This document shows positions 1 to 64,000 of a stretch of 64,000 bases of DNA, in pieces; position 1 is the stretch's first letter, and every line of letters begins with the position of its first letter. Under the pieces are notes generated by a model, which worked only from the letters and a program-made list of their open reading frames with translations, had not been told where the DNA came from and ran no database searches. The stretch is from an uncultured Paracoccaceae bacterium (GTDB lineage: Bacteria; Pseudomonadota; Alphaproteobacteria; Rhodobacterales; Rhodobacteraceae), in the NCBI GenBank assembly GCA_947500775.1, contig CANMTD010000001.1, positions 620,001 through 684,000 on the forward strand, given 5' to 3'. A program made the position numbers and the translations under genes.

Positions 1-240
1 GAGCTGATGGAAGAGCGGTTCACCCATTGGGAACTGACGCCCGCGGAAAAGGACGTGGCCCTGTTCGCCATCAAGGGGCTTTCGACGGCTGAAATTGCAC
101 GGCTGCGCAATACCTCGGAAGGTACGGTCAAGGCGCAGACGAATGCGATCTACCGCAAGGCGGGCGTCAGCGGGCGGCCACAGTTGCTGAGCCTGTTCAT
201 CGAGGATCTTATGGACGACACCCTGCTGCCCGATCCGTGA
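1..240 (+). CDS. LuxR-family regulator, C-terminal HTH (truncated by window start)
   Basis: This is a LuxR/FixJ-type helix-turn-helix. Residues from WELTPAEKDV through EIARLRNTSEGTVKAQ to the end fit the four-helix output domain that binds DNA. An ATG lies at position 7, but the frame is open to the window edge and the domain normally forms the end of a longer protein, so the N-terminus is probably missing. The sensory part, and therefore the signal, cannot be told. It stops 4 bp before the convergent DUF2237 gene. Confidence 0.75.
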   Translation, partial: ELMEERFTHWELTPAEKDVALFAIKGLSTAEIARLRNTSEGTVKAQTNAIYRKAGVSGRPQLLSLFIEDLMDDTLLPDP

Positions 241-243
241 CGG

Positions 244-633
244 TCAGACCGCATCGGCATCCGTGGCATGTTCGCGCAGAATGGCAAGCGGCACGATCTC
301 TGCCGCGCGGGCGTGGGTCGCACGCAGGTTGACCTGCGGCGCGCAGCCTTCGTCATGGGCCTGCAGGAACCGGCCCGCGCACAGGCACCAGTGATTGCCG
401 GGTTTCAATCCCGGAAAGCCGAATTCCGGGCGTGGGGTGCTCAGGTCATTGCCGACATATTTCGAATAGGCCAGAAACTCGGCCGTCATGATGGCGCAGA
501 CCGTATGGCTGCCCGCATCCTGAACGCAGGTGTTGCAGGACCCATCCCGGAAAAACCCGGTCAGGGGGTCGGATGAACAGGGCGCCAGCCGTTCGCCCAG
601 AACGTTGATGTCAGGGTCTTTTTTCATCGTCAT
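244..633 (-). CDS. DUF2237 family protein
   Basis: A 129-residue Cys-rich protein with CSSDPLTGFFRDGSC near the N-terminus, followed by HTVCA and NHWCLCA. This matches the DUF2237 family, small bacterial proteins of unknown function. The chosen ATG (633) follows a strong AGGAGGG ribosome binding site; longer open frame upstream has no such signal. It lies downstream of the DUF2332 gene with an 18-bp gap and is probably cotranscribed with it. Confidence 0.75.
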   Translation of the reverse strand: MTMKKDPDINVLGERLAPCSSDPLTGFFRDGSCNTCVQDAGSHTVCAIMTAEFLAYSKYVGNDLSTPRPEFGFPGLKPGNHWCLCAGRFLQAHDEGCAPQVNLRATHARAAEIVPLAILREHATDADAV

Positions 634-650
634 CTTGGCCCTCCTGATCG

Positions 651-1688
651 TTAGATAGCGGTGCCGTTCGACCAATCCACCCAGCGACCGTGAAAATCCG
701 CCCGCCCCATCGACAGGATATCGCCGCCGGGCCACAGTTGCAGCGACAGCCCGGCGCCGGGGCTCTCTCCGTCCGCCTCCATCGCAAAGCGGGCCAGTGG
801 CGCGTCAGGCGTGGCCTGTGCACCGGCTGCGGCAATCAGGGCGTTGCCGCGCGCCTGTGCCTCGGGTGGCAGATATTGCCAGGCGATGGTGTGAAACAGC
901 ACATGCACATGTCCGTCATGACGGTCGGCCAGCCGCTGGGGCAGCCAGTCAAGGGCATCGGCCTGATCCACCGGGGCATCCGCCACCGCGATGGCCGCAT
1001 TTGTCCGTGCGATCCTGTCCGGCTGATCGGGCCAGATATAGGCCCTGAGACGCAGCAGCGCCAACAAGTTCGAGGGGTCCAGCGGGTTCAGATCGACGCC
1101 GCGACGGTCCGCGATCCGGGGGCGCGCATCGGGTGGTTCCGCGCCGCGCCACTCTGGCGACAAGGTCAGCGCCGCATCGGTCGGGCCGCGATCGCCGCCG
1201 GGCAGGGACAGGGTGAAACGATCCCACATCAGATTCAGGCCCGCGCTTGCACCGATTTCAGACAGGATCAACGGCATATCAAATCGCCGGGTCAGCCAGT
1301 GGCCGATGGCGATCAGGGGCGCGCTGCGCCGGACTTCATTGGTCTGTGGCGGGCTGTCCAGCCAGTGTTGCAGGTCCCGTTCATTCGCGCTTAGCACGGC
1401 GGCAATGGCCTGCCAAAGTGCCGCGTCCGTGGTGTCGTTGGGCGGGTATTGCGCCGCAAGGCCGGGGGCCAGCCCGCTTTGCACCAGCCCGTGCAGGGCA
1501 CCGGCAAACCGCAATGGCACCGAGGCAGCCCTTGCGCTGATATCCCCGGGCCAGGACAACAGGCGATCCGCCACGCTGTTGCCGGGGGTCAGGTTTTGCG
1601 CGGTCAGCCGCAGCACCCGCCCGGTAAAGGGCGATCCCAACGCCTCGCAGGTTTCGGCCTGAGACAGGAGGGCGGCGCGCAGGCTCAC
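651..1688 (-). CDS. DUF2332 domain protein
   Basis: A 345-residue protein. It resembles the DUF2332 family, which has features of a Rossmann SAM-dependent methyltransferase: SEIGASAGLNLMWDR is the glycine-rich part, and HVLFHTIAWQYLP lies later. The family has no settled function. The ATG overlaps the stop of pth by 4 bases (ATGA), so it is translationally coupled to pth. No promoter is visible of its own. Confidence 0.75.
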   Translation of the reverse strand: MSLRAALLSQAETCEALGSPFTGRVLRLTAQNLTPGNSVADRLLSWPGDISARAASVPLRFAGALHGLVQSGLAPGLAAQYPPNDTTDAALWQAIAAVLSANERDLQHWLDSPPQTNEVRRSAPLIAIGHWLTRRFDMPLILSEIGASAGLNLMWDRFTLSLPGGDRGPTDAALTLSPEWRGAEPPDARPRIADRRGVDLNPLDPSNLLALLRLRAYIWPDQPDRIARTNAAIAVADAPVDQADALDWLPQRLADRHDGHVHVLFHTIAWQYLPPEAQARGNALIAAAGAQATPDAPLARFAMEADGESPGAGLSLQLWPGGDILSMGRADFHGRWVDWSNGTAI

Positions 1689-2365
1689 CTGAACCGATCC
1701 GCGAGCTTTTGTATGGCGCTGCGGGTATCGGGGGGTTCGGCCCGCTGTTCGGGGACCGGTTGTTTGGGGGGCGGTGCGGGGGATTTCGACGACCGTGGCG
1801 GCGCGACCCGTAAGGCGACCGCATTCATGAAACGCCCGGTGTCGCCTTCGGCCAGCGCCGGGGCGCCGTCGCTGATCCCGCGCAGCAGGTCATCCAGCCA
1901 ATCCTGTTCGGCCTTGGCGAAATCATTCAGAACATAGCTGGCAACACGGTCCTTGTGGCCGGGATGGCCGATCCCCAATCGCACCCGGTTATAGCTTTCG
2001 CCGATATGGCCGTGCAGCGACCGCAGCCCGTTGTGGCCAGCATGTCCGCCGCCGGATTTCACCCGGCATTTGCCGGGGGCAAGGTCCAGTTCGTCGTGGA
2101 ACACGACCACGTCCTGCGGCTCCAGCTTGAAAAACCGCAGGGCTTCGCCCACGGATTGCCCCGACAGGTTCATGAAGGTTTCGGGTTTCAGGAGCACGAT
2201 TTTTTCGCGGCCAAGCCGGCCTTCGGCGATCAGCCCCTGAAATTTGGACCGCCACGGGGAAAACCCGTGGTCGCCCGCAATCCGGTCCACAGCCATGAAC
2301 CCGATATTGTGACGGTGGCCTGCGTATTTTGCACCGGGATTCCCCAGACCCACGAATAACCGCAT
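1685..2365 (-). CDS. pth: Peptidyl-tRNA hydrolase
   Basis: The enzyme releases tRNA from stalled peptidyl-tRNA in the cytoplasm, recycling tRNA after translation aborts. The first 25 residues carry VGLGNPGAKYAGHRHNIGF with the catalytic His (residue 19), and VFHDELDL carries the Asp that activates it. At 226 residues it is longer than the usual ~190-200 because of a Pro/Ser-rich C-terminal tail of about 30 residues, common in alphaproteobacteria. It lies downstream of rplY, with a terminator hairpin between them. Confidence 0.95.
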   Translation of the reverse strand: MRLFVGLGNPGAKYAGHRHNIGFMAVDRIAGDHGFSPWRSKFQGLIAEGRLGREKIVLLKPETFMNLSGQSVGEALRFFKLEPQDVVVFHDELDLAPGKCRVKSGGGHAGHNGLRSLHGHIGESYNRVRLGIGHPGHKDRVASYVLNDFAKAEQDWLDDLLRGISDGAPALAEGDTGRFMNAVALRVAPPRSSKSPAPPPKQPVPEQRAEPPDTRSAIQKLADRFR

Positions 2366-2424
2366 GGTCTGTACTCCTGCTGTTGCGTTGGCACATACCT
2401 AAGCGGGACGCGGGCAGGCGGCAA

Positions 2425-2461
2425 ACAAAAATGCGGGCCCCGATGTTCGGGACCCGCATTC
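2425..2461 (-). terminator. Rho-independent terminator after rplY
   Basis: On the minus strand AATGCGGG pairs with CCCGCATT (8 bp) around a GC-rich loop and is followed by a T-run (TTTTTG). It lies 23 bp past the rplY stop and before the pth start, so it should end or attenuate rplY transcription. Confidence 0.75.
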
Positions 2462-2483
2462 AACTGACAGCAATCTGCGCTGT

Positions 2484-3134
2484 TTATTCTTCGGTGGCGT
2501 CTTCGGCTGTGGCCTCTTCGGTGGCCTCTTCCTCGTCGCCTTCGTCATCGGCCGAGCGCAACCCGGACGGTGCCGAGATGTTCGCGATCACGAAATCACG
2601 GTCCGTGATCATCGGGCGCGTGCCTTCGGGCAGCGTGATGTTCGAGATCGTGACGGTGTCGCCGATATCCAGACCGGTCAGATCGACGGTCAGCGACTCG
2701 GGGATATCGCCCGCGGTCACTTTCAGTTCGACCTCGGGGCGTACCGCGTTCAGAACGCCGCCTTTTTTCAGGCCGGGCGCGTCCTCTTCGTTCAGGAACT
2801 CGACCGGAATGAACAGGTTGATCCGCGACGTGCGGCGCAGGCGCATGAAGTCAACGTGGGTGGGAAGGTCTTTGACGACGTCCCGCTGAACGTTGCGGCA
2901 GATCACGCGCACGTCGTCCTGACCGTCAACCTTCAGGTTGAACAGGGTCGACATGAACCGGCCCGCCTTCAGGCGCTTGAACAGTTCGTTGAATTTGATG
3001 TTGATCGGCTGCGGATCTTCGCCGCCGCCATATACGATGCCTGGTACCAGTTGCTCACGACGAGCTTGACGAGCGGCCCCCTTGCCTGTCCCCGTACGTA
3101 CCGTGGCGTTAAAGTCAGGAATCTGACCTGCCAT
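2484..3134 (-). CDS. rplY: Ribosomal protein bL25 (long TL5/Ctc form)
   Basis: A 5S rRNA-binding protein of the large ribosomal subunit. At 216 residues it is the two-domain TL5/CTC form, with an N-terminal 5S-binding barrel ([26 protein letters not shown]) and a C-terminal domain ([23 protein letters not shown]). It ends in an acidic Glu/Ala/Thr tail, typical of alphaproteobacteria. The start at 3134 follows TTAGGAGAA; an in-frame ATG 33 bases upstream lacks an SD. Confidence 0.95.
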
Positions 3135-3294
3135 GATGAATTCTCCTAAGCTGTGGGCATCCTCCAAGGGTGTATGCCCGGTGAAGTCGCGCGTATAGAC
3201 AAAAATCCGGTGGATGGAAAGCCAAAATCAACGGGAAAAAGGCTAATCTGGCGGGGGGCAAAGTGGCGCCCGAATTCCCGGTCGCGCCATGGGT

Positions 3295-3318
3295 GGCGAA
3301 GGCCCGTAGGCCTTCGCC
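3295..3318. terminator. Perfect 10-bp hairpin with CGTA loop
   Basis: GGCGAAGGCC and GGCCTTCGCC form a perfect stem around CGTA, 21 bp beyond the stop of the leftward DUF481 gene. There is no T-run on the minus strand, so it may be a transcript-stabilising hairpin or a weak terminator and not a classical one. Confidence 0.5.
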
Positions 3319-3338
3319 GGTGTTTACACGTGCACCTT

Positions 3339-4169
3339 TTAATTGAACGTGTAGACGAGGGACATGCCCAGCCGGTGATCGGTGTGTTTGCGACCGGGTG
3401 TCGGGTCGGTGTGGTGGTCGGTGCGCAGGCTGGCGCGCAGGGCCAGCGGACCCGAGATCGAAACGTTGACCCCAAGGTCATTCGAAATCAGCGTATCGGC
3501 ATCGGAATACAGGATGTCGGTGTCATTGGTCAGGAACGCGGTGTCGCTGATCCGGTGATAGAACTTCGAACTGATCAGCGCGGCACCTTCGTATTCGCGG
3601 TTGCCGTCAGAGGCTTCGGTCATCCGCCAGCCGGGGCCACCCTGAACACGCCAGCGCGACGACCCGCTGTCAATGACGCGATAGCCGATACCGACACCGG
3701 CAAAGTAATCCTCTTCAAAGGCGCCGAATTCGTCGTATTGCGCGCGCAGCTTGCCATAGCCGTACCAGCGCTCGTTCAGAACGCGGGAATAGTCATAGCC
3801 AAGCAGGCCGCTGTTGGCGGTGCGTGTGTCTTCGTCATCACTCAGCGCATAGGAAAACGTGACATCATGGCCGTTGGTCCCGTCAAAATGCCCAAACCGT
3901 GCGCCGATACCCACGTCGGCGGTTTCGGTATTGCCCGCAGAGGCATTGGCGGTCGCCGAAACCGAGCCATACCAGCCCAGTTTGCGGTCAAACCCAAAGC
4001 GGTGGTTGTCCCGGCTGCGTTTGAAATCGTCGCGAACCGCGTCTTCGGTCGCTTCGACGGAATCGGCGGCGGCATCTTCGTTCGAGAAGACCTGGGATTG
4101 TTGTGCGATTGCGGCGTGGCCTGATACGGACAGCAGCCCTGCGGCTACGTAACTCGTTAGTTTTTTCAT
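3339..4169 (-). CDS. DUF481 outer-membrane beta-barrel protein
   Basis: A 276-residue secreted protein. It has a clear signal peptide (MKKLTSYVAAG, cleavage near HAAIAQ), then alternating aromatic/polar strands ending in SLVYTFN with a terminal aromatic residue, the usual mark of an outer-membrane barrel. The middle (GWYGSVSATANASAGNTET) is the start of the DUF481 domain, as in YdiY-like 'salt-induced outer membrane' proteins. The role is unknown. It stands alone, with 178 bp upstream before the oxidase gene. Confidence 0.85.
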   Translation of the reverse strand: MKKLTSYVAAGLLSVSGHAAIAQQSQVFSNEDAAADSVEATEDAVRDDFKRSRDNHRFGFDRKLGWYGSVSATANASAGNTETADVGIGARFGHFDGTNGHDVTFSYALSDDEDTRTANSGLLGYDYSRVLNERWYGYGKLRAQYDEFGAFEEDYFAGVGIGYRVIDSGSSRWRVQGGPGWRMTEASDGNREYEGAALISSKFYHRISDTAFLTNDTDILYSDADTLISNDLGVNVSISGPLALRASLRTDHHTDPTPGRKHTDHRLGMSLVYTFN

Positions 4170-4347
4170 TGCGATACCTCGTCTACTCGTAAAGCCAAAG
4201 CGTCTTGCTTCGGTTCGGCAGACTTAGTGAGGAACGCAGACCGTAGGAATGGGGAAAGCTATCAATAATTTCCCCATAGGTTGAAAATTCGTACGCTGCA
4301 CACGTTAAGGTAGTGTTGTTGCGCAGCTGTTTCCGATGGTATCGGGG

Positions 4348-5511
4348 CTATTGCCAGTCGCCTTCGAACCCTTTGGGGATCAGCAGGATATCGCGATCCA
4401 GCGTCTTTACATCGCGCCGCCCGCACAGGGCCATGCTGATGTCCAGTTCCTTGTGGATCACCTCCAGCGCGCGGGTCACGCCCGCCTCGCCCATGGCGCC
4501 AAGGCCATAGACAAAGGCGCGTCCGATGTAGGTGCCCTTGGCCCCCATCGCCATGGCCTTCAGCACGTCCTGACCCGACCTTATGCCGCTGTCCAGATGC
4601 ACCTCGATCTTGTCGCCGACCGCATCCATGATCGCGGGCAGGGCGCGGATGGCCGACAGGGCGCCGTCCAGCTGGCGCCCGCCATGGTTTGATACAATGA
4701 TCGCATCGGCCCCGACCTTCAGCGCCATTTTGGCGTCTTCGGCGTCCAGTATCCCTTTCAGGATCACCTTGCCGCCCCACATCTTGCGGAACTGCGCGAT
4801 CCGGTCCCAATCCAGCGAAGGGTCGAACGCCTCGGCCGTCCAGGATGACAGCGACGATGGGTCGGATACGCCTTTGGCATGGCCTACGATATTGCCGAAG
4901 AACCGGCGCTTGGTCTGCAACATACCCAGCCCCCAGCCGACCTTGGTCATCATGTCGGCCATGGATTTCACGGTCAGCTTGGGCGGGGCGGACAGGCCGT
5001 TTTTGATATCCTTGTGCCGCTGGCCCAAGACTTGCAGGTCGACGGTGATGACGATGGCCGAACAATTCGCGGCATGGGCGCGGTCGAACAGGCGCTGCAT
5101 GAAATCATCGTCTTTCAGGGTATAGACCTGAAACCAGAACGGTTTGGTGGTGTGTTCGGCCACATCCTCGATCGAACAGATCGACATGGTCGACAGGGTA
5201 AAGGGCACGCCGAATTTTTCAGCCGCGCGGGCGGCCTTGATCTCGCCATCGGCGCATTGCATCCCGGTCAGCCCGACCGGGGCCAGCGCGACCGGCATCG
5301 CCACCTCTTCGCCGATCATCCGGGTCTTGGTCGTGCGGCCCGCCATGTCCACCGCCACGCGCTGTCGCAGGCGGATCTTGTAGAAATCCGAGGTGTTTTC
5401 GCGAAAGGTCTGTTCGGTCCAGCTGCCGCTTTCGGCATAGTCATAGAACATGCGCGGGGTGCGGCGGCGATACAGGCGTTTCAGATCGTCGATGTTGGTA
5501 ATCGTGGGCAT
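4348..5511 (-). CDS. lldD: FMN-dependent alpha-hydroxy-acid oxidase (L-lactate dehydrogenase type)
   Basis: A TIM-barrel flavoenzyme oxidising 2-hydroxy acids, most often L-lactate to pyruvate, with electrons going to the respiratory chain. Over 387 residues it shows the family marks in order: FYDYAESGS near the N-terminus (active-site Tyr), PVALAPVGLTG (FMN pocket), FWFQVY, KGILDAEDA (Lys), VSNHGGRQLD (catalytic His and Arg) and DSGIRSGQDVLKA. Substrate cannot be fixed from sequence; glycolate or other hydroxy acids are possible. An ATTGGT/ACCAAT inverted repeat lies just upstream. Confidence 0.85.
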   Translation of the reverse strand: MPTITNIDDLKRLYRRRTPRMFYDYAESGSWTEQTFRENTSDFYKIRLRQRVAVDMAGRTTKTRMIGEEVAMPVALAPVGLTGMQCADGEIKAARAAEKFGVPFTLSTMSICSIEDVAEHTTKPFWFQVYTLKDDDFMQRLFDRAHAANCSAIVITVDLQVLGQRHKDIKNGLSAPPKLTVKSMADMMTKVGWGLGMLQTKRRFFGNIVGHAKGVSDPSSLSSWTAEAFDPSLDWDRIAQFRKMWGGKVILKGILDAEDAKMALKVGADAIIVSNHGGRQLDGALSAIRALPAIMDAVGDKIEVHLDSGIRSGQDVLKAMAMGAKGTYIGRAFVYGLGAMGEAGVTRALEVIHKELDISMALCGRRDVKTLDRDILLIPKGFEGDWQ

Positions 5512-5524
5512 GGCAATATCCGGT

Positions 5525-5547
5525 ATTGGTCAGAAATCATTACCAAT
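5525..5547. promoter_or_regulatory. Inverted repeat upstream of the hydroxy-acid oxidase
   Basis: ATTGGT (5525-5530) and ACCAAT (5542-5547) form an inverted repeat, and CCAATTGG follows at 5549. The site is 14 bases upstream of the oxidase start. GntR-family regulators of lactate genes bind TGGT/ACCA half-sites with a short gap; here the gap is 11 bases, so the assignment is only suggestive. Confidence 0.35.
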
Positions 5548-5638
5548 GCCAATTGGCTGGCGCAATGGAAACTTTGCCCGCGGCACCCCCAACGGCCCGG
5601 CGCACCGGGTCCGTTAAACAAACATGGATTACCTTGGA

Positions 5639-6430
5639 TCAGGCGCGATGCGCCCCGTCGGCCAGAGTTTTGACATAGGCCAGAATCTCATCCACCGGAC
5701 GGCCGTCCCCGATCAGGCTGACAATCGCCGATCCGACAACGGCGCCATCGGCCACCTCGGCAATCGCCTGCGCGGAATCAGGTGTCTTGATGCCAAAGCC
5801 GACAATCACCGGCAGGTCGGTCTGGGATTTGATCCGGGCAACCTCGGGCGCGACATCGCTGGCCTGTGCCTCGCCCGCGCCGGTGATCCCGGTGATCGAG
5901 ACGTAATAGACAAAGCCGCTGGTATTCTGCAGCACCTTGGGCAGGCGTTTGTCATCGGTGGTCGGTGTGGCCAGCCGGATGAAGTTCAGACCAGCCGCAT
6001 TGGCGGGGATGCACAGTTCGGCGTCTTCTTCGGGCGGCAGATCGACAACGATCAGCCCGTCGATCCCGGCGGCTTTGGCATCCTCCAGAAACTTATCGAC
6101 ACCGCGGCTATAGATCGGGTTGTAATACCCCATCATCACGATCGGCGTGGTATCGTCGGTTTCGCGAAAGCTCCGCGCCATATCCAGGGTTTTCTGCAGG
6201 GTCTGGCCGCTGGCCAGCGCGCGTTGCCCGGCCAGCTGAATGGTCGGGCCATCCGCCATCGGATCGGTGAACGGCATTCCCAGTTCGATGACATCGACAC
6301 CCGCCCCCGGCAGTCCGCGAATGACCTCAAGCGAGGTATCATAGTCGGGGTCGCCCGCCATCACATAGGCCACGAATGCTTTTTTACCTTCGGCCTTCAG
6401 GGCGGCGAATTTACGGTCGATACGGGTCAT
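5639..6430 (-). CDS. trpA: Tryptophan synthase alpha subunit
   Basis: This subunit cleaves indole-3-glycerol phosphate to indole, which passes to TrpB. The 263 residues carry the TIM-barrel signatures [16 protein letters not shown] (catalytic Glu), [23 protein letters not shown] (catalytic Asp) and [12 protein letters not shown] (phosphate binding), ending in [10 protein letters not shown]. It stands alone, away from trpB, facing away from the PhzF-like gene across 188 bp. Confidence 0.95.
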
Positions 6431-6618
6431 TGCGGTCCTCTTTCGTCGTTCCGGTTGGTGTGCGGCATCGCGGGGCGGAAATCAATGGAGGGTGGTTGGT
6501 TTTTTGACGGCATCCGAACTCGACATCAATATTGGTGATATAAAAGGTAAAAAATAACAATTTGTGATTATTGGTCGGCGCCGCTAGTTCCAAGAACAGC
6601 AAACCAGGGAGAGAGATC
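6431..6618. promoter_or_regulatory. Divergent promoter region trpA / phzF-like
   Basis: 188 bp between divergent starts. The middle (about 6526-6572) is AT-rich against a GC-rich background and holds the near-palindrome ATCAATATTGGTGAT followed by ATATAAAAGG, a likely core promoter zone. No particular regulator can be named. Confidence 0.35.
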
Positions 6619-7446
6619 ATGGATATTCAGCGTATTGCCGCCTTTGCAGAGGCTGGTCAGGGCGGAAACCCGGCCGGTGTCGTTCTGACCGAAACCCTGC
6701 CATCTGCGGATCAGATGCAACAGATCGCGGCGGATGTCGGATATTCCGAAACCGTGTTCGCCGCGCCGCAGGGCGATGGGTTCCGCACGCGGTACTTTGC
6801 GCCGGAAGGCGAGGTTGCCTTTTGTGGCCATGCCACGATTGCGCTGGGTGCGGCCCTGGGTGCGCAAAGCGGTGCGGCGACCTATCCGCTGTATCTGAAT
6901 GACGCCGAAATCTCGGTCACGGCAACGCCTGCCGATGCGGGGTGGGGTGCGACGTTGCAATCGCCGGGCACCTCGCATCGCGCGCCGGAACAGGGCATGG
7001 TGCAGGAATTTCTGGCGCTGTTCGGCTGGACGAGCGCCGATCTGGACCCCGACCTTCCCGTCACCCGGATCAATGGCGGGGCCGAGCATCTGCTGATCCC
7101 CTTGGCCAATCGCGCGCTGCTGGCGGATATGGCCTATGATTTCGACGCAGGTGCGGCGCTGATGCAGAAATACGGGCTGGTCACCGTCAACCTGATCTGG
7201 CGCGAACGCCCCGATCTGATCCACAGCCGCAACCCCTTTGCCGGTCATGGTGTCTATGAAGATCCCGCAACGGGTGCTGCCGCCGCCGCATTGGGCGGGT
7301 TCCTGCGCGACAGCGGCGTATGGTCCGATGCGTTCGAGGTGTTGCAAGGGGCCGATATGGGCGCGCCGTCGCGCCTGTGGGTGGCGCCGATGCCGGGGCA
7401 GGGCGCGCCGGTGCGCATCACCGGTCAGACCCGCACCATCGGCTAG
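6619..7446 (+). CDS. PhzF-family isomerase-like protein
   Basis: A 275-residue member of the PhzF/diaminopimelate-epimerase-like fold. It has GGNPAGV at the start, YSETVF with the catalytic Glu, RYFAPEGEVAFCGHATI, and FAGHGVYEDPATGAAAAALG near the end, all diagnostic. PhzF itself acts in phenazine synthesis, but no phenazine genes are nearby and most members have unknown substrates. The start at 6619 follows GGGAGAGAG. It is probably monocistronic, with 59 bp before ychF. Confidence 0.85.
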   Translation: MDIQRIAAFAEAGQGGNPAGVVLTETLPSADQMQQIAADVGYSETVFAAPQGDGFRTRYFAPEGEVAFCGHATIALGAALGAQSGAATYPLYLNDAEISVTATPADAGWGATLQSPGTSHRAPEQGMVQEFLALFGWTSADLDPDLPVTRINGGAEHLLIPLANRALLADMAYDFDAGAALMQKYGLVTVNLIWRERPDLIHSRNPFAGHGVYEDPATGAAAAALGGFLRDSGVWSDAFEVLQGADMGAPSRLWVAPMPGQGAPVRITGQTRTIG

Positions 7447-7505
7447 CGCTTGACCTTGCCCACCTCTGGCCCCTACATGCGCGCGACCCTTTGTAGGAGA
7501 GTGTT

Positions 7506-8603
7506 ATGGGCTTCAAGACCGGGATTGTGGGGCTGCCGAATGTCGGCAAATCGACGCTGTTCAATGCGCTGACCCGCACCGCTGCGGCGCAGGCGGCGAA
7601 CTTTCCGTTCTGCACGATCGAACCCAATGTGGGCGAGGTGGCGGTGCCCGACGCGCGGCTGGACCAACTGGCCGCGATCGCCGGATCGAAAGAGATCATC
7701 CCGACGCGCATGACCTTTGTCGATATCGCCGGGCTGGTCAAAGGCGCGTCCAAGGGCGAAGGGCTGGGCAACCAGTTTCTGGCCAATATCCGCGAATGCG
7801 ACGCCATCGCCCATGTGCTGCGCTGTTTCGAAGACGGCGACGTGACCCATGTCGAAGGGCGCGTCGATCCGGTCGCGGATGCGCAGACCATCGAAACCGA
7901 ACTGATGCTGGCTGATATGGAAAGCATCGAAAAGCGGTTGCAGAACATCGTGCGCAAGGTGCGCGGCGGCGACAAAGAGGCGGTGCTGCAGGAACGTCTG
8001 CTGCGCGCCGCCTTGGCTGCGCTGGAAGATGGCAGGCCCGCGCGCACCGTCGAGGTGGCCGAAGATGAGGCCAAGGCCTGGGAGATGCTGCAGCTGCTGA
8101 CCAGCAAACCCATCCTTTATGTCTGCAACGTGTCCGAGGATGAGGCCGCCACCGGCAACACCCATTCCGAAGCCGTGGCCAAGATGGCGGCGGAACAGGG
8201 CGCGGTATCGGTCGTGATCTCGGCCAAGATCGAAGAAGAGATCAGCCAGCTGGACCGCGAGGAAGCCGAGGTGTTTCTGGAAGAGCTTGGCCTGACCGAG
8301 GCAGGACTGGATCGGATGATCCGCGCGGGCTATGAGCTGCTGGACCTGCAGACCTATTTCACCGTCGGCCCGAAAGAGGCGCGCGCCTGGACCATCCACA
8401 AGGGCATGCTGGCGCCACAGGCGGCGGGCGTGATCCACGGCGATTTCGAACGTGGCTTCATCCGTGCCGAAACCATTGCCTTTGACGATTTCGTGGCGCT
8501 TGGCGGCGAACAGCCGGCCAAGGACGCGGGCAAGATGCGGGCCGAGGGCAAGGGATATGTGGTCAAGGACGGCGACGTCCTGCATTTCCTGTTCAACGCG
8601 TAA
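7506..8603 (+). CDS. ychF: Redox-regulated ATPase YchF
   Basis: A universally conserved Obg-family P-loop protein that hydrolyses ATP and is associated with ribosomes and the oxidative-stress response. Its 365 residues show G1 GLPNVGKST, the G3 region VDIAGLVKGASKGEGLGNQF, and the altered G4 (NVSE instead of NKxD) that explains ATP preference. The C-terminal TGS domain (YFTVGPKEARAWTI, GFIRAE) is complete. The start has AGGAGAG 6 bases upstream. Confidence 0.95.
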   Translation: MGFKTGIVGLPNVGKSTLFNALTRTAAAQAANFPFCTIEPNVGEVAVPDARLDQLAAIAGSKEIIPTRMTFVDIAGLVKGASKGEGLGNQFLANIRECDAIAHVLRCFEDGDVTHVEGRVDPVADAQTIETELMLADMESIEKRLQNIVRKVRGGDKEAVLQERLLRAALAALEDGRPARTVEVAEDEAKAWEMLQLLTSKPILYVCNVSEDEAATGNTHSEAVAKMAAEQGAVSVVISAKIEEEISQLDREEAEVFLEELGLTEAGLDRMIRAGYELLDLQTYFTVGPKEARAWTIHKGMLAPQAAGVIHGDFERGFIRAETIAFDDFVALGGEQPAKDAGKMRAEGKGYVVKDGDVLHFLFNA

Positions 8604-8614
8604 ACGACATGCCT

Positions 8615-8635
8615 GCGCGCCCAAAAACGGGCGCG
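8615..8635. terminator. Hairpin between convergent ychF and tetR
   Basis: CGCGCCC and GGGCGCG form a 7-bp stem around AAAAAC, 12 bp after the ychF stop and 13 bp before the tetR stop. It has no T-run, but the position suggests a shared transcription end. Confidence 0.5.
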
Positions 8636-8647
8636 TCGGCAAACCGG

Positions 8648-9229
8648 TCACCCCTGCAAATCGTGGGGCGTCAGGGCGCGTTCTATCAGGGCGATGGCCG
8701 CACGTTTGGCAATCGCCGCCTGATCGCCGCCCACATTCATGACACTCAGAACAATCGCGCCTTCGGCCAGCACCATAAGCTGATCTGACAGGTCTTCGGG
8801 GTCGTGCGCGCCCGAGGCCCGGGCGATTTCCCGGATATGTTCACTGATCAGGCGCTTATGTTCGGCGGCCTGCACATGGATCGGGTCCTTGGGGTTCTGG
8901 TATTCGGCGCTGGCCTTGATGAACATGCAGCCCTGAAATTCAGGCTCGCTGAACCATTCGCCCAAAGCATCAAACATCGCCAGCAACTGCGCCTTTGGGG
9001 TGTCTGCGCCCTCTTCCATACGGCGGTACAGCCAGTTGCGGAAATTTTCGTCGCGCAGGCGCAGGGCGGCCAGGATCAATTCCTCTTTGGTACGGAAATG
9101 TTTGTACATCGAGGTTTTGGACACACCGGTTTCGACCACCAGCTTGTCCATGCCGGTGGCGTGGAATCCGTTCCGGTAAAACACCTTCAGGGCCTTGCGA
9201 ACCAGTTCATCCCGCTTATTTGGGCGCAT
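8648..9229 (-). CDS. TetR/AcrR-family repressor
   Basis: A 193-residue one-domain-plus-ligand-pocket repressor. The N-terminal HTH is clear (AFYRNGFHATGMDKLV-like segment, then TGVSKTSMYKHFRTKEELI), followed by a helical C-terminal part of the TetR_C type. The start at 9229 (MRPNKRDELV) fits the family; the longer frame upstream would add 45 unlike residues. It is divergent from the 9449-11602 genes, with ACCGATCGGT-type operators between them, so it very likely represses that module and possibly itself. Confidence 0.88.
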   Translation of the reverse strand: MRPNKRDELVRKALKVFYRNGFHATGMDKLVVETGVSKTSMYKHFRTKEELILAALRLRDENFRNWLYRRMEEGADTPKAQLLAMFDALGEWFSEPEFQGCMFIKASAEYQNPKDPIHVQAAEHKRLISEHIREIARASGAHDPEDLSDQLMVLAEGAIVLSVMNVGGDQAAIAKRAAIALIERALTPHDLQG

Positions 9230-9247
9230 ATTTCTCTTTCTAAGTGA

Positions 9248-9320
9248 ACTGATAGGTAAATAAATTAGCGCACCCGGAAAGTCAATGTTTACCATGATAT
9301 AGGCCTCGATTCCTATCAGT
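9248..9320. promoter_or_regulatory. Inverted repeat ACTGATAGG ... CCTATCAGT
   Basis: ACTGATAGG (9248-9256) and CCTATCAGT (9312-9320) are exact inverted copies 55 bp apart, upstream of the tetR start. They could be two sites for the repressor's own promoter bridged by looping. The sequence resembles the ACMGATCRGT sites only partly (CTGAT). Confidence 0.4.
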
Positions 9321-9357
9321 TTTGAGCAGATGGCGAGCGTTTTTCGTGAATGAATCG

Positions 9358-9412
9358 TTGACATGAATTACCGATCGGTACATTTACAGATCAGTAAAGT
9401 TTACAGATCGGT
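9358..9412 (+). promoter_or_regulatory. Promoter with three TetR-type operators
   Basis: TTGACA (9358-9363) and CATTTA (9381-9386) are 17 bp apart. The spacer holds the perfect 12-bp palindrome TACCGATCGGTA (9369-9380). Two further copies of the core follow: ACAGATCAGT (9386-9395) and ACAGATCGGT (9403-9412), each about 16-17 bp from the previous. A repressor bound here would cover the promoter of the three downstream genes. Confidence 0.7.
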
Positions 9413-9448
9413 GCACTTTATCAATCCCGCCAACCAAAAGGAAATGTC

Positions 9449-9913
9449 ATGTCACGCCCGCCACTGCCGCCCTTTACCGAACAGACCGCCCGCCAAAAGG
9501 TGCGCGCGGCCGAAGACGCCTGGAACAGCCGCGACGCCCTGATCGTCACGCCCGCCTATTCCGATGGCAGCATCTGGCGCAATCGCGCCGAATTTTTGCA
9601 GGGCCATGATCAGATCCGGGCATTTCTGACCCGCAAATGGCAGGCCGAACAGGAATACCGGCTGATCAAGGAACTGTGGGCCTTCACCACCAACCGCATC
9701 GCCGTCCGCTTTGCCTATGAATGGCAGACTACGTCGGGCGACTGGTTCCGGTCCTACGGCAACGAAAACTGGCAGTTCGATCCCGACGGCCGCATGGCCC
9801 GGCGCATCGCGTCGATCAACGATCTGCCGATTGCCGAAGGCGACCGCCTGTTCCACTGGCCGCTTGGCCCCCGCCCGGCGGATCACGCCGATCTGTCAAC
9901 GCTTGGATTGTGA
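9449..9913 (+). CDS. SnoaL/NTF2-like protein, DUF1348 family
   Basis: A 154-residue protein with the DUF1348 pattern: [33 protein letters not shown] and a long run of aromatic residues ([21 protein letters not shown]). The fold is a cone-shaped NTF2/SnoaL-like barrel used for small-molecule binding or isomerase-like chemistry. Function is unknown. It is the first gene of the TetR-controlled module, 8 bp before the next gene. Confidence 0.8.
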
Positions 9914-9921
9914 GGTTCCCG

Positions 9922-10563
9922 ATGGCCCGTGCCTTTGCAAAAATCGCCTTTACCCCGAACGTCGTGCAGGCCCAGAACGATTGGGGCGCACCCGATGCCT
10001 ATACCCGCTTTCTGGAAGGCGAGGTTGAGGCCGGCGCCGATCTTGGCCCGGACGAAGCCGCCTTCATCGCCGAACGCGATGGGTTCTATCAGGCCAGCGT
10101 TTCCGAAAGCGGATGGCCCTATGTCCAGTTTCGCGGCGGTCCCACCGGGTTCCTGAAAGTGCTGGATGCCCGGACGCTGGCCTATGCCGATTTCAGGGGC
10201 AACCGCCAATACATCAGCACCGGCAATCTGGCGGGCAACGACCGCGTGTCGATCATCCTGATGGATTACCCGAACCAGCGGCGGCTGAAAATCTGGGCAC
10301 GCGCGCAGATTGCCGAAGGCGATGCCGCCGCCGGGCTGATCGAACAGTTGCACGATCCCGCCTATCGCGCGCGCCCCGAACGGGCCGTCGTTCTGAAACT
10401 GGAAGCCTTCGACTGGAACTGCCCGCAACACATCCCGATGCGCCTGACCCTGGAAGAGCTGGAGCCGCACCTGCAGTCGCTGCGCGCCCAGATCGCCCGG
10501 CTGAGCGATGAAAACGAACGCCTGAAACAGGCCTCTGACGCGGGGAAGGCGTCCGGGGGCTGA
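9922..10563 (+). CDS. Pyridoxamine 5'-phosphate oxidase-like FMN-binding protein
   Basis: A 213-residue split-barrel flavin protein. The sequence GFYQASVSESGWPYVQFRGGPTGFLKVLD is the beginning of the PNPOx-like domain, and FRGNRQYISTGNLAGNDRVSIILMDYPNQRRLKIWAR is the flavin-binding core (quoted here in part; 10081-10305). A short coiled coil ends the protein. Members reduce or bind small molecules; vitamin B6 synthesis is unlikely without PdxH active-site features. It lies within the TetR-controlled module. Confidence 0.8.
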   Translation: MARAFAKIAFTPNVVQAQNDWGAPDAYTRFLEGEVEAGADLGPDEAAFIAERDGFYQASVSESGWPYVQFRGGPTGFLKVLDARTLAYADFRGNRQYISTGNLAGNDRVSIILMDYPNQRRLKIWARAQIAEGDAAAGLIEQLHDPAYRARPERAVVLKLEAFDWNCPQHIPMRLTLEELEPHLQSLRAQIARLSDENERLKQASDAGKASGG

Positions 10564-10627
10564 CCGATGCGGCGTGATCCACGCCGCAGACCATCCCGAC
10601 CTGAACATTACCGAAAAAGGAAATCAC

Positions 10628-11602
10628 ATGACCAATCTGCTTCACACCCCCATCACCGCCGCGCTGATATCGCTGTCGCTGCTGGCCCCGTCGCTGGTTC
10701 CCGAACCCGTGCTGGCCGCCGACCCGCCGCCCGTGGCCGGTTTTGAAACCCATTTCCGGACCGAGGTGATCGGCGGCATGAACATCGCCTACCGCGAGGC
10801 GGGCGATCCTGCGAACCCCACGATCCTGTTGCTGCACGGCTTTCCGACCTCGTCGCATATGTTCCGCAATCTGATCCCGGCGCTGTCCGACAGCTTTCAC
10901 GTCATCGCGCCCGATTATCCGGGCTTTGGCGCCTCGTCGATGCCGGGTGCCGCCGACTATGACTATACCTTCGACAATATCGCGGGTCTGGTGACCGAAT
11001 TGCTGAACCGCAAGGGCGTTGATCGCTATGCCGTCTACCTGATGGATTACGGCGCGCCGGTCGGATATCGGATGTTCGCGGCCGAACCCGAGCGCGTGAC
11101 CGGCTTCGTCATCCAGAACGGCAATGCCTATGCCGAAGGGCTTAGCGATTTCTGGGCGCCGATCCGGGCCTATTGGGCGGACCCGAGCGTGGAAAACGGC
11201 GACGTCCTGCGCGGGTTTCTGACGATGGAGGCCACCAAATGGCAGTTCACCCACGGCACGCAAAACCCCGCCGCCATCAGCCCCGACAACTATTGGCACG
11301 TCCAGTACCTGCTGGATCGTCCCGGCAACCAAGAGGTGCAGCTGGAACTGTTCCTGGATTACGGAACCAATCTGGCCGAATACCCCAAGTGGCAGGCGCT
11401 GTTTCGCGAACATCAGCCCCCCGCGCTGATCATGTGGGGCAAGAACGACCCGATCTTCCCCGAGGCGGGCGCCCATCCCTATACCCGCGATCTGGATACC
11501 GTCTGGATGCATATTCTGGACACCGGCCACTTCGCGCTTGAAGAATACGGCCCCGAGATCGCGACCGAGATGAACGTCTTTCTGGCCGACATCAACAAAT
11601 AA
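10628..11602 (+). CDS. Secreted alpha/beta hydrolase, haloalkane-dehalogenase/epoxide-hydrolase type
   Basis: A 324-residue protein with a signal peptide (about 30 residues, ending near PVLAA), so probably periplasmic. The oxyanion region LLLHGFPTSSHMFRN and PDYPGFGAS are typical. The nucleophile elbow reads YLMDYGAPVG, so the nucleophile is Asp, not Ser, as in haloalkane dehalogenases and epoxide hydrolases. The acid lies in MWGKNDPIF and the His in DTGHFALEEYG. The start follows AAAGGAAA. With its TetR-controlled neighbours it looks like a small detoxification or catabolic module. Confidence 0.82.
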   Translation: MTNLLHTPITAALISLSLLAPSLVPEPVLAADPPPVAGFETHFRTEVIGGMNIAYREAGDPANPTILLLHGFPTSSHMFRNLIPALSDSFHVIAPDYPGFGASSMPGAADYDYTFDNIAGLVTELLNRKGVDRYAVYLMDYGAPVGYRMFAAEPERVTGFVIQNGNAYAEGLSDFWAPIRAYWADPSVENGDVLRGFLTMEATKWQFTHGTQNPAAISPDNYWHVQYLLDRPGNQEVQLELFLDYGTNLAEYPKWQALFREHQPPALIMWGKNDPIFPEAGAHPYTRDLDTVWMHILDTGHFALEEYGPEIATEMNVFLADINK

Positions 11603-11619
11603 TCCCCCCAACACAGCAC

Positions 11620-11642
11620 CGCCGCGTCCCCCACGCGGCGTT
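11620..11642 (+). terminator. Terminator after the hydrolase gene
   Basis: CGCCGCGT and ACGCGGCG form a perfect 8-bp stem around CCCCC, 17 bp after the hydrolase stop. Only TT follows, so it is a strong hairpin without a full T-tract. Confidence 0.6.
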
Positions 11643-11715
11643 CAGCTATGGCCGGGGGGCGTCAGTACGCGCAATTCATCGGGTCCGGTGCTTTTTGGCT
11701 CTTGTTTTCCGCCAC

Positions 11716-11781
11716 CGTGTGCTGATAGACGCGTCGACGGAGACGTGGCCGAGTGGTCGAAGGCGCTCCCCTGCTAAGGGA
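11716..11781 (+). repeat. attL: left copy of 66-bp prophage att repeat
   Basis: Exact direct repeat of 56738-56803. It covers 23 bp upstream of the tRNA-Ser gene and its first 43 nt, ending at the 3' side of the anticodon stem (CTAAGGGA). To its right the sequence changes to phage DNA (AATGAATTTC) and the integrase gene follows. Eight identical bases further upstream (CTTGTTTT at 11701 and 56723) lie at the same distance in both copies, outside the exact repeat. Confidence 0.92.
11739..11781 (+). pseudogene. 5' half of tRNA-Ser left at attL
   Basis: The first 43 nt of tRNA-Ser(GCU), from the acceptor strand GGAGACG through the anticodon loop. It still has the host's own promoter but no variable arm, T arm or 3' acceptor. 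It cannot form a tRNA. Transcription from the host promoter would run into the integrase gene from its 3' side. Confidence 0.9.
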
Positions 11782-11789
11782 AATGAATT

Positions 11790-12887
11790 TCATATATCCA
11801 ATTGTTTTCTAACGGAAATAATTTCAGTTACTGGATAGTTGACAGATTTTTGCCTGAAATCCCATCCGTGATCAAACAGACGCTGAGCCAGATCGTCGGG
11901 GGCCAGTTTGCGATATCGGTTTGCCATGTCGGCCTTTGACCATCCGCCAAGATCCATCAAGCCCCCAAAATCCATCGTTTGCGCGTAATACCATGTCGCC
12001 CAGGTGTGGCGCAGAACGTGCGGTGTGACGTCGGGGCCAAGTCCTGCCGCGTCGCGCGCCTTGTTGAACGCCGTCTGCATTTGCCCGCCGCCGTTCGATC
12101 GCATTGCGATTGGTTTTCCGTATGGCGTGCGAAACATCCGTCCGACTTCGGGTGTCTCGCCCATCATGGTTATGGTGCGTGTAGGTAACCGGACCCATCG
12201 GGCGGCGCTTTTTGTCTTTCCTGCGCCGGTAACTGTGGCCGGTATCCAGAGTTGACGCGTGGCAGGGTTCCAGTCCTTCACCTCTGCGGCAAAGCATTCA
12301 CCGGTGCGGCATCCGCTTCCCAAAAGAAATGCAATTTTTGCCAGCGTGAATGGTTCAGGTGATGTGTGGCGCGGTAGGCAAAGTTTTGCGGCGGCCGCCA
12401 GCAGATGTTCGGCCTCTTCCGGTGTCAGCCACCGGATGCGCGCCTTGTCGGTTGATGGTCTGCGTCTTTCGCCCCGCGCCCAACGGACCACTGCGTTCAT
12501 CGGAACGCGAACCTGGCGCCGATGTGTATCCGGCGCGCAGTCTGGATACAGGGTTATTGCGGTATCGGCGATAAGTGCTTCGTCGATATCCTCGATCATC
12601 TGGTCCATGCCAAGGTGCCGCATGATCGGCGGCAGAAATCGCGCCTCGCCCCCGTCCTCAATATATCCCCGCGCGGCTTTGAAAAACGGGGTTCCGGGTT
12701 TGGGAATTACCGGATTGAGGTGACGTTCCCATTCGTCTTTGTATATTTTTCGGGCTTTTTTTCGTGCGATCGCTTTGTCGCTTTTCGTGCGAACGCCAAT
12801 GCGGCGGCGAATTCTGTGGCCTTCGACGGTAAAGTCGACTTGCCAGACGCCTGCTTTGTCGTTCCATTCGGGTTCCCAATCCGGCAA
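11790..12887 (-). CDS. Tyrosine integrase of the prophage
   Basis: A 365-residue site-specific recombinase that catalyses attP x attB exchange. The N-terminal arm-binding strand region (WQVDFTVEGHRIRRRI) is followed by a core-binding domain and a catalytic domain with Arg194 (CRTGE), His290-x-x-Arg293 (HVLRHTWATW), Trp316 (GGWSK) and the nucleophile Tyr325 (MANRY). It starts at TTG with GGAAGG upstream. It ends 8 bp from attL and overlaps the upstream small gene by 181 bp. Confidence 0.95.
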   Translation of the reverse strand: MPDWEPEWNDKAGVWQVDFTVEGHRIRRRIGVRTKSDKAIARKKARKIYKDEWERHLNPVIPKPGTPFFKAARGYIEDGGEARFLPPIMRHLGMDQMIEDIDEALIADTAITLYPDCAPDTHRRQVRVPMNAVVRWARGERRRPSTDKARIRWLTPEEAEHLLAAAAKLCLPRHTSPEPFTLAKIAFLLGSGCRTGECFAAEVKDWNPATRQLWIPATVTGAGKTKSAARWVRLPTRTITMMGETPEVGRMFRTPYGKPIAMRSNGGGQMQTAFNKARDAAGLGPDVTPHVLRHTWATWYYAQTMDFGGLMDLGGWSKADMANRYRKLAPDDLAQRLFDHGWDFRQKSVNYPVTEIISVRKQLDI

Positions 12888-13105
12888 TGTTTCAGACCTT
12901 CCCTGATTCCCGCGATGTTTTCGGGATAAAATACCTTTTTTGTGCCGCGCAGTTCAAAAAATCCGTGGTCGGTGCTGTTTGAACCATCGGTCAGTTCTTT
13001 CAAAATCTCGGTTAATTTTCGTCGGCACACCCCCAAAGCGGTCGCCGCGCCGTTCATATCCAGCGGGGCGGCAGTCCAGTCATGGTTGTGTCGGGGTGTG
13101 GTCAC
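12707..13105 (-). CDS. Excisionase-like small DNA-binding protein (putative)
   Basis: A 132-residue basic protein with a GTG start. Residues 15-40 (LDMNGAATALGVCRRKLTEILKEL) look like a winged or AlpA-like HTH, as in recombination directionality factors, and the gene directly precedes int. The C-terminal third overlaps the integrase start in another frame for 181 bp and looks low-complexity (Lys/Ser/Thr). The excisionase role is inferred from position and the HTH. Confidence 0.55.
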   Translation of the reverse strand: MTTPRHNHDWTAAPLDMNGAATALGVCRRKLTEILKELTDGSNSTDHGFFELRGTKKVFYPENIAGIREGLKHCRIGNPNGTTKQASGKSTLPSKATEFAAALAFARKATKRSHEKKPEKYTKTNGNVTSIR

Positions 13106-13152
13106 GGTTCAGATTCCCACGCCAATTGATATGGTCATTCGTCGCCTCCCAG

Positions 13153-13641
13153 TTAGATTAAGGTGCCCTGTTTCTCTGGAAGGTCGCGGCCCGCAGCCCT
13201 AAGCATCCAAGGCTTGGGGGTATCGAATTCATCACGAATTGCGCGACCCCATAGGAACGTGCCAAGCGCCCCAGCGCAGGCAATCGGTTCTACGGCTTCG
13301 GCATCTGACAGCACCAAGCCCCGTGGCCCAAAGAACCATGGGCTTTCTGAAGACGTGACCACTGACTTTATGGTGACTATCCCGATCACCCCGCCCCGCA
13401 GTAAATCAGCAGCCGGTGGGCACTCGACGCCAATTGTGGCCATGAAGTCGCGACAGGATGTGTATTCATCCTGTGTCATGCCTTTCGCGGCATGAACCGC
13501 GATACGAGTGTCCTCACCTGCCCGAATATGCATGTGGCCCACTGCGGGCGCGGACCTGTTTTCGATATCCTTTCCGCCGTGAATTATCGCCCATGCCCAC
13601 GGCTGGCGGATCGACAGGGCGCGTTCTGGCAGATCAGTCAT
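13153..13641 (-). CDS. ASCH-domain protein
   Basis: A 162-residue protein. ALSIRQPWAWAIIHGGKDIENRS at the N-terminus is the ASCH-domain signature; IAVHAAKGM and GGVIGIVTI follow, then WFFGPRGLVL. ASCH domains bind RNA or modified nucleotides and are common in phages, but the role here is unknown. Its ATG overlaps the stop of a 25-residue membrane peptide gene (ATGA). Confidence 0.85.
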   Translation of the reverse strand: MTDLPERALSIRQPWAWAIIHGGKDIENRSAPAVGHMHIRAGEDTRIAVHAAKGMTQDEYTSCRDFMATIGVECPPAADLLRGGVIGIVTIKSVVTSSESPWFFGPRGLVLSDAEAVEPIACAGALGTFLWGRAIRDEFDTPKPWMLRAAGRDLPEKQGTLI

Positions 13642-13715
13642 CGGTTTCCCCCCATCACGATCAGGATGACAAGGACGGCAAAAATGATCATCGACAGTAT
13701 AATCTCTGCGGTCAT
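13638..13715 (-). CDS. 25-residue membrane micropeptide
   Basis: Reads MTAEIILSMIIFAVLVILIV then MGGNR and stop. It is one hydrophobic helix with a short positive tail. The ATG overlaps the stop of the gene before (13712) by ATGA and its TGA overlaps the ATG of the ASCH gene (13641) the same way. Both junctions being 4-base couplings makes translation credible. It is too short for most gene finders. Function is unknown. Confidence 0.6.
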   Translation of the reverse strand: MTAEIILSMIIFAVLVILIVMGGNR

Positions 13716-13993
13716 GACCCACCCCTTACGACAGTGAGGTCAGGTTTCTTTTTTTCGATTATTGTCGCCCGCAACAGGTCGAACATTTCGTCAAGCTTGG
13801 CCTCGAATGGCGCGTTTTTCATTCGCGGGTCCGTCTTGGCGCAAAGTTCTGCGGCGAAAGATGCGGCATGTACGGCCACCAAAAGGGCGGTTCCGGCCTT
13901 TTGCTTGTCGGTCCATTTTGGGTCTTTGGATATGCTTTCGCTGTTTTGGTGCGCGATAGCCATCATCAGGTCTCGATATTGATCAAGGGTCAT
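13712..13993 (-). CDS. Hypothetical phage protein (93 aa)
   Basis: A helical protein beginning MTLDQYRDLMMAIAHQN and rich in Ala/Lys, with no recognised motif. It is coupled by ATGA overlaps to both neighbours in the leftward early operon. Confidence 0.65.
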   Translation of the reverse strand: MTLDQYRDLMMAIAHQNSESISKDPKWTDKQKAGTALLVAVHAASFAAELCAKTDPRMKNAPFEAKLDEMFDLLRATIIEKKKPDLTVVRGGS

Positions 13994-14382
13994 GCGTCAC
14001 CGCCTTTCCGCATGATGCGTTCCAAATCCGCCAAAAGTAGCGCGATGTCCTTGACCAAATCGCGCGCCGGATCATCCTGCGATGGCTTCCAATATTCCTT
14101 CTCAAACAGCCAACTGTCTGGTGGATCATCAATCGGGGTGCCGTGGTACGGGTTCAAAAGGCAGGCTGCGTTCAGCGCATAGGCCGCCCCGGCCCCGGCA
14201 AGAGATCCATCGTCATGCTTGTCATCATGATCAGCGTCGAACCCTTCGACATCCTGCTGTCGCGCACGTTCTAGCAAGACCGCATGGATGGCATTAATGT
14301 ATGGCTCAGGTCCTTGAACCAATAAATTCGATTCATCCGATAATTTTGCGAAGTCTATTCCAATAAGTTTCGGTTCCATCAC
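13990..14382 (-). CDS. Hypothetical phage protein with ERARQ/HDD motif
   Basis: A 130-residue protein. The middle (LLERARQQDVEGFDADHDDKHDDGSLAGAGAAYAL, 14190-14300, quoted as key residues ERARQ, HDD, GSLA, AAYA) matches a small domain found in many phage early proteins. The tail (PSQDDPARDLVKDIALLLADLERI) is helical. No biochemical role is known. ATGA overlaps join it to both neighbours. Confidence 0.7.
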   Translation of the reverse strand: MMEPKLIGIDFAKLSDESNLLVQGPEPYINAIHAVLLERARQQDVEGFDADHDDKHDDGSLAGAGAAYALNAACLLNPYHGTPIDDPPDSWLFEKEYWKPSQDDPARDLVKDIALLLADLERIMRKGGDA

Positions 14383-14837
14383 GCGTCACCCCGAGGCTTT
14401 GTCTCAAACGTCACGACAGGATTCCCGTCGATGACGCGATAGGTTGCGGTCCAATTTCCCGGTCTTTCTTTCAGGCAGGCGACAAACATTCCTGATCCGC
14501 CTTCAAATTCTAGGGATTTAATAAGGTCGGGCACTGCATCAACCATGTCGGTTGCATCCCACCCGAGATCGCGGCCGTATTTCACCACCATCAGTTCGGT
14601 ATCATCCGGGATCGGCGGGCTGAACATCCATGCTTCGCCGTTCTTTCGGGCAACGACAGTGGTTTCGGTCATGGCGCTGGCGGAGAATGTGTCGCCGTCT
14701 TGCGCTGGGGTGTCGCGACCCCATTCTTCATCTGGGTTTGACAACCACTTAGCCCATCCAGATGGCGTGCAGTCGCATGGAACCCACTCATCCGTGAACT
14801 TGACGATGTAGTAGTGTGTTCTGATGAGCGCGGTCAT
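14379..14837 (-). CDS. Hypothetical phage protein (152 aa)
   Basis: Contains several aromatic/strand segments (THYYIVKFTDEWVPC, NGEAWMFSPPIPDDT, NWTATYRVIDG) and no family I recognise. It is part of the coupled leftward early chain. Confidence 0.65.
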   Translation of the reverse strand: MTALIRTHYYIVKFTDEWVPCDCTPSGWAKWLSNPDEEWGRDTPAQDGDTFSASAMTETTVVARKNGEAWMFSPPIPDDTELMVVKYGRDLGWDATDMVDAVPDLIKSLEFEGGSGMFVACLKERPGNWTATYRVIDGNPVVTFETKPRGDA

Positions 14838-15082
14838 GCGTCACCGCCTTTCAGGGCGAGGCGACTTCGGAGCCGTTCATTTTCAGCCCTCAAGGATGCT
14901 AACTCCCTGTCGTGCGAATCTTTGCCTGCTACGATCCACGCCCGAAGGTCGTCGTTGTGGCGCTCCCATATTTCTACAAGTCTTTTGACGCCTATGCGGC
15001 CACCCAGTTCTTCGGCCATTTCTCGCCCTGAGTTTGTGGCCGCTATGGCGAGATTTTCCAATTCTTCGATTTCGTCACTCAC
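14834..15082 (-). CDS. Hypothetical coiled-coil phage protein (82 aa)
   Basis: Starts MSDEIEELENLAIAA and ends with a heptad-like stretch (ELASLRAENERLRSRLAL), so it is likely a short coiled coil. It overlaps both neighbours by a few bases. Function is unknown. Confidence 0.6.
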   Translation of the reverse strand: MSDEIEELENLAIAATNSGREMAEELGGRIGVKRLVEIWERHNDDLRAWIVAGKDSHDRELASLRAENERLRSRLALKGGDA

Positions 15083-15329
15083 CTCTATTATCCTTAATTT
15101 CTGTTGCTGGACTGATGGGCTTTGCGTCTTTTTCCAGAGTTTTTATGGCTTGAAGATAGATGCGCGCTCCGTTCCATATTTGTTTTGCGATGTTTGCGCG
15201 CGCGTGCGCTTCGGCGGGGTTTATCTCGCCGCTTCTCAGATGGTTAAGGTCTTGCGCCAGCCCCCTGATTATCTCTTTCAGGTTGAGTTCATCTGATACC
15301 GGCGTGCTAGCATAATCTCGTTCATTCAT
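15075..15329 (-). CDS. Hypothetical phage protein (84 aa)
   Basis: A small, mostly helical protein (LNLKEIIRGLAQDLNHLRSGE, HARANIAKQIWNGARIYLQAIKTLE). No recognised motif. It lies 3 bp downstream of the zinc-ribbon gene and overlaps the next gene by 8 bp. Confidence 0.6.
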   Translation of the reverse strand: MNERDYASTPVSDELNLKEIIRGLAQDLNHLRSGEINPAEAHARANIAKQIWNGARIYLQAIKTLEKDAKPISPATEIKDNRGE

Positions 15330-15332
15330 AGC

Positions 15333-15575
15333 TCAGAGGCCCCCTCTCTCTATTCTTCGGGCATCTTCCTGAAGCGTTTTGGAAAGGGCGCTGACCTGCT
15401 TGATCATTCTGCGATCAGGGTTGGCATCCCCGTATGGTCCGGTGCCTAAATCTTGCTCGCAAAACCAGCAAAGTGGCGCGCGTGCCTTATGTTGCGGGTT
15501 TTCAAGTTTAGGTGGCCCGGCGCGATTGCAGATAGCGCAATTGAATGGCGCGGATTTCTGCGGGTAAATTGTCAT
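15333..15575 (-). CDS. Small zinc-binding protein
   Basis: An 80-residue protein with two Cys pairs, CAICNRAG and CWFCEQD, about 20 residues apart, typical of a zinc ribbon. The C-terminal half is helical. The start has a GAAAGGATGA ribosome site. A DNA- or RNA-binding role is likely but unproven. Confidence 0.65.
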   Translation of the reverse strand: MTIYPQKSAPFNCAICNRAGPPKLENPQHKARAPLCWFCEQDLGTGPYGDANPDRRMIKQVSALSKTLQEDARRIERGGL

Positions 15576-15587
15576 CCCATCATCCTT

Positions 15588-15917
15588 TCAAAATTCCCAC
15601 ACCCATCCGAGGCATCCCCCGGCGGCTGTGGCTGCTACGTCCTGCGCTTCGACGTGACCGCCTGTCATGCTGTCCAGCGCTTCTTTCCCCACGCCCACCA
15701 CAACAGCGGCCACACAGGCGTCCCGACGCGATCCACCGGCAGACCGAACAATTCCGTTTGCCGCGATCCCGGCACCGAAATGTCCCATCTTGTCGTTGTG
15801 CGATGCTTGCCCTGCGGCCATGACGCCATATCCCGCAGCAACGGTTGACACGCTGGATACAGATGCGTCGCAGGCTGACAGGGTGAGCAGGCATAGGAGG
15901 GTGCGGGCGAGGGTCAT
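15588..15917 (-). CDS. Small phage lipoprotein
   Basis: A 109-residue protein with a lipoprotein signal: MTLARTLLCLLTLSAC, lipobox LSAC. The mature part has DKMGHFGAG, GVGKEALD and ATAAGGCLGW, a pattern I have seen in small phage lipoproteins with a DKxxHF core. It may sit on the periplasmic face and act in superinfection exclusion, but this is inference. ATGA overlap with the adenine methylase gene. Confidence 0.65.
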   Translation of the reverse strand: MTLARTLLCLLTLSACDASVSSVSTVAAGYGVMAAGQASHNDKMGHFGAGIAANGIVRSAGGSRRDACVAAVVVGVGKEALDSMTGGHVEAQDVAATAAGGCLGWVWEF

Positions 15918-16738
15918 ATCAGCGCCCACTGCGTTTCTTCCGTGGGCGTGAAGTTCATCCAAAGAACTTCGGTTCTTTCCCGCGCGCCGTCAGCCAGCGC
16001 CTTTTTTTCCACGCGATGCCACCCTTGCAAGGTGTTGTCGTACACTTCAGACGGGTATCCGGACAGAACCACATGCCCGCTCAGATGTTTCAGGCATTCA
16101 AGCAAATCTGCATGATCGGCGTCCGACATCTCGTGCGCGTAGTCGGTGCCGGGATCGCGGGTGGCAGCGACATATGGCGGATCAACGTAGTGGACGGCGG
16201 CAACTTCATCATGTTCCAGCATGACGTCCACGGCGGGCTTGCTCTCGATCACAACCCCGCGCAGGCGGTCGGCTGCCTCACGAACGACCCAAGGCATGTC
16301 CGACCATCCGTGGACCGGCAGCGCACCGGCGCGCCTGCCTGCCGCGCGGAACCCGCTTTTTTTATGAATGCTGTTTGACCCAAACCCCATATGAGACTTG
16401 GATAGAAAGTTTAGTGCGTGTAGCAGGTCATCGGCGGTGTCCGAGTACGCGGACTCAAAAACCGCGCGCGAAAATGGGGTTGCTGCCACGGCGCGACACA
16501 GTGCGTCTGCATCGTCACGCAGCACTCTGAAAAACCGCACAGCCCCTAAATCAAGGTCGTTGTAAATTTCAAGCTTACTGCGTTGCTTCCTCATCAGGAC
16601 AGAGGCCCCGCCGCCAAATGGCTCAACATAAACGTCATGTTCTGGAAAGTGGCTTATGATCCACGGCGCAAGTCGCCACTTTCCGCCATGCCACCGCAGG
16701 ACGGGGCGCGTTGGTTTGTTGATCAGGGCGGGTGTCAT
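15914..16738 (-). CDS. DNA adenine methylase (D12 class, Dam-like)
   Basis: A 274-residue N6-adenine methyltransferase. WHGGKWRLAPWI is the D12-class N-terminal motif, VYVEPFGGGAS (37-46) binds S-adenosylmethionine, YNDLD follows, and VDPPY (185-189) is the catalytic motif IV. Phages use such enzymes to protect their DNA from host restriction. No restriction nuclease is next to it. It is coupled by ATGA to the cytosine methyltransferase gene. Confidence 0.9.
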   Translation of the reverse strand: MTPALINKPTRPVLRWHGGKWRLAPWIISHFPEHDVYVEPFGGGASVLMRKQRSKLEIYNDLDLGAVRFFRVLRDDADALCRAVAATPFSRAVFESAYSDTADDLLHALNFLSKSHMGFGSNSIHKKSGFRAAGRRAGALPVHGWSDMPWVVREAADRLRGVVIESKPAVDVMLEHDEVAAVHYVDPPYVAATRDPGTDYAHEMSDADHADLLECLKHLSGHVVLSGYPSEVYDNTLQGWHRVEKKALADGARERTEVLWMNFTPTEETQWALI

Positions 16739-17958
16739 ATCAGCACCCCCGTTTCTTCGGTCGCTTCGATGAATGTTTTCGCGACTTCCGGGTTGATTGC
16801 ATTGCCGTAGCCCCGCAAGAGTCCCACTCTGCCGGGTATCCCATCAGCCAGCGCGGAAGTGCCGGATTCAGCGGGCCGCCACTTTCCATCCCGGCAGAAG
16901 AGCCAGTCAGCATCTGCCCAGAAGCCGTTAGTCGGGCGGGGCCTATTTGTGATGCTGCTGTCTGTAGGTTGTAGCCGCCCTGCCTGCCCTGATGTCCAGC
17001 GCCTGTGCTGTCTGTCGCGGTCAGCGTCGGCCACCCCGCCAACGCCACAGTCTTGCGGCTGCTGTCCGTGTTGCCCGCAGGGCTGTTTCCGTTTCGTGCC
17101 GGGGTTCCAGCCATTGGCGTCGGCCATCCCGATAGGTGTGCGTCCGCAGGCAATGCGCCACCCGCTTGGTTCGGACCGCCGTTCGATCCGTCCGTTGCCC
17201 GCGGCGTGTTCCATCCTGCTAGAGTCGGGTCGCCCCGTATCGGGTCCAGGTAATCTATGGCCTCTGTTGTCATGGACTTTTGCGTCCCCTTGGTGTCGCC
17301 CCTCCGTCTTTGGTATCCCAAGCGACCCTCGTGCGCCTGTGGCGTTCCCCAGCCCGCCTGCGGCAAGTCCAAGATCGTCGGTCCTGAAAAAGAGCCGTTG
17401 GCGTATATTCGGTGAGCCGACGCCCGCAGCGCACAGATCGGCGGCCCGGAAGGCAATTCCCAATTTTTCCAGCGTAGCGCGTAAAGTGTAGAGCCACATT
17501 CGGCCAGCTTTGCTCGCAACCTGCTCTCCAAAGATGCTTGCAGGCCTGCATTGACCGATGAGACGTATGAACTCTGGGAGCAGGTGACGATCGTCACCGC
17601 GCCATTCGTCGCCACAATCGAGACAGACCCATCCGGCTGTAACGAGAGGATGCGAGAGACAGCTCTTTGCACCACAGCTAGGGCACTCGCTTCCTTTTCC
17701 TGCTGCCGAGAACGGCGGGCAGGGGCATGATCCTGTCCATACAGGTCTGTCGTCTGGCCACCCTGCTCGCCGGAGTCCGAGGGACCACCCCCCGATTCCG
17801 GCGAAGAAGTGGCACTGCCGAAACCCGGCAAGGTCATCTGGTTCGACATTCTCGATGCTCCTTTCATCAACTTCGCCATGGGCGATCTGCCTGGCGCGGA
17901 TCAGCTCCCGCAGCCATTCAGCCGCTTTCGGGTCGTTCTCGTTGTAGTAGGCGGTCAT
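16735..17958 (-). CDS. C5-cytosine DNA methyltransferase (outer frame)
   Basis: A 407-residue C5 methyltransferase of the phage type. Motif I is FFAGIGGWSLGL (51-62), the catalytic Cys80 lies in CPCPPFSAAGKG (motif IV), GEQV stands for ENV (motif VI), NIRQRLFF is motif VIII, and RVGLLRGYGNAINPEVA is motif IX/X at the C-terminus. A zinc-ribbon insert (Cys92, 95, 112, 115) follows motif IV. The region between VIII and IX is the target-recognition part and overlaps the second frame below. It likely protects phage DNA. Confidence 0.88.
   Translation of the reverse strand: MTAYYNENDPKAAEWLRELIRARQIAHGEVDERSIENVEPDDLAGFRQCHFFAGIGGWSLGLRRAGWPDDRPVWTGSCPCPPFSAAGKGSECPSCGAKSCLSHPLVTAGWVCLDCGDEWRGDDRHLLPEFIRLIGQCRPASIFGEQVASKAGRMWLYTLRATLEKLGIAFRAADLCAAGVGSPNIRQRLFFRTDDLGLAAGGLGNATGARGSLGIPKTEGRHQGDAKVHDNRGHRLPGPDTGRPDSSRMEHAAGNGRIERRSEPSGWRIACGRTPIGMADANGWNPGTKRKQPCGQHGQQPQDCGVGGVADADRDRQHRRWTSGQAGRLQPTDSSITNRPRPTNGFWADADWLFCRDGKWRPAESGTSALADGIPGRVGLLRGYGNAINPEVAKTFIEATEETGVLI
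16740..17849 (-). CDS. Overlapping second frame within the C5-methyltransferase gene (369 aa)
   Basis: This frame lies entirely inside the methyltransferase gene, on the same strand. Its ATG (17849) has its own SD, AAAGGAG, 8 bases upstream. The protein begins MTLPGFGSATSSPE, has CGSTLYALRWKNWELPSG and LRASAHRI, then repeated GW.TP units (GWGTPQ, GWNTPRATD, GWPTPMAG, GWPTLTATD), and ends LNPALPRWLMGYPAEW and SSKR. I recall this pattern as a separate phage protein family, sometimes labelled methyltransferase-associated. It stops 5 bp from the outer frame's stop. Function is unknown. Confidence 0.6.
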   Translation of the reverse strand: MSNQMTLPGFGSATSSPESGGGPSDSGEQGGQTTDLYGQDHAPARRSRQQEKEASALAVVQRAVSRILSLQPDGSVSIVATNGAVTIVTCSQSSYVSSVNAGLQASLESRLRAKLAECGSTLYALRWKNWELPSGPPICALRASAHRIYANGSFSGPTILDLPQAGWGTPQAHEGRLGYQRRRGDTKGTQKSMTTEAIDYLDPIRGDPTLAGWNTPRATDGSNGGPNQAGGALPADAHLSGWPTPMAGTPARNGNSPAGNTDSSRKTVALAGWPTLTATDSTGAGHQGRQGGYNLQTAASQIGPARLTASGQMLTGSSAGMESGGPLNPALPRWLMGYPAEWDSCGATAMQSTRKSRKHSSKRPKKRGC

Positions 17959-18659
17959 GCCGCCACCCTGAGCGCATATCCGCCCCACTGATCCGCAGCA
18001 GCGGCGGCGATGCCCAGGTACGTCATGCTGCGCTGCCTGCCCCGGTTCGGGCCAGGGCTGGCGCGGTGGACTACGGACCACTCGTTGTGTTCTTTCGTGC
18101 CCTTCTTTGGCGGCGTCAGTTTGTTCGTTGCGGTCAGCGGCGGCAGGCCGTTCAGGTAGAATGACGTGCCCTTGAAGGCCGGGTCACCAAACCACCATGG
18201 CTGTACTGTCTGCGCGGGGCGCTGGTAATTGGTGATCCGTTCGGCCCCGTATCGGTGCATGACCGGGTTTTCGATGGCGCGCATCGGGATCGGCGCGTTC
18301 CAGCAGTCCGAGAACAGTTGCGCGCCTGCATCCAGATGCGACCAGATCATTGCAAGCCGTGCTTCGCGATCAAGCCCCGGCCATGCTTCGGCCTCTTCCG
18401 GCGTGCAATCTGCGGGCGGGTTTTTCGGCGGGTTGTGCAGCCAGCGAACGCCCGAATTGCACAGCCTGGTGCAGGGCGGGTGCATTACACAGAGCAAATC
18501 CCAGCCGCCGTGCATAACCTCACGAATGTCCCCCTGGATGTGACGGTTTGTCTGGTCATCTGCGGGCAGGATGTCGCAGGACCACGCATCAAGTCCGCGC
18601 GCCAGAAATGCCCGACGCATCACACCTGATGTTTCGCAGCCGATCAGGACGCGGGTCAT
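17955..18659 (-). CDS. Phage Rossmann-type protein, cytosine-methyltransferase-like
   Basis: A 234-residue protein. It begins VLIGCETSGVMRRAFLARGLDAWSCDILPAD, a motif I-like start, then DLLCVMHPPCTRLCNSG, where PPC could match a catalytic motif IV, and AIENPVM, resembling ENP/ENV. It is often annotated as DNA methyltransferase in phages; a base-modification role is likely but not shown. ATGA overlaps join it to the C5 methyltransferase and the zinc-ribbon gene. Confidence 0.65.
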   Translation of the reverse strand: MTRVLIGCETSGVMRRAFLARGLDAWSCDILPADDQTNRHIQGDIREVMHGGWDLLCVMHPPCTRLCNSGVRWLHNPPKNPPADCTPEEAEAWPGLDREARLAMIWSHLDAGAQLFSDCWNAPIPMRAIENPVMHRYGAERITNYQRPAQTVQPWWFGDPAFKGTSFYLNGLPPLTATNKLTPPKKGTKEHNEWSVVHRASPGPNRGRQRSMTYLGIAAAAADQWGGYALRVAA

Positions 18660-18889
18660 TTCAGTTTCCTGACTGCGCGCATGTACAGATCAGCTGCGTG
18701 TTCTGGGTATTTTCCAATGGGTCCGTCCGCGCCGCAATTCGGACAGCCAATGTACGTGTTGTTCTGGCGGCCGCAGACACGTAGTTCATCACATCCGCAG
18801 AAGATGCACAGCATGTCTTCAGGCAGTCGTATGCCAATCTCGCTCGGCATCGGCTGTGTTTCGTTATGCCGTCTGTGTACGCCCATCAC
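18656..18889 (-). CDS. Zinc-ribbon protein, Lar-like
   Basis: A 77-residue protein with CIFCGCDELRVC and CPNCGADGP, two Cys pairs as in the Lar restriction-alleviation family. In Rac prophage, Lar counters type I restriction; with several methyltransferases nearby an anti-restriction role is plausible but inferred. A start at the internal ATG (residue 14, MPSEIGIRL) is also possible. Confidence 0.6.
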   Translation of the reverse strand: MMGVHRRHNETQPMPSEIGIRLPEDMLCIFCGCDELRVCGRQNNTYIGCPNCGADGPIGKYPEHAADLYMRAVRKLK

Positions 18890-19179
18890 CCGACCACCCC
18901 GCAGCCCTGCGGCTCTTGCGGTTCCGGTTCCTGCGGTTCATCGCGTTGCGGTGCATCCCGCCGGTCATCGCGATCCGGAGTGCTGCGCCGTTCGTCGCTG
19001 GACTGATCGGGCGCGCCGCAATGGCCGGACCACCGCAGTTGCAGCCACCGCTGGCGGGTCAGGTTATCGATGCCACGGCATTCGAAGCGGGCGACGGGTC
19101 GGACATCGGCCACTGCGGCGTTGGTATGCAGGCATAGGGCGGTTATAAGTGCCGCGCGACTCAGGTGGTTGGTATTCAT
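18886..19179 (-). CDS. Small secreted phage protein
   Basis: A 97-residue protein with an N-terminal signal peptide (SRAALITALCLHTNAAVA), a short core with two Cys (FECRGI, SGHCGA), and a charged C-terminal tail rich in Asp, Arg, Glu and Pro (EPQEPEPQEPQG). No family recognised. It may act in the periplasm. Confidence 0.55.
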   Translation of the reverse strand: MNTNHLSRAALITALCLHTNAAVADVRPVARFECRGIDNLTRQRWLQLRWSGHCGAPDQSSDERRSTPDRDDRRDAPQRDEPQEPEPQEPQGCGVVG

Positions 19180-19247
19180 TGAAGTGGGGCCTTCCTTCTG
19201 GGTTGTGGGGCCACGGCGAGGGGTGAGATATTCGCCGTGGTCCGCTG

Positions 19248-19484
19248 TTACTTCTTGTCGATTGACGCTGGCGCGAACAAAATTGCGGCAATGAAGATGC
19301 AGACCATAACTGGTGCGACCAACGATTTAGCCAAGTCGTTCGTTGTTGCGTCTATCAGAGCAATATCTGGGTCCGGATCGCCACCTGGGAGTATCCAGAA
19401 CAGGAACACTACCCACGCCACGATGATGGCCTTTTCGAACACCCACAAACTGGCGTGGATTGCCGCGTCTTTGATAAGCTGCAT
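19248..19484 (-). CDS. Small membrane protein
   Basis: A 78-residue protein with two membrane helices (IIVAWVVFLFWILPGG and LVAPVMVCIFIAAILFA) and short charged ends. The ATG at 19484 follows TAAGGAAT; a longer frame to 19523 lacks an SD. It could be an early membrane factor such as an exclusion protein, but that is only a possibility. Confidence 0.6.
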   Translation of the reverse strand: MQLIKDAAIHASLWVFEKAIIVAWVVFLFWILPGGDPDPDIALIDATTNDLAKSLVAPVMVCIFIAAILFAPASIDKK

Positions 19485-19543
19485 TCGTCTATTCCTTATG
19501 GGTTGTGGGGTCGCTGCGGGCATCTAAACGCTGATCCCGGTTT

Positions 19544-19813
19544 TCATGAATTGTGCGGCGGCAGGGTTTGCAGCCATTCGTTTGCATCAGCGGCAGATAT
19601 GCCGTCGATTTTCACCGGCTTTGCTGGGGACCGGTTCTGTCGCTTGGAGGCCTCTTTGTCCCAGTGATCGCTGCGCTGTTCTTCGATGTAGCTGCGCAGG
19701 CCGCAATTCGGCGTGCCGACGCGCGGTCTGGGGTTCTCGTTTGGAATGCTGTGAATGATCATCAGCAGGTCGGCCCTTTTCATGCGGTGTATGGGGGCGG
19801 TCAGCCATTTCAT
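19544..19813 (-). CDS. Hypothetical phage protein (89 aa)
   Basis: Starts MKWLTAPIHRMKRADLLMII with an AGAGGA site upstream, then a Lys/Arg-rich middle and a C-terminus ending SAADANEWLQTLPPHNS. No recognised motif. The upstream open frame is much longer but is a shadow of the next gene. ATGA overlap with the gene before. Confidence 0.55.
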   Translation of the reverse strand: MKWLTAPIHRMKRADLLMIIHSIPNENPRPRVGTPNCGLRSYIEEQRSDHWDKEASKRQNRSPAKPVKIDGISAADANEWLQTLPPHNS

Positions 19814-20136
19814 TTTGTGCGATCCTCTTTGATCCAAGCATCCGTCAATTGGCTGATGCGGCCCAACATGCCCGCGCCGGGGGTGTTGCGTTTTCCGCGA
19901 TACAGACGCCAGATCATCAGCAGTTGATAGAGCTGCGCCCCACGGTTTCGTGCCACGGTCCACCATGCCTGTCGGCACCGGGGCGAACAGAACCGCCCAT
20001 GGCGCGCTGCGGTGACGGCAGACACCTTTTCGCCGCAGTAATCGCAATGGCCCGCCCGCATGGGGCGCAGGCGTTCTGCGTCCCCATGGTGCTTTTTTCG
20101 GCCCCTGCTTCCTGCTGGCGAAATCTGCGCTTGCAT
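19810..20136 (-). CDS. Small zinc-finger protein
   Basis: A 108-residue basic protein with CDYCGEKVSA and FCSPRCRQAWW, a CxxC...CxxxC zinc-binding pair of the kind seen in HNH-less treble-clef proteins. The rest is helical (AQLYQLLMIWRLYRG). The start is uncertain, as the ribosome site is weak. ATGA overlap with the 89-aa gene. Confidence 0.55.
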   Translation of the reverse strand: MQAQISPAGSRGRKKHHGDAERLRPMRAGHCDYCGEKVSAVTAARHGRFCSPRCRQAWWTVARNRGAQLYQLLMIWRLYRGKRNTPGAGMLGRISQLTDAWIKEDRTK

Positions 20137-20139
20137 GAC

Positions 20140-20373
20140 TCATGCGAACCTTTGGTTGTTGGGATGGATTGAAACAGGTGCGGGCACGCGTCGTGGGGAG
20201 GGGGAGTGGTGGCAGCAACGCGTGCCCGCGTCGGGGGCGGTTGTTCCGCCCTTCTGTTGACGGAATGAAAAGGGGCCGGGTGCTGGGGTGCCCCCGGCCA
20301 GTTGATCGCCGCCAGAGGCAGTGTCACCGTCGCCGGTGAACCGGGGCTGCGATAGGGACCGATTAAGCGTCAT
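20140..20373 (-). CDS. Doubtful small ORF (77 aa)
   Basis: The ATG overlaps the stop of the 139-aa gene by ATGA and its stop lies 3 bp before the next ATG, which fits the operon pattern. The composition (Pro/Gly/Ser/Arg-rich, no hydrophobic pattern) looks non-coding, so it may be only spacer of about 230 bp. Confidence 0.3.
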   Translation of the reverse strand: MTLNRSLSQPRFTGDGDTASGGDQLAGGTPAPGPFSFRQQKGGTTAPDAGTRCCHHSPSPRRVPAPVSIHPNNQRFA

Positions 20374-20789
20374 GTGTGCGCATCCAGATCAGACAGTATC
20401 CGTGCCGCCGCCACCCGAACGCCCGCATCGCGGGAATCGGTCAGGATGATTTCGCAGGCCTCGCGCAGTTTTCCGGTATCTGCCCCGCAGAGATTGTCAG
20501 GGGCGCGCAACAGGTTTTCGGCGAGGTGCAGGTTTTTCAAACGGTTGGCTTGGCGTGTCGCGGCACGGGTCCAGTTGCGAATTGCGTCCGCATCGTCCCG
20601 CCCTTCGGCATAGATGCCATAAGCCTTGATTTCGACAGTCCCGCTGTCCCAGTTGCTGGCGGCGCGGGGGTGTTTGTAAAACCCGTTTGTTTCCATCGCG
20701 GCCATGGCCATGAATTCAACCTGGCCCGCATGATCCAGCGTTTCGAATACCTGCAAGGCGCGGGTCAGATCATCGTGGATACACATCAT
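20370..20789 (-). CDS. Hypothetical helical phage protein (139 aa)
   Basis: A predominantly helical protein (LTRALQVFETLDHAGQVEFMAMAAM, RNWTRAATRQANRLKNLHLAENLL, EACEIILTDS). No family recognised. It belongs to the coupled leftward early chain. Confidence 0.6.
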   Translation of the reverse strand: MMCIHDDLTRALQVFETLDHAGQVEFMAMAAMETNGFYKHPRAASNWDSGTVEIKAYGIYAEGRDDADAIRNWTRAATRQANRLKNLHLAENLLRAPDNLCGADTGKLREACEIILTDSRDAGVRVAAARILSDLDAHT

Positions 20790-21019
20790 GTCACCGCCTT
20801 TGCCAGTCTGGACCAGTCAAGAATGGCGCGTTGGGTCGATGCCGATGGCGGCAGTTCCAGACCGAAACACCGCATGGTGACCCCGTTGCGATTGCGGTGC
20901 AGAGACGCGGGGTACGATGCGATCAGGCGGTCGCGCAGGTTCCTGCCGGTGATGCCGCATGCATGCCACCGGGCAATGCGGTCGGCCAGACGGCGGGCGC
21001 GTGTCGCGTCGCACATCAT
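20786..21019 (-). CDS. Hypothetical phage protein (77 aa)
   Basis: A small basic protein (MMCDATRARRLADRIARW, GITGRNLRDRLIASYP) ending in LDWSRLAKAVT. ATGA overlaps join it to both neighbours. No motif recognised. Confidence 0.6.
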   Translation of the reverse strand: MMCDATRARRLADRIARWHACGITGRNLRDRLIASYPASLHRNRNGVTMRCFGLELPPSASTQRAILDWSRLAKAVT

Positions 21020-21297
21020 TTGAACCCCTTGGCTGTAGCGGCGCGCAAGGCCAACAGTTCGCCGCAGATATCGGGCAAGGTCATGACCAGAATAGCGCAG
21101 TCACGGTCAGACAATTCACCACGCTGACGTTCGGGGCCGCCTTTGGCCAATATGCGAAGAGTTTCATCTGGAACTATTTCGCAGGGCGTCAGGGGGGCTG
21201 GTTCGTTACGCCGACGGATGTTAATTTTTCCGGCGGTAATTGCCTTAATCAAGTTTGCCGCCACTGTCTGTTCGGCTGTGGCTGAATTGATTTTCAT
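21016..21297 (-). CDS. Hypothetical phage protein (93 aa), first gene of leftward early operon
   Basis: Starts 32 bp from the -10 of the inferred left promoter, so it is the first gene of the leftward operon. It is helical, with ETLRILAKGGPERQRGELSDRDCAIL in the middle. No family recognised. Confidence 0.65.
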   Translation of the reverse strand: MKINSATAEQTVAANLIKAITAGKINIRRRNEPAPLTPCEIVPDETLRILAKGGPERQRGELSDRDCAILVMTLPDICGELLALRAATAKGFK

Positions 21298-21328
21298 AGC
21301 TATCGACTCCGCTTTTTAGGTGTCGGTA

Positions 21329-21390
21329 GCTATGCATAATGCATAAAAACAAGTCAATGCAAAACGCATAGTCAGCTATGCGGTTTGCAT
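21329..21390 (-). promoter_or_regulatory. Left early promoter with operators O1-O3
   Basis: On the minus strand TTGACT (21357-21352) and CATAGC (21334-21329) are 17 bp apart. Three 13-bp operators ATGC-N5-GCAT lie here: O1 ATGCATAATGCAT (21332-21344) in the spacer, O2 ATGCAAAACGCAT (21357-21369) directly upstream of the -35, and O3 ATGCGGTTTGCAT (21378-21390). O1 and O2 are 25 bp apart centre to centre. A bound repressor would block leftward early transcription. Confidence 0.8.
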
Positions 21391-21410
21391 TACCCGTTTG
21401 ATTCTTGTGG

Positions 21411-22073
21411 TTATTTTATTTCTGGTGGTCGGAATGATGCGACGATCTTTGCCATGATCGCGTCGGTGTCGGGGTTGTATTTCAGCATGGTTGGTTTGTC
21501 ACCTGCCACGCTTAGATAGGGCGGTAGAAACGTGGCGATGTGGGTTTTTCCAGCCCCGGTTTCGGGGTCTATTCGAGTGAAGATGATGTCGTCACCTGGT
21601 TTCACGTCCGGGTTCACATCGCAGACAAGAACATCATCAATCTGGAGCATATAGCTGGGGGTGTTTTTTGCAGATACATAGAATGAAACCGACTTTACAT
21701 CGGGGGCCAGAACCTCTGCTACTTTCTGAAACTTATTGATTTGTTCAGGGTTTTGTTCTGGTCGAACGAAGGCGACATCGCCTTCGCCAAATCCATCTCG
21801 GTGGATCGCGAAGTCCGGTTTCGGGCGCGATGAAAACGCGCCTTCAAGAGTCGCTTCAAGCTGTTCTTTGGTTGTCCCAAACATGAGATATTGAACCGGA
21901 ACACGATATGCTTTGGCATACCTTTGCGCCGTGTCTATTTTAAATCCACGACTGCCATTTTCGTGACCTGCATATGTTGGGTAGCTCCAACCGAAGCGAT
22001 CAACCGCTTGTCGGATTGTTTTGAACCCAGCCCTTTCGCGGGCCTGTTTCAGACGCTCGTGCATATCACTCAT
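21411..22073 (-). CDS. CI-like phage repressor (HTH plus S24-type domain)
   Basis: A 220-residue two-domain repressor. The N-terminal HTH (LKQARERAGFKTIRQAVDRFGWSYPTYAGHENGSRG) binds operators; the C-terminal half looks like the LexA/CI S24 domain (PSYMLQIDDVLVCD, PGDDIIFT), where S-Y-M could hold the catalytic Ser, though the Lys partner is not certain. It should hold the lysogenic state by binding the five ATGC-N5-GCAT sites on both sides. A start at the second ATG (22064) fits the GAGG site better than 22073. Confidence 0.88.
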   Translation of the reverse strand: MSDMHERLKQARERAGFKTIRQAVDRFGWSYPTYAGHENGSRGFKIDTAQRYAKAYRVPVQYLMFGTTKEQLEATLEGAFSSRPKPDFAIHRDGFGEGDVAFVRPEQNPEQINKFQKVAEVLAPDVKSVSFYVSAKNTPSYMLQIDDVLVCDVNPDVKPGDDIIFTRIDPETGAGKTHIATFLPPYLSVAGDKPTMLKYNPDTDAIMAKIVASFRPPEIK

Positions 22074-22099
22074 ACCTCGTATTGACTCAAAAAATAATT

Positions 22100-22140
22100 A
22101 TGCAAAAGGCATTGACGAAAGTTTATGCAAAATGCATTAG
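22100..22140 (+). promoter_or_regulatory. Right early promoter with operators O4-O5
   Basis: TTGACG (22112-22117) and CATTAG (22135-22140) are 17 bp apart. O4 ATGCAAAAGGCAT (22100-22112) ends inside the -35, and O5 ATGCAAAATGCAT (22125-22137) fills the spacer. This is the mirror image of the left promoter, with the same 25-bp centre spacing and the same shared T between distal operator and -35. It drives the Cro-like gene and the rightward early genes. Confidence 0.8.
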
Positions 22141-22147
22141 TTCGATT

Positions 22148-22354
22148 ATGGAAGAGATTTTTGACATCTGGCCGACGGTGGCCGCATTCGCAAAAGACCT
22201 TGGATTTCCATATCCGACCGTCGCGTCGTGGCGGCACCGGGGGATACCGGCAAAGCATGATCTTGAAGTGATCAAAGCGGCGGAGCGGAGAGGAAAAGTT
22301 GTGACGCTTTTGCAATTGGCTAAGTCCCGTAAGGAATTGAGGAACGCCGCATGA
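22148..22354 (+). CDS. Cro-like small DNA-binding protein
   Basis: A 68-residue protein with an HTH of the Cro/YdaS type (IWPTVAAFAKDLGFPYPTVASWRHRGIPAKHDLEVI, 22160-22270). The ATG at 22148 is 8 bp past the inferred -10, which would give a nearly leaderless mRNA; an upstream in-frame ATG at 22100 lies inside the operators and is unlikely. It is divergent from the repressor, as expected for a Cro protein that shuts off repressor synthesis after induction. Confidence 0.75.
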   Translation: MEEIFDIWPTVAAFAKDLGFPYPTVASWRHRGIPAKHDLEVIKAAERRGKVVTLLQLAKSRKELRNAA

Positions 22355-22722
22355 AACACACAGCGCCCCCAGTCCATTGTGTTGAAGTTTCGGTTCAGAA
22401 TCGATCATGTGACAGAGCTACCACGGCTCGGGATGCAACGTCTTTCAGCAATGTTTTTCCGCACGCACAGCATCAGGAATTGTTGAGCCGGGGGAGGGCG
22501 TTTGATCCGCACCGATACCGGGTGATGTTCCCCGAACGCTGGATGGCGTTTCTGCGCGCACATCATCGGTCAATTGAAGAAGTGGCGGTATTTTACGATG
22601 TTACCAGTCGTACCGCGACATATTGGTGGGAGGGAACGCACCGCCCATCTGGCGACAAGGTTGCCCTTGCCGCGACCGCACACCCCGCCGGGTTTCAGAA
22701 ATTCATGGGGTCGGCGGCGTGA
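22351..22722 (+). CDS. Hypothetical phage protein, possible HTH (123 aa)
   Basis: The C-terminal half (RWMAFLRAHHRSIEEVAVFYDVTSRTATYWWEGTHRPSGDKV) looks like a winged HTH with a recognition helix near TSRTATYWW. ATGA overlap with the Cro gene. It may be an early regulator or replication initiator accessory. The N-terminal 50 residues are unlike anything I know. Confidence 0.55.
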   Translation: MKHTAPPVHCVEVSVQNRSCDRATTARDATSFSNVFPHAQHQELLSRGRAFDPHRYRVMFPERWMAFLRAHHRSIEEVAVFYDVTSRTATYWWEGTHRPSGDKVALAATAHPAGFQKFMGSAA

Positions 22723-22769
22723 TGAATTCGCATCGGGCCATATCGACCATATGGTGGCGATGCGTTCTG

Positions 22770-23033
22770 TCAGGAATTTTTTCGCGCGCGGATATCGGCG
22801 TCTCTGAGGTAATATTCAATGCGCGAGAGGTGGCGTTTGATCTGGAAGGCCAATGCGACGCTGCCCAAGGTGACGATGCTTCCCGACACTCCGGCCACCA
22901 TCGTTATGATGCCCAAAAAGTCGCTTTGGGTTTGGCCAGCGACGATGTTTGCGAGGTAGACGCTGGCAACAATGCAGGCTGCAAACATCCAGCCCAACAG
23001 TTTTTCGGTCGCGGCGGCAAAAAAATCAATCAT
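22770..23033 (-). CDS. Membrane protein on the opposite strand
   Basis: An 87-residue protein with two membrane helices (LLGWMFAACIVASVYLANIV and FLGIITMVAGVSGSIVTLGSVALAF) and a basic C-terminal tail (KRHLSRIEYYLRDADIRARKNS). The ATG follows AGAAGGGAA. Its leftward direction within a rightward block suggests expression from its own promoter, perhaps in the lysogen; superinfection exclusion is a typical role of such genes but unproven. About 270 bp without genes lie upstream (23034-23301). Confidence 0.6.
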   Translation of the reverse strand: MIDFFAAATEKLLGWMFAACIVASVYLANIVAGQTQSDFLGIITMVAGVSGSIVTLGSVALAFQIKRHLSRIEYYLRDADIRARKNS

Positions 23034-23301
23034 CGATATTCCCTTCTGGTGCAGAGCAGGCCGAACCCATCTGGGGATGTTAGGCCAGTCCGTTGTTGCT
23101 GTCATCGAAAACCAGAACGTGTGGGCCGGGGAAAAGTCTGCCTCCCCGTTATAGGCCATACCGCTGGGGGCGTGGTCGCCCACGTCAACGTGCCCCCAAC
23201 CTCTTTGTTGAACTGCGGGCGGGGTTGTCATGACCTCGCCCGGCTTTTCCTTGGGGCGGTCTGTGAAAAACTTTTCGATCATAAGTTGCAGTGGGGTCGC
23301 C

Positions 23302-23571
23302 GTGTTTTTGGATGATCACAACGAAAGCATGATCACCGAAAATCAAAGGGGCGCGCAGGCGTGTCGCCGGTTGTGGTGTGCGGTGATCGAAGAGCAGTTG
23401 GGGCTTGTCTTCAATCCGTCGTCGAAAGATCGGGGTTTCCAAAGGGATGCGGCGCGGCGTTGGTTCGGGTCTTATGATTTTGCGATGGTCTGCAATTTGG
23501 CGGGGGTCGATCCGGATTACATATATGCCGGGTTCACGGCGCGCCTTTTGTCAGAGACGGGGGGCGCGTGA
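23302..23571 (+). CDS. Hypothetical phage protein (89 aa)
   Basis: Starts at GTG (23302) or ATG (23329). It carries RRLWCAVIEEQLGLVF and ARRWFGSYDFAMVCNLAGVDPDYI, a pattern common in short phage early proteins of unknown function. Its stop overlaps the next start (GTGATG). Confidence 0.6.
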   Translation: MFLDDHNESMITENQRGAQACRRLWCAVIEEQLGLVFNPSSKDRGFQRDAARRWFGSYDFAMVCNLAGVDPDYIYAGFTARLLSETGGA

Positions 23572-24056
23572 TGGGGGTGCGTAAATATCGAGATATCAGG
23601 GTGCGCGGCGTCGTCTATCCAGATGTGGAATCCGCCGCTGCGGCGCTTAATGTTGGTCCGGAAACGGTGCGCTATGCAATCCGGGCGGGCACATTGCATC
23701 GTCTTGGAACGGGGCGGGTGGGGCCAGAGCCGATGCCGGTGCGGATTTCAGGCCGGAATTTCAAGAGTGTCGCGGCGGCGGCGGCGCATTTCGATGTTGG
23801 TGTGTGGGTGATTTACAGGGCGTTGGAAACTGGCGATCCCGACCGATTTCTGAGGCCCCGGCGGTGCAATCCGTGGAAATCCAAACCTTTCACCATCGGC
23901 GATCTGTCGTTTCCGTCGATGCGCGCGGCCAGCCGGGCCTTGGGGTTCAGCCCCAACTATATCTCTGTGGTGTGCAGTCGCGGATCGAAGCGCGGGTATG
24001 AACGTATTCTGGCGGCGGCGATGGCGCATCAGTCACAGGGCGGTGGCGCAGCATGA
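23568..24056 (+). CDS. Protein of three NUMOD1-like DNA-binding repeats
   Basis: 162 residues made of three repeats of about 45. Each has a strand ending in S followed by AA and a short HTH: YPDVESAAAALNVGPETVRYAI, FKSVAAAAAHFDVGVWVIYRAL, FPSMRAASRALGFSPNYISVVC (consensus f-S-x-x-x-AA-x-x-L). This resembles the NUMOD1 domain, usually attached to homing nucleases, but no nuclease domain is present here. It may bind DNA or replication proteins. Confidence 0.55.
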   Translation: MMGVRKYRDIRVRGVVYPDVESAAAALNVGPETVRYAIRAGTLHRLGTGRVGPEPMPVRISGRNFKSVAAAAAHFDVGVWVIYRALETGDPDRFLRPRRCNPWKSKPFTIGDLSFPSMRAASRALGFSPNYISVVCSRGSKRGYERILAAAMAHQSQGGGAA

Positions 24057-24787
24057 CAGGCAACAGATCATCCGCCGTGATGCAGCAGCGCAAGGAAGCC
24101 AAGGCCAGTCTGGATGATTTCCCAACGCCGCCTTGGGCCACGCGGGCGGTTTGTGAAAAACTTTTCGAACATGGCGAGGATCTGAGCGGCCAGCACGTTT
24201 GGGAACCCTGTTGCAACCGCGGCCATATGGCCGATCCGCTGGGCGAATATTTTTCCAGCGTGCATGCCACGGATGTCTGCGATTATGGATATGCGCGGCA
24301 GGCGGGCGTTGCCGATTTTCTGATCGATTGGGGGCAGGATGCGCCCGATGTCGATTGGGTGTTCGCGAACCCGCCGTTTACTTTGGGGGCTGAATTCATC
24401 GAACAGGGTCTGCGCGTGGCCCGGCGGGGCATTGCCGTTTTCGTCCGGTCGGCCTTTGTCGAAGGTCAGGACCGGTACGCCCGGTTGTTTCGCGACAGGC
24501 CCGAACGATTGTTCCTGCCGTTTGTCGAACGGGTGGTGCTGTGGAAGGGCGTGTTGCTGGACCCTGATGTCGCCATTCGGCGCTGGAATGAAAATCAGCA
24601 GGATTTCGTGATCGAAAAACCGACTTCGGCTACGGCCTATTGCTGGTTGATATTTGACAAGGATCATCAGGGTCTGGGGGGCATCGATCGCATTGCCCCC
24701 TGCCGCCATCGGCTGACCCGCGCCGGTGATTATCCGCCCGTGCCCGAACACCTGCGCATTCCAGAACAACCGGGGACGTTGATATGA
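24053..24787 (+). CDS. Phage DNA methyltransferase-like protein
   Basis: A 244-residue class I SAM fold. VWEPCCNRGHMADPL (49-63) is a motif I-like nucleotide-binding turn, VHATDVCDYG follows, and WVFANPPF (102-109) is the NPPF catalytic motif of N6-adenine or N4-cytosine methyltransferases. The C-terminus (RIPEQPGTLI) is typical of phage members. It is one of several modification genes of this phage and the only one on the rightward arm. Confidence 0.75.
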   Translation: MTGNRSSAVMQQRKEAKASLDDFPTPPWATRAVCEKLFEHGEDLSGQHVWEPCCNRGHMADPLGEYFSSVHATDVCDYGYARQAGVADFLIDWGQDAPDVDWVFANPPFTLGAEFIEQGLRVARRGIAVFVRSAFVEGQDRYARLFRDRPERLFLPFVERVVLWKGVLLDPDVAIRRWNENQQDFVIEKPTSATAYCWLIFDKDHQGLGGIDRIAPCRHRLTRAGDYPPVPEHLRIPEQPGTLI

Positions 24788-25038
24788 CCAAGACTGTCAT
24801 TGTTTCCGCAGATGGGCGCACCGCAACTGTTTCGGGTCGTCAGCACACCACCAAAATAAACGGGCTGGAAGATGCCGCGCGGTGGGTCCGGTTTTACCGG
24901 AAATTGGCGGCCGGAAAGTCGGGCGCGCATTACCAATCACCATTGGTGGCGTTTCAGGATGCCTTGGCGCGGATGGAAAAGATGCAGGTCGCGCGGGATG
25001 TGTGCGGGGTGTCGACTGTTGGGGTGGTAGATGCCTGA
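24784..25038 (+). CDS. Hypothetical phage protein (84 aa)
   Basis: A small protein (TKTVIVSADGRTATVSGRQ, EDAARWVRFYRKL) overlapping the methyltransferase stop by ATGA. It has no recognised motif. Confidence 0.55.
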   Translation: MTKTVIVSADGRTATVSGRQHTTKINGLEDAARWVRFYRKLAAGKSGAHYQSPLVAFQDALARMEKMQVARDVCGVSTVGVVDA

Positions 25039-25363
25039 TCGTGTTCAAATGCACCGTCGACCTGGTGGTTGGCGGGCGGATCATCCGGATGCTGTAATTG
25101 TGGATCGCAGAACCATTTTTGGGAACCCGTTTCCACTGGTCGAGGATTCGCCAGCGGATCGTCAGCGTGTCGTTGATCTGTTCGAAATATGGGTGCGTAA
25201 ATCCGGCGCGCGCATGTCGGATATCAGGCACCAACTTCGTGGTAAGGACCTTGCGTGCTGGTGTAGTTTGGACCAGCCTTGCCATGCAGATGTGCTATTG
25301 AGGATAGCCAACGAAGAAACGCCGCTTTTCCGGGATGTGTTCCCGATAGAAGGGGGCCGTTGA
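25031..25363 (+). CDS. DUF4326 domain protein
   Basis: A 110-residue protein with the DUF4326 marks: RRTIFGNPFPL near the middle and LRGKDLACWCSLDQPCHADVLL near the end (two Cys-rich turns CWC and PCH). The family is common in phages; its function is unknown, with suspected nucleotide or DNA binding. It overlaps the previous gene by 8 bp. Confidence 0.75.
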   Translation: MPDRVQMHRRPGGWRADHPDAVIVDRRTIFGNPFPLVEDSPADRQRVVDLFEIWVRKSGARMSDIRHQLRGKDLACWCSLDQPCHADVLLRIANEETPLFRDVFPIEGGR

Positions 25364-25364
25364 T

Positions 25365-25985
25365 ATGACCGGTGTATCCTCTGTTCATCTGGTTGATGCC
25401 GATGACATCGACCTGTATCCGATTTCATCGGCCGAGCGTCTGGATTCACATTATTTCGTGCCGTGGAACCTGAAACGCTGGCGCGGCAGCGATTTCCGCC
25501 GATTTGGCTATGACGATCCCGAAATGGGATGGTTCGGGCGGGAACTGTTCGATATCGCCCAAGATGAGACACCCATCGGGACATTGCCCTGCGATGATGA
25601 GGCGCTGGCCTTTCTTTTGCGCATACCGGTGTCGCGGTGGCGCGATCTGAACAGTCGGGTGGTATCCCCGCTGCATGGCTGGCACCGCGTCCAGTGCGAC
25701 AACGGGCAGGTCCGGCTGGCGCACCCCGTTGTCACCGAAATCGCCATGACCGCGCTTGGGTCGAAAAAGCGCAACGATGCAAAGAACGCGGATGATCGCA
25801 TGCGCAAGCGGTTGGGAACCATCGCGGGGCATCTGGTCAACAGTATTCCCGGCGGCGCGCAGATTGCCAAAAGCGATGATCGTCTGAATGACATCAGCGA
25901 TTGGATAGAGGGTGCATATCCGGGCGGAAGTGCGACGTTGAAACGTGTCAGGGAGGCGCTGAATGACCTGTCAACGCACCGCTGA
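25365..25985 (+). CDS. Replication-associated protein, DUF1376/YdaU-like (putative)
   Basis: A 206-residue protein. YFVPWNLKRWRGSDFR and EMGWFGRELFDIAQDETPIGTLPCDDEALAFLL resemble the N-terminal part of YdaU/DUF1376 phage proteins, found in replication modules; RWRDLNSRVVSPL continues it. The C-terminus is basic and helical. The replication role rests on that resemblance and on position after the early modification genes. Confidence 0.55.
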   Translation: MTGVSSVHLVDADDIDLYPISSAERLDSHYFVPWNLKRWRGSDFRRFGYDDPEMGWFGRELFDIAQDETPIGTLPCDDEALAFLLRIPVSRWRDLNSRVVSPLHGWHRVQCDNGQVRLAHPVVTEIAMTALGSKKRNDAKNADDRMRKRLGTIAGHLVNSIPGGAQIAKSDDRLNDISDWIEGAYPGGSATLKRVREALNDLSTHR

Positions 25986-26027
25986 TTTCTTCGCCGTTTC
26001 TTCCTCCGGAAGATTTGAAAATTTTTT

Positions 26028-26069
26028 GCGCGGTTTTTGGAAGTTTTTGTTTTTTTTCAAAAATCGCGC
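26028..26069. repeat. AT-rich inverted repeat with T-rich loop
   Basis: GCGCGGTTTTTG (26028-26039) and CAAAAATCGCGC (26058-26069) pair over 12 bp with one G-T wobble, around an 18-base loop with a run of eight T. The surrounding 196 bp (25986-26181) has no credible gene and ends in a purine tract (GAAAGGAAAAGAGAAG). It could be a terminator, a replication origin element or a regulatory hairpin. Confidence 0.45.
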
Positions 26070-26181
26070 GGCTGAAAGGAAAAGAGAAGAAATTAAAAGA
26101 AAAGAAACCTTCCGACCCGCGTCAATTTTTAAGGGTTCGATCCTGTGGATAAGTCGGAATTGCTGAGAAAGGAAAAGGGCA

Positions 26182-26769
26182 GTGGACAGTGCTGATCAGG
26201 CAATCGGTGAAAAAAGGGTCAGGCAGATGCTGATCGACCCGCTTATGCGTCGGGGGCTGGGTCGCCCCACCACGCTGACGAAGCAGGAATTCGAAGACAT
26301 GGCCCGCGACCTGTGTGCGCGGCTTGCCTATATGTCCGAAGAAAACCTGATGGCCCTGGAGGAACAGGCCGCAACGCATCCTGGGGGACCGTCGAAGGAT
26401 CGCTTTCCAATCGCAAACAACATTCTCAGGTGGGCCGGGATGATCCAGCCCCCGCATGACAGCGCGTCGCCGTTGATCAGGGCTGTGTTTGCGGCACAGA
26501 TCGGGCGCGATGCCATTGATCAGGGTTGGGCCCCTGAATTGCTGGCAGAGGTCAAGCGGACACGCGAATGGCCTGGACGGTATGTGCTATCAAAGGTCAG
26601 GTCGGCCGCAGATGATGCAATGCGAAAGATGTGGTCGATTGAACAAAGCCTGACACGAAATGAGCCTGTAGATCAGGACGGTCTGGCGTGGCGACAGCGT
26701 CGTCTGGATGCGATGCATCGCTGCCGTGATATCGCGTCCATGTCCTCTGCATCGGGTGGGTCGGCGTGA
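26182..26769 (+). CDS. Hypothetical phage protein (195 aa)
   Basis: A helical protein with a GTG start and GAAAAGGG upstream. It has LIDPLMRRGLGRPTTLTKQEF and PSKDRFPIANNILRWAGMIQPP, then a basic tail. The pattern around residues 60-90 (DRFPIANNILRWA) recurs in Rhodobacterales phage proteins of unknown function. Confidence 0.55.
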   Translation: MDSADQAIGEKRVRQMLIDPLMRRGLGRPTTLTKQEFEDMARDLCARLAYMSEENLMALEEQAATHPGGPSKDRFPIANNILRWAGMIQPPHDSASPLIRAVFAAQIGRDAIDQGWAPELLAEVKRTREWPGRYVLSKVRSAADDAMRKMWSIEQSLTRNEPVDQDGLAWRQRRLDAMHRCRDIASMSSASGGSA

Positions 26770-27470
26770 TGGATCGGTCATTGTCGGACCGGGACGGCGT
26801 ATCTGAAATGGTCGCGGGTCGGCGCGTTGGTCGGCGCCGGATGTCCATAGGCGAGCTGTTGGAATGGGCTTTTCAGAGGGAGTTGGTGTCGCTGGATTTC
26901 GATGAAATCCAGACTGTATCGGGCATGTCGGGGGCCGGTGTGGGTGTCGAATACATCCTGATGGAGCGCGCGATGTTGGGGTGCAGGGTCGATGGTGGCG
27001 GTCGATCCGATCCGCACCCGGACGCTGAAATCGTGGCTTCTGCCCTGGCGGCCATTCCTGATGTATTCGGCGGTCGTCGTGCGGCAATATGGGTGGCCGA
27101 CCTGGCCCGTTCGGGGCGCGCGCCCGACTGGATGCAGGATGCGGTCCCGCGCCTCTATCCGGTGGATTGGCGCACCAACAGGTACGGTCGACATGCAAAG
27201 ACCGATGATGCGTCAGGTCTTGGCGTGTATGGTTGGCCTCATCAGGCGCGCCGCAACCGAAAGGGTGTGATCGTTCATGATGTTGTACATTATTGCCCCT
27301 GTTATTGGGCGCCGACCGCATCGACCATCGCTTCCGCCCGGCGTGCTTATCTGGATTGGTGGAACATCCTGCGCGAACTGCGTGCGACCTTTCAGATGTA
27401 CGGTGGTCTGATGTGCCATGATGTCACCGACGAGATGCCGCCGATGCAGCCTTGGAAAAAAAACGCTTGA
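26766..27470 (+). CDS. Hypothetical phage protein (234 aa), last early gene before terminator
   Basis: Starts MMDRSLSDRDGVSE with ATGA overlap. The C-terminal part contains VVHYCPCYWAPTAS (two Cys) and ends RRAYLDWWNILRELRATFQMYGGLMCHDVTDEMPPMQPWK. Its place just before the terminator and late block is that of an antitermination or late-activator gene, but no motif supports this directly. Confidence 0.5.
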   Translation: MMDRSLSDRDGVSEMVAGRRVGRRRMSIGELLEWAFQRELVSLDFDEIQTVSGMSGAGVGVEYILMERAMLGCRVDGGGRSDPHPDAEIVASALAAIPDVFGGRRAAIWVADLARSGRAPDWMQDAVPRLYPVDWRTNRYGRHAKTDDASGLGVYGWPHQARRNRKGVIVHDVVHYCPCYWAPTASTIASARRAYLDWWNILRELRATFQMYGGLMCHDVTDEMPPMQPWKKNA

Positions 27471-27511
27471 CGAAATCCTAGCCCCATTGACATATTGCAC
27501 GTGTCCGAATT

Positions 27512-27542
27512 GCGCCCGCAGGAAAACCTGTCGGGCGCTTTT
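27512..27542 (+). terminator. Rho-independent terminator before the tRNA-Met gene
   Basis: GCGCCCGCAGG pairs with CCTGTCGGGCGC around AAAA with one bulged base, followed by TTTT. It ends rightward early transcription 41 bp after the last early gene. Confidence 0.8.
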
Positions 27543-27547
27543 CATTT

Positions 27548-27625
27548 GTCGCGGTGGGGCAGTCTGGTCAGCCCGGTTGGTTCATACCCAACAGGTCGTC
27601 GGTTCAAATCCGGCCCGCGCAACCA
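27548..27625 (+). tRNA. Phage tRNA-Met(CAU), initiator-like, with unpaired acceptor end
   Basis: 78 nt with encoded CCA. D stem GGGC/GCCC, anticodon stem GTTGG/CCAAC with loop TTCATAC, T stem GTCGG/CCGGC with TTCAAAT. The acceptor pairs CGCGG/CCGCG for five pairs, but positions 1 and 2 do not pair (G-A, T-C). The variable region AGGTC and the end CGCAACCA look like bacterial initiator tRNA, but the three G-C pairs of the initiator anticodon stem are absent. It lies between early and late genes. Confidence 0.75.
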
Positions 27626-27714
27626 GAATACCAGAGAGAGACTCCCGCTGTCCGCAAGGTCAGGTTCCAAGTGTGCTGCGGCCCATGACCCCATCCATCT
27701 GGGTGGGCAGGCAA

Positions 27715-27750
27715 GCGGCGGTGATCCGAACGGGATAGGATCACCGCCGC
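27715..27750. repeat. Perfect 13-bp hairpin in the 279-bp gap before terminase
   Basis: GCGGCGGTGATCC (27715-27727) and GGATCACCGCCGC (27738-27750) pair exactly around a 10-base loop. The whole stretch 27626-27904 has no credible gene; downstream of the hairpin it holds GTTTT and an AT-rich segment (TAAACTAAACTAAAGG) just before the terminase start. This is where the late promoter and a cos or pac site are expected. The hairpin may be a terminator for the tRNA or part of the packaging site. Confidence 0.55.
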
Positions 27751-27904
27751 GCTACCGTTTTCAGATAGATAGACGCGCCCAAAAACAGCGGGTCCTTCCT
27801 GCGATTTGGAGCGTATACGGGCGTTCGAAGCGCATGTGTTGTTTGCTCCTAAAGCAAAATGAAAGCCTAAACTAAACTAAAGGTGGCGGTAAAAGATCGG
27901 GATC

Positions 27905-28513
27905 ATGGCCAGCGTAACGTCGACTGAATTGTCAAAGAGCCTGGGGGTCAGTGCGGGGCGGATCAGCCAATACGTTTCCGAAGGAAAGTTGGATGGTTGT
28001 TATTCGGGTTCGGGTCGACAGCGCCGATTTGATCTGGAGAAATCCTTTAGTGCGTTAGGTCGCCGCCTAGATAAAGGCCAGATGCTGGGGAACGGCGCAA
28101 AGACAAAGGCTGCGATTTCCGGGGCAGAACTTCGGCCTTCTACAGAGGGGCAGGGCGCAACCAAACTTTCGGACAATGATGGCGATGGCTACACGCTGGC
28201 GCGGACCCAAAAAACTCAGGAAGAGGCGCGCCGACTGCGGCGACAAAACGCAGAAAGCGAAGGCACCTATGTTCTGGCCAGCGAAGTAACACTGCAAACT
28301 CAGAAACTGATCGCGCAGGAAATCGCAGAGTTTGAATCGGTCCTGAGAGATGGTGCCCGAAAAATTGCCGACGACTTGGGCGTCGATTTCAAATCAGCCC
28401 GCGCGATATTGATTGATCAATGGCGGTCACATCGGGCGCGCAGGGCAGAGGCTCTGACAAAACGCGCAGCGTCGGGTTCCATGACGGATGCGGAAAAGGC
28501 GGCGGATATCTGA
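27905..28513 (+). CDS. Terminase small subunit (Nu1-like)
   Basis: A 202-residue DNA-recognition subunit of the packaging motor. It begins with a winged-helix HTH of the Nu1 type (ELSKSLGVSAGRISQYVSEGKL) and continues with helices and a coil (TQEEARRLRRQNAESEGTYV), as in Nu1 proteins. It starts DNA packaging by binding the cos/pac site. Its stop overlaps the large-subunit start (TGATG). Confidence 0.85.
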   Translation: MASVTSTELSKSLGVSAGRISQYVSEGKLDGCYSGSGRQRRFDLEKSFSALGRRLDKGQMLGNGAKTKAAISGAELRPSTEGQGATKLSDNDGDGYTLARTQKTQEEARRLRRQNAESEGTYVLASEVTLQTQKLIAQEIAEFESVLRDGARKIADDLGVDFKSARAILIDQWRSHRARRAEALTKRAASGSMTDAEKAADI

Positions 28514-30510
28514 TGGGTTTTTTGATTTCGGCATCTGTTGTCATCGCGGGTGCGATGGCACAAGCCATGACGCCGCCAGACCCTCCGGATATCACGCGGT
28601 GGTGCGAAGAGAACATCATATTTGATGAGAGATCGCCTTTACCCGGACCGTTCAATATCGACCGATTTGCTTTCCTGCGAGAAATTCATGAGGTGTTGTC
28701 ACCGGAGCATCCTTGCCGGGAAGTGACGGTTCGCGGATCGGCACAGATTGCCAAGACTGTGTCTGTGATTCAGCCAACGCTTGGTGCGTGGCATGAATAC
28801 ACCGCGCTGGATAGTCTGGTGGTACACCCGACGATGTCGGCTGCGACCGAATGGGTGGATAATAAATGGAAACCGATGCGGCGTCAGGCCCCCAGCCTGA
28901 ATCGCACTTTCGGCGACGGTCTGTCTGGTGACAATCGGGATGCTAAGTTCAACCAAGAGACCCTGGCACGCAACGGATCACTAAAGGTTGCATCTGCCGG
29001 ATCACCTGCCGATCTGACTGGAACCAGCCGCCGTCTGGTAATTATGGACGATCTGTCAAAATACGAAATGACGGACAAAGGTGATCCCGAAGCCCTGGCC
29101 GAAAGCCGGGCGTCCGGGTTCGAAGATGCCAAGATCGCCCGGATATCAACCGCGATGATCAAATCAACGTGCCGGATCACCCGCGCGTTTTCCCGCAGCG
29201 ATCAGAGATTTTACAATATGCCGTGCCCGCATTGTGGCAACATGGCACCCTTCACATGGGAGAATTTCCGCGCAAACATAAATCCAGAACGGTTGGGGTC
29301 TGCGTGTTTCAGTTGTGACAGTTGCGGCGGTGTGATCGGGCACGGTCATAAAGAACAGATGATATGTTCGGGGCGTTGGGTTGCGACCAACCCGAACGGC
29401 GATCACCCTGGATTTCACATCTGGCGGGCCTATGCACCCCAGCGGGATTGGGCGTCGATCGCGATTGAATATGCCAGATTGATGGGGTGGACCCGGATCG
29501 AAGGGTCGCAGGCGACGGCAGAAAGTGTCAAGAAGTCTGTCGAGGCGGAGACAGAACAAACCTTTTACAACGATGTTCTGGGGGAGCCGTTTGAACAGGC
29601 CAGCGATGCGCCGGATTGGGAGGCATTGCGCGACCGTATAGAAAACGCGGATGAGAATGACGACGGTCTTCGAATTCTGTCACAGGGTGTTGTCCCATCG
29701 AATGGCGTTTTGTTCACTGCGGGGGTCGATTGTCAGGATGACCGGACTGAGGTGCATTTTAAGGCGTTTGCCCGGAACCGTCGTCGGTGGACGGTCGATT
29801 ATGTCATCATCCCACATCATATCGGTAGCGACGATTGCCGATCCGCCCTGAACGCCCTTTTGAAAAAAGAATGGCGTACCGAATTTGGGCAGTCGCTGAA
29901 ACTGGACATGCTGGCGATCGATGGCGGGACATACACCGATGATGTCTGGTCGTGGGCAAAGACCCATCCGTGGTCGCGTGTCATCGTCGTAAAAGGATCT
30001 TCGACGCAGAACGGACCGCTGATGGTGCCAATGAAGTTTGAGCGGCGGAGTGATGGTCGGGCAAAGCGGCGGCAAAAACGGGGGTTCCTGCTGAACGTGT
30101 CGATGATGAAGGGCAACCTTTATGCATGGATGCGTATCGAGGACCCGGCAGAGCGTGGTTTTTCCCAATACCCGACCGGCTTGGGAGATGAGTTTTACCG
30201 CCAGATCACGTCTGAGGTCAAAGTCCTGAAACGCAGCCGGACAGGCGTGGTGACAGCATCGTGGGAGCTGGCAGAGCCGACCCGGCGCAACGAAGTTTTG
30301 GATACCGAACTGTATGCAGAGGCAGCCGCGCGGCGCAAAGGTTGGGCGTCCCTGACCGATGATCAATGGGACTCTCTGGAACATGAGCGCGGACAAAGCG
30401 CACCTGATGTGCAACCTGATTTGTTTGAAAAAACCGTCATTCCGGTTGCGGCAGAAAAGCCAAAACGCCGGACCGGGAAAAAGAAGCTATCGGAGATTTT
30501 AAATGGCTGA
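28513..30510 (+). CDS. Terminase large subunit (lambda GpA family)
   Basis: A 665-residue packaging ATPase-nuclease. The ATPase part has VTVRGSAQIAKT as the P-loop variant, VVHPT, and VIMDDLSKYE as Walker B. A zinc site follows (CPHCG and CFSCDSCGG). The nuclease part begins FTAGVDCQDDRTEV and has LAIDGGTYTDDVW, the two acidic clusters that cut concatemers. The C-terminus KRRTGKKKL is basic. It overlaps gpW by 8 bp. Confidence 0.93.
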   Translation: MGFLISASVVIAGAMAQAMTPPDPPDITRWCEENIIFDERSPLPGPFNIDRFAFLREIHEVLSPEHPCREVTVRGSAQIAKTVSVIQPTLGAWHEYTALDSLVVHPTMSAATEWVDNKWKPMRRQAPSLNRTFGDGLSGDNRDAKFNQETLARNGSLKVASAGSPADLTGTSRRLVIMDDLSKYEMTDKGDPEALAESRASGFEDAKIARISTAMIKSTCRITRAFSRSDQRFYNMPCPHCGNMAPFTWENFRANINPERLGSACFSCDSCGGVIGHGHKEQMICSGRWVATNPNGDHPGFHIWRAYAPQRDWASIAIEYARLMGWTRIEGSQATAESVKKSVEAETEQTFYNDVLGEPFEQASDAPDWEALRDRIENADENDDGLRILSQGVVPSNGVLFTAGVDCQDDRTEVHFKAFARNRRRWTVDYVIIPHHIGSDDCRSALNALLKKEWRTEFGQSLKLDMLAIDGGTYTDDVWSWAKTHPWSRVIVVKGSSTQNGPLMVPMKFERRSDGRAKRRQKRGFLLNVSMMKGNLYAWMRIEDPAERGFSQYPTGLGDEFYRQITSEVKVLKRSRTGVVTASWELAEPTRRNEVLDTELYAEAAARRKGWASLTDDQWDSLEHERGQSAPDVQPDLFEKTVIPVAAEKPKRRTGKKKLSEILNG

Positions 30511-30718
30511 TGCGCAGGTTCTGCAATCGAGGCTGGATCAGGCAGAGTCCGCGCTGCACGAATTGTTGCTGGGCGCGAAGGTGGTCGAGGTCAGCTATGC
30601 TGATCGAACTGTCAAATATACCCGTTCCAAAGAATCCGATCTTCGTCAGTACATCAATGAATTGAAGCGGCAATTGGGCCAGAGGACGCCCCGGCGATCC
30701 AGAACGGTAAATTTCTGA
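30503..30718 (+). CDS. Head-to-tail joining protein (gpW-like)
   Basis: 71 residues with LQSRLDQAESALHELLLG and VSYADRTVKYT, close to lambda gpW in length, order and pattern. It completes the packaged head and makes the site for tail connection. It lies between terminase and portal, as in lambda. Confidence 0.88.
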   Translation: MADAQVLQSRLDQAESALHELLLGAKVVEVSYADRTVKYTRSKESDLRQYINELKRQLGQRTPRRSRTVNF

Positions 30719-30719
30719 T

Positions 30720-32318
30720 ATGAAACAGAGCTATCCAAAAGTGCGCGTAGGTTCAGTGAAAATGAAACCGGTCGCATCGGCATCGGGTGGGACCGCATAT
30801 CAGGCTGGTGATTCCCATTCCGAAGCGATGGTGAACTTTCACCCGGTGTTTCGCGGTCCCGATGGCGAGGTTCTGCCAAACCGCGACAAGATTGTCGCCC
30901 GCGCCCGAGACCTGACACGCAACAATGGCTGGGCTGCTGGCGGTGTTGCCAAAGAGGTAGACAGCGTTATCGGAGGCGCCTTTCGACCTCTGGTCAAGCC
31001 AGATTGGAAAGCACTTGGCCTTGATGCGGATTGGGCATCCGATTTCAAACTGGCGGTCGAAGCGAAATGGCGAAGCTATTCCGATGACCCGCGCAAATTG
31101 TGCGACGTCACAAGGTCGCAATCGGTCGCGCAGATGTTCAGCATGGCCTATCGTAATTACCTGACCGAAGGTGATGCCCTGGGTGTTCTCGGATGGAAAG
31201 AGGATCGTCCGATCAAAACATGTCTGCGGATCATGGACCCCGATCTGTTGAGTAACCCGAATGGCCATCAGGACAGTATGCATTTGCGCGGGGGCGTTCA
31301 TAAGGACAAGGAAGGCGCGGCCAAAGGGTATAATTTCCGTCAGGCGCATGTGGGGGATCGCGCCGCCGCCCTAGAGGCGCAGAGGTGGAAATACGTGCCG
31401 CGTGAAACCGAATGGATGCGTCCCATAGTTTTGCATTTTTTCGACAAGACGCGCGACGGTCAGTCACGCGGTGTTTCCCGCCTTGCCCCGATTATCGAAA
31501 AGCTGAGAATGGAAGACCATTATTCGCGGGTGGAATTACAGGCGGCAGTGATCAATGCGGTTCTGGCAGCGTTCATCAAGACCCCGATGGGACCGGATGC
31601 AATCGATGAACTGTTTGGTGAAGACGGGGGCAGCTCTGGGTTCAGCGATTATCAGGTTGATCGTGCTGAATACTATAAGGCGAAGGACGGCATCACGCTG
31701 GGCGGTGCCCGTCTGACGCAACTGTATTCCGGGGATGAGATCGGCACTGTTCCAACCGCCCGCCCCGCAGCACAATATGCGGATTTTGAATCTGCGGTCC
31801 TGCGCCAGATTGCCGCCGGTCTGGGGCAGTCATATGAACAGCTTTCGGCGGATTGGTCGAAGACAAATTATTCCAGCGCGCGCGCGGCGATGATCGATAT
31901 CTGGCGTGGTTGGACCGCGCGCCGCGCCGCATTTGCGCAGGGATTTTGTCAGCCATTCTATATGGCGTGGCTGGAAGAAATTGTCCGTAATGGTCATGTT
32001 CCATTGCCCTCTCGTGCCCCGGATTTTCGGGAAAACTGGGTGGTATACGCCCGCACGAAATGGATTGGACCTGGGAAGGGATTTGTCGATCCGGTCAAAG
32101 AGGTGCAGGCGGCTGCCCTGCGTGTTGCGATTGGCCTGTCGACGCTTGAAGAGGAAGCCGCAGAGCTGACCGGAAGCGATCACCTTGAAAATCTGGAACA
32201 GATCAAGCGGGAAATAGAGTCGATGCCCGAAGGGTCGTTGCATCCGATGCAGGAAAGCTTTGCCAAATTGCTGGGCCACAATGGAGGTCCGCCGATGGAC
32301 GAAAGGGAAACACGATGA
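30720..32318 (+). CDS. Portal protein (lambda gpB family)
   Basis: A 532-residue dodecameric portal. HPVFRGPDGEVLPNRDKIVARARDLTRNNGW is the typical start, followed by VDSVIGGAFRP, LGWKEDRP, IMDPDLLSNP, FFDKTRDGQSRGVSRLAPI and the stem/crown helices. DNA enters and leaves the head through it and terminase docks on it. It overlaps the protease gene by 4 bases. Confidence 0.93.
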   Translation: MKQSYPKVRVGSVKMKPVASASGGTAYQAGDSHSEAMVNFHPVFRGPDGEVLPNRDKIVARARDLTRNNGWAAGGVAKEVDSVIGGAFRPLVKPDWKALGLDADWASDFKLAVEAKWRSYSDDPRKLCDVTRSQSVAQMFSMAYRNYLTEGDALGVLGWKEDRPIKTCLRIMDPDLLSNPNGHQDSMHLRGGVHKDKEGAAKGYNFRQAHVGDRAAALEAQRWKYVPRETEWMRPIVLHFFDKTRDGQSRGVSRLAPIIEKLRMEDHYSRVELQAAVINAVLAAFIKTPMGPDAIDELFGEDGGSSGFSDYQVDRAEYYKAKDGITLGGARLTQLYSGDEIGTVPTARPAAQYADFESAVLRQIAAGLGQSYEQLSADWSKTNYSSARAAMIDIWRGWTARRAAFAQGFCQPFYMAWLEEIVRNGHVPLPSRAPDFRENWVVYARTKWIGPGKGFVDPVKEVQAAALRVAIGLSTLEEEAAELTGSDHLENLEQIKREIESMPEGSLHPMQESFAKLLGHNGGPPMDERETR

Positions 32319-33712
32319 TGCATCCGATGATTGCGGCGCGGGCATTCAACACGCCGCTGTTGCTGGACGAAGGCAAGGCGGCCGCTTTCATGCAGGGTTT
32401 TGGTCAGCGACTTCTTGGGGATCACACATTCGAAACCACTGTTAAGGCTGATGGATTGCCCGAAACATACCAACCACGCGCTTCGGTCCTTGATGACGAT
32501 CTTGCCGATAGCATCAGTATCGGTGGCGCACACGGATACGTCATCAAAAATGGCGTGGCCATCATCCAAATTACAGGCGTTTTGATACATCGCGGTGCAT
32601 GGATAGGAAATTCAAGCGGCCAAACCTCATACGAAGGTATTCGGGCACAGATTGACGCCGCATACAAAGACAATCAGGTACGCGCGATCGCCTTGGAGAT
32701 CGACAGTTCCGGCGGTGAGGTTGCTGGTTGTTTCGATCTTGCAGATCGCATTCGCGAGGTCGGAAGGACAAAGCCCGTTCGCGCATTTATTTCTGAACAT
32801 GCCTATTCGGCTGCTTATGCGTTGGCATCGCAGGCCGACAAGATAGTGGTTCCCCGAACCGGCGGGGTAGGGTCAATCGGTGTCATTTGCATGCACGCTG
32901 AATATACCGAGGCGCTGAAAGATTCCGGCATCAAGGTGACAATATTCAGGGCAGGGGCGCGTAAGGCCGAAGGGAATTCGTATGAAAAGCTTCCCAAAGG
33001 GTTCAGTGAGGAAACTCTTGCAACTTTGGAGATGATGCGGGGATTGTTCTGCGCAACCGTCGCCGAAGGTCGCGGCGCCCGGATGTCCGCAGAGGCGGCG
33101 AAGGCGACAGAGGCCCGATGTTTTGATGACCCAGCCGAGGCCGTTGCCGATGGCCTGGCCGACATCATCGCAGAACCGCGCGCCGCGTTTCAGGAATTTT
33201 TATCGGAAGTCAACGAACCCGTCGGTTTTACCCGCCGGAGTGCGACCGCAGAATCCACAACTGAGAACCAGAAAGGAAACCAGAAAATGAAAAATCAGGC
33301 AACAACAGACCAGACCACCGATACCACCACCGCCGACGACGAAAATAACGAAGCAGAAACGGATGCGCCTGTCGCGGGCGGCGGTGGTGGTGATGCATCA
33401 GAAGAGAAACAGCCTTCCCGCTCGACCACCGCGGCAGAAGAACGTTCGCGGATCGCCGCGATCCTGACGTCGGATGAGGCAAAGGGGCGCGACGATCTGG
33501 CCAAGCACTTTGCATTCCATACCGACATGACCCCGGATGCCGCCAATCTGGCGCTGTCCAAGTCGCCGGTGTCCGGGGCTGTTGGCGGGCTGTCGACCGA
33601 GATGTCCGGAAAGGACCCCGATCTTTCCGACGGCGGTTCTGGCGAACAGAAAAAATCGACCATGACGGACGTTCACGCAAAGCGCAACGCCAAGCGCAAC
33701 GCCAAGAAATAA
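32315..33712 (+). CDS. Head maturation protease with fused scaffold (gpC-like, S49)
   Basis: A 465-residue protein. The first ~300 residues are a ClpP/SppA-fold S49 protease: GVAIIQITGVLIHR, ALEIDSSGGEVAG, AYSAAYALASQAD (Ser of the active site), GGVGSIGV, and KAEGNSYEKL. The C-terminal ~140 residues are low-complexity acidic and Thr/Glu-rich, then helical, and serve as scaffold. An internal start (33287) gives the scaffold alone, as Nu3 does in lambda. Confidence 0.9.
   Translation: MMHPMIAARAFNTPLLLDEGKAAAFMQGFGQRLLGDHTFETTVKADGLPETYQPRASVLDDDLADSISIGGAHGYVIKNGVAIIQITGVLIHRGAWIGNSSGQTSYEGIRAQIDAAYKDNQVRAIALEIDSSGGEVAGCFDLADRIREVGRTKPVRAFISEHAYSAAYALASQADKIVVPRTGGVGSIGVICMHAEYTEALKDSGIKVTIFRAGARKAEGNSYEKLPKGFSEETLATLEMMRGLFCATVAEGRGARMSAEAAKATEARCFDDPAEAVADGLADIIAEPRAAFQEFLSEVNEPVGFTRRSATAESTTENQKGNQKMKNQATTDQTTDTTTADDENNEAETDAPVAGGGGGDASEEKQPSRSTTAAEERSRIAAILTSDEAKGRDDLAKHFAFHTDMTPDAANLALSKSPVSGAVGGLSTEMSGKDPDLSDGGSGEQKKSTMTDVHAKRNAKRNAKK
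33287..33712 (+). CDS. Nested scaffold protein (Nu3-like)
   Basis: In-frame internal ATG (MKNQATTDQT) with AAAGGAAA 9 bases upstream gives a 141-residue protein identical to the protease C-terminus. It has an acidic Thr/Asp/Glu stretch, a Gly run, helices (AAEERSRIAAILTSDEAK) and a basic end (HAKRNAKRNAKK). It would guide capsid assembly and then be degraded. Confidence 0.7.
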   Translation: MKNQATTDQTTDTTTADDENNEAETDAPVAGGGGGDASEEKQPSRSTTAAEERSRIAAILTSDEAKGRDDLAKHFAFHTDMTPDAANLALSKSPVSGAVGGLSTEMSGKDPDLSDGGSGEQKKSTMTDVHAKRNAKRNAKK

Positions 33713-33773
33713 TCAGACCGGGATAACCCCGGCACACAACACCCCACCCTAAAACCCTACAAAGGAGGCTGAT

Positions 33774-34148
33774 ATGCCAACCCTCACCGAACCGAACCGT
33801 TCGGGTGATTTTCTGCTGTTTGAGGAAGATCACCATTATAGCCGCGATGTCGTTACCATCGCGGCATCTGCCGATCTGGAACCGGGGACGGTTCTGGGCA
33901 AGGTCACCGCCAGCGGGAAATTTATCCGCTCTGTTGAAACAGCGTCTGACGGTTCCGAAACCGCCGCTGCGGTTCTGTTGTCGCCTGCCAAAGCCGAAAC
34001 GGCGGACGTGACAGATGCGCTGGTCATCGCGCGGCACGCGCGGGTCAAGCGCCACGGATTGTTGTTTGACGCCAGTTATGACGACACCACCAAACGCGAC
34101 GCGGCGGTCGCAGAACTGGCATCTGTCGGCATTCTGACCGACGTGTAA
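33774..34148 (+). CDS. Head decoration protein (gpD-like)
   Basis: 124 residues: FLLFEEDHHYSRDVVTI, LEPGTVLGKVT and DTTKRDAAVAELASVGI match the lambda gpD/HDPD family, trimers that bind the expanded capsid and stabilise it. GGAGG lies upstream of the ATG. It lies between scaffold and major capsid, as in lambda. Confidence 0.9.
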   Translation: MPTLTEPNRSGDFLLFEEDHHYSRDVVTIAASADLEPGTVLGKVTASGKFIRSVETASDGSETAAAVLLSPAKAETADVTDALVIARHARVKRHGLLFDASYDDTTKRDAAVAELASVGILTDV

Positions 34149-34204
34149 ATCGTTGCCGCGCCGCGCGGCAATCCCCCTGAAAACCTAAATAGAGAGGACA
34201 GCCC

Positions 34205-35227
34205 ATGGAAACCATGGATATCTTCAATAACGATGCCTTCAGCTTGGTTTCGATGACCGAAGGCGTTGATATGATCCCGAACCAGTGGGGCCGCATCGGC
34301 GAGATGGGTCTATTTACACCCAAACCTATCCGAACTTCGATGTTCACTATTGAGCGCCGAAACGGTGTTCTGGTTATCATCCAGTCCAGCCCGCGGGGCA
34401 CGGACATGCCTGGTGTCAAGCGCCCAAAACGCGACCTTCGCATGTTCCGAACGGCGCGATTTGGTCTGCAAGACCGGATCACATCCGATGAAATTGGCGA
34501 GATACGCGCGTTCGGAACCACCGACGAACTGTCCCAAGTTCAGGATGTGGTTGCGGATCGTCAGACTGATCTTCGCGGTTCCATCGACATTACCCGCGAA
34601 TATCTGCGGGCCGGGGCGTTGCAGGGCAAGGTCAAGGACGCGGATGGGACGACTCTTGTGGATCTGTATGCCGAATTCGGTATCACCCAGAAAGAAGTTG
34701 ATTTTACCCTTGGAACCCAAGGCACCGATGTCAAAGGCCAGATCGCCGAAGTCAGCCGCCATATCAAAACGAATCTGAAAGGCGACGTGATGACAGGAAT
34801 TCATTGCCTGGTCACGCCGACGGCGTGGGACAAGTTGATGTTCAACAACGAATTCAAAGAGGCGCATCGGTATTATATGTCGGTGCGCGACCCGCTGCGA
34901 AATGATGTCAGCGATGGCATCCCGTGGAATGGGGTGTTCTGGGAAGAATACCTGGCCGAAGGTGATGTTCCGCAGGAAGACGGAACCACAATCACCCAGT
35001 CGTTCATTCCCGACGGCGATTTCCGGTTTTTCCCAGTCGGCACGCGCGCGACGTTCAATCAGTACAACGCCCCGTCCGACGATCTGGAATATATCGGAAC
35101 GCCGGGCCAGGAATTCTATTCTTCGCTGGAGTTTGAGAGGAAATATGCCGAGGTAGAGGTTCAGATGAACACCCTGCCGATCTGTACGCGTCCGGCGGTT
35201 TTGGTGCGCGGCCACACCAGCAACTAA
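34205..35227 (+). CDS. Major capsid protein (gpE family)
   Basis: A 340-residue HK97-fold shell protein of the lambda E family. Key parts are MDIFNNDAFSLVSMTEGVD, QWGRIGEMGLF, IQSSPRGTDMPG, KRDLRMFRTARF, and AEVEVQMNTLPICTRPAVLVRG at the end. It is followed by a strong terminator, which fits high expression. Confidence 0.95.
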   Translation: METMDIFNNDAFSLVSMTEGVDMIPNQWGRIGEMGLFTPKPIRTSMFTIERRNGVLVIIQSSPRGTDMPGVKRPKRDLRMFRTARFGLQDRITSDEIGEIRAFGTTDELSQVQDVVADRQTDLRGSIDITREYLRAGALQGKVKDADGTTLVDLYAEFGITQKEVDFTLGTQGTDVKGQIAEVSRHIKTNLKGDVMTGIHCLVTPTAWDKLMFNNEFKEAHRYYMSVRDPLRNDVSDGIPWNGVFWEEYLAEGDVPQEDGTTITQSFIPDGDFRFFPVGTRATFNQYNAPSDDLEYIGTPGQEFYSSLEFERKYAEVEVQMNTLPICTRPAVLVRGHTSN

Positions 35228-35253
35228 CGCGGGCTGACCATGTGATAGATATG

Positions 35254-35282
35254 ACCGGCGCCCGCAGGGGCGCCGGTCTTTT
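35254..35282 (+). terminator. Rho-independent terminator after the capsid gene
   Basis: ACCGGCGCC and GGCGCCGGT form a perfect 9-bp stem around CGCAGG, followed by CTTTT. It starts 27 bp after the capsid stop and probably sets the ratio between head and tail transcripts. Confidence 0.8.
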
Positions 35283-35306
35283 CATATGATTTTCTGAGGA
35301 AATACC

Positions 35307-35603
35307 ATGGACTATGTAGAAATCATTATCGATCGCGATCATACCTATCAGTTGGATACATCGCGCAAACGCACGCTGCCCGCTGGTTGGACTGGACGTG
35401 TTGCAAAAGATGTTGCTGATGATGTCGAATCATCTGAAAACGGGCGTATCGTGACCCCGGAACCCGCGCCGAAACCGAAACGAAAGCGCGCGGTAAAGCC
35501 GAAGGCAAAGGCAAAGCCGAAGGCTGCGGAAACCTCTGCCTCCGCCCCTGGCGTCACCAATGCCAATCCTGACGGCACCGATCCGGATGCTTCGAACGCC
35601 TGA
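35307..35603 (+). CDS. Hypothetical head protein with Lys/Pro-rich tail (98 aa)
   Basis: The first ~45 residues (MDYVEIIIDRDHTYQLDTS...) form strands; the rest is PKPKRKRAVKPKAKAKPK and an Ala/Ser/Asp end. Position after capsid is that of lambda FI, a packaging accessory, but the sequence does not prove it. Confidence 0.6.
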   Translation: MDYVEIIIDRDHTYQLDTSRKRTLPAGWTGRVAKDVADDVESSENGRIVTPEPAPKPKRKRAVKPKAKAKPKAAETSASAPGVTNANPDGTDPDASNA

Positions 35604-35908
35604 TGTTTGACCCTCTTCAAGCCGTGAACGCAAGCTTCTCCGCTTTTGGTGTCGCTTGCGTTCTTGATCCAGATGGCGCCGCCGATGATGTGTTGGTTAT
35701 TCCGCAACAGGATGATCGGGATATTGATTTCGGGACGTCGCGTGTTCTGGAAGGATCGGATGTTTTTGAAATTCGTGCATTCGAACTTAGGGATCGGGGT
35801 AAGGACATGGAATTCACTGTGTCTGGAAAGCGGTATCGGGTGCAAAGCCCCCCGGAATTCACGGATGCGCATCGGTATGTTGCCGTCCTGAACGCGGTGG
35901 TGATCTGA
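35603..35908 (+). CDS. Head-tail connector (gpFII-like, putative)
   Basis: A 101-residue beta-rich protein (ASFSAFGVACVLDPDG, VFEIRAFELRD, MEFTVSGKRYRVQSPPE). Length and place match the small connector that closes the head for tail joining. It is coupled to the gene before and to the gene after. Confidence 0.65.
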   Translation: MFDPLQAVNASFSAFGVACVLDPDGAADDVLVIPQQDDRDIDFGTSRVLEGSDVFEIRAFELRDRGKDMEFTVSGKRYRVQSPPEFTDAHRYVAVLNAVVI

Positions 35909-36576
35909 TGCGGTTGCGTGCGGCGCTGACCGGGAACTTGGAAAAGTTCATGACCGACGAGCTGCGGACGGTTGAAACCGCAGTATCGCGTGGCGTGCGA
36001 ACTGCCGGATTTAGGTTAAAGCAAAACCTTCGACACGATACAATCTCGTCCGGATTGGGGCGTCGGTTGTCAAATGCGTGGCGGCAGGAAAATTATCCGA
36101 AACATGGCCAGTCAATAAACTCAGCAACTTTGGTATATTCGAGTGCTCCAAAATTGCACGGTGCGTTCAACAATAACACGACCATCAGATCAAAGAGCGG
36201 ATTGTGGATTGCCATTCCGACCGACAGCGCCCCCAAAAAAGGTGTTGGTAAAAACAAAAGAATTTCTCCGTCAAATTGGCCTGAACACAGATTTGGACCA
36301 TTGCGATTTGTATATCGTCGGGTTGGCCCATCTCTTTTGGTTGCGGATAACCAGCGTCATAGAAAGGGAAAGCGCGGTGGTTTTACGCTTTCAAAAAGCA
36401 AGCGGAACCTGAAGACAAAAAACACATTGGCGACTGTTCCAATGTTTCTTCTGTACCGTCAGACCCGCCTTAAAAAGAGACTCGACTCCGAAAAAATCAT
36501 GCGGAAGTGGGAATATAAATTGGCGGCAATTATCGACAGGGAATTCAATCACCTTGATGCGGGGGGGGACAGATAG
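35908..36576 (+). CDS. Minor tail protein (gpZ-like)
   Basis: A 222-residue basic protein. It begins TVETAVSRGVRTAGFRLKQNLR and contains LGRRLSNAWRQENYP and HRFGPLRFVYRRVG. Its place before gpU and tail tube corresponds to gpZ, which acts in tail completion. Confidence 0.65.
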   Translation: MRLRAALTGNLEKFMTDELRTVETAVSRGVRTAGFRLKQNLRHDTISSGLGRRLSNAWRQENYPKHGQSINSATLVYSSAPKLHGAFNNNTTIRSKSGLWIAIPTDSAPKKGVGKNKRISPSNWPEHRFGPLRFVYRRVGPSLLVADNQRHRKGKRGGFTLSKSKRNLKTKNTLATVPMFLLYRQTRLKKRLDSEKIMRKWEYKLAAIIDREFNHLDAGGDR

Positions 36577-37020
36577 GTGGCAACTGTTCATGAAACAATA
36601 GCATCGGCATTTTACGCGACCCTGAATGCAGGTGTTCTTGTGGGCGTCACGCGCGAAGAGGTATTGCCGCAACGCTGCCCGGATGACGGGTTGGTAAACC
36701 TGCATATGAATGATGCCGAAGAGATCGACCAAAGGCTTGGCGATGGGCGCCGTGAATGGAGCCGCACCGCCGAGATAGAAGTAATCGTTCAGGCCCCGGA
36801 TTTGCAGGATCGGATCGATGCGATGGATGCCTTGCACGCCCAGATCGGTGCGGCCCTGTACGGCAACAAGCTGTCCGGTCTGGTCGCTCATATCGAACTA
36901 TCGGCACCCGTTGATGCGGATGAAATACCCATGGACGGTGTGGCGACGCTGAAAGGAACGGTCATCGAGGCCGTGCTTTATTACGAAACCTCAAACAACC
37001 CAATGGAGTTACAGTCATGA
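36577..37020 (+). CDS. Tail terminator (gpU-like)
   Basis: 147 residues with a GTG start directly after the previous stop. It has TVHETIASAFYATLN, LPQRCPDDGLVNLHM and ELSAPVDADEIPMDG. Length and location match the tail terminator that caps tail length. It overlaps the tail tube gene by 4 bases. Confidence 0.65.
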   Translation: MATVHETIASAFYATLNAGVLVGVTREEVLPQRCPDDGLVNLHMNDAEEIDQRLGDGRREWSRTAEIEVIVQAPDLQDRIDAMDALHAQIGAALYGNKLSGLVAHIELSAPVDADEIPMDGVATLKGTVIEAVLYYETSNNPMELQS

Positions 37021-37994
37021 CCAATGCGCGTGGCGATCAGGCCAAATTCTTTATGCGGGCGCAAGCGGCATTTGGGACGGCGGAAACACCGGCTGACGGT
37101 GCGTTTCTGACCCTGCCGTATTATTCGTTTACCCTGCCCCCGACCCGTGAACTGAACGAAGACGACGGGATCTATGGCGATGCCTATCCTGGCGAGCAGG
37201 TGGCGGGGCTTGAGGGGATGACCGGGTCGCTGGTGGTTCCGATGGGATTTTCTTCGATTGGCCACCATCTGCAAGGCATGCTGGGCGCCCCGGTAACAAC
37301 CGAATTGCAGACTGGTCGCTATCAGCATGTGTTCAAGACCCCGGCAACTCAATCGCCTGTTCTGCACACAACCGGGCTGTCGTATATCGATGTTGACAAG
37401 CACCGCATCCACGACAGCGTCGTCTATACCGGACTTGAGCAGGAAACGCGGAAGGAAGGCATGTTTTCGCGCGTGTCGTTCAATGTGTCGGGGCGTGCAG
37501 AAAGCAAACTGGCATCGACGATTGACGCGACTCCGGTGTCTTATGTCGACGATATCGTTCCGGTTAAATTGACGTCGGGTTTGAAAGTTGACGGGGTTGC
37601 CGCTGCTGGTGTGACCGGGTTCAATTTTTCGCTGACATCCGGCGTGGAAATGGATCAGGAAACCATCAACGGCACCCCCTTTGCAGATGCTGTTCTGACG
37701 GGGAAATGGGGTCTGACCGGGCGGATCGATGCGCGGTATCGGGATGACAGTTACTATGACCTTGGCGAATCCGGCCAGTTGGTCGATTGGACGGTGACAT
37801 TCCCCTATGACGACGATCATTCGCTGGAATATCTTCTGCACAATGTTCGGGTGCAGCGCAGCGGTATACCGGTCAACAATCGTGAAACGATCAGCCAAAG
37901 CTTTGACATCAGCGCGGCCCGTCCGGATGCAGGTCAGTCCACCCTGACCGCGACCCTGATCAACACTGTCGCCGATTACGCCAATCCGACCTGA
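37017..37994 (+). CDS. Major tail tube protein
   Basis: A 325-residue protein of the siphophage tail tube type: ADGAFLTLPYYSFTLPPTRELNEDDGIYGDAYPG at the start, then two tandem beta domains, with SLTSGVEMDQETIN and FPYDDDHSLEYLLHNVRVQRSGIP in the second. It forms hexameric rings of the tube. It takes the place of lambda V. Confidence 0.82.
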   Translation: MTNARGDQAKFFMRAQAAFGTAETPADGAFLTLPYYSFTLPPTRELNEDDGIYGDAYPGEQVAGLEGMTGSLVVPMGFSSIGHHLQGMLGAPVTTELQTGRYQHVFKTPATQSPVLHTTGLSYIDVDKHRIHDSVVYTGLEQETRKEGMFSRVSFNVSGRAESKLASTIDATPVSYVDDIVPVKLTSGLKVDGVAAAGVTGFNFSLTSGVEMDQETINGTPFADAVLTGKWGLTGRIDARYRDDSYYDLGESGQLVDWTVTFPYDDDHSLEYLLHNVRVQRSGIPVNNRETISQSFDISAARPDAGQSTLTATLINTVADYANPT

Positions 37995-38455
37995 TGGCGA
38001 TCAGAATTTCACGTCACCTTTTTGGTGAGAGGAAAATCCCGTTGGGCGGGGATGTGTCATTCACATTCCGCCCGATCGGTTATTCGGATTTCAGGCAGAT
38101 GGATGCCATGTCGGTGCGTATGGCCCGACAACGCCTTGGTGATCTGGATCAGGTGCGTCTGGAAGTCGAAGATGACGAAGATCTGGGTCCGGAATTCAAC
38201 GACCGGCTTATAGGTATATCCGCTGAAATCATGCTGGATGCGCTGATCATCGGGTTTTCGACGGGTTGGCACGGGGTTCAGATCGATGACGACAAGGACC
38301 CCGATCTGACACCGGAAAACTGGATGTTGTTCCGCGAAGAAAATCCCGGCGTTGCCTATGTGCTGCACCGGAAAATTGAAGCCCCGTTTCGCACTGTGGC
38401 CGCAGAGGGAAACGGATACGCGCCCTTGCCGACTGGAAATACTCCGGTGGTGTAA
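37994..38455 (+). CDS. Tail assembly chaperone G
   Basis: A 153-residue protein in 0 frame, located just before the tape measure gene, with the acidic EDDEDLGPEFN and a C-terminal end PLPTGNTPVV. It is the analogue of lambda gpG. Near its 3' end lies the slippery heptamer GGGAAAC. Confidence 0.75.
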   Translation: MAIRISRHLFGERKIPLGGDVSFTFRPIGYSDFRQMDAMSVRMARQRLGDLDQVRLEVEDDEDLGPEFNDRLIGISAEIMLDALIIGFSTGWHGVQIDDDKDPDLTPENWMLFREENPGVAYVLHRKIEAPFRTVAAEGNGYAPLPTGNTPVV

Positions 38456-38763
38456 AGCATTGCGCAGGATGTTCGGCTGATCCGAACTTCGCCTGCGCAA
38501 AGTTTGGAGGCAAGGGCGCGTGCCCAGAAGATCGGTATTTGCCACATACAATCGAAGGTCGGGCATTCATGGAGTGCGCTGCCAGTTTTAGTCGGCAGGT
38601 TCGCATCGGGCCTTCCGGTTTCGAGGGGTTCGATTTGGTCGCATGTCAGGCGGTCGGAGAAGCCCAAGGCGTAGATCGCCGCGTGGTCGCGCTGTTCCTG
38701 ACCTATTGGGAACAGGGCGTTCTGGCGGCTTACGATAAACAAAGGGACGTGGAAAATTCATGA
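37994..38763 (+). CDS. Tail assembly chaperone GT, by -1 frameshift
   Basis: The frame -1 to G is open from well before the slippery site to 38763. A slip on GGGAAAC gives a 256-residue fusion: 140 residues of G, then a T domain of 116. The T part is Cys-rich (HCAGCSADPNFACAKFGGKGAC) and ends FLTYWEQGVLAAYDKQRDVENS. Its stop overlaps the tape measure ATG, as in lambda. The fusion would recruit the tape measure protein. Confidence 0.75.
38407..38413 (+). promoter_or_regulatory. Slippery site G GGA AAC for -1 frameshifting
   Basis: GGGAAAC is aligned as X XXY YYZ in the G frame (codons GGA at 38408, AAC at 38411). Lambda uses GGGAAAG at the same place in its G gene. The G stop is 40 bp downstream. 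I did not find an obvious strong downstream pseudoknot by eye. Confidence 0.75.
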
Positions 38764-41700
38764 GTTCTACCCGTCGATCCTATACCCTGCGACTGTCTGC
38801 CGAAGGCGCGCGCCAGCTTGAAAACGATCTTAAAAAGCTTGGCCGCGAAGGTCAGGCGTCTATGGATCGCATCCGTCGCGCCACTCAGCCCGCATCCGAT
38901 GGGTTGAAGTCGGTTGACCGGGACGCCCGGCGTTTCCGGACCCAATTGCAGGGGATAGGGCGTGAGATGCCCCAGATTGCGCGTCTGTTGGGCACAACGG
39001 CCCTGGCCGGGGGGTTGATCGCCTTTGGCCGCACATCTCTGTCTGTGGCCCGCGATTTTCAGGCCGCCATGAAGCGGGTCAAGGCTGCGACACAGGCCAG
39101 TGCAGGTGACCTGGGGCGTTTGGAAGACAAAGCCAAGGCCATCGGTGGCGCGACCGGGTTCACCGCAATGCAGGCCGCTGGTGCGATAGAGGTTCTAGCG
39201 AAGAACGGATTGTCCGTGCAAGCGGTGCTGGGTGGTGCACTGGATGCGACTGTAGCCCTGTCGGGTGCATTGGGTAGCGAGCTTGCGCCAACCGCCGATC
39301 TGGTCACCGACCTGATGGCACAGTTCAATCTTGAGGCAAGCCAGTTGCCGATGATTGCCGACAGGATATCGGGTGCGGCGCTGAAGTCGAAGTTTGGATT
39401 TGATGATCTGCGGGGGGCCATTGGTCAGGCAGGTGGTGTCGCCGGTAAATTCGGCGTGGACATTGAAGAATTCCTGACGGCGCTGTCGCTAACCGCATCT
39501 GGTTTCAGTTCCGGTTCTGATGCCGGCACAAGTTTCAAGAATTTCCTGCAACGATTGACCCCACAATCCAAAGACGCCGCGGCGGCAATGCGGTCCATCG
39601 GGTTCAATGCATTCGATGCGGGCGGAAATATGAAGTCGCTGGATGAGATTGCGCAGAACTTGAGAGAAGGAATTGCGGGGCTATCAGAAGAAGCGCGCAA
39701 CACGTCCCTGCAAAAGATATTTGGAACAGATGCCATCCGAACAGCCCTGTTGCTGGCTGATCAAGGGGCAGAGGGATTTCGGGAACTGCGCACGGCCATC
39801 GCCGAGGTTTCGGCTGCTGATCAAGCTAAAATCAGGCTAGAGGGGCTGGAAGGCGCATTGCGTGAGCTGGCATCCGCATGGGAGTCCCTGCAATTGAAAG
39901 CGGCTGAAAGTGGTGGTTTGGACCTGGCCGAAGAATATGTTGACCGGCTGTCATCGGCGATCAGATATCTGCGCGATAACTTTGCAGAGGTCGAAGAGAT
40001 TGTTGAACGGGTTGCGCAGGCGCTGACGGTGTATCTGGTGGGCCGGGGTCTTCGCTATGCGATCGCGCGCGCGATTGCGATGCGCGTGGCATACATTGAA
40101 TTGGCCGGTGCTGTGACCGGGGTTGGTGCGGCTGCGACAGGCACAGTCGCTGCGCTGACCCGACTTGGCGTCGCCGGTCGGGTGCTGACGTCGGTTTTGG
40201 GCGGGCCGGTTGGATTGGCGCTGACGGCGGCGTCGATCGCTGCGCTTGCCATTGACGCGGATTCGGCATCGGATGCGATCGACGCCGCAGAAGTCGCATC
40301 CAGGCGCGCAACAACAGCACTGGATGCTTACCGGGAAGCGGCGGGAAAGGCTGCCAAAGAACAAGGTAAATTGGGTGAAAAAGTTTCTGAGTCGACCGCG
40401 AAGATGGTTGCACAGTCGCGCTTGCAATTGCAGGTCGCGCTAAAGGCACAGCGGGACACGTTTCAGGCGCTGAGCCGGAATCTGTCCGGTGATGGTCTTT
40501 TTGATGGGGATGATATCAGCCGGTCGATTCGGAAGCTATCGAAGGCGGCTTTTGATGAATTCTACAAAAACGGGTCGAACGGATCACAACCGCTGTTCAA
40601 TCCCGATACGCAAACTTTCGAAAACCTTGGTGCAGGGTTTCAGGAAATCGTCGAGGCGCTTAAGGCGTTCGAAGATGGGACGATATCGGTTTCAAATCTA
40701 TATGAGAAAATGGCCAAGGTTGGCGGCGTCGGTGAAGAGGTTCAATCGGTTGTTGTTGCCCTTGATAATGCTTTGGTATCGGTCAACGAAAATGACCTGA
40801 GCGTTGCGCGCGAGGCCATGAAGGAAATGGCCGAAAGTCTGGGGGTTTTCGACCAAGAACTGGCCGCCGTAAACGCTGCGGGTTCAGAATTCGATTTGCT
40901 TGTCGCTTTTGATAAATTGCGCACGTCGATGTTAAGCGCGGCGGCGGCAGGAAAGGAACTGCACTCTGAAACCTATGAATCCCTGTTCGGACTTTTGGAA
41001 CAGGCCAGTGTGTCAGAAGACAAAATTCAAGAACTGGAAACGGCCCTGGCCGCTACATGGGAAGAGGCAGCCGCGAAGGATGAAAAGACCTATGCCGCGC
41101 AGGTCAGGGATGATGCAGACGAGGCCACCGCGGCACTGACGCGCATGGCAAGCGCGCATCAAAGTATTTCCCAGCGGGAAGAAATTTTGCCCGGTTCGAC
41201 GGACCGGGGGGCGTATCTGCGGCAGGCGCAGAAAGTCGCGGGCAAGGGTATTCGTGATCTGATCGGATATGCCGAAGGCACGGATCGGGGCCGTGGATAC
41301 AATGAAACACTGGATTACGGGGCCTATACCGGCGGTGATGTCAACCTGATCAATATGACGCTTCGCGAAATTCTGGATTTGCAAAAGAAGATGCTGGCGC
41401 ATCCCGACAATCCGCACAATTCGTCAGCCGTCGGTCGTTATCAGATAGTCAGCGAAACGCTGGAGGGTCTAATCAGGAACTTGGGCTTGTCATTGGACGA
41501 ACAGTTCACGCCGAAGTTGCAGGATCGCTTGGCGGATGAACTTGTCCGGGGCCGCGCCGCACAGGGCGCGGCCGGATTGCAACAAGAGTGGCAGGGCCTG
41601 AAGAATATTCCCCGATCCACCATTAGCCAGGCGCTTGGGGCGCAGGTCATTCCGACAACCGACGAAGAGGTTCAAAAGAAAAATCTGGCCGCGCAGGAAT

Positions 41701-42695
41701 TGCGCAAGAAGATGCTGGAAGAACAGGCCGATCTTATTGATCGGTTGGTCGCAACCGGCGACCAGCGGGCGGCGCAGTTGGAGCTTGAAAATACCCTGAT
41801 CGGAAAATCCGAAGCCGAAGCCGCGCGCGCGCGATATGTGTTCGAGGCTTTGGCCGAGGCCAAGCGGGGTGGTATTGATGTTGATAAGGAGTTGACCGAA
41901 ACAGGTGAAACTTTACGTCAGGCAATTTTGCGTCAGGCAGACGCGGTGGCGGAACTTATCAATCAGCAAGAAGAATTGAAGGATAAGACACCCGATGCGC
42001 TGAAAAGTTTTGAAGACACCCGGCAGATGTTGGTTTCGTCTTTCGAAGGACTGCGGACCGGGGCAAAAGGATTGGAGGATGTGGTTTCTGATGTGTTCGA
42101 TCACATTTCAAAACGGCTGTGGAATCTTGCGCTTGACCCGGTTTTCGATGTCCTCGCCGGTGGTATCGAGGGTTTATTTAGCAACCTTGTCGGTCGTAAG
42201 GATGGTGGACCCGTCGGATATGCGGATGGCGGTGCAATAGACATCCCCGGATTTGCCAATGGTGGCTTGCAGGTCGGTGGCCGTGCCGCGGGCCGCATTC
42301 GTGGCGAAGGCACCACGCGTCAGGACAACGTGCTGTTGTGGGGGTCGCGCGGTGAATTCATGCAGCCCGCCGATGCGGTCGATTACTACGGTATGGATTT
42401 CATGGAGGCCGTTCGCCGTCGTGAATTGCCGCGATTTGCTGATGGTGGCGCAATACACGCGGTATCTCAAAGGGGGTTTTCGCCTCCGTCTTTAGGTGTC
42501 GGTCGCGATGTTTCTGGTGCGCCGTCAAAATCGGAACATTTGGATATGAACGTCAACGTGGCGGGCGCGCGTGGAAATTCCGAGATTATGGAAATGGTCG
42601 AAAAGGGGATAACTGCCGCATTGAGGGCCTATGACAGCCGTGCCTTGCCCCTGCGGATCAGGGAGATCAACGAAGATCCCCGGAGGGTTGGATAA
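38760..42695 (+). CDS. Tail tape measure protein with embedded muramidase domain
   Basis: A 1311-residue tail length ruler. Residues about 90-330 are the TP901-type tape measure domain (FQAAMKRVKAATQA, GFTAMQAAGAIEVLAKNG, LREGIAGLSEEARNTSLQKIFG). A membrane-prone Ala/Gly stretch follows (about 440-500). Residues about 825-960 look lysozyme-like (DLIGYAEGTDRGRGYNETLDYG, SSAVGRYQIVSETLEG), where the Glu of YAEGT could be catalytic. The end has GGPVGYADGG repeats. Length predicts a tail of about 200 nm by the usual 1.5 Angstrom per residue rule. Confidence 0.9.
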   Translation: MSSTRRSYTLRLSAEGARQLENDLKKLGREGQASMDRIRRATQPASDGLKSVDRDARRFRTQLQGIGREMPQIARLLGTTALAGGLIAFGRTSLSVARDFQAAMKRVKAATQASAGDLGRLEDKAKAIGGATGFTAMQAAGAIEVLAKNGLSVQAVLGGALDATVALSGALGSELAPTADLVTDLMAQFNLEASQLPMIADRISGAALKSKFGFDDLRGAIGQAGGVAGKFGVDIEEFLTALSLTASGFSSGSDAGTSFKNFLQRLTPQSKDAAAAMRSIGFNAFDAGGNMKSLDEIAQNLREGIAGLSEEARNTSLQKIFGTDAIRTALLLADQGAEGFRELRTAIAEVSAADQAKIRLEGLEGALRELASAWESLQLKAAESGGLDLAEEYVDRLSSAIRYLRDNFAEVEEIVERVAQALTVYLVGRGLRYAIARAIAMRVAYIELAGAVTGVGAAATGTVAALTRLGVAGRVLTSVLGGPVGLALTAASIAALAIDADSASDAIDAAEVASRRATTALDAYREAAGKAAKEQGKLGEKVSESTAKMVAQSRLQLQVALKAQRDTFQALSRNLSGDGLFDGDDISRSIRKLSKAAFDEFYKNGSNGSQPLFNPDTQTFENLGAGFQEIVEALKAFEDGTISVSNLYEKMAKVGGVGEEVQSVVVALDNALVSVNENDLSVAREAMKEMAESLGVFDQELAAVNAAGSEFDLLVAFDKLRTSMLSAAAAGKELHSETYESLFGLLEQASVSEDKIQELETALAATWEEAAAKDEKTYAAQVRDDADEATAALTRMASAHQSISQREEILPGSTDRGAYLRQAQKVAGKGIRDLIGYAEGTDRGRGYNETLDYGAYTGGDVNLINMTLREILDLQKKMLAHPDNPHNSSAVGRYQIVSETLEGLIRNLGLSLDEQFTPKLQDRLADELVRGRAAQGAAGLQQEWQGLKNIPRSTISQALGAQVIPTTDEEVQKKNLAAQELRKKMLEEQADLIDRLVATGDQRAAQLELENTLIGKSEAEAARARYVFEALAEAKRGGIDVDKELTETGETLRQAILRQADAVAELINQQEELKDKTPDALKSFEDTRQMLVSSFEGLRTGAKGLEDVVSDVFDHISKRLWNLALDPVFDVLAGGIEGLFSNLVGRKDGGPVGYADGGAIDIPGFANGGLQVGGRAAGRIRGEGTTRQDNVLLWGSRGEFMQPADAVDYYGMDFMEAVRRRELPRFADGGAIHAVSQRGFSPPSLGVGRDVSGAPSKSEHLDMNVNVAGARGNSEIMEMVEKGITAALRAYDSRALPLRIREINEDPRRVG

Positions 42696-43354
42696 TGCCG
42701 TTCAGTTTTCCACTGTCGCGAGCTGATTTTCAAAACTTCCTGCCCATCAATTCGGTCACCTTCGATCTGCCGTCGCAGATCGAATATTCTGGTTTGGGAA
42801 GTGGTCATTTGCTGACTGCCGATGTTGGTCCCAGGTTATGGTCTGGAGAGATCAAACTTACAAAGCGGGATTTCAGGGAGACGGCGAAGTTTGATGCGCG
42901 TCTGAGCCTGTTGCGCGAGGCGGGGCGGTCGTTTTTTGTCTATGATGTGCGCCAGCAATGGCCGATGCATGATCCGGGTGGAAACATCGTGTCGGGGTCC
43001 GCGCCCGTTATCGGATCGATCGCGGCAAATATGCGTGAAATCACGGTCACCGGTCTGCCATCCGAATACGTCTTGGCCTGTGGTGATCTTATCAGCTTCA
43101 GCTATGGCGAAAATCCAACCCGGTACGCGCTGCACCGGATCGTGTCAGGGGATGTGACCGCTGATATTTCGGGGGTGACCCCCTTGATCGAGGTCACCCC
43201 CTCTGTTCGGCTGGGTGCCGCCACAGGTGATCCGGTCGAATTAGTGCAGCCTTTTTGCAAGGCAATCATAGAACCGGGTTCCGTGCGGCCGGCAGAGGGT
43301 CGTGGCGTTCATTCGTCTGGCCTGTCCTTTCGATTCATTCAGACACTGAGGTGA
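42695..43354 (+). CDS. Distal tail protein (DUF2460-like/minor tail)
   Basis: A 219-residue beta-rich protein (SVTFDLPSQIEYSGLGSG, LTKRDFRETAKFDARLSLL, EYVLACGDLISFSYGENPTRYALHRIV). It follows the tape measure gene by 1-base overlap and so is the first tail-tip gene, in the place of lambda M. Confidence 0.65.
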   Translation: MPFSFPLSRADFQNFLPINSVTFDLPSQIEYSGLGSGHLLTADVGPRLWSGEIKLTKRDFRETAKFDARLSLLREAGRSFFVYDVRQQWPMHDPGGNIVSGSAPVIGSIAANMREITVTGLPSEYVLACGDLISFSYGENPTRYALHRIVSGDVTADISGVTPLIEVTPSVRLGAATGDPVELVQPFCKAIIEPGSVRPAEGRGVHSSGLSFRFIQTLR

Positions 43355-43357
43355 TCT

Positions 43358-43966
43358 TTGCGCAGCTATGACAGCAACACGATGTCGCACCTTGCGGCGC
43401 GATCTGGCGTGAAAGTTCGCATCCTTTTGTGGGTGACGGCAAAGAACCGAACAAACGGATTGCCAGAGTCCCTTGGTGTCTGGAACGGTGACGAAGATAT
43501 CACTGTTCATATTGACGGGGTTGATCGGGATTATGTCGGTGCCGGTGGTCTGTTGGACCCTGACCCTGTGCGTTCTGACGTTGGTCTGGATGTTCGGATG
43601 CATGAAATACGTGTCAGCCCACTGGACGATACGATCGTGGCGCTGTTGCGTGGATTTGATGCACGTCTGGCGCCCATCGAAATGCACAGGGTGTTTCTTG
43701 ACCCAGAAACGAATGCGTTGGTCGGGCCTGCCCATCGCGTGTTCCGGGGCGAGATCAACAAATTGGATTTGCCCGAGATGCCCGCAGGATCAGAGGTGGC
43801 TGCAACCATCACTGCCGCGTCGGCATCTCGCCGTCTGACCCTGTCTTTACCGCTGAAAAAATCAGACGAAAGCCAACGCCTGAGAGGCGGCGACAGGTTT
43901 CGCCGGTACGGCGATATTTCGGGTGGCGTGTCGGTGTTCTGGGGCGAGAAAAGGTCGAGAGCTTGA
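43358..43966 (+). CDS. Tail tip protein (lambda L analogue, putative)
   Basis: A 202-residue protein with a TTG start. It includes HLAARSGVKVRILLW, LGVWNGDEDITVHIDGVDRDYVGAGGLL and HRVFRGEINKLDLPEMP, a pattern of phage tail-baseplate proteins in Rhodobacterales. It overlaps the Cys-protease gene by 4 bases. Confidence 0.6.
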   Translation: MRSYDSNTMSHLAARSGVKVRILLWVTAKNRTNGLPESLGVWNGDEDITVHIDGVDRDYVGAGGLLDPDPVRSDVGLDVRMHEIRVSPLDDTIVALLRGFDARLAPIEMHRVFLDPETNALVGPAHRVFRGEINKLDLPEMPAGSEVAATITAASASRRLTLSLPLKKSDESQRLRGGDRFRRYGDISGGVSVFWGEKRSRA

Positions 43967-44385
43967 TGGAATTGAAACGACTGCCTGACTGGCGATCAAG
44001 GCTTGCAAAATATCTATCGGATATTGCCATGAAACCATTCGTCCCCGGTCAGCATGATTGCGCGATATTTGCGTCTGGTTGGGTCGAGGCCATGACAGGA
44101 ACGGACGTGGCAAAAGACTGGCGCGGGAAGTACAAGACCATCGCCGGGGGATACCGTCTGATCCGAGAGTCCGGATACGCTGACCATGTTGATTTCGTTT
44201 GTAAAAATTTTCAGGAAGTCCCGCCCAGCTTTGCGCAGGTGGGGGATATGGCTGTGGTGTCGGGCGACGATGGTTTGGCTTTGGGTGGCGTTCAGGGGGA
44301 GATTGTTTTTGTCCTGCATCCATCGGGTAGTGGCTTTGTGCCCCTGACATCCGCGATGCGCGCTTTTGCCGTGGGGGTGCGTTAA
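43963..44385 (+). CDS. DUF6950/NlpC-P60-like tail protein (lambda K analogue)
   Basis: A 140-residue papain-fold protein. PFVPGQHDCAIFASGWVEAMTG has the Cys of the active site after HDC; GDMAVVSGDDG follows and a C-terminal HPSGSGFVPL could give the His. It likely cuts peptidoglycan or processes tail protein. In lambda, K has the same place and is needed for tail tips. Confidence 0.75.
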   Translation: MMELKRLPDWRSRLAKYLSDIAMKPFVPGQHDCAIFASGWVEAMTGTDVAKDWRGKYKTIAGGYRLIRESGYADHVDFVCKNFQEVPPSFAQVGDMAVVSGDDGLALGGVQGEIVFVLHPSGSGFVPLTSAMRAFAVGVR

Positions 44386-47300
44386 TGCGATTGTTGTGTA
44401 TTGCGATACTCGCATCCCTTTTTGTCGCGGACCCGGCCAATGCCGCAAGCGTAGGTATTGCGATCAAAGCTTTTGCCACTGCCGTTTCGGCCGCCGCAGG
44501 CAGTGGTTGGGTGGTCGGAACGATCACAAAGCTGGCCGGTTCGCTGTTGTTGTCCAGTCTGGCCCAAAAAATCCGGGGCAAGCCAAGCGAGCCTGATCCG
44601 CCCGGCATTTCGACGAAGACAACAACAACGGGCGGCACACAGCCGGTGTCGTTCATTTTGGGACGCTATGCGACTGCGGGCAATCACGTCTGCCCGCCCT
44701 ACACCCGCAAGACGGTCGACAAGGTTCCAAATGCATACCTTACTTATGTTGTCGATATAGCTGATATGCCCGGACACACGTTGTCGCGTGTCATCGTCGA
44801 TGATTCCTATGTGACGTTGGGCGACACGGCCAACGGGTGGGGGTATCCGATCAATCAATATTCTTCCACCAAAACAAAAACGACATGGGAACAGGTTGGA
44901 GAAGGTGAAGACAAGTCCCTGAAAGCCAAAAGCACGACAACGACGAAATCTTACGCCAGAGTCAAATATTACGACGGCACCCAAACCGCCGCTGATCCTG
45001 CCATGCTCAATGCCTATGGATCGCACGGCGCGCGGCCATGGACCTCTGATATGATCGGCACCGGGGTTTGCTATGCAATCCTGACTTTCCGGTTCAAGCG
45101 GGAATATTTCAATTCTCTGCCGCGCGTGCGATTTGAAGTGATTGGCCTGCCTCTGTACGACCCACGCAAGGATGACACTGTCGGCGGCACCGGACCCCAT
45201 AGATGGGGGGATCGATCGACGTGGGAGCAGTCAGAAAACAAGGCGTTGATGATATACAACGTGCTTCGTGGAATTCATCTGCCAGATGGTTCGATCTGGG
45301 GTGGCAATGTCGGCGCGGCTGATTTGCCTGTCGACAATTGGTTCGCGGCCATGAATGAATGTGACTTGCTGATCGAGACTGAATCCGGATCATTCGAGCC
45401 GCAGTATATTGGCGGGATTGAAGTGCAGGTCGACACGCAGCCTGCCGATGTCATCAACGATCTTCTGGCGGGCTGTGATGCCCAAATATCGGAGATGGGC
45501 GGCGTTTATAAAATTCGGGTAGGTGCGCCCGGTTTGCCAGTATATTATGTGACCGACGATGATATCATTATCACCGAGAAACGTGAACTTGATCCATTCC
45601 CATCGTTGGATCAGACTTTCAATGCGGTTCACGCCTCCTATGTCGAACCGGCCAACAGATGGGAGCCGAAGGACGCCCCACCCCGGTACAATTCTGCATA
45701 TGAGTCTGAGGATCAGGGTCAGCGGCTGGTCGCTGAACTTAACCTGAACACTGTCTTTTCGGCAGGTCAGGTTCAGCGGATCATGCGGGCAAACATAGAA
45801 GGCGAACGTCGCCATCTGCGCCACCGTATGGTCCTGCCGCCGGATGCCGCTGTTCTGGAACCGTTGGATACGATTGCATGGACCAGCGCCCGGAACAATT
45901 ACGCAGGCAAAAACTTTGAAGTTGGTGAATTGGTCGATGATCTGCGCACGGCCAACCAGTCTATTGGTTTGCGAGAGCGCGACCCTGGGGACAATCAATG
46001 GACCGACGGATTTTTCCTGCCATGGGACGTGCCATCGCCTGCGGATGTGATCGATGTCCTGACATCGTTGCCGGGTCTTGATGTCTTTCCGACAAAGGTC
46101 AAGGACGGTGATGGTAATGATCGCCGCCCGGCTATCGCGGTGTTCTGGGGGGATGATTTGGACGAGTTGTCGCAGGTCATGTGGCAGGTCAGGGACGCTG
46201 TTTCGAAGGCTGCAATCGCAACCGGCAGCACAACGGATATTGAATCACAAGGATTGATGCTGACTGACGGTATCGTTTCTGGAATTGATTATGAGGTCAG
46301 ATTTAAGGCGGCATCATCCAGCGGTCTGGATACCGAATGGTCTGATTGGCAATTGGTGACGGCGCCCGATGTGCCGCTGACTTACGCTGATCTGGAAGAT
46401 AGTGTTTCGCAGGATATAGAGCGTGCGCAATATGGGGCATTTGCTGCCCGTGAGATTGCCAAGAACGCTTTTTCCGCTGCCGTTGGCGCGGGCGCAAATC
46501 AGGAGGCATTCTTCGGTCTGGAACCAATGGATGCTGGCGGGGGGCGCATCGGAATACAGTCGACAAGGTTGTCCAACGCGGTGCGGGGCGCCCGTGATGT
46601 CGTGGTGCTGTGGGGTGATCAGGTCATCGCGCCGGGCACAATGTCGACAAACCGCCTGGTTGTTGGGCTTGGGACAAATGAGGTTCCGAATTCTCAATTC
46701 AGAAAGGGGATCACAAATTATAAAATTCAAGGCATCGGCGGTGTGTTTGCCGATGCCGAATTCAGGCTGAGACAAGCCGGTGAAAATTGGTCTGGCGCAA
46801 CATATCCGGTGATGGAGATAAAGCAGACAGGATTTGCGACCGATGGATATGCCGATTTGGTTTTCCAGATGATCCGCGAAGATGGGACATCGGACAATCG
46901 CATGGCCCCGGCGCAGGCAGGAAAGTGGTATGATTTTCGCGCCATCGTCGGAACGCATCGCTGTGCCGGACATCTTTATGTGGCGTGGAAAGATGAAGAC
47001 GGGAATACGCTGTCATACAGTGGAACACCAATTGCGGACAGTGATCATGGGGAATCCGAAGATCCCGCAACATGGCCGGAATACTGGTTTAAAGCCCAAG
47101 CGCCTGCCGGAACATCGTTTCGCCAGATGTTCATTCGTAAAACCGGGACCACAGATACGTCCGGATCATCCAGTTATCTGTTTTTTCTGGAACCATCATC
47201 GGCTTTGACCCATGCAGATGCCACCGCCCCGGTGCCGTATGCGCCCGATGGAACAACATTGATCTATGGCGATGAAATAACGACAGGCGCAATTCGGGCC

Positions 47301-48527
47301 GAACACTTGTCCGCTGAGGCTGTTCTTGCTGAAAATATTTCAGGTGACCGGATGTCGGCACGATATCTTTCGGTCGACGAACTTTTGGAAATCAGCGCGT
47401 TGAATTCCGGGTTTTCTATTGGGAAGACATCAGTTGGTGATCCGGCAGATGGTCTTTACATGGGGACGGTCGATGAAGGCGGGGTTTCCAGCTTCGGATT
47501 TTCGGTTGGTCGAACAAACTTGGATCGACAGCAACACATTCTGATAACTCAGCAATCCGGCTTGGAAATTAAGAACGCAAGATTTGTATTGTCGGCAGCC
47601 ATTCCCGTTCCGCAAATCGAGGTCACAACTGATGGTTTTTTTGATCTTCCTGCTGGCACCCTGAAAATCGATCTTACCCAATTCGGGGCGGGCGGTGGTG
47701 GAGCAACAGGCAATACGTCATCATCCTATCCGGGCAGGTATGGCGATGATGGTGGTGACACGACTATTGAACTTTACGATGGGGATATTTCGACCGGCGT
47801 TGTCTGGATGGCAAGTGGCGGTGACGGAGGTGTCAGAAAATCAGGCGGAAACGACAGCGGCAATGCGGGTAAAAGTTCGTCGATTGGATCAGGCGGGGCA
47901 GGCGGTAAAGACCCAGAGGAAGGGTATTATACAGCCGGTGGTGAAGACGAACCTGATATATTTAATCCATGGCGTAGACCTGACACAAACGGCAAAAATG
48001 CATCCGGATACGCCGCTGGCGGTGGCGGGGGTGGCGGCACGGATCGCGGTGGAACCGGCGGCAATGCCGGGCAGCATATGTCAGTCATTGGATACGACGT
48101 ATCCGGCCTGACCGCGCCAAGGTTGTTTGTCACAATTGGTCAAGGCGGTGATGGTGGCAGCACCAGCGACAATGATCAAGGTCTTGGTGGTCGCGGCTCT
48201 GACGGGTTGGTGCGTTACACGGCTTACACGGCATCGGATATTGCCGCTGATGTTGTTCCGATGGCGCCCACATCGACAGGAACGATGAGCAGCCACGGCC
48301 CGTTTCCAGACCTAGGTCCTGGTCATTGGACGATCTACACCAACAACCCTTCAACCGAGAATGTGACCTTTGGGGATTTGGATATTGGATTGGCTGGCGA
48401 AGTGTTCAGAGCTGTCTATGGTAGTTCAACGTCATTTTTCGCCCCCAAGACCCCGGTGGTTATGACAACGCCATATTCGGCAAAAACCCTGCAATACATG
48501 TTCAGAAAAATGGGGGATTGGTCGTGA
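44385..48527 (+). CDS. Tail tip/host specificity protein J-like with glycine-rich end
   Basis: A 1380-residue central tip protein. The N-terminus has a hydrophobic stretch (LLCIAILASLFVADPANAA) and STKTTTTGGTQPVSFILGRYATAGNH, common in phage tip proteins. Residues 270-560 include PADVINDLLAGCDAQISEMGG, typical of J-type hub domains. Fibronectin-like parts follow. Residues about 1100-1290 are Gly-rich (GAGGGGATG, GGDGGVRKSGG, AAGGGGGGGTDRGGTGGNAG), like the polyglycine-II adhesins. The end may bind a host receptor. Confidence 0.85.
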   Translation: MRLLCIAILASLFVADPANAASVGIAIKAFATAVSAAAGSGWVVGTITKLAGSLLLSSLAQKIRGKPSEPDPPGISTKTTTTGGTQPVSFILGRYATAGNHVCPPYTRKTVDKVPNAYLTYVVDIADMPGHTLSRVIVDDSYVTLGDTANGWGYPINQYSSTKTKTTWEQVGEGEDKSLKAKSTTTTKSYARVKYYDGTQTAADPAMLNAYGSHGARPWTSDMIGTGVCYAILTFRFKREYFNSLPRVRFEVIGLPLYDPRKDDTVGGTGPHRWGDRSTWEQSENKALMIYNVLRGIHLPDGSIWGGNVGAADLPVDNWFAAMNECDLLIETESGSFEPQYIGGIEVQVDTQPADVINDLLAGCDAQISEMGGVYKIRVGAPGLPVYYVTDDDIIITEKRELDPFPSLDQTFNAVHASYVEPANRWEPKDAPPRYNSAYESEDQGQRLVAELNLNTVFSAGQVQRIMRANIEGERRHLRHRMVLPPDAAVLEPLDTIAWTSARNNYAGKNFEVGELVDDLRTANQSIGLRERDPGDNQWTDGFFLPWDVPSPADVIDVLTSLPGLDVFPTKVKDGDGNDRRPAIAVFWGDDLDELSQVMWQVRDAVSKAAIATGSTTDIESQGLMLTDGIVSGIDYEVRFKAASSSGLDTEWSDWQLVTAPDVPLTYADLEDSVSQDIERAQYGAFAAREIAKNAFSAAVGAGANQEAFFGLEPMDAGGGRIGIQSTRLSNAVRGARDVVVLWGDQVIAPGTMSTNRLVVGLGTNEVPNSQFRKGITNYKIQGIGGVFADAEFRLRQAGENWSGATYPVMEIKQTGFATDGYADLVFQMIREDGTSDNRMAPAQAGKWYDFRAIVGTHRCAGHLYVAWKDEDGNTLSYSGTPIADSDHGESEDPATWPEYWFKAQAPAGTSFRQMFIRKTGTTDTSGSSSYLFFLEPSSALTHADATAPVPYAPDGTTLIYGDEITTGAIRAEHLSAEAVLAENISGDRMSARYLSVDELLEISALNSGFSIGKTSVGDPADGLYMGTVDEGGVSSFGFSVGRTNLDRQQHILITQQSGLEIKNARFVLSAAIPVPQIEVTTDGFFDLPAGTLKIDLTQFGAGGGGATGNTSSSYPGRYGDDGGDTTIELYDGDISTGVVWMASGGDGGVRKSGGNDSGNAGKSSSIGSGGAGGKDPEEGYYTAGGEDEPDIFNPWRRPDTNGKNASGYAAGGGGGGGTDRGGTGGNAGQHMSVIGYDVSGLTAPRLFVTIGQGGDGGSTSDNDQGLGGRGSDGLVRYTAYTASDIAADVVPMAPTSTGTMSSHGPFPDLGPGHWTIYTNNPSTENVTFGDLDIGLAGEVFRAVYGSSTSFFAPKTPVVMTTPYSAKTLQYMFRKMGDWS

Positions 48528-49069
48528 TCGTATTTTACGACAGTGTGACCGGCGATGTCATGGCAACCATTATCCAAGACCCCGATGATCCAATACCGCC
48601 CGGCGGCGCGCATATCATCGCCCCTGATCAACAGATCGATGATTTGACAGATTGGGGTGTCGAAGGCGGGGTTCTTGTAGAGCGCGCAAGCCGCGCGGCG
48701 CGTCTGCGCAAAGAAAATGAAGCGGCGGTCGATGCAGAGCGCGACCGCAGGGTCAACGGACTGTTTTCGTTCAACGGTTCCGAATTCCAATTTGGTGCGG
48801 CCAGTAAGCAGCGCATAATTGCGACCGCGACATTGGCGGGTTTCGCCATAGGCGGCGGTGCGGTCGGCGGCGATCTGTATTGGCATGGTGGCGTGACGCC
48901 TTTTACATGGATTGCCGCCGACAATTCGCTTGTCCAAATGGACGCGCCAACGGCGTTTGCCTTCGGTCAGGCCGCGATGGCTTACGAAACATCGTTGATC
49001 TTCGCGGCGCGCGCTTTGAAAGATATGGCTCAAATACCTGATGATTTTACCGATGACAGTTATTGGTGA
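48518..49069 (+). CDS. DUF4376 tail fibre assembly-like protein
   Basis: A 183-residue protein with ERDRRVNGLFSFNGSEFQF and DLYWHGGVTPFTWIAADNS, as in DUF4376 proteins that follow phage tail tip genes. It may help assemble or cap the tip. It overlaps the J-like gene by 10 bp. Confidence 0.72.
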   Translation: MVVIVFYDSVTGDVMATIIQDPDDPIPPGGAHIIAPDQQIDDLTDWGVEGGVLVERASRAARLRKENEAAVDAERDRRVNGLFSFNGSEFQFGAASKQRIIATATLAGFAIGGGAVGGDLYWHGGVTPFTWIAADNSLVQMDAPTAFAFGQAAMAYETSLIFAARALKDMAQIPDDFTDDSYW

Positions 49070-49397
49070 GCTTTGGCGGTCGATCCGCCAACCATCCACC
49101 GTTGATGAAACGCCATATAATTGGGCTGTGATTGCCATCGGACATGTCATGGTCGGCGCGGCCCTAGCATCTATTCTGGGGGCAGTGAGCGCCGCATTTA
49201 GGTTGTTCGCCGCGCTGGGGTACTGGTTTGTGAAGGAGCGGTCAGACCTGCGCCGTGGTGGCGATTTTCGCGACGGTCTGGTCGATACTGCGTTTGTCTA
49301 TCTGGGTTGCTACTACGACGGATCGTGGTGGTGGCCAGTGTTGGTGTTGTCCCTGGTGGTGGTGGGTGTGTTCATCCGCCCGCGATTGATCGGATAG
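49041..49397 (+). CDS. Small membrane protein (118 aa)
   Basis: Has two to three hydrophobic helices (YNWAVIAIGHVMVGAALASILGAVSAAF, WWWPVLVLSLVVVGVFI) around a charged loop. It overlaps the DUF4376 gene by 29 bp. Start at 49041 or 49053. It could be a lysis or exclusion factor; position before the terminator leaves this open. Confidence 0.6.
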   Translation: MILPMTVIGELWRSIRQPSTVDETPYNWAVIAIGHVMVGAALASILGAVSAAFRLFAALGYWFVKERSDLRRGGDFRDGLVDTAFVYLGCYYDGSWWWPVLVLSLVVVGVFIRPRLIG

Positions 49398-49428
49398 ATC
49401 GGCACAAGAAACACAGATTTTCTAACGG

Positions 49429-49454
49429 GCGCCCGCAAATGCGGGCGCTTTTTT
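49429..49454 (+). terminator. Rho-independent terminator
   Basis: GCGCCCGC and GCGGGCGC form a perfect 8-bp stem around AAAT and are followed by six T. It separates the tail tip genes from the tailspike and lysis block. Confidence 0.88.
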
Positions 49455-49476
49455 CGTATCTGAAAAGGAGAGAACG

Positions 49477-49743
49477 ATGCCTGCAATTGACGCATATGCA
49501 CCCTACCTGTTGGACCCAACAGGTTCTGCCCAGCGGATTGTCGAGGTCACGCCGGATGATGGGCTTGAATTGGAATTTGTAACCCGCGCCCTGAATGTGG
49601 CGGTGTCCGGAGTCGTGCGCGTGCAACCTCTGAAGGGCGATCCCGGCGACGTGTATATCACCGCCGGTGTGGCTTTCCCAATCCGCGTGACCCGCGTTTT
49701 TGCCACCGGCACTACGGCGACCGGCATTCGCGCGCTGGACTGA
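49477..49743 (+). CDS. Small phage structural protein (88 aa)
   Basis: A compact beta-type protein (LEFVTRALNVAVSGVVRVQPLKGD, VAFPIRVTRVFATGT) with AAAAGGAGAG upstream. It lies directly before the tailspike and may form a collar, spike or adaptor. No named family recognised. Confidence 0.6.
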   Translation: MPAIDAYAPYLLDPTGSAQRIVEVTPDDGLELEFVTRALNVAVSGVVRVQPLKGDPGDVYITAGVAFPIRVTRVFATGTTATGIRALD

Positions 49744-49771
49744 TCTTCAAAAATAGCAAGCAGGAAACAGC

Positions 49772-52700
49772 ATGCAAATCGGTATCGGTATTTCGGCAGC
49801 ATCCGTCGGGTTGGGCGAAGACAACCCCAACCCGATCACCATCACAACGCCCCCGGTCCTTACGGCGCTGACCAGCGATCAAACGCCATCGGATGGGTCG
49901 ACGCAGGGCGACTATGACGCGCCAAGCGACATTTTCTCGATTGTCACATCGTTCACGGTCAACGGCGACGCGCAGGGCGGGTCCTACGATCTTGAGGCGG
50001 GCGACGTTGTGCAGATGTTCGACACTGTCACCGACAACGACAGCAACGTTCGCGTGGTCGCCACATCGCCGGTGACTGTGGCAGATGACGGCATCAACAC
50101 CCTGGCCGAACTACAGGCGGCCCTTGCCGCCGCGTCTCCGGTTGGTGGTGCCACGATTACGCTGTCGGGCACCATTGACACGTCCAGCCTTGTCAGCGGG
50201 TCAACCATCACACCTATCGCGTCGGATATCGACTATGCATCACCCGTCACGATTTCCGGCGGATCAATCGGGCCATGCGCTTATTTCGACAAGGTGACGA
50301 ACCTTGTTCTGAGCGGGATCGAAATCAGCGACCCGGCAGGCAACCCTGACCACGATCTTGTTCACTTTGTCGGCGACTGCGGCCAGCCGGTAGTCGAGGA
50401 TTGCACCATTCACGGCGGGCCGCGCGACCCCTTTGGGGATTACATGGCCCCAGGGGCATACAGCAACAACCCCGGCTGCGTCGGTGTTAGTGCAGATGGC
50501 CTGTCGAAGCCCGACGGTCTGATCGTTCGCCGGTGCGAACTGTATGACGCTGTTGCAGGTGTCGGCGGGACGTTCTTCGGATCGTCCGGAATCACGATGG
50601 AATACAACGAGGTTTCAAAGACATATCTCGACGCGTTTCACTTTGCAGTCGATGAGCTTGCCGTATCCGCGCCCATTCGGGGCATTGGCAACGTTTGCCA
50701 TACGTTCATTGGATCAGCCTTCCTTGATGAAGGTGATCCGCACATCGACGTCTGGCAGTTTGTCGCTGTTGCAGAAAACGTCGGGGCCGAGATCAGCGAC
50801 TTTATCTTTCGGCAGAACGTGGCCTGGATCGACCCGACAACAGCGCGTGGCGATGGGGTTCAGGGGCTGTTCGTGAACACATCCAGCGGCGAACTTTCCA
50901 TCAAAAACCCGATTATCGCTGGCAACGTTATGCTTTTGGACGGGTACCACCCGATGAGCATCGGCAACATCGACGGCGGCATTATCGTCAACAACACGTT
51001 GATGCCCTATTCAGATGCGGCGCGCGGCGGGTCCACGATGAAGTTGGGCGAGAATGCCTCTGCCGGAATCGTGTTTGTTCACAACAACATTTGCGGCAAT
51101 TACACCCTTGCGGGGGTGGCGACATACAACACCGCCGGGAACCGCGATCTTGTATCACCGACGGATACCCTGGCCGATCACTTCGAAGGGCCGACATTCG
51201 CGCCGACATCGCTTGCCGAGGTCAAGGCCATGTTCGACACACTGGCGGCGGTTGAACCATCAGGGGCTATCGGGTCCGGGTACGGCACGTATGGGGTCGC
51301 CCGAAACCCCGCCGGGTGGAGCTATGACCCGGCCTTCGAACAGGTGAACGTTGCCGAGATCACGCTTGATGAATTCAGCCGCGACCGGGCGCCATTCGAC
51401 AGCGGTGCGGCGTTCGGGCTGTCGGAGGCCGATGTTCCCATTTCCGGCACCGGCACCATCGGCCGCCCCATCGAAGCGCGCGCCATATCGACAGACGATG
51501 CAGGGGCGACCACAACGTCATGGGCAGACGTCGGGACAGTGGACGGCAGCGGCGACTGGTCAGGCACGATCACAGCGCCAAAGAGTGCGAGCTGGTATAG
51601 GGTCGAGGCGCGCGTGAAGGATTACACCGCCGCCAGTGCGACGATGACAAACCGCTTTGGCGTTGGCCACGTCATTGGGATATGGGGGCAGTCCGAACCC
51701 GCCCGGATTGTGGACGACTTTGGCGACAGCGGCGGGCTGACGGTTCCTGCGGTGGTGAACGAGGACGCGGTGCAGGTGATCTACCCGACAGGGTTCGATC
51801 CATACACGTTCGAACACGTCCATATCACCAATGCCACACCCGGCACCGTATCGCTGGTCCACATGGCCAACGCCCTTCTGGCGGAGCGCCCGAACGACAA
51901 GTTCTGTCTGGTGTTCCAGGTGCGTTCGGGAACGGGCCTGACCGGTTTGGTTGACGATGCGGACGCGTCGCGCAACTGGGCTGACGATCTGGCCCTGCAC
52001 AACTATGCCACCGCCGACGGCCAGCACATCGGCATGGCCGCGATGTCGTGGTTCGCAGCACCCCGCAGCTATGGGGGAGAATACGAAGAACGGCTGTTCC
52101 CCATGCTGTTCGAAAAGACCGCCGACGGCAGCGCCTTCACGGTGCCCGGTTCCCAGACCCTTGTCGGCGGCACGATCCAGATCGACCACGCATTCACCGA
52201 AATGTACGACTACACCAAGACCAAATGGATCATGCATGGCCCACACCGGTTCGAAGTCGATAATGAAAGCGGCATTCAGACATGCCGTGCCGAGGTCCGA
52301 TCATTGGCGGCCAATGTGAACGATGGCGGCGCGTTCCTGCCCTACGGGTTGGAGCAACTGTCCTATTCCAGCGGATATGACGCGGGCGGCGGCGTTTGGA
52401 CCGACACGTCCCACCCGTCACATGATACCTCTGACGGCGCCCCGCGCTTTGCCATATCGCTTGCACAGGCGGTTTTGCAGTCGTCCGGTCTGGCCACATG
52501 GGACCTGCCGGAGTTCGACAACTGCGCATGGCAACCGGATGGGTCCTATGTCGAGGTCTGGTCATCGGCGGGAAATATCATCACCACGCGCTCCGCACGG
52601 GCAGAGACCGCGCTGGACAACACCTATGATCACTGGACGGATGTATTCGGGTTCAACATCAACGGCACGCCGGTTCACCGGGCGGAAATCATCTCCGGTC

Positions 52701-53482
52701 GGGTACGGATTTACCCGATCAGTGGATCGTTCATCAGCACGGACATTCTGACGTTCGGTGCAGGAGGGGCCACCGGCGCGGTTGAGAACCCGGCCGATTT
52801 CTTTGCCGAAACGTGGAAAAACTATCCGCTTGTGGATGTCGGACAGGCCAGACTTGAAGGCGTGCCGGTGCGCGCCATGCCAGACCCCGCTGTTCTGGCC
52901 AACACGATTGTTGGAACGTCGACATTCAACGTCACTGCGGCGGGTCCGAAGTTCGATCAGAACACGGTTGGCGGGACCGTCGGTGCAGGCGTGAGTGGCC
53001 TGACGGTTGCCATGAAGATCAGGGGCGTGTCTGGAACCGCTACGGACGATCTGGCGCAACTTACCGGCAACCAACTGTTCTTTCAGATGACGACGGCGGG
53101 GCTGATCAAGATATCTGTGCGCGACAGTTCCAACACTGTGCTTGTCGGGTCAACAGGGCTGAATTACGGCGTCACATTTGGCGAATGGAATGAGGCGCAC
53201 GCGGCAATCAACCTGCCGCTTGGCTGGGCGAAACTGTTTGTCGGCGGCGTCGAGGTCGGAGAGGCGACATTCACATCCGGGACAAACCTGTTCTCAAGCT
53301 CTGAGCGGTTCCTTGGTCTGTGGAATCAATGGGCGGGCGAGGTTGAATATCTCCGGTATTGGATCGAGGCCACATCAGACGGGTCTTTGCCGGTGTCCAC
53401 GCCATACGAAGAAATCGTCGGGCCTGCCGCAGCGGCAAACGCCCACCCGTGGAAAACCCCAGCAAGCGCGGATGCAACATGA
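49772..53482 (+). CDS. Large tailspike: beta-helix plus SGNH-like esterase plus lectin-like end
   Basis: A 1236-residue protein. Residues about 100-440 look like a right-handed beta-helix (repeats VVEDCTIHGG, LIVRRCELYD, ITMEYNEVSK, FIFRQNVAW, VFVHNNICGN). Residues about 625-900 begin VIGIWGQSEPAR, a block I of SGNH/acetylesterase type (Ser in GQSE), and end near TSHPSHDTSDG, where Asp/His of the triad may lie. About 1060-1200 resembles a LamG/concanavalin sandwich (LTVAMKIRGVSG, WAKLFVGGVEVGEATF). It probably binds and deacetylates or cuts host surface polysaccharide. Confidence 0.75.
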   Translation: MQIGIGISAASVGLGEDNPNPITITTPPVLTALTSDQTPSDGSTQGDYDAPSDIFSIVTSFTVNGDAQGGSYDLEAGDVVQMFDTVTDNDSNVRVVATSPVTVADDGINTLAELQAALAAASPVGGATITLSGTIDTSSLVSGSTITPIASDIDYASPVTISGGSIGPCAYFDKVTNLVLSGIEISDPAGNPDHDLVHFVGDCGQPVVEDCTIHGGPRDPFGDYMAPGAYSNNPGCVGVSADGLSKPDGLIVRRCELYDAVAGVGGTFFGSSGITMEYNEVSKTYLDAFHFAVDELAVSAPIRGIGNVCHTFIGSAFLDEGDPHIDVWQFVAVAENVGAEISDFIFRQNVAWIDPTTARGDGVQGLFVNTSSGELSIKNPIIAGNVMLLDGYHPMSIGNIDGGIIVNNTLMPYSDAARGGSTMKLGENASAGIVFVHNNICGNYTLAGVATYNTAGNRDLVSPTDTLADHFEGPTFAPTSLAEVKAMFDTLAAVEPSGAIGSGYGTYGVARNPAGWSYDPAFEQVNVAEITLDEFSRDRAPFDSGAAFGLSEADVPISGTGTIGRPIEARAISTDDAGATTTSWADVGTVDGSGDWSGTITAPKSASWYRVEARVKDYTAASATMTNRFGVGHVIGIWGQSEPARIVDDFGDSGGLTVPAVVNEDAVQVIYPTGFDPYTFEHVHITNATPGTVSLVHMANALLAERPNDKFCLVFQVRSGTGLTGLVDDADASRNWADDLALHNYATADGQHIGMAAMSWFAAPRSYGGEYEERLFPMLFEKTADGSAFTVPGSQTLVGGTIQIDHAFTEMYDYTKTKWIMHGPHRFEVDNESGIQTCRAEVRSLAANVNDGGAFLPYGLEQLSYSSGYDAGGGVWTDTSHPSHDTSDGAPRFAISLAQAVLQSSGLATWDLPEFDNCAWQPDGSYVEVWSSAGNIITTRSARAETALDNTYDHWTDVFGFNINGTPVHRAEIISGRVRIYPISGSFISTDILTFGAGGATGAVENPADFFAETWKNYPLVDVGQARLEGVPVRAMPDPAVLANTIVGTSTFNVTAAGPKFDQNTVGGTVGAGVSGLTVAMKIRGVSGTATDDLAQLTGNQLFFQMTTAGLIKISVRDSSNTVLVGSTGLNYGVTFGEWNEAHAAINLPLGWAKLFVGGVEVGEATFTSGTNLFSSSERFLGLWNQWAGEVEYLRYWIEATSDGSLPVSTPYEEIVGPAAAANAHPWKTPASADAT

Positions 53483-53832
53483 TGAAAAGCGAAGATACAC
53501 CACAGATCGTCAAAAACAGCATGGCATCTGGTTTTGATAAGGCGCCTGAATACTGGTTCATCATTGTCGGCATGGCAATCTATATCGCCATGCGCAACGC
53601 CGAGGCTGCGCCATTGCGGACGCGCTTGCTTAAGGCGCTGACGGCAGGAATGCTGGCCGTTGGACTGTCGCCAGAACTGGCCACGCGGATCGGGTTCAGC
53701 GAGGGGATCACGGCTGTCATCATCATGGCGTTCGGCCAGATCATTTTGGACGGGGTTACAGGTCTTCTGGGGGACCGTGACTTTATCAAGGAGATATTGC
53801 GGTCCTATCTGACAAAAGGGGGGTCGAAATGA
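53479..53832 (+). CDS. Holin candidate
   Basis: A 117-residue protein with two or three hydrophobic helices (YWFIIVGMAIYIAM, ITAVIIMAFGQIILDGVTGLL) and a short basic end (RSYLTKGGSK). The place directly before the endolysin and spanins is that of a holin. ATGATG at the start gives two choices (53479, 53482). Confidence 0.65.
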   Translation: MMKSEDTPQIVKNSMASGFDKAPEYWFIIVGMAIYIAMRNAEAAPLRTRLLKALTAGMLAVGLSPELATRIGFSEGITAVIIMAFGQIILDGVTGLLGDRDFIKEILRSYLTKGGSK

Positions 53833-54317
53833 CCCTTGCTCATACAAAATCTGCCGCGCGGCGGGCGAAAGAACCTGCCCTGATCATTGTGATTGCTCTG
53901 ATGTTGGGGCTGTACCCAAGCCTGTCGAACCACCTTATGGAAAGCAGATGGTTCCGCGACGTCGCCCGCCTGACCCCGTTTCATTCGGTCACGGTAGACG
54001 ACACACAGATGACGGATGGCGGCGTTCTGGTTATGGGCCAGATGGTCAAGCGCCGGTGTGAATATCATCGCTTGACGGCCTATGTGATATTCTCAAACGG
54101 ATACCGCCGAAGGGTTCATTTGGATACGTCCCCAGAGGGGGGCGCGCAGGGGAACCGACCGAGTTCCCGAAGCAGCGAAGCTTGGGGACCGTGGAAGATC
54201 GTTGCGGCGGGGCGCGGTATCGTCCGGTGGGAAATATTCGCCCATCACAAATGCCCAGAGCGCGGAACAATTCAATCAAACCTGTTCGCGACGGGCGACT
54301 GGCCGGAGGCTGAATAG
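53829..54317 (+). CDS. Membrane-anchored phage protein of the lysis block
   Basis: A 162-residue protein with one N-terminal helix (ALIIVIALMLGLYPSLS) and a soluble beta-rich part after it (VTVDDTQMTDGGVLVMGQMVKRRCEYHRLTAYVIFSNG). It lies outside the cytoplasm by topology. Function is unknown; a lysis control protein is possible. Confidence 0.55.
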   Translation: MTLAHTKSAARRAKEPALIIVIALMLGLYPSLSNHLMESRWFRDVARLTPFHSVTVDDTQMTDGGVLVMGQMVKRRCEYHRLTAYVIFSNGYRRRVHLDTSPEGGAQGNRPSSRSSEAWGPWKIVAAGRGIVRWEIFAHHKCPERGTIQSNLFATGDWPEAE

Positions 54318-54908
54318 ATGGAAAACCTGGATCACGCCCTGAACATCATGTCGGACACGCTGTTCTATGGATCTCTGCCCCACTGGCAACGCGACCCGGT
54401 TGTGCGCATCATCCGCGAAGGCCAGCGCCGCAAGCGGACCATCCCCGAGATCAGCTACTCCCTTGCAACGGGTTATCATGAAACGGATCGCTGGAAATAC
54501 GACGAAGAAATCGGCAAGGGCCGACGCCGCGATTATGGCGAACCGATTTTGCTGATCCGGGGTGTTCGCGCGACCTATCACGGGCGCGGCGACACACAAC
54601 TGACCTGGCTGTCCAACTATGCGAAGATGAGCGCCTATCTGTCGGTCGAACACGGGCGTCCGATTGATCTGGTCAACCACCCGGAACTTGCGAAGGTCCC
54701 CGAATATTCATCCCTGATCATCTGGGAAGGCATGGTGCGGGGCATGTTCACGGGCAAGAACCTGGCCGACTATTTCGGTGATGGCCGCTGCGATTACGTG
54801 GGCGCCCGCCGCATCATCAACGGGACCGACAAGGCCAAACGGATCGCAGGCTATGCCGGAAAGTTTGAATCCGCCCTGCGCACCGGCGGGTTCGAGGTGG
54901 CGGCATGA
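54318..54908 (+). CDS. Endolysin (GH19/lysozyme-like)
   Basis: A 196-residue hydrolase. YSLATGYHETDRWK has the likely catalytic Glu, ATYHGRGDTQLTWLSNY is the signature of GH19-type chitinase/lysozymes, and RRIINGTDKAKRIAGYAGKFESAL is the typical end. It has no signal peptide, so it needs the holin to reach the cell wall. Confidence 0.85.
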   Translation: MENLDHALNIMSDTLFYGSLPHWQRDPVVRIIREGQRRKRTIPEISYSLATGYHETDRWKYDEEIGKGRRRDYGEPILLIRGVRATYHGRGDTQLTWLSNYAKMSAYLSVEHGRPIDLVNHPELAKVPEYSSLIIWEGMVRGMFTGKNLADYFGDGRCDYVGARRIINGTDKAKRIAGYAGKFESALRTGGFEVAA

Positions 54909-55300
54909 TCCGTCTGTTTGATCAAGAAACATTCTCCGACCCAAAGGCGGGCACCAGCGGCGATTGCACGCGTGCGTGTTTCCGGACCTATGCGCAGGCG
55001 GAAATGCCGTTGTTACCGCATCCGATTGGTGGCGATGGAAAGTGGAACCCGGAATTTCATGAGGTTCTGGAAGAAGAATATGGTCTTTATCACAGAACGC
55101 AGCCGATCTTTCCGGGCAAGGACTATGGGTTTTTGCCTCGTGTTGTCATGGCGGCCGGGCTTACTGATCGCAGCGCGGCCAACGGCACAACGCATCTCGT
55201 GATCTATGACCGGATCGCGGCGCGCGTGGTCCATGATCCACATCCTTCGCGGTCGGGCTTGATCGAAATACGGGCTTTTGATTGGCTGGTGGCGGCATGA
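54905..55300 (+). CDS. Papain-fold/C39-like protein beside the endolysin
   Basis: A 131-residue protein. SGDCTRACF places a Cys after an acidic turn, and THLVIYDRIAARVVHDPHPS gives His and Asp, so a cysteine-peptidase fold (C39-like or BtrH-like) is possible. Such genes occur next to phage endolysins; the substrate is unknown. ATGA overlap with the endolysin. Confidence 0.55.
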   Translation: MIRLFDQETFSDPKAGTSGDCTRACFRTYAQAEMPLLPHPIGGDGKWNPEFHEVLEEEYGLYHRTQPIFPGKDYGFLPRVVMAAGLTDRSAANGTTHLVIYDRIAARVVHDPHPSRSGLIEIRAFDWLVAA

Positions 55301-55536
55301 CCAACTACGCGCTGTCTGCCGCCCTGCTGGCCGTTCTGGGGCTTGGTGCGGCGCTCTGGGTCCAGACGGGGCGCGTAGGGCGCCTGACGGATGATCTGGC
55401 TGCCGTGCGGGTGTCTCTGGCCGCATGTGCCGCCCGTGCAACCGACCGTGATGAACACAAGGATCGATCTGATGAAATCAACAACCTTCCTGATGACGGC
55501 CTGCGTGAGCGCGCTTCTGAGTGGATGCTCCCCTGA
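55297..55536 (+). CDS. Inner spanin (Rz-like)
   Basis: A 79-residue protein with one N-terminal membrane anchor (LSAALLAVLGLGAALWV) and a short coiled part (RLTDDLAAVRVSLAACAARATDRD). With the overlapping lipoprotein it forms an Rz/Rz1 pair that fuses inner and outer membranes in lysis. Starts at 55297 by ATGA overlap. Confidence 0.7.
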   Translation: MTNYALSAALLAVLGLGAALWVQTGRVGRLTDDLAAVRVSLAACAARATDRDEHKDRSDEINNLPDDGLRERASEWMLP

Positions 55537-55702
55537 GCCGACTGTCGTCTATCAAGGGCCGCTGTTCTGCGACCTGTACGAGCCGCGCAGGTTCAGCCAG
55601 CATGTGTTCGATTGGCGCGTGGAGAACGACAACGCCAATCTGCGCCGCGATCTGACGAACAACGAGGATTGGAAGGCAGAGTGTCGCGAGACGTCAGTTT
55701 GA
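55472..55702 (+). CDS. Outer spanin lipoprotein (Rz1-like)
   Basis: Starts inside the Rz gene in another frame (MKSTTFLMTACVSALLSGC, lipobox LSGC) with AAGGA upstream. Its 76 residues are longer than lambda Rz1 and include CDLYEPRRFS and ENDNANLRRDLTNNEDWKAEC. The 65-bp overlap with Rz is characteristic of spanin pairs. Confidence 0.72.
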   Translation: MKSTTFLMTACVSALLSGCSPEPTVVYQGPLFCDLYEPRRFSQHVFDWRVENDNANLRRDLTNNEDWKAECRETSV

Positions 55703-56131
55703 CAGTTCGGCAATCCCGTGTTCCGCCAGCAATCCACGCAACGCGCGCGTTGCTTGCGGGCTGAGGGATTTGTCACCCTTTTCCACCTCAAACATTGTCT
55801 TGTGGCGGGTGTTGCTATTGCCGTTATAGCCGATCCGTTCGGCCAGTTCGGCACGCGACAGGCCTAACGCGTTCCGCGCGACCGCGACAGGTTCTCCGGT
55901 CATTCGGTCATCATTCCGCATGCGCGCGGTTTCTGCCATGGCGGCGGCTGTGTCTGTATACCATCCAGACGGTGCGGGCAGGGTGGACAGCCACGCGCGG
56001 GCGGCGTTCACGTCCGAAATATCGGGGCTGTGCTTCATGGCGCGCAGGGACGCCAGCAAGTCGGAGTCGGTTTTTTCCATCAGAACGGCAGGGATAACGT
56101 CGCTATCCCAGATTACAATTGCGACTGGCAT
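55694..56131 (-). CDS. HTH protein, second gene of the attR cassette
   Basis: A 145-residue protein. The C-terminal half is an XRE-type HTH (VARNALGLSRAELAERIGYNGNSNTRHKTMFEVEKGDKSL); the N-terminal half has LLASLRAMKHSPDISDVNAARAWLS and aromatic PAPSGWYTDT. It has GAAAGGAT before the ATG. It is likely the DNA-binding partner of the cassette and could be an antitoxin or autorepressor. It converges on the outer spanin gene, overlapping 9 bp. Confidence 0.65.
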   Translation of the reverse strand: MPVAIVIWDSDVIPAVLMEKTDSDLLASLRAMKHSPDISDVNAARAWLSTLPAPSGWYTDTAAAMAETARMRNDDRMTGEPVAVARNALGLSRAELAERIGYNGNSNTRHKTMFEVEKGDKSLSPQATRALRGLLAEHGIAELSN

Positions 56132-56182
56132 TTTTTTATCCTTTCAGTTTTAGGGTGGGGCGACTTGCGCCGCCCCGTTCTG

Positions 56183-56488
56183 TTATTCGATGATTTCCGC
56201 TTGTCCACCGACCGAGAGGAAAACAGCCTCTTGGTCGGTCGCATCCAGAACCATACGTGCCAATTTGCGCAGGTCGGCGCGGGCACCGGTTTCTTCGGTC
56301 GCGGCACTTGTGATGACCTTGACGGCATCTTCATACAGGTGACCGTCAGTGTTCACCCAAAAACCAGCGGCATCAAAGACGGTTGCTCCGCCGTAGGTCT
56401 GGCACATCGAAATGACCGCGTTGCGGATCACTTCGGAGTTGTCCGAACCATCGTTATCGTTCTGGGGGATTATCAGTTCTACTTTCAT
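56183..56488 (-). CDS. Unknown small protein, first gene of the attR cassette
   Basis: 101 residues with AAAGGAGAAG before the ATG. It begins MKVELIIPQNDNDGS, has YGGATVFDAAGFWVNTDG in the middle and ends AVFLSVGGQAEIIE. I do not recognise a family. It lies downstream of a promoter with a palindrome in the spacer and 51 bp before the HTH gene. A toxin or immunity role is possible. Confidence 0.6.
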   Translation of the reverse strand: MKVELIIPQNDNDGSDNSEVIRNAVISMCQTYGGATVFDAAGFWVNTDGHLYEDAVKVITSAATEETGARADLRKLARMVLDATDQEAVFLSVGGQAEIIE

Positions 56489-56537
56489 CGACTTCTCCTT
56501 TCGTGTTGTGGGCGCATTGCCCTCTGTCGATACATAT

Positions 56538-56566
56538 AATATATGGGTAAATACCCATATATGCAA
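56538..56566 (-). promoter_or_regulatory. Cassette promoter with a 20-bp palindrome between -35 and -10
   Basis: On the minus strand TTGCAT (56566-56561) and TATATT (56543-56538) are exactly 17 bp apart. ATATGGGTA and TACCCATAT (56541-56560, 9-bp arms, AA between) fill the spacer and touch the -10. An HTH dimer bound there would shut the promoter, so autoregulation by the second gene is likely. Confidence 0.7.
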
Positions 56567-56723
56567 GGGGTATGTGGGGTAAATTTTGATATTATTTGAG
56601 AACGTCTAAAGAACAAATTTGCCAGATTCTTGACAACATCTTATGCGCAATGGTGCGCGTATATGCGCGGACGGTGAATTTCAGGGACAATCGAAATTAT
56701 TGTGAAAAATTTGAAAAACGTCC

Positions 56724-56751
56724 TTGTTTTTCTAGGTCGTGTGCTGATAGA
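56724..56751 (+). promoter_or_regulatory. Phage-borne promoter of tRNA-Ser
   Basis: TTGTTT (56724-56729) and GATAGA (56746-56751) are 16 bp apart, 9 bp before the tRNA. The host copy at attL has the same elements at the same spacing (11702-11707, 11724-11729), but the six bases between the -35 and the exact repeat are mostly different. So the promoter after integration is supplied by the phage. Confidence 0.55.
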
Positions 56752-56803
56752 CGCGTCGACGGAGACGTGGCCGAGTGGTCGAAGGCGCTCCCCTGCTAAG
56801 GGA
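56738..56803 (+). repeat. attR: right copy of 66-bp prophage att repeat
   Basis: Exact copy of 11716-11781. The sequence to its right is the rest of the tRNA-Ser gene (GTAGGCGGG...), so this is the host side of the junction. To its left is phage DNA. Confidence 0.92.
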
Positions 56804-56850
56804 GTAGGCGGGAAACCGTCTCGAGGGTTCGAATCCCTTCGTCTCCGCCA
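56761..56850 (+). tRNA. tRNA-Ser(GCU), intact copy at attR
   Basis: 90 nt with acceptor GGAGACG/CGTCTCC, discriminator G and encoded CCA. Anticodon stem CTCCC/GGGAG with loop CTGCTAA gives GCU, which reads AGC and AGU. A long variable arm (TAGGCGGGAAACCGTCTC) is typical for serine. The first 43 nt are phage-derived, the rest are host sequence. Confidence 0.95.
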
Positions 56851-57049
56851 TTTTCTTCAAAATTAGAACCCTGAACGGGACTGGCGTCTGATGCGCCGCA
56901 AAGGTGATGCGCGCGATCATGACATTCGGTTCATGCGCGGGGCCTTCGGCGTGTTCAGCACCTAAGTACAGGCACACCCGGGCTTGACACCGGGAACCGG
57001 AACATCGCCCAATTGACCATTGGGAGTAGTCCGGAGGAGGGGCGACCGT

Positions 57050-58651
57050 TTGGGATCGCAAGACGTCAAACCGTTTCTGTCACTGAAGGCCAAGCTGGGG
57101 TTTGGCGCGGGGCTGATTGGTCTGGTTGCAATAGCGGCCAGTGCGCTGACGATCTATGGCATGGCCCGCATGTCGGACCGTATCGAGGCGTCGTTGCAGG
57201 CCGAGGAACGGATACGTGGCTATTCGGTGCTGGCGTCGCAGATCAGCACCTTCATGGTGGCCGCGGCCGAGGCGACGCAATCGGGCGTGTCGTCGGAAAG
57301 CAGCCAGATCCGGTTCGACCGGCTGATCAGCGACATCGGCAATACCTTTGCCCTGATCCGGCGTGATCTTGAACCCGTGGTCGAAGCCGCACAGGATCAG
57401 GGGCTTGATGAACAGTCCCGTAGCGCCACCCGCAGCATCGGAATCGCCCGGATGGAGGCTCAGTTCAACGCGACGGCGCGTGCCTTCAAAGGCGATGAAA
57501 GCCTGTCCGATCCGATCCGCATGCGCGGGTTCATCGACAGTTTTTCGCTGCGCTTCGATCCGCTGATCAGCGCCGCAATATCTGAGGAGGTGCGCATCCG
57601 CAAACAGGCCATCGATGGGGTCGAAACGCTGCGGGCGTGGCTGACAAAGGCGGCACTGGGGATCGGAGCGGTGGCAGCCTTGCTGTTGGCCGGGTTTTAT
57701 CTGGGCATCGTCCGGCCACAACTGTTGCGGCTGGACCTGCTGCGCCACGCGTCGCAAAAGATCGGGCAGGAAGATTTCGATGTATCGCTGCCGGAGCAAA
57801 GCCGCGATGAAATCGGCCAGTTGTTTCACGAAACCAACAAGATGGCGGCGGCATTGGCCGGGCGCAAAGCCGATGTCGACAGACAGTGGGACAATCTGAA
57901 CCAGATTGTCGAAGAGCGGACAGAGGCCCTGCAATCGGCCAACGCGGCCCTGGCGCAGGTCGATCAGGACCGCCGCCGGTTCTTTGCCGATCTCAGCCAC
58001 GAATTGCGGACCCCGCTGACGGTGATCCTGACGGAATCGGAATTGGGCATGGCGGGAGGCGACGGCCCCGGCGCCGGGTTTGAAACCATTCACCGGCGCG
58101 CCCAGCGGCTGAACCGACGGATCGACGATCTGTTGCGGATCGCACGGTCGGATTCCGGGCAGATCACGGTTCAGAGCGAACCCTTTGATCTGAACGCGGC
58201 CCTGCGCGCGGCTGCCGAAGATATGCGGGCCGAAATCGACCGGGCCAAGATGGTGCTGACGGTGGAAACAACAGATGCGGCGATGGTGACGGGCGACCGG
58301 AACTGGACGCGGCAGATCATCACCGGGCTGATCGAAAACAGCCTGCGCCATGCGCGGGACGGCGGCCGGATCACCCTGATGAGCGAACAGGTGGATGGCC
58401 CCCCCTGCGCCCGCGTTATCGACAACGGACCGGGCGTTCCGGCGGCACAGACGAAACAGGTTTTTGACAGGTTCTGCCAGGCCTCGGACAAGACCAAGGC
58501 CGCGGGTTTCGGGATCGGTCTGGCGCTGGCCAAATGGGTGATGACAGAGCAGGGCGGCGGCATCAGTCTGACCAGCCCGGTTCCCGACCGGCTGCGTCTG
58601 GGAAAGGCACCCGGTACTATGGTCACGGTATGTTTTGAAAAGGGCGCCTGA
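57050..58651 (+). CDS. Sensor histidine kinase with HAMP domain, upstream of pqq genes
   Basis: A 533-residue membrane kinase. One helix near the N-terminus (LGFGAGLIGLVAIAASALTI) and one near residues 205-225 (ALLLAGFYLGIV) border a periplasmic sensor part; HAMP follows. The H box FADLSHELRTPLTVI has His at about 317, then the N box (GLIENSLRHARDGG), DNGPGVP and GFGIGLALAK. The TTG start at 57050 fits GGAGGAGG upstream. It is paired with the regulator downstream and probably controls pqq genes or PQQ-dependent dehydrogenases. Confidence 0.85.
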   Translation: MGSQDVKPFLSLKAKLGFGAGLIGLVAIAASALTIYGMARMSDRIEASLQAEERIRGYSVLASQISTFMVAAAEATQSGVSSESSQIRFDRLISDIGNTFALIRRDLEPVVEAAQDQGLDEQSRSATRSIGIARMEAQFNATARAFKGDESLSDPIRMRGFIDSFSLRFDPLISAAISEEVRIRKQAIDGVETLRAWLTKAALGIGAVAALLLAGFYLGIVRPQLLRLDLLRHASQKIGQEDFDVSLPEQSRDEIGQLFHETNKMAAALAGRKADVDRQWDNLNQIVEERTEALQSANAALAQVDQDRRRFFADLSHELRTPLTVILTESELGMAGGDGPGAGFETIHRRAQRLNRRIDDLLRIARSDSGQITVQSEPFDLNAALRAAAEDMRAEIDRAKMVLTVETTDAAMVTGDRNWTRQIITGLIENSLRHARDGGRITLMSEQVDGPPCARVIDNGPGVPAAQTKQVFDRFCQASDKTKAAGFGIGLALAKWVMTEQGGGISLTSPVPDRLRLGKAPGTMVTVCFEKGA

Positions 58652-58663
58652 TAGGCTGACGCA

Positions 58664-59350
58664 ATGATACAGATGGACACCCGAACCAAGATCCTGATCG
58701 TGGATGATGACCCCGAAATCACGTCGGTGTTGGAACGGGGATTGGCCCTGCATGGATACGCCACGGTCAGCGAAAATCAGATCGATGGCGCGCTGGCCCT
58801 GTTTCGCGACAAGTCGATCACGGCGGCGATCGTCGACGTGATGATCGGCGATGACAGCGGCATCGCACTGGTGCGCAAGGCGCGGGGCGAAGGCAATACC
58901 AAACCCGTTCTGATGCTCAGCGCCCTGTCCGAAGTCGAGGATCGCGCGCAGGGGCTGGAGGCGGGGGCCGATGATTATATCGTCAAACCCTTTGCCTTTG
59001 ACGAATTGGTGGCCCGGCTGAAGGTACAGGAACGCCGCGCCCAGATCAGCCATGTCGACTATGGCTGTTTTGAACCCGCAACCCGGACGCTACGGACGAA
59101 CGACCAGCTGATCACGTTGACCGAACGCGAAGCGGCCCTGCTGAAACTGATGTGTGAAAACCAGGGCCGGGTTCTGTCGCGGGGCGAAATCTTTGACACG
59201 CTTTGGGCGGTCGATGGCACCTCGTCTGAAAACGTGGTCGATGTCTATGTCGGATACCTGCGGAAAAAGCTGGCGTTGGCAAAGGGCTTTGGATTCGAAA
59301 TCCAGACCATCAGAAACCGTGGGTTTGTGTTGGATCGGTCAAGAGGGTGA
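58664..59350 (+). CDS. OmpR-type response regulator
   Basis: A 228-residue regulator. The receiver has DD at 14-15, the phosphorylated Asp58 (AAIVDVMIGDD) and the Lys in YIVKPFAFDE; the output is a winged HTH (LTEREAALLKLMCENQGRVLSRGEIFDTLW, VVDVYVGYLRKKL). It lies 12 bp after the kinase, so the two form an operon. Start at 58664 or at ATG 58673. Confidence 0.9.
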   Translation: MIQMDTRTKILIVDDDPEITSVLERGLALHGYATVSENQIDGALALFRDKSITAAIVDVMIGDDSGIALVRKARGEGNTKPVLMLSALSEVEDRAQGLEAGADDYIVKPFAFDELVARLKVQERRAQISHVDYGCFEPATRTLRTNDQLITLTEREAALLKLMCENQGRVLSRGEIFDTLWAVDGTSSENVVDVYVGYLRKKLALAKGFGFEIQTIRNRGFVLDRSRG

Positions 59351-59375
59351 CGGATAAGTCACTGATTTACAATAG

Positions 59376-59402
59376 TTCTTATTTTCTCTTAGAATATAAG
59401 AA
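59376..59402. promoter_or_regulatory. Inverted repeat upstream of pqqA
   Basis: TTCTTAT (59376-59382) and ATAAGAA (59396-59402) are exact inverted copies 13 bases apart, in an AT-rich segment 67 bp before pqqA. It could be the binding site of the adjacent response regulator or a hairpin in the leader. TTGACG follows at 59403. Confidence 0.45.
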
Positions 59403-59468
59403 TTGACGGTTCGGGGGGCGGGAACAGATGTTTATCACACGAACGGATTTTAATGGGAGGACGACACT

Positions 59469-59570
59469 ATGGCATGGACAACACCTGTCATCCGCGAAAT
59501 CGAATGCGGAATGGAAATCAACATGTACGGCCCTGATGGGGACGGCGACACAGACGGCGTACTGTTCTGA
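59469..59570 (+). CDS. pqqA: PQQ precursor peptide PqqA
   Basis: A 33-residue ribosomal peptide whose Glu16 and Tyr20 (MEINMY) are joined and converted to pyrroloquinoline quinone. MAWTTPVIREIECGMEINMY is the conserved part. It has GGGAGGACG before the ATG. The C-terminus is extended by a repetitive acidic stretch (GPDGDGDTDGVLF), unlike the shorter common tail. It is too short for many gene finders. Confidence 0.95.
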   Translation: MAWTTPVIREIECGMEINMYGPDGDGDTDGVLF

Positions 59571-59591
59571 TATTGCCTGCGCGGGGTGCTG

Positions 59592-60488
59592 ATGCAGTTT
59601 CGCGCACGTATATTAGGAGCGGCCGCCGGTGGTGGCCTGCCGCAATGGAATTGCGGATGTGAAAACTGTGATCTTGCCCGTGCGGGCAAGATCCCCTCGC
59701 AGACCCAGTCTTCGGTTGCGGTCAGCGCGAATGGGACCGACTGGGCGGTGCTGAACGCCTCGCCCGATATCCGGCTGCAAATCGCGGCCACCCCGCCTTT
59801 GCACCCCACAGACCTGCGCGAAACGCCGCTGAAATCGGTGTTGCTGACCAATGGCGACATTGATCATGTGGCGGGCCTGTTGTCGCTGCGCGAACAGCAG
59901 CCGTTCACGGTTTTCGCAACCGGCGAAATTCACGACGTGCTGAACGACAACCCGATCTTTTCCGCCGTGAACCCCGATATCGTCGACCGTGCAACCGTCA
60001 CGCTGGGCGCGCCTGTCGAAATCGTGCCGGGCCTGACGGCCGAGCTGTTCCCCGTGCCCGGCAAGGTCCCGCTGTATCTGGAAGGCGAAACCGTTCAGAC
60101 CGATCTGGAAGGTGAACAGACCGTTGGCGTGCATCTGCGGGTGGGCGATGCATCCGTTTACTATATCCCGGGCTGCGCCGCGATGACCGACGATCTGGCC
60201 GCCCGGATCGCCGGGGCCGCGTTGGTGTTTTTCGACGGCACGCTGTGGCGCGACGATGAAATGGTGCAGGCGGGCCTTAGCCACAAAACCGGCAAGCGTA
60301 TGGGCCATATGTCGATGTCCGGCGCGGACGGCTCGATTGCCGCCTTTGCCGGGCTGGATGTGGCACAGAAGGTTTTCGTCCACATGAACAACACCAACCC
60401 CGTATTGCGCCCGACGTCCGACGAACGGCAACAGGCCGAAGCCGCCGGTTGGGTGATCGCACAAGATGGAATGGAAGTGACCCTATGA
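59592..60488 (+). CDS. pqqB: PqqB, metallo-beta-lactamase-fold protein
   Basis: A 298-residue protein needed for PQQ synthesis. It starts RARILGAAAGGGLPQWNCGCENC, has LLTNGDIDHVAGLLSLRE (altered metal-binding motif of this family), ELFPVPGKVPLYLEG and GHMSMSGADGS. It has been linked to hydroxylation of the cross-linked peptide-derived intermediate. Start at ATG 59592 or GTG 59586. ATGA overlap with pqqC. Confidence 0.93.
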   Translation: MQFRARILGAAAGGGLPQWNCGCENCDLARAGKIPSQTQSSVAVSANGTDWAVLNASPDIRLQIAATPPLHPTDLRETPLKSVLLTNGDIDHVAGLLSLREQQPFTVFATGEIHDVLNDNPIFSAVNPDIVDRATVTLGAPVEIVPGLTAELFPVPGKVPLYLEGETVQTDLEGEQTVGVHLRVGDASVYYIPGCAAMTDDLAARIAGAALVFFDGTLWRDDEMVQAGLSHKTGKRMGHMSMSGADGSIAAFAGLDVAQKVFVHMNNTNPVLRPTSDERQQAEAAGWVIAQDGMEVTL

Positions 60489-61240
60489 CCGCATCCCGCC
60501 AAGAGTTCGAGGCCCGCCTGCGCCAGATCGGCGCCGACCGGTATCACGACAAACACCCGTTCCACAAAATGCTGCATTCGGGCGGGTGCACGCCGGATCA
60601 GGTGCGGGCCTGGGTGATCAACCGGTATTATTATCAGTCCCACATCCCGATCAAGGATGCGGCCTTCATGAGCCGCGTCGATGATCCCGAATTGCGCCGC
60701 AAATGGCGCTCGCGGATCGAAGACCACGATGGCACCGCCGAAAACGAAGGCGGCATCAAACGCTGGCTGCGTCTGGCCACGGCGGTGGGGCTGGACCCCG
60801 ACTATGTCGCCAGCGAACGCGGCATCCTGCCCGCCACGAAATTCGCGGTCGACGCCTATGTGCGGTTCGTGCGCGACAAAACGTTGCTAGAGGCGGTGGC
60901 CGCCTCGCTGACCGAACTTTTCGCCCCCAAGATACATGCCGAACGGATCGAAGGCCTGTTGGCCAATTACGATTTCGCCGATGATTCAAGCCTGTCCTAT
61001 TTCCGCAAGCGGCTGACCGAGGCGCCCAAGGATGTGGCCTTTGGTCTGGCATGGGTGCTGGATCATGCCGATACGGCGGAAAAACAGGATATGGCGGCGG
61101 CGGCGCTGATCTTCAAAACCGATGTTTTGTGGGCGCAACTGGATGCGCTGCACGCGGCCTATGTCGATCCGGCCCGCACCCCGCCGGGGGCATGGGTCCC
61201 AGGCGAGGGCGCGCTGCCCGCCAAGGCGCGCGCGTCATGA
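60485..61240 (+). CDS. pqqC: PqqC, pyrroloquinoline-quinone synthase
   Basis: A 251-residue helical-bundle enzyme that carries out the last eight-electron oxidation and ring closure without cofactor. YHDKHPFHKMLHSG, VRAWVINRYYYQSHIP and EDHDGT are key parts with His, Tyr and Arg of the active site. ATGA overlaps join it to pqqB and pqqD. Confidence 0.95.
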   Translation: MTASRQEFEARLRQIGADRYHDKHPFHKMLHSGGCTPDQVRAWVINRYYYQSHIPIKDAAFMSRVDDPELRRKWRSRIEDHDGTAENEGGIKRWLRLATAVGLDPDYVASERGILPATKFAVDAYVRFVRDKTLLEAVAASLTELFAPKIHAERIEGLLANYDFADDSSLSYFRKRLTEAPKDVAFGLAWVLDHADTAEKQDMAAAALIFKTDVLWAQLDALHAAYVDPARTPPGAWVPGEGALPAKARAS

Positions 61241-61518
61241 GCCTGTCTCCGGATCAGATCCCGGTCATTCCGCGCGGCGTGCGCCTGCATTTCGACAAGG
61301 TGCGCCAGTTCTGGGTTCTGCTGGCGCCGGAGCGGGCGATCAGCCTTGATCCGATCGGGCAGGCCATTCTGGAACAGATCGATGGCACACGGTCGTTTGG
61401 CGCGATCACCACGGCGCTGTGCCAGAAATACGACGCGCCGGAGGATCAGATCGCCGGCGATTGCGCGCGGTTTGTATCAGGTCTGGTCAACCGCCGGATA
61501 CTGGAGCTGAGAACATGA
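61237..61518 (+). CDS. pqqD: PqqD, peptide chaperone
   Basis: A 93-residue RiPP recognition element that binds PqqA and presents it to PqqE. It shows the winged fold (IPRGVRLHFDKVRQFWVLLAPE, LDPIGQAILEQIDG, TALCQKYDAP). ATGA overlaps join it to pqqC and pqqE. Confidence 0.93.
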   Translation: MSLSPDQIPVIPRGVRLHFDKVRQFWVLLAPERAISLDPIGQAILEQIDGTRSFGAITTALCQKYDAPEDQIAGDCARFVSGLVNRRILELRT

Positions 61519-62597
61519 CCACGTCACCGCCCTATGCCATGCTGGCCGAGCTGACCCATCGCTGTCCGCTGTCGTGCCCCTATTGCTCCAACCCGCTTGA
61601 ACTGGCCAGGAAAGAGGCCGAACTGCCCACCGAAACATGGGTCGATGTCTTTGCGCAGGCGGCTGATCTGGGGGTGCTGCAATTGCACCTGTCGGGGGGC
61701 GAACCGGCGTCGCGGCGCGATCTGGTGGAACTGGTCGCGGCGGCGCGGGCGTCGGGGCTTTATACAAACCTGATCACCTCGGGCATCGGGCTCAGCGAAC
61801 GCCGCTTGGGCGAACTGGACGAGGCCGGGCTGGACCACGTGCAGCTGTCCTTGCAGGGCACGGATGCCGCCATGGCCGACCGGATCGGCGGCTATCGTGG
61901 CGGGTTCGACCGCAAAATGCAGGTCGCCGAATGGATCGGCAAGATCGGGTTTCCGCTGACGCTGAACGCGGTGCTGCACCGGCAGAATATGCACCAGCTG
62001 CCCGGCGCGATCGACATGGCGCTGAAGATGGGCGCGCGGCGGATCGAGGTGGCGATCGTTCAGTTTCACGGCTGGGCGATGCAGAACCGCGATGCGCTGA
62101 TGCCCACCGCCGAACAGGCGCAAGAGGCCCAGCAGATCGTCAAGGATGCGCGCACCCGCCTGAAGGGGCAGTTGGTCATCGATTTTGTCCCGGCGGATTA
62201 CCATTCCGATTTCCCCAAACGCTGCATGGGCGGCTGGGGCCGGATGGGGCTGAACGTCGCGCCCGACGGGGTGGTGTTGCCATGCCACGCGGCACAGACC
62301 ATCACCGGGCTGCGCTTTGACAATGTGCGCGACACGCCGCTGGGCGATATCTGGTACAAGGGCGATGCCTTCAACGCCTATCGCGGCGATGACTGGATGC
62401 AGGAACCCTGCCGGTCCTGCGATATGAAGACCCAGGATTTCGGCGGCTGCCGCTGTCAGGCGATGGCATTGGCCGGGGACCCGGCGGCGACCGATCCGGT
62501 CTGCATAAAATCGCCCCATCACGCCAAATTGCAGGAACGCGCGGCGGAATTCGCGGCTGGCACCGATGACAATCTGACCTTCCGGGTCAGCGCCTAG
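61515..62597 (+). CDS. pqqE: PqqE, radical SAM PqqA cross-linking enzyme
   Basis: A 360-residue radical SAM enzyme forming the carbon-carbon bond between Glu16 and Tyr20 of PqqA. CPLSCPYC near the N-terminus binds the SAM cluster. The SPASM domain has CMGGWGRMG, VLPCHAA and CRSCDMKTQDFGGCRCQA for auxiliary Fe-S clusters. It is the last gene of the pqq operon, ending 5 bp before the convergent transporter. Confidence 0.95.
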   Translation: MTTSPPYAMLAELTHRCPLSCPYCSNPLELARKEAELPTETWVDVFAQAADLGVLQLHLSGGEPASRRDLVELVAAARASGLYTNLITSGIGLSERRLGELDEAGLDHVQLSLQGTDAAMADRIGGYRGGFDRKMQVAEWIGKIGFPLTLNAVLHRQNMHQLPGAIDMALKMGARRIEVAIVQFHGWAMQNRDALMPTAEQAQEAQQIVKDARTRLKGQLVIDFVPADYHSDFPKRCMGGWGRMGLNVAPDGVVLPCHAAQTITGLRFDNVRDTPLGDIWYKGDAFNAYRGDDWMQEPCRSCDMKTQDFGGCRCQAMALAGDPAATDPVCIKSPHHAKLQERAAEFAAGTDDNLTFRVSA

Positions 62598-62602
62598 ACG
62601 CC

Positions 62603-63418
62603 TTAGCCGCGTTTCTTGCCCAGCGACCCTTTAGTGGGGTCATAGGCATAGATCGCGGCGCCCAGAAACGCCGCCGTGGCCACCACGACAACCGCCAGCG
62701 CCAGCCAGTTGATCTGGCCATACAGCGCAAAGCGGATTAGCTCGACCGCATAGCTGAACGGGTTGAAGGCGCAGATGTCGTGCAACAGGATGCTGGATTC
62801 CTTCATCCGCCACAGCGGGTACAGCGCCGATGAGGCAAAGAACATCGGGAAGATCACGAAGTTCATCACGCCCGCGAAATTTTCAAGCTGACGGATGGTC
62901 GAGGACAGGAACAACCCCATCGCCCCCAGCATCATGCCCGACAGCACCAGCGCGGGCAGCACTGTGACATAGCCCCAGAACGGCGGATCGACGCCCCAGA
63001 ACCACGCGATCAGCAGGAAGGCATAGACCTGCGCAATCGACACTGCGACCCCGGCCAACAGTTTCGACACCAGCAGGAACCACCGGGGGTAGGGGCTGAT
63101 CAGAAAGGTGCGCATCGCCCCGGTTTCGCGGTCATAGACCATCGACAGCGACGATTGCATTCCGTTGAACAACTGGATCATGCCGCAAAGGCCGGGGGTG
63201 ACGTAGACCTCGTACAACACATAGGTTTCATAGGGCGGCGTGATCGACAGACCCAGCACCGACCGGAACCCGGCGGCAAAGATGAACAGCCAGACCAGGG
63301 GGCGCACCAGCGCCGACAGGAACCGTTCGCGTTGCTTGGTAAATCGCAGCCCTTCGCGCCAGACAATGCCGTACAATGCGCGCGCCCAGCCGCGCCATCC
63401 TTGGGTTTCGCGGCTCAT
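62603..63418 (-). CDS. ABC-2 type permease of the PQQ locus
   Basis: A 271-residue membrane protein with six hydrophobic helices (LVRPLVWLFIFAAGF, SIAQVYAFLLIAWFWGV, YVTVLPALVLSGMML, FVIFPMFFASSALYP, and others). SGMMLGAMGLFLSST is in the ABC-2 signature area. It is coupled by ATGA to the ATPase gene. The locus type fits a PQQ-linked alcohol dehydrogenase transporter, but substrate is unknown. Confidence 0.85.
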   Translation of the reverse strand: MSRETQGWRGWARALYGIVWREGLRFTKQRERFLSALVRPLVWLFIFAAGFRSVLGLSITPPYETYVLYEVYVTPGLCGMIQLFNGMQSSLSMVYDRETGAMRTFLISPYPRWFLLVSKLLAGVAVSIAQVYAFLLIAWFWGVDPPFWGYVTVLPALVLSGMMLGAMGLFLSSTIRQLENFAGVMNFVIFPMFFASSALYPLWRMKESSILLHDICAFNPFSYAVELIRFALYGQINWLALAVVVVATAAFLGAAIYAYDPTKGSLGKKRG

Positions 63419-64000
63419 GCCTCTTGCTCCTGCGGGAGGCCGGTCAGGTCCAGAAACGCCTGTTCCAAAGGGCGATCGCCGCAAATATCGCGGGCAACCC
63501 CCGAGGTCAGAATCTTCCCGCGATGCAGGACCGAGATCAGATCGTCGGGGCGGACCTCGTCCAGCAGGTGGGTGGCCCAAAGGGCGGCGACGCCGTCGTC
63601 GCGGATCAGCTCGCGGACCAGCGCCACGACCTCGAGCCGCGATTTGACGTCCAGCCCGACGGTCGCTTCGTCCAGCAGCAACAGCCGGGGGCGGTGCATC
63701 AGGGCGCGGGCGATCTCGGCGCGGCGGGCCTGTCCGCCGGACAGGGTGGCGACCTTCGCCTCCAGCTTGTCACTCAGCCCGACGCGGGCGATCATCTCTT
63801 CGGTGCGGGCCCGGGTGTCGGCGCGGGTCATGCCGTGCAAGGCCGCGTGATAAAACAGGTTTTGCCGGATCGTCAGGTCGCGGTCCAGCGCGCGGGACTG
63901 AAACACCACGCCCAACTGGGCCAGCGCCGCACCGGGGGCGCGGCGCACGTCGTGCCCGGCCACCTGGATCGTGCCGGACACATTGTCATAAAGCCGGGTG
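63415..64000 (-). CDS. ABC transporter ATP-binding protein (N-terminus beyond window)
   Basis: Truncated at the window edge; about 195 residues are visible. Q-loop VVFQSRALD, signature LSGGQARRAEIARAL, Walker B LLLLDEATVGLD and the switch His (WATHLLDE) are present; the Walker A P-loop lies outside. It energises the permease next to it. Confidence 0.9.
   Translation of the reverse strand, partial: TRLYDNVSGTIQVAGHDVRRAPGAALAQLGVVFQSRALDRDLTIRQNLFYHAALHGMTRADTRARTEEMIARVGLSDKLEAKVATLSGGQARRAEIARALMHRPRLLLLDEATVGLDVKSRLEVVALVRELIRDDGVAALWATHLLDEVRPDDLISVLHRGKILTSGVARDICGDRPLEQAFLDLTGLPQEQEA

Follow-up and report, generated by a model that had tools for sequence, protein, structure and literature searches.

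Two reading frames that overlap on one strand of a prophage very probably encode the two subunits of a single split C5 cytosine methyltransferase, the gene for one chain lying within the gene for the other. Comparison with related sequences indicates that the inner frame is selected for, and that the locus is truly dual-coding across 1.1 kb, an arrangement that phages and prophages have conserved. Outside small viruses there are few documented cases of a long same-strand overlap that is deeply conserved and in which each of the two conserved products can be given a function.

Results

A nested gene pair in a prophage methyltransferase run

The window (the whole 64-kb stretch of DNA that was analysed) contains a prophage region with an integrase (11790-12887), a repressor (21411-22073) and a terminase large subunit (28420-30510), and this prophage is part of a 4.0-Mb genome assembly. 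On the minus strand, a compact run of methyltransferase genes comprises a phrog_757 gene, the C5 gene and a D12 adenine methyltransferase gene, with the following features:

17955..18659, minus strand: upstream phrog_757 'DNA methyltransferase' gene (E 4.5e-50); its stop overlaps the alpha start (ATGA)
16735..17958, minus strand: outer gene (alpha), C5 cytosine methyltransferase large chain, 407 codons (phrog_363, E 1e-67)
17858..17864, minus strand: Shine-Dalgarno-like AAAGGAG, 8 nt 5' of the beta ATG
17847..17849, minus strand: beta start ATG, inside the outer codons AAT GTC
16740..17849, minus strand: inner gene (beta), +1 frame relative to the outer, 369 codons (phrog_31772, E 2e-34; phrog_1008, E 3e-22)
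17409..17558, minus strand: beta conserved block from alignments, approximately residues 98-147 (..GSTLYALRWK..LRAS..), over the alpha motif VI-VIII region
16924..17382, minus strand: alpha variable stretch (outer residues 193-345); conservation is higher here in the beta frame
17340..17354, minus strand: GW.TP repeat 1 in beta (GWGTP)
17202..17216, minus strand: GW.TP repeat 2 in beta (GWNTP)
17115..17129, minus strand: GW.TP repeat 3 in beta (GWPTP), opposite outer MADAN
17022..17036, minus strand: GW.TP repeat 4 in beta (GWPTL), opposite outer VADAD
16821..16871, minus strand: beta motif IX, LNPALPRWLMGYPAEWD
16795..16806, minus strand: alpha motif X, GNAI
15914..16738, minus strand: downstream D12-class adenine methyltransferase gene (PF02086, E 1e-19); its start overlaps the alpha stop (ATGA)

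The original prediction of a 369-codon frame nested in the +1 phase, preceded by AAAGGAG 8 nt before its ATG and ending in a C-terminus that includes LMGYPAEW, is confirmed from the sequence in each of these particulars, coordinates included; a second possible beta start is an in-frame ATG upstream, at 17879. In the AF2 model, the conserved block of beta is predicted to form a helix (98-118) followed by a beta-hairpin (strands 123-130 and 138-145), with block means of 83-90 at beta residues 101-140.

The inner frame is open far beyond chance

Since selection on the inner frame is reduced when loci are fetched via the outer protein, openness was assessed in the best 160 outer-found relatives (the best 80 of 597 viral and the best 80 of 258 genome relatives), for which the query alignment (A1) was built from the window together with loci found via the inner protein. 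With 150 nt trimmed from the front of the outer gene and 120 nt from its end, stops were counted in 156 of these loci (three were not full length and one was not plain ACGT) and compared with a null in which synonymous codons are shuffled within each gene, preserving both the outer protein and its codon usage. The +1 frame holds 6 stops where this permutation yields 464, and the +2 frame of the same loci holds 1839 where 1622 are expected. Stops in the inner frame beside an intact methyltransferase had been named in the original prediction as evidence that would count against it; when these were looked for, the +1 frame, ends trimmed, proved open in 151 of the 156 relatives, against 8.5 expected.

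All 157 full-length outer loci among these best 160 relatives carry the inner protein in the +1 phase, and in none of them is the +2 frame open (mean 13.3 stops). With counting extended to 30 nt before the outer end, 108 of the 157 have no +1 stop, and most of the remainder have one or two close to the outer end that represent the inner stop itself. In the reverse direction, each of 55 viral loci found via the inner protein carries the outer protein at the matching +1 phase, with frameshifts in one or both frames in three of the 55 (L048, L050 and L052).

Two sets of single-chain enzymes served as controls. Ordinary single-chain C5 methyltransferases (a usable gene in 26 of 30 loci) contain 334 +1 stops, with 317 expected, and the frame is open in none of the 26. 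Single-frame phage C5 methyltransferases, represented by 20 complete genes picked by a motif IX DNA pattern from at least 120 matches, contain 171 +1 stops, with 251 expected, and are open in 0 of 20 among the matches listed.

The inner frame has its own start signals

Start signals were assessed in 155 of the best 160 outer-found relatives, one further locus having been dropped for lack of the start motif. An ATG at the window's start position is present in 108 of the 155, compared with 51.6 expected from shuffled synonymous codons, and a Shine-Dalgarno (SD) 4-mer lies in the proper window in 76, compared with 29.7. Most of the 47 relatives without an ATG at this place have an alternative in-frame start codon within 60 nt; L169 has none. 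Where the motif is clear (113 genes), AGG encodes the arginine beneath the SD site in 40, whereas it makes up 8.7% of the arginine codons in the rest of these genes. These codon choices indicate that the inner frame has its own, selected start.

Both frames constrain codon change

The original prediction had proposed a test of synonymous-site constraint; it was run, and stop permutation, pairwise and codon-position comparisons were positive for both frames. In 106 pairs of related genes drawn from 68 sequences (pairs that are not independent of one another), differences before the overlap fall at outer codon positions 1, 2 and 3 in shares of.18/.13/.70, the usual single-gene pattern, and within the overlap in shares of.25/.15/.60 in the catalytic motifs,.39/.30/.31 in the variable stretch and.37/.19/.44 at the C-terminal end. 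The outer third-position rate is 0.329 before the overlap, 0.197 in the catalytic motifs, 0.363 in the variable stretch and 0.121 at the C-terminal end. Change in the variable stretch is greatest at outer position 1, which is the inner third position, and identity there is higher in the +1 frame (0.262) than in frame 0 (0.207), although the alignment was made from the outer protein. In 400 random pairs from 131 sequences under 75% identity, the +1 frame exceeds the shuffled null in 400 of 400 pairs in each region; this pairwise excess is weaker evidence than the stop counts and was not relied on by itself, since +2 pairs lie above the null as well, in 398, 378 and 400 of 400. Taken together, the comparisons indicate that both frames are under selection beyond what one frame explains.

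The +2 excess is what one would cite if the openness and seeming conservation of a GC-rich +1 frame were merely a by-product of composition and of constraint on the outer protein. We regard this as barely credible, given that stops are depleted in +1 and not in +2, that single-chain enzymes show no +1 openness, and that the variable stretch is better conserved in the inner frame, with change peaking at outer position 1. A similarly negligible probability attaches to constraint at the level of DNA, in which the repeats would be conserved DNA sites (the enzyme's own targets, for example) that both frames follow passively. GGTGGCCGACGCC-like repeats do underlie both VADAD and GWPTP, and the original prediction held that the GW.TP repeats coincide with ADA stretches of the outer frame; this is so for two of the four GW.T(P/L) copies (at inner residues 166, 212, 241 and 272) and fails for the other two, while the third outer ADA faces inner ASGQMLTG. 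The inner start signals and the codon-position change, measured over the whole variable stretch, moreover follow the reading frames.

Methyltransferase motifs are divided between the two chains

The original prediction credited the outer chain with all methyltransferase motifs. Under the motif names assigned in this analysis, alpha of the window has motifs I-VIII and X and lacks motif IX, which is found instead in the second polypeptide; X is not in the small chain. The single-chain C5 methyltransferases that were checked have IX and X in one frame, with +1 closed, whereas in the window IX is absent between VIII and X of alpha. The outer family profile aligns with HhaI over motifs I-VIII only (E 6e-18), and the outer chain does not reach the PF00145 cut-off of 22 (20.2 bits, E 4e-4). 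Counting against a split enzyme, the inner protein gives no PF00145 match at E<=1.

A strict motif IX pattern, which accepts L-N as well as L-T and is hence partly fitted, occurs in none of the 157 outer chains from the best 160 outer-found relatives and in 91 of 107 inner chains; it is present in 76 of 82 inner chains of a second branch (described below) among the matches listed, and in 18 of 26 single-chain enzymes. A loose form of the pattern gives 6/157, 97/107, 82/82 (again among the matches listed) and 20/26, respectively. Motif X, by comparison, occurs in 150 of the 157 outer chains from the best 160 outer-found relatives versus one of the 107 inner chains.

The inner end (LNPALPRWLMGYPAEWD in the window) is similar to C5 motif IX, for example RLTPKECERLQGFPDGWT in L453. 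Profile comparison places the inner C-terminus on motif IX of single-chain enzymes unselected for motif IX at E 0.11, in a short comparison, and the window-type inner C-terminus on motif IX of phage enzymes pre-picked by the motif IX DNA pattern at E 0.0014; against these same pattern-picked enzymes, relatives that hold both IX and X match motif IX at E 1e-5, and against the unselected single-chain enzymes they match motif X only (E 0.25). The inner profile has no credible match among solved structures (best E 0.87), and a VIA-align search with the AF2 inner model gave no clear fold match, with no row above Z 3.8 and nearly all rows covering approximately residues 87-156. The models themselves are poor, with a pLDDT of 59 for the inner protein (107-row alignment) and 52.5 for the second-branch beta (82 rows).

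Because it supplies the motif IX missing from the outer chain, the inner protein is most likely a second subunit of the same C5 enzyme rather than an unrelated overprinted protein.

A second branch, and variable placement of motif X

A second branch of inner proteins was found by searching for proteins with LMGWP near the end. By hhalign, they are homologues of the window's inner family (99.2%, E 1e-19). They, too, are read in the +1 phase across a C5 methyltransferase, whose motif X is GNGQV in most cases. In the 83 of 118 loci whose alpha frame is complete (those left out being 15 cut, 15 other and five X-in-beta loci, with the chance pattern hits L227 and L284 removed beforehand), there is 1 +1 stop against 294 expected, and 82 of the 83 are open against 1.9 expected, among the matches listed. 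In 74 of 102 second-branch loci among the matches listed (18 of 120 loci were left out of this count), the beta ATG follows the alpha start codon at a distance of 4 nt, and with starts so close one SD site could serve both.

Among at least 120 second-branch loci listed, 112 have motif X in frame 0, five have it in the inner frame, three in neither and none in both; the three X-less loci of 120 are two chance pattern hits and L217, which has GNGIVP further on in frame 0. In four loci (L232, L240, L277 and L315), frame 0 ends directly after motif VIII, and from there to the IX site it contains 4-11 stops, whereas the +1 protein of these loci combines WPTP-type repeats, LMGWP and motif X (RLKA.GNG) in one chain; L258 is a fifth IX-plus-X case, truncated. 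A second scan (best 80 of 555 relatives) yielded 64 loci with X in an open frame 0, five with X in beta and frame 0 closed, two with X in neither frame and nine not placed. The contigs are partly common to both scans (L232 is L373, for example), and X-in-beta loci also include L373-L375, L377 and L392. The two genes overlap by approximately 440-500 nt, in different frames, in five X-in-beta loci that were measured. Among the PHROG profiles, the inner phrog_1008 matches L232 beta over residues 59-358, and the outer phrog_363 gives a weak match (E 8e-4) with its C-terminal part. These arrangements indicate that the inner family is a second C5 methyltransferase chain, which includes motif X in some phages; elsewhere, as in the window, X is part of alpha.

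Where alpha has nothing after motif VIII, the target-recognition region must be in beta. Given these X-in-beta relatives, and the lead of the beta frame in the variable region, we infer that target recognition in the window, too, is most probably performed by beta, in its GW.TP region.

Programmed +1 ribosomal frameshifting, in which translation would begin in frame 0 and slip to give a single chain with I-VIII, the recognition region and IX, draws on the same relatives: a single slip after motif VIII would restore the order I-VIII, IX, X, and L295 and L308 carry the N-terminal motifs and LMGWP in the same frame. We consider it very improbable, as the inner frame upstream of any slip is stop-free and conserved, with a selected ATG and SD site, and as the window type would need a second slip back, within about a dozen codons, to reach motif X. 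Frameshifting was rejected, as were compositional artefact and DNA-level repeats.

Distribution in phages, plasmids and genomes

In a tblastn search of 50,697 phage records, the inner protein was found in 210 and the outer in 228; among plasmid records, the outer was found in 28 and the inner in 12. Four outer-listed records that were absent from the inner matches listed were read. In two phages (L581 and L582) and one plasmid (L583), the +1 frame is open and its motif IX begins LMG or MMG; every frame is broken in the remaining plasmid (L584). Two plasmid matches to the outer protein (26% identity, residues 23-191) adjoin an NgoMIV-family endonuclease.

In a sample of 289 genomes from the window's class, eight (the window's included) matched the inner profile and 62 the outer; as computed from coordinates, the outer protein shares place and phase with the inner in seven of the eight and does not in the eighth, G228. 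Ranked by outer match (E down to 1.2e-18), the top ten genomes each contain a +1 beta, recognised in seven from the profile match and in three (G068, G308 and G185) from reading the frames. The next four genomes read (G281, G171, G111 and G004) encode enzymes of the ordinary single-chain type, in which motif IX is in frame and neither of the other frames is open; the comparison covered these 14 of the 62 genomes.

All 107 members of the inner alignment (A3) match both phrog_1008 and phrog_31772, and at almost all loci checked the inner-family frame overlaps that of a C5 methyltransferase. The exception is L573, in genome G228, which has a beta-like C-terminus without a methyltransferase in the other frames; here an HNH_5-like stretch (E 3.7e-5, which falls short of the Pfam cut-off) precedes the C-terminus in the same frame. 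Inner frames that continue past the outer stop (L003, L023, L034, L058 and L079) enter downstream sequence in which no domain was apparent by eye.

L573 speaks for the possibility that the inner frame encodes a separate phage protein (a regulator, inhibitor or nuclease, for example) overprinted on the methyltransferase, as do the inner frame's own start and strong conservation, and the long N-terminal part and GW.TP repeats, which have no clear match among solved structures. We nevertheless consider this improbable, though less so than the other alternatives: motif IX is absent from the outer chain and present in the inner, relatives hold motif X in the inner chain where frame 0 has lost it and never in both, and the pair occurs together in ten of the ten best outer hits among the 289 genomes. 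The original prediction of two conserved proteins overprinted on one another is thus supported as regards dual coding, given the 151 open frames in 156 relatives, and is not supported as regards separate proteins, since the inner chain supplies the missing motif IX and, in some relatives, motif X as well.

Discussion

In the split-enzyme reading favoured here, the outer frame would encode alpha, for cofactor binding and for catalysis, together with a poorly conserved stretch required to extend it as far as motif X, and the inner frame would encode beta, translated from its own SD site and ATG, which provides motif IX and most probably the target-recognition part. In the prophage, alpha and beta would be made from the same message, with separate starts and in different frames, and would assemble into one active enzyme in the manner of M.EcoHK31I, associating with one another and both being needed for methylation. 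One could speculate that the overlap keeps the chains together and in proportion.

Enzymes of the split kind are already known; what is surprising is their extent and regularity in phages and prophages. With some reserve, we favour the broader view that these loci represent a widespread, hitherto undescribed phage class of obligately dual-coded enzyme, in which the recognition half and motif IX are written over the catalytic half, one branch has a double start 4 nt apart that possibly shares a single ribosome-binding site, motif X has moved between frames, and the variable stretch of alpha is largely a passive read-through of beta. No description of the overlap in phage C5 methyltransferases was found in the open-licence PMC literature, the scope of the search, with subscription papers lying outside it.

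If this broader view is true, new specificities would arise through change in one frame at the cost of the other, and the family would offer an unusually direct system for the study of overlapping genes. Selection on two frames is measurable here, given many sequences, two divergent branches, variants in which frame 0 ends after motif VIII and, in the part of the gene before the overlap, an internal control. There is also a practical consequence: cloning the annotated gene with changed codons would destroy its partner and, if the split model is right, the activity as well.

Comparison with known systems

The phrog families matched by the window proteins (phrog_363 for the outer, phrog_1008 and phrog_31772 for the inner) are labelled plain 'DNA methyltransferase', a label that does not record that the inner is read across the outer. 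The record of PhiXhv-28 lists both frames, each called simply DNA methyltransferase, and that of epsilon15 has one frame only; in records of either sort the second subunit can be overlooked. In Kagunavirus K1ind2 both overlapping frames are annotated, as ORF29 (C-specific methylase) and ORF28 (Mte8-like protein), but unlike the reading proposed for the window, its record states no subunit relation; a Mte8-like protein is mentioned once in PMC5582158.

Alpha of the window resembles single-chain enzymes of the HhaI and HaeIII type in that its motifs I-VIII can be aligned with HhaI. A closer parallel is provided by M.EcoHK31I (YGGCCR), a two-protein enzyme reportedly described in 1995, whose small-chain gene lies inside the large-chain gene in another frame. 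The window has the same nested arrangement, with a small chain of 369 aa as compared with 176 aa in M.EcoHK31I. By its division of motifs the window pair would be an enzyme of the M.EcoHK31I kind, which is not to say a proven member of the M.EcoHK31I sequence family.

M.EcoHK31I has been termed naturally split (PMC3439449), and the relevant passage of PMC3404938 assigns motifs I-VIII and X to its large chain and motif IX alone to its small chain, the division seen in the window. According to the same passage, the predicted recognition domain of M.EcoHK31I belongs to the large subunit, whereas in the window recognition would lie in the small chain. M.AquI (CYCGRG), whose small chain holds motifs IX and X according to the passage on it in PMC3404938, is matched by L232, L240, L258, L277 and L315, in which IX and X likewise sit together in the second chain; that passage is silent on overlap, whereas the two genes of the X-in-beta loci overlap in different frames. 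The window departs from the M.AquI arrangement in keeping its motif X in the large chain.

Double starts and possible further branches

The beta ATG lies 4 nt behind the alpha start and in the other frame in 74 of 102 loci, where alpha is the C5 methyltransferase large chain and beta the +1-frame protein that carries motif IX; L219, L222, L223, L232 and L234 are examples. In this type of double start, as in ATGAATGAG, the first codon is the start of alpha and the later ATG that of beta. Beta also overlies alpha with different forms of motif IX, namely LMGYPVEWTYL in L576 (genome G185), AMGYPLGWSEL in L575 (G308) and MMGYPLAWNAL in L583, which suggests additional branches of the same arrangement.

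An insert in the window's outer protein

The window's outer protein holds a zinc-ribbon-like insert of ∼28 residues at 17611-17694, with the pattern CPSC...CLDC (PF08274, E 0.11), which is absent from all 26 other rows of the outer-protein alignment A1 (the window and loci found via the inner protein). The inner protein also has extra length there.

Mixed, interrupted and isolated frames

In L295 and L308 the N-terminal motifs of alpha share one frame with the end of beta, and in L224 and L233 the beta N-terminus shares one with motif X; these mixtures are either natural frame switches or sequencing errors. The inner frame is open despite an interrupted outer frame in L005/L059, L020 and L027, where either alpha has decayed or the sequence contains an error. 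All frames are broken in L584, a Klebsiella aerogenes plasmid locus, with fragments of alpha and beta still discernible. In L573:1-1329 (G228), an HNH_5-like stretch is followed in frame by a beta-like C-terminus, LNPEFVCWLMGFPKEWNDC; neither of the two remaining frames holds a methyltransferase.

Methyltransferase genes and protein families

The window's prophage carries several methyltransferase genes, at 15914-18659 and 24053-24787:

D12 adenine type
C5 pair
phrog_757
phrog_799

The inner protein matches phrog_1008, phrog_31772, phrog_27243 and phrog_26627, labelled ‘DNA methyltransferase’ or unknown, all four of which look like second-chain families.
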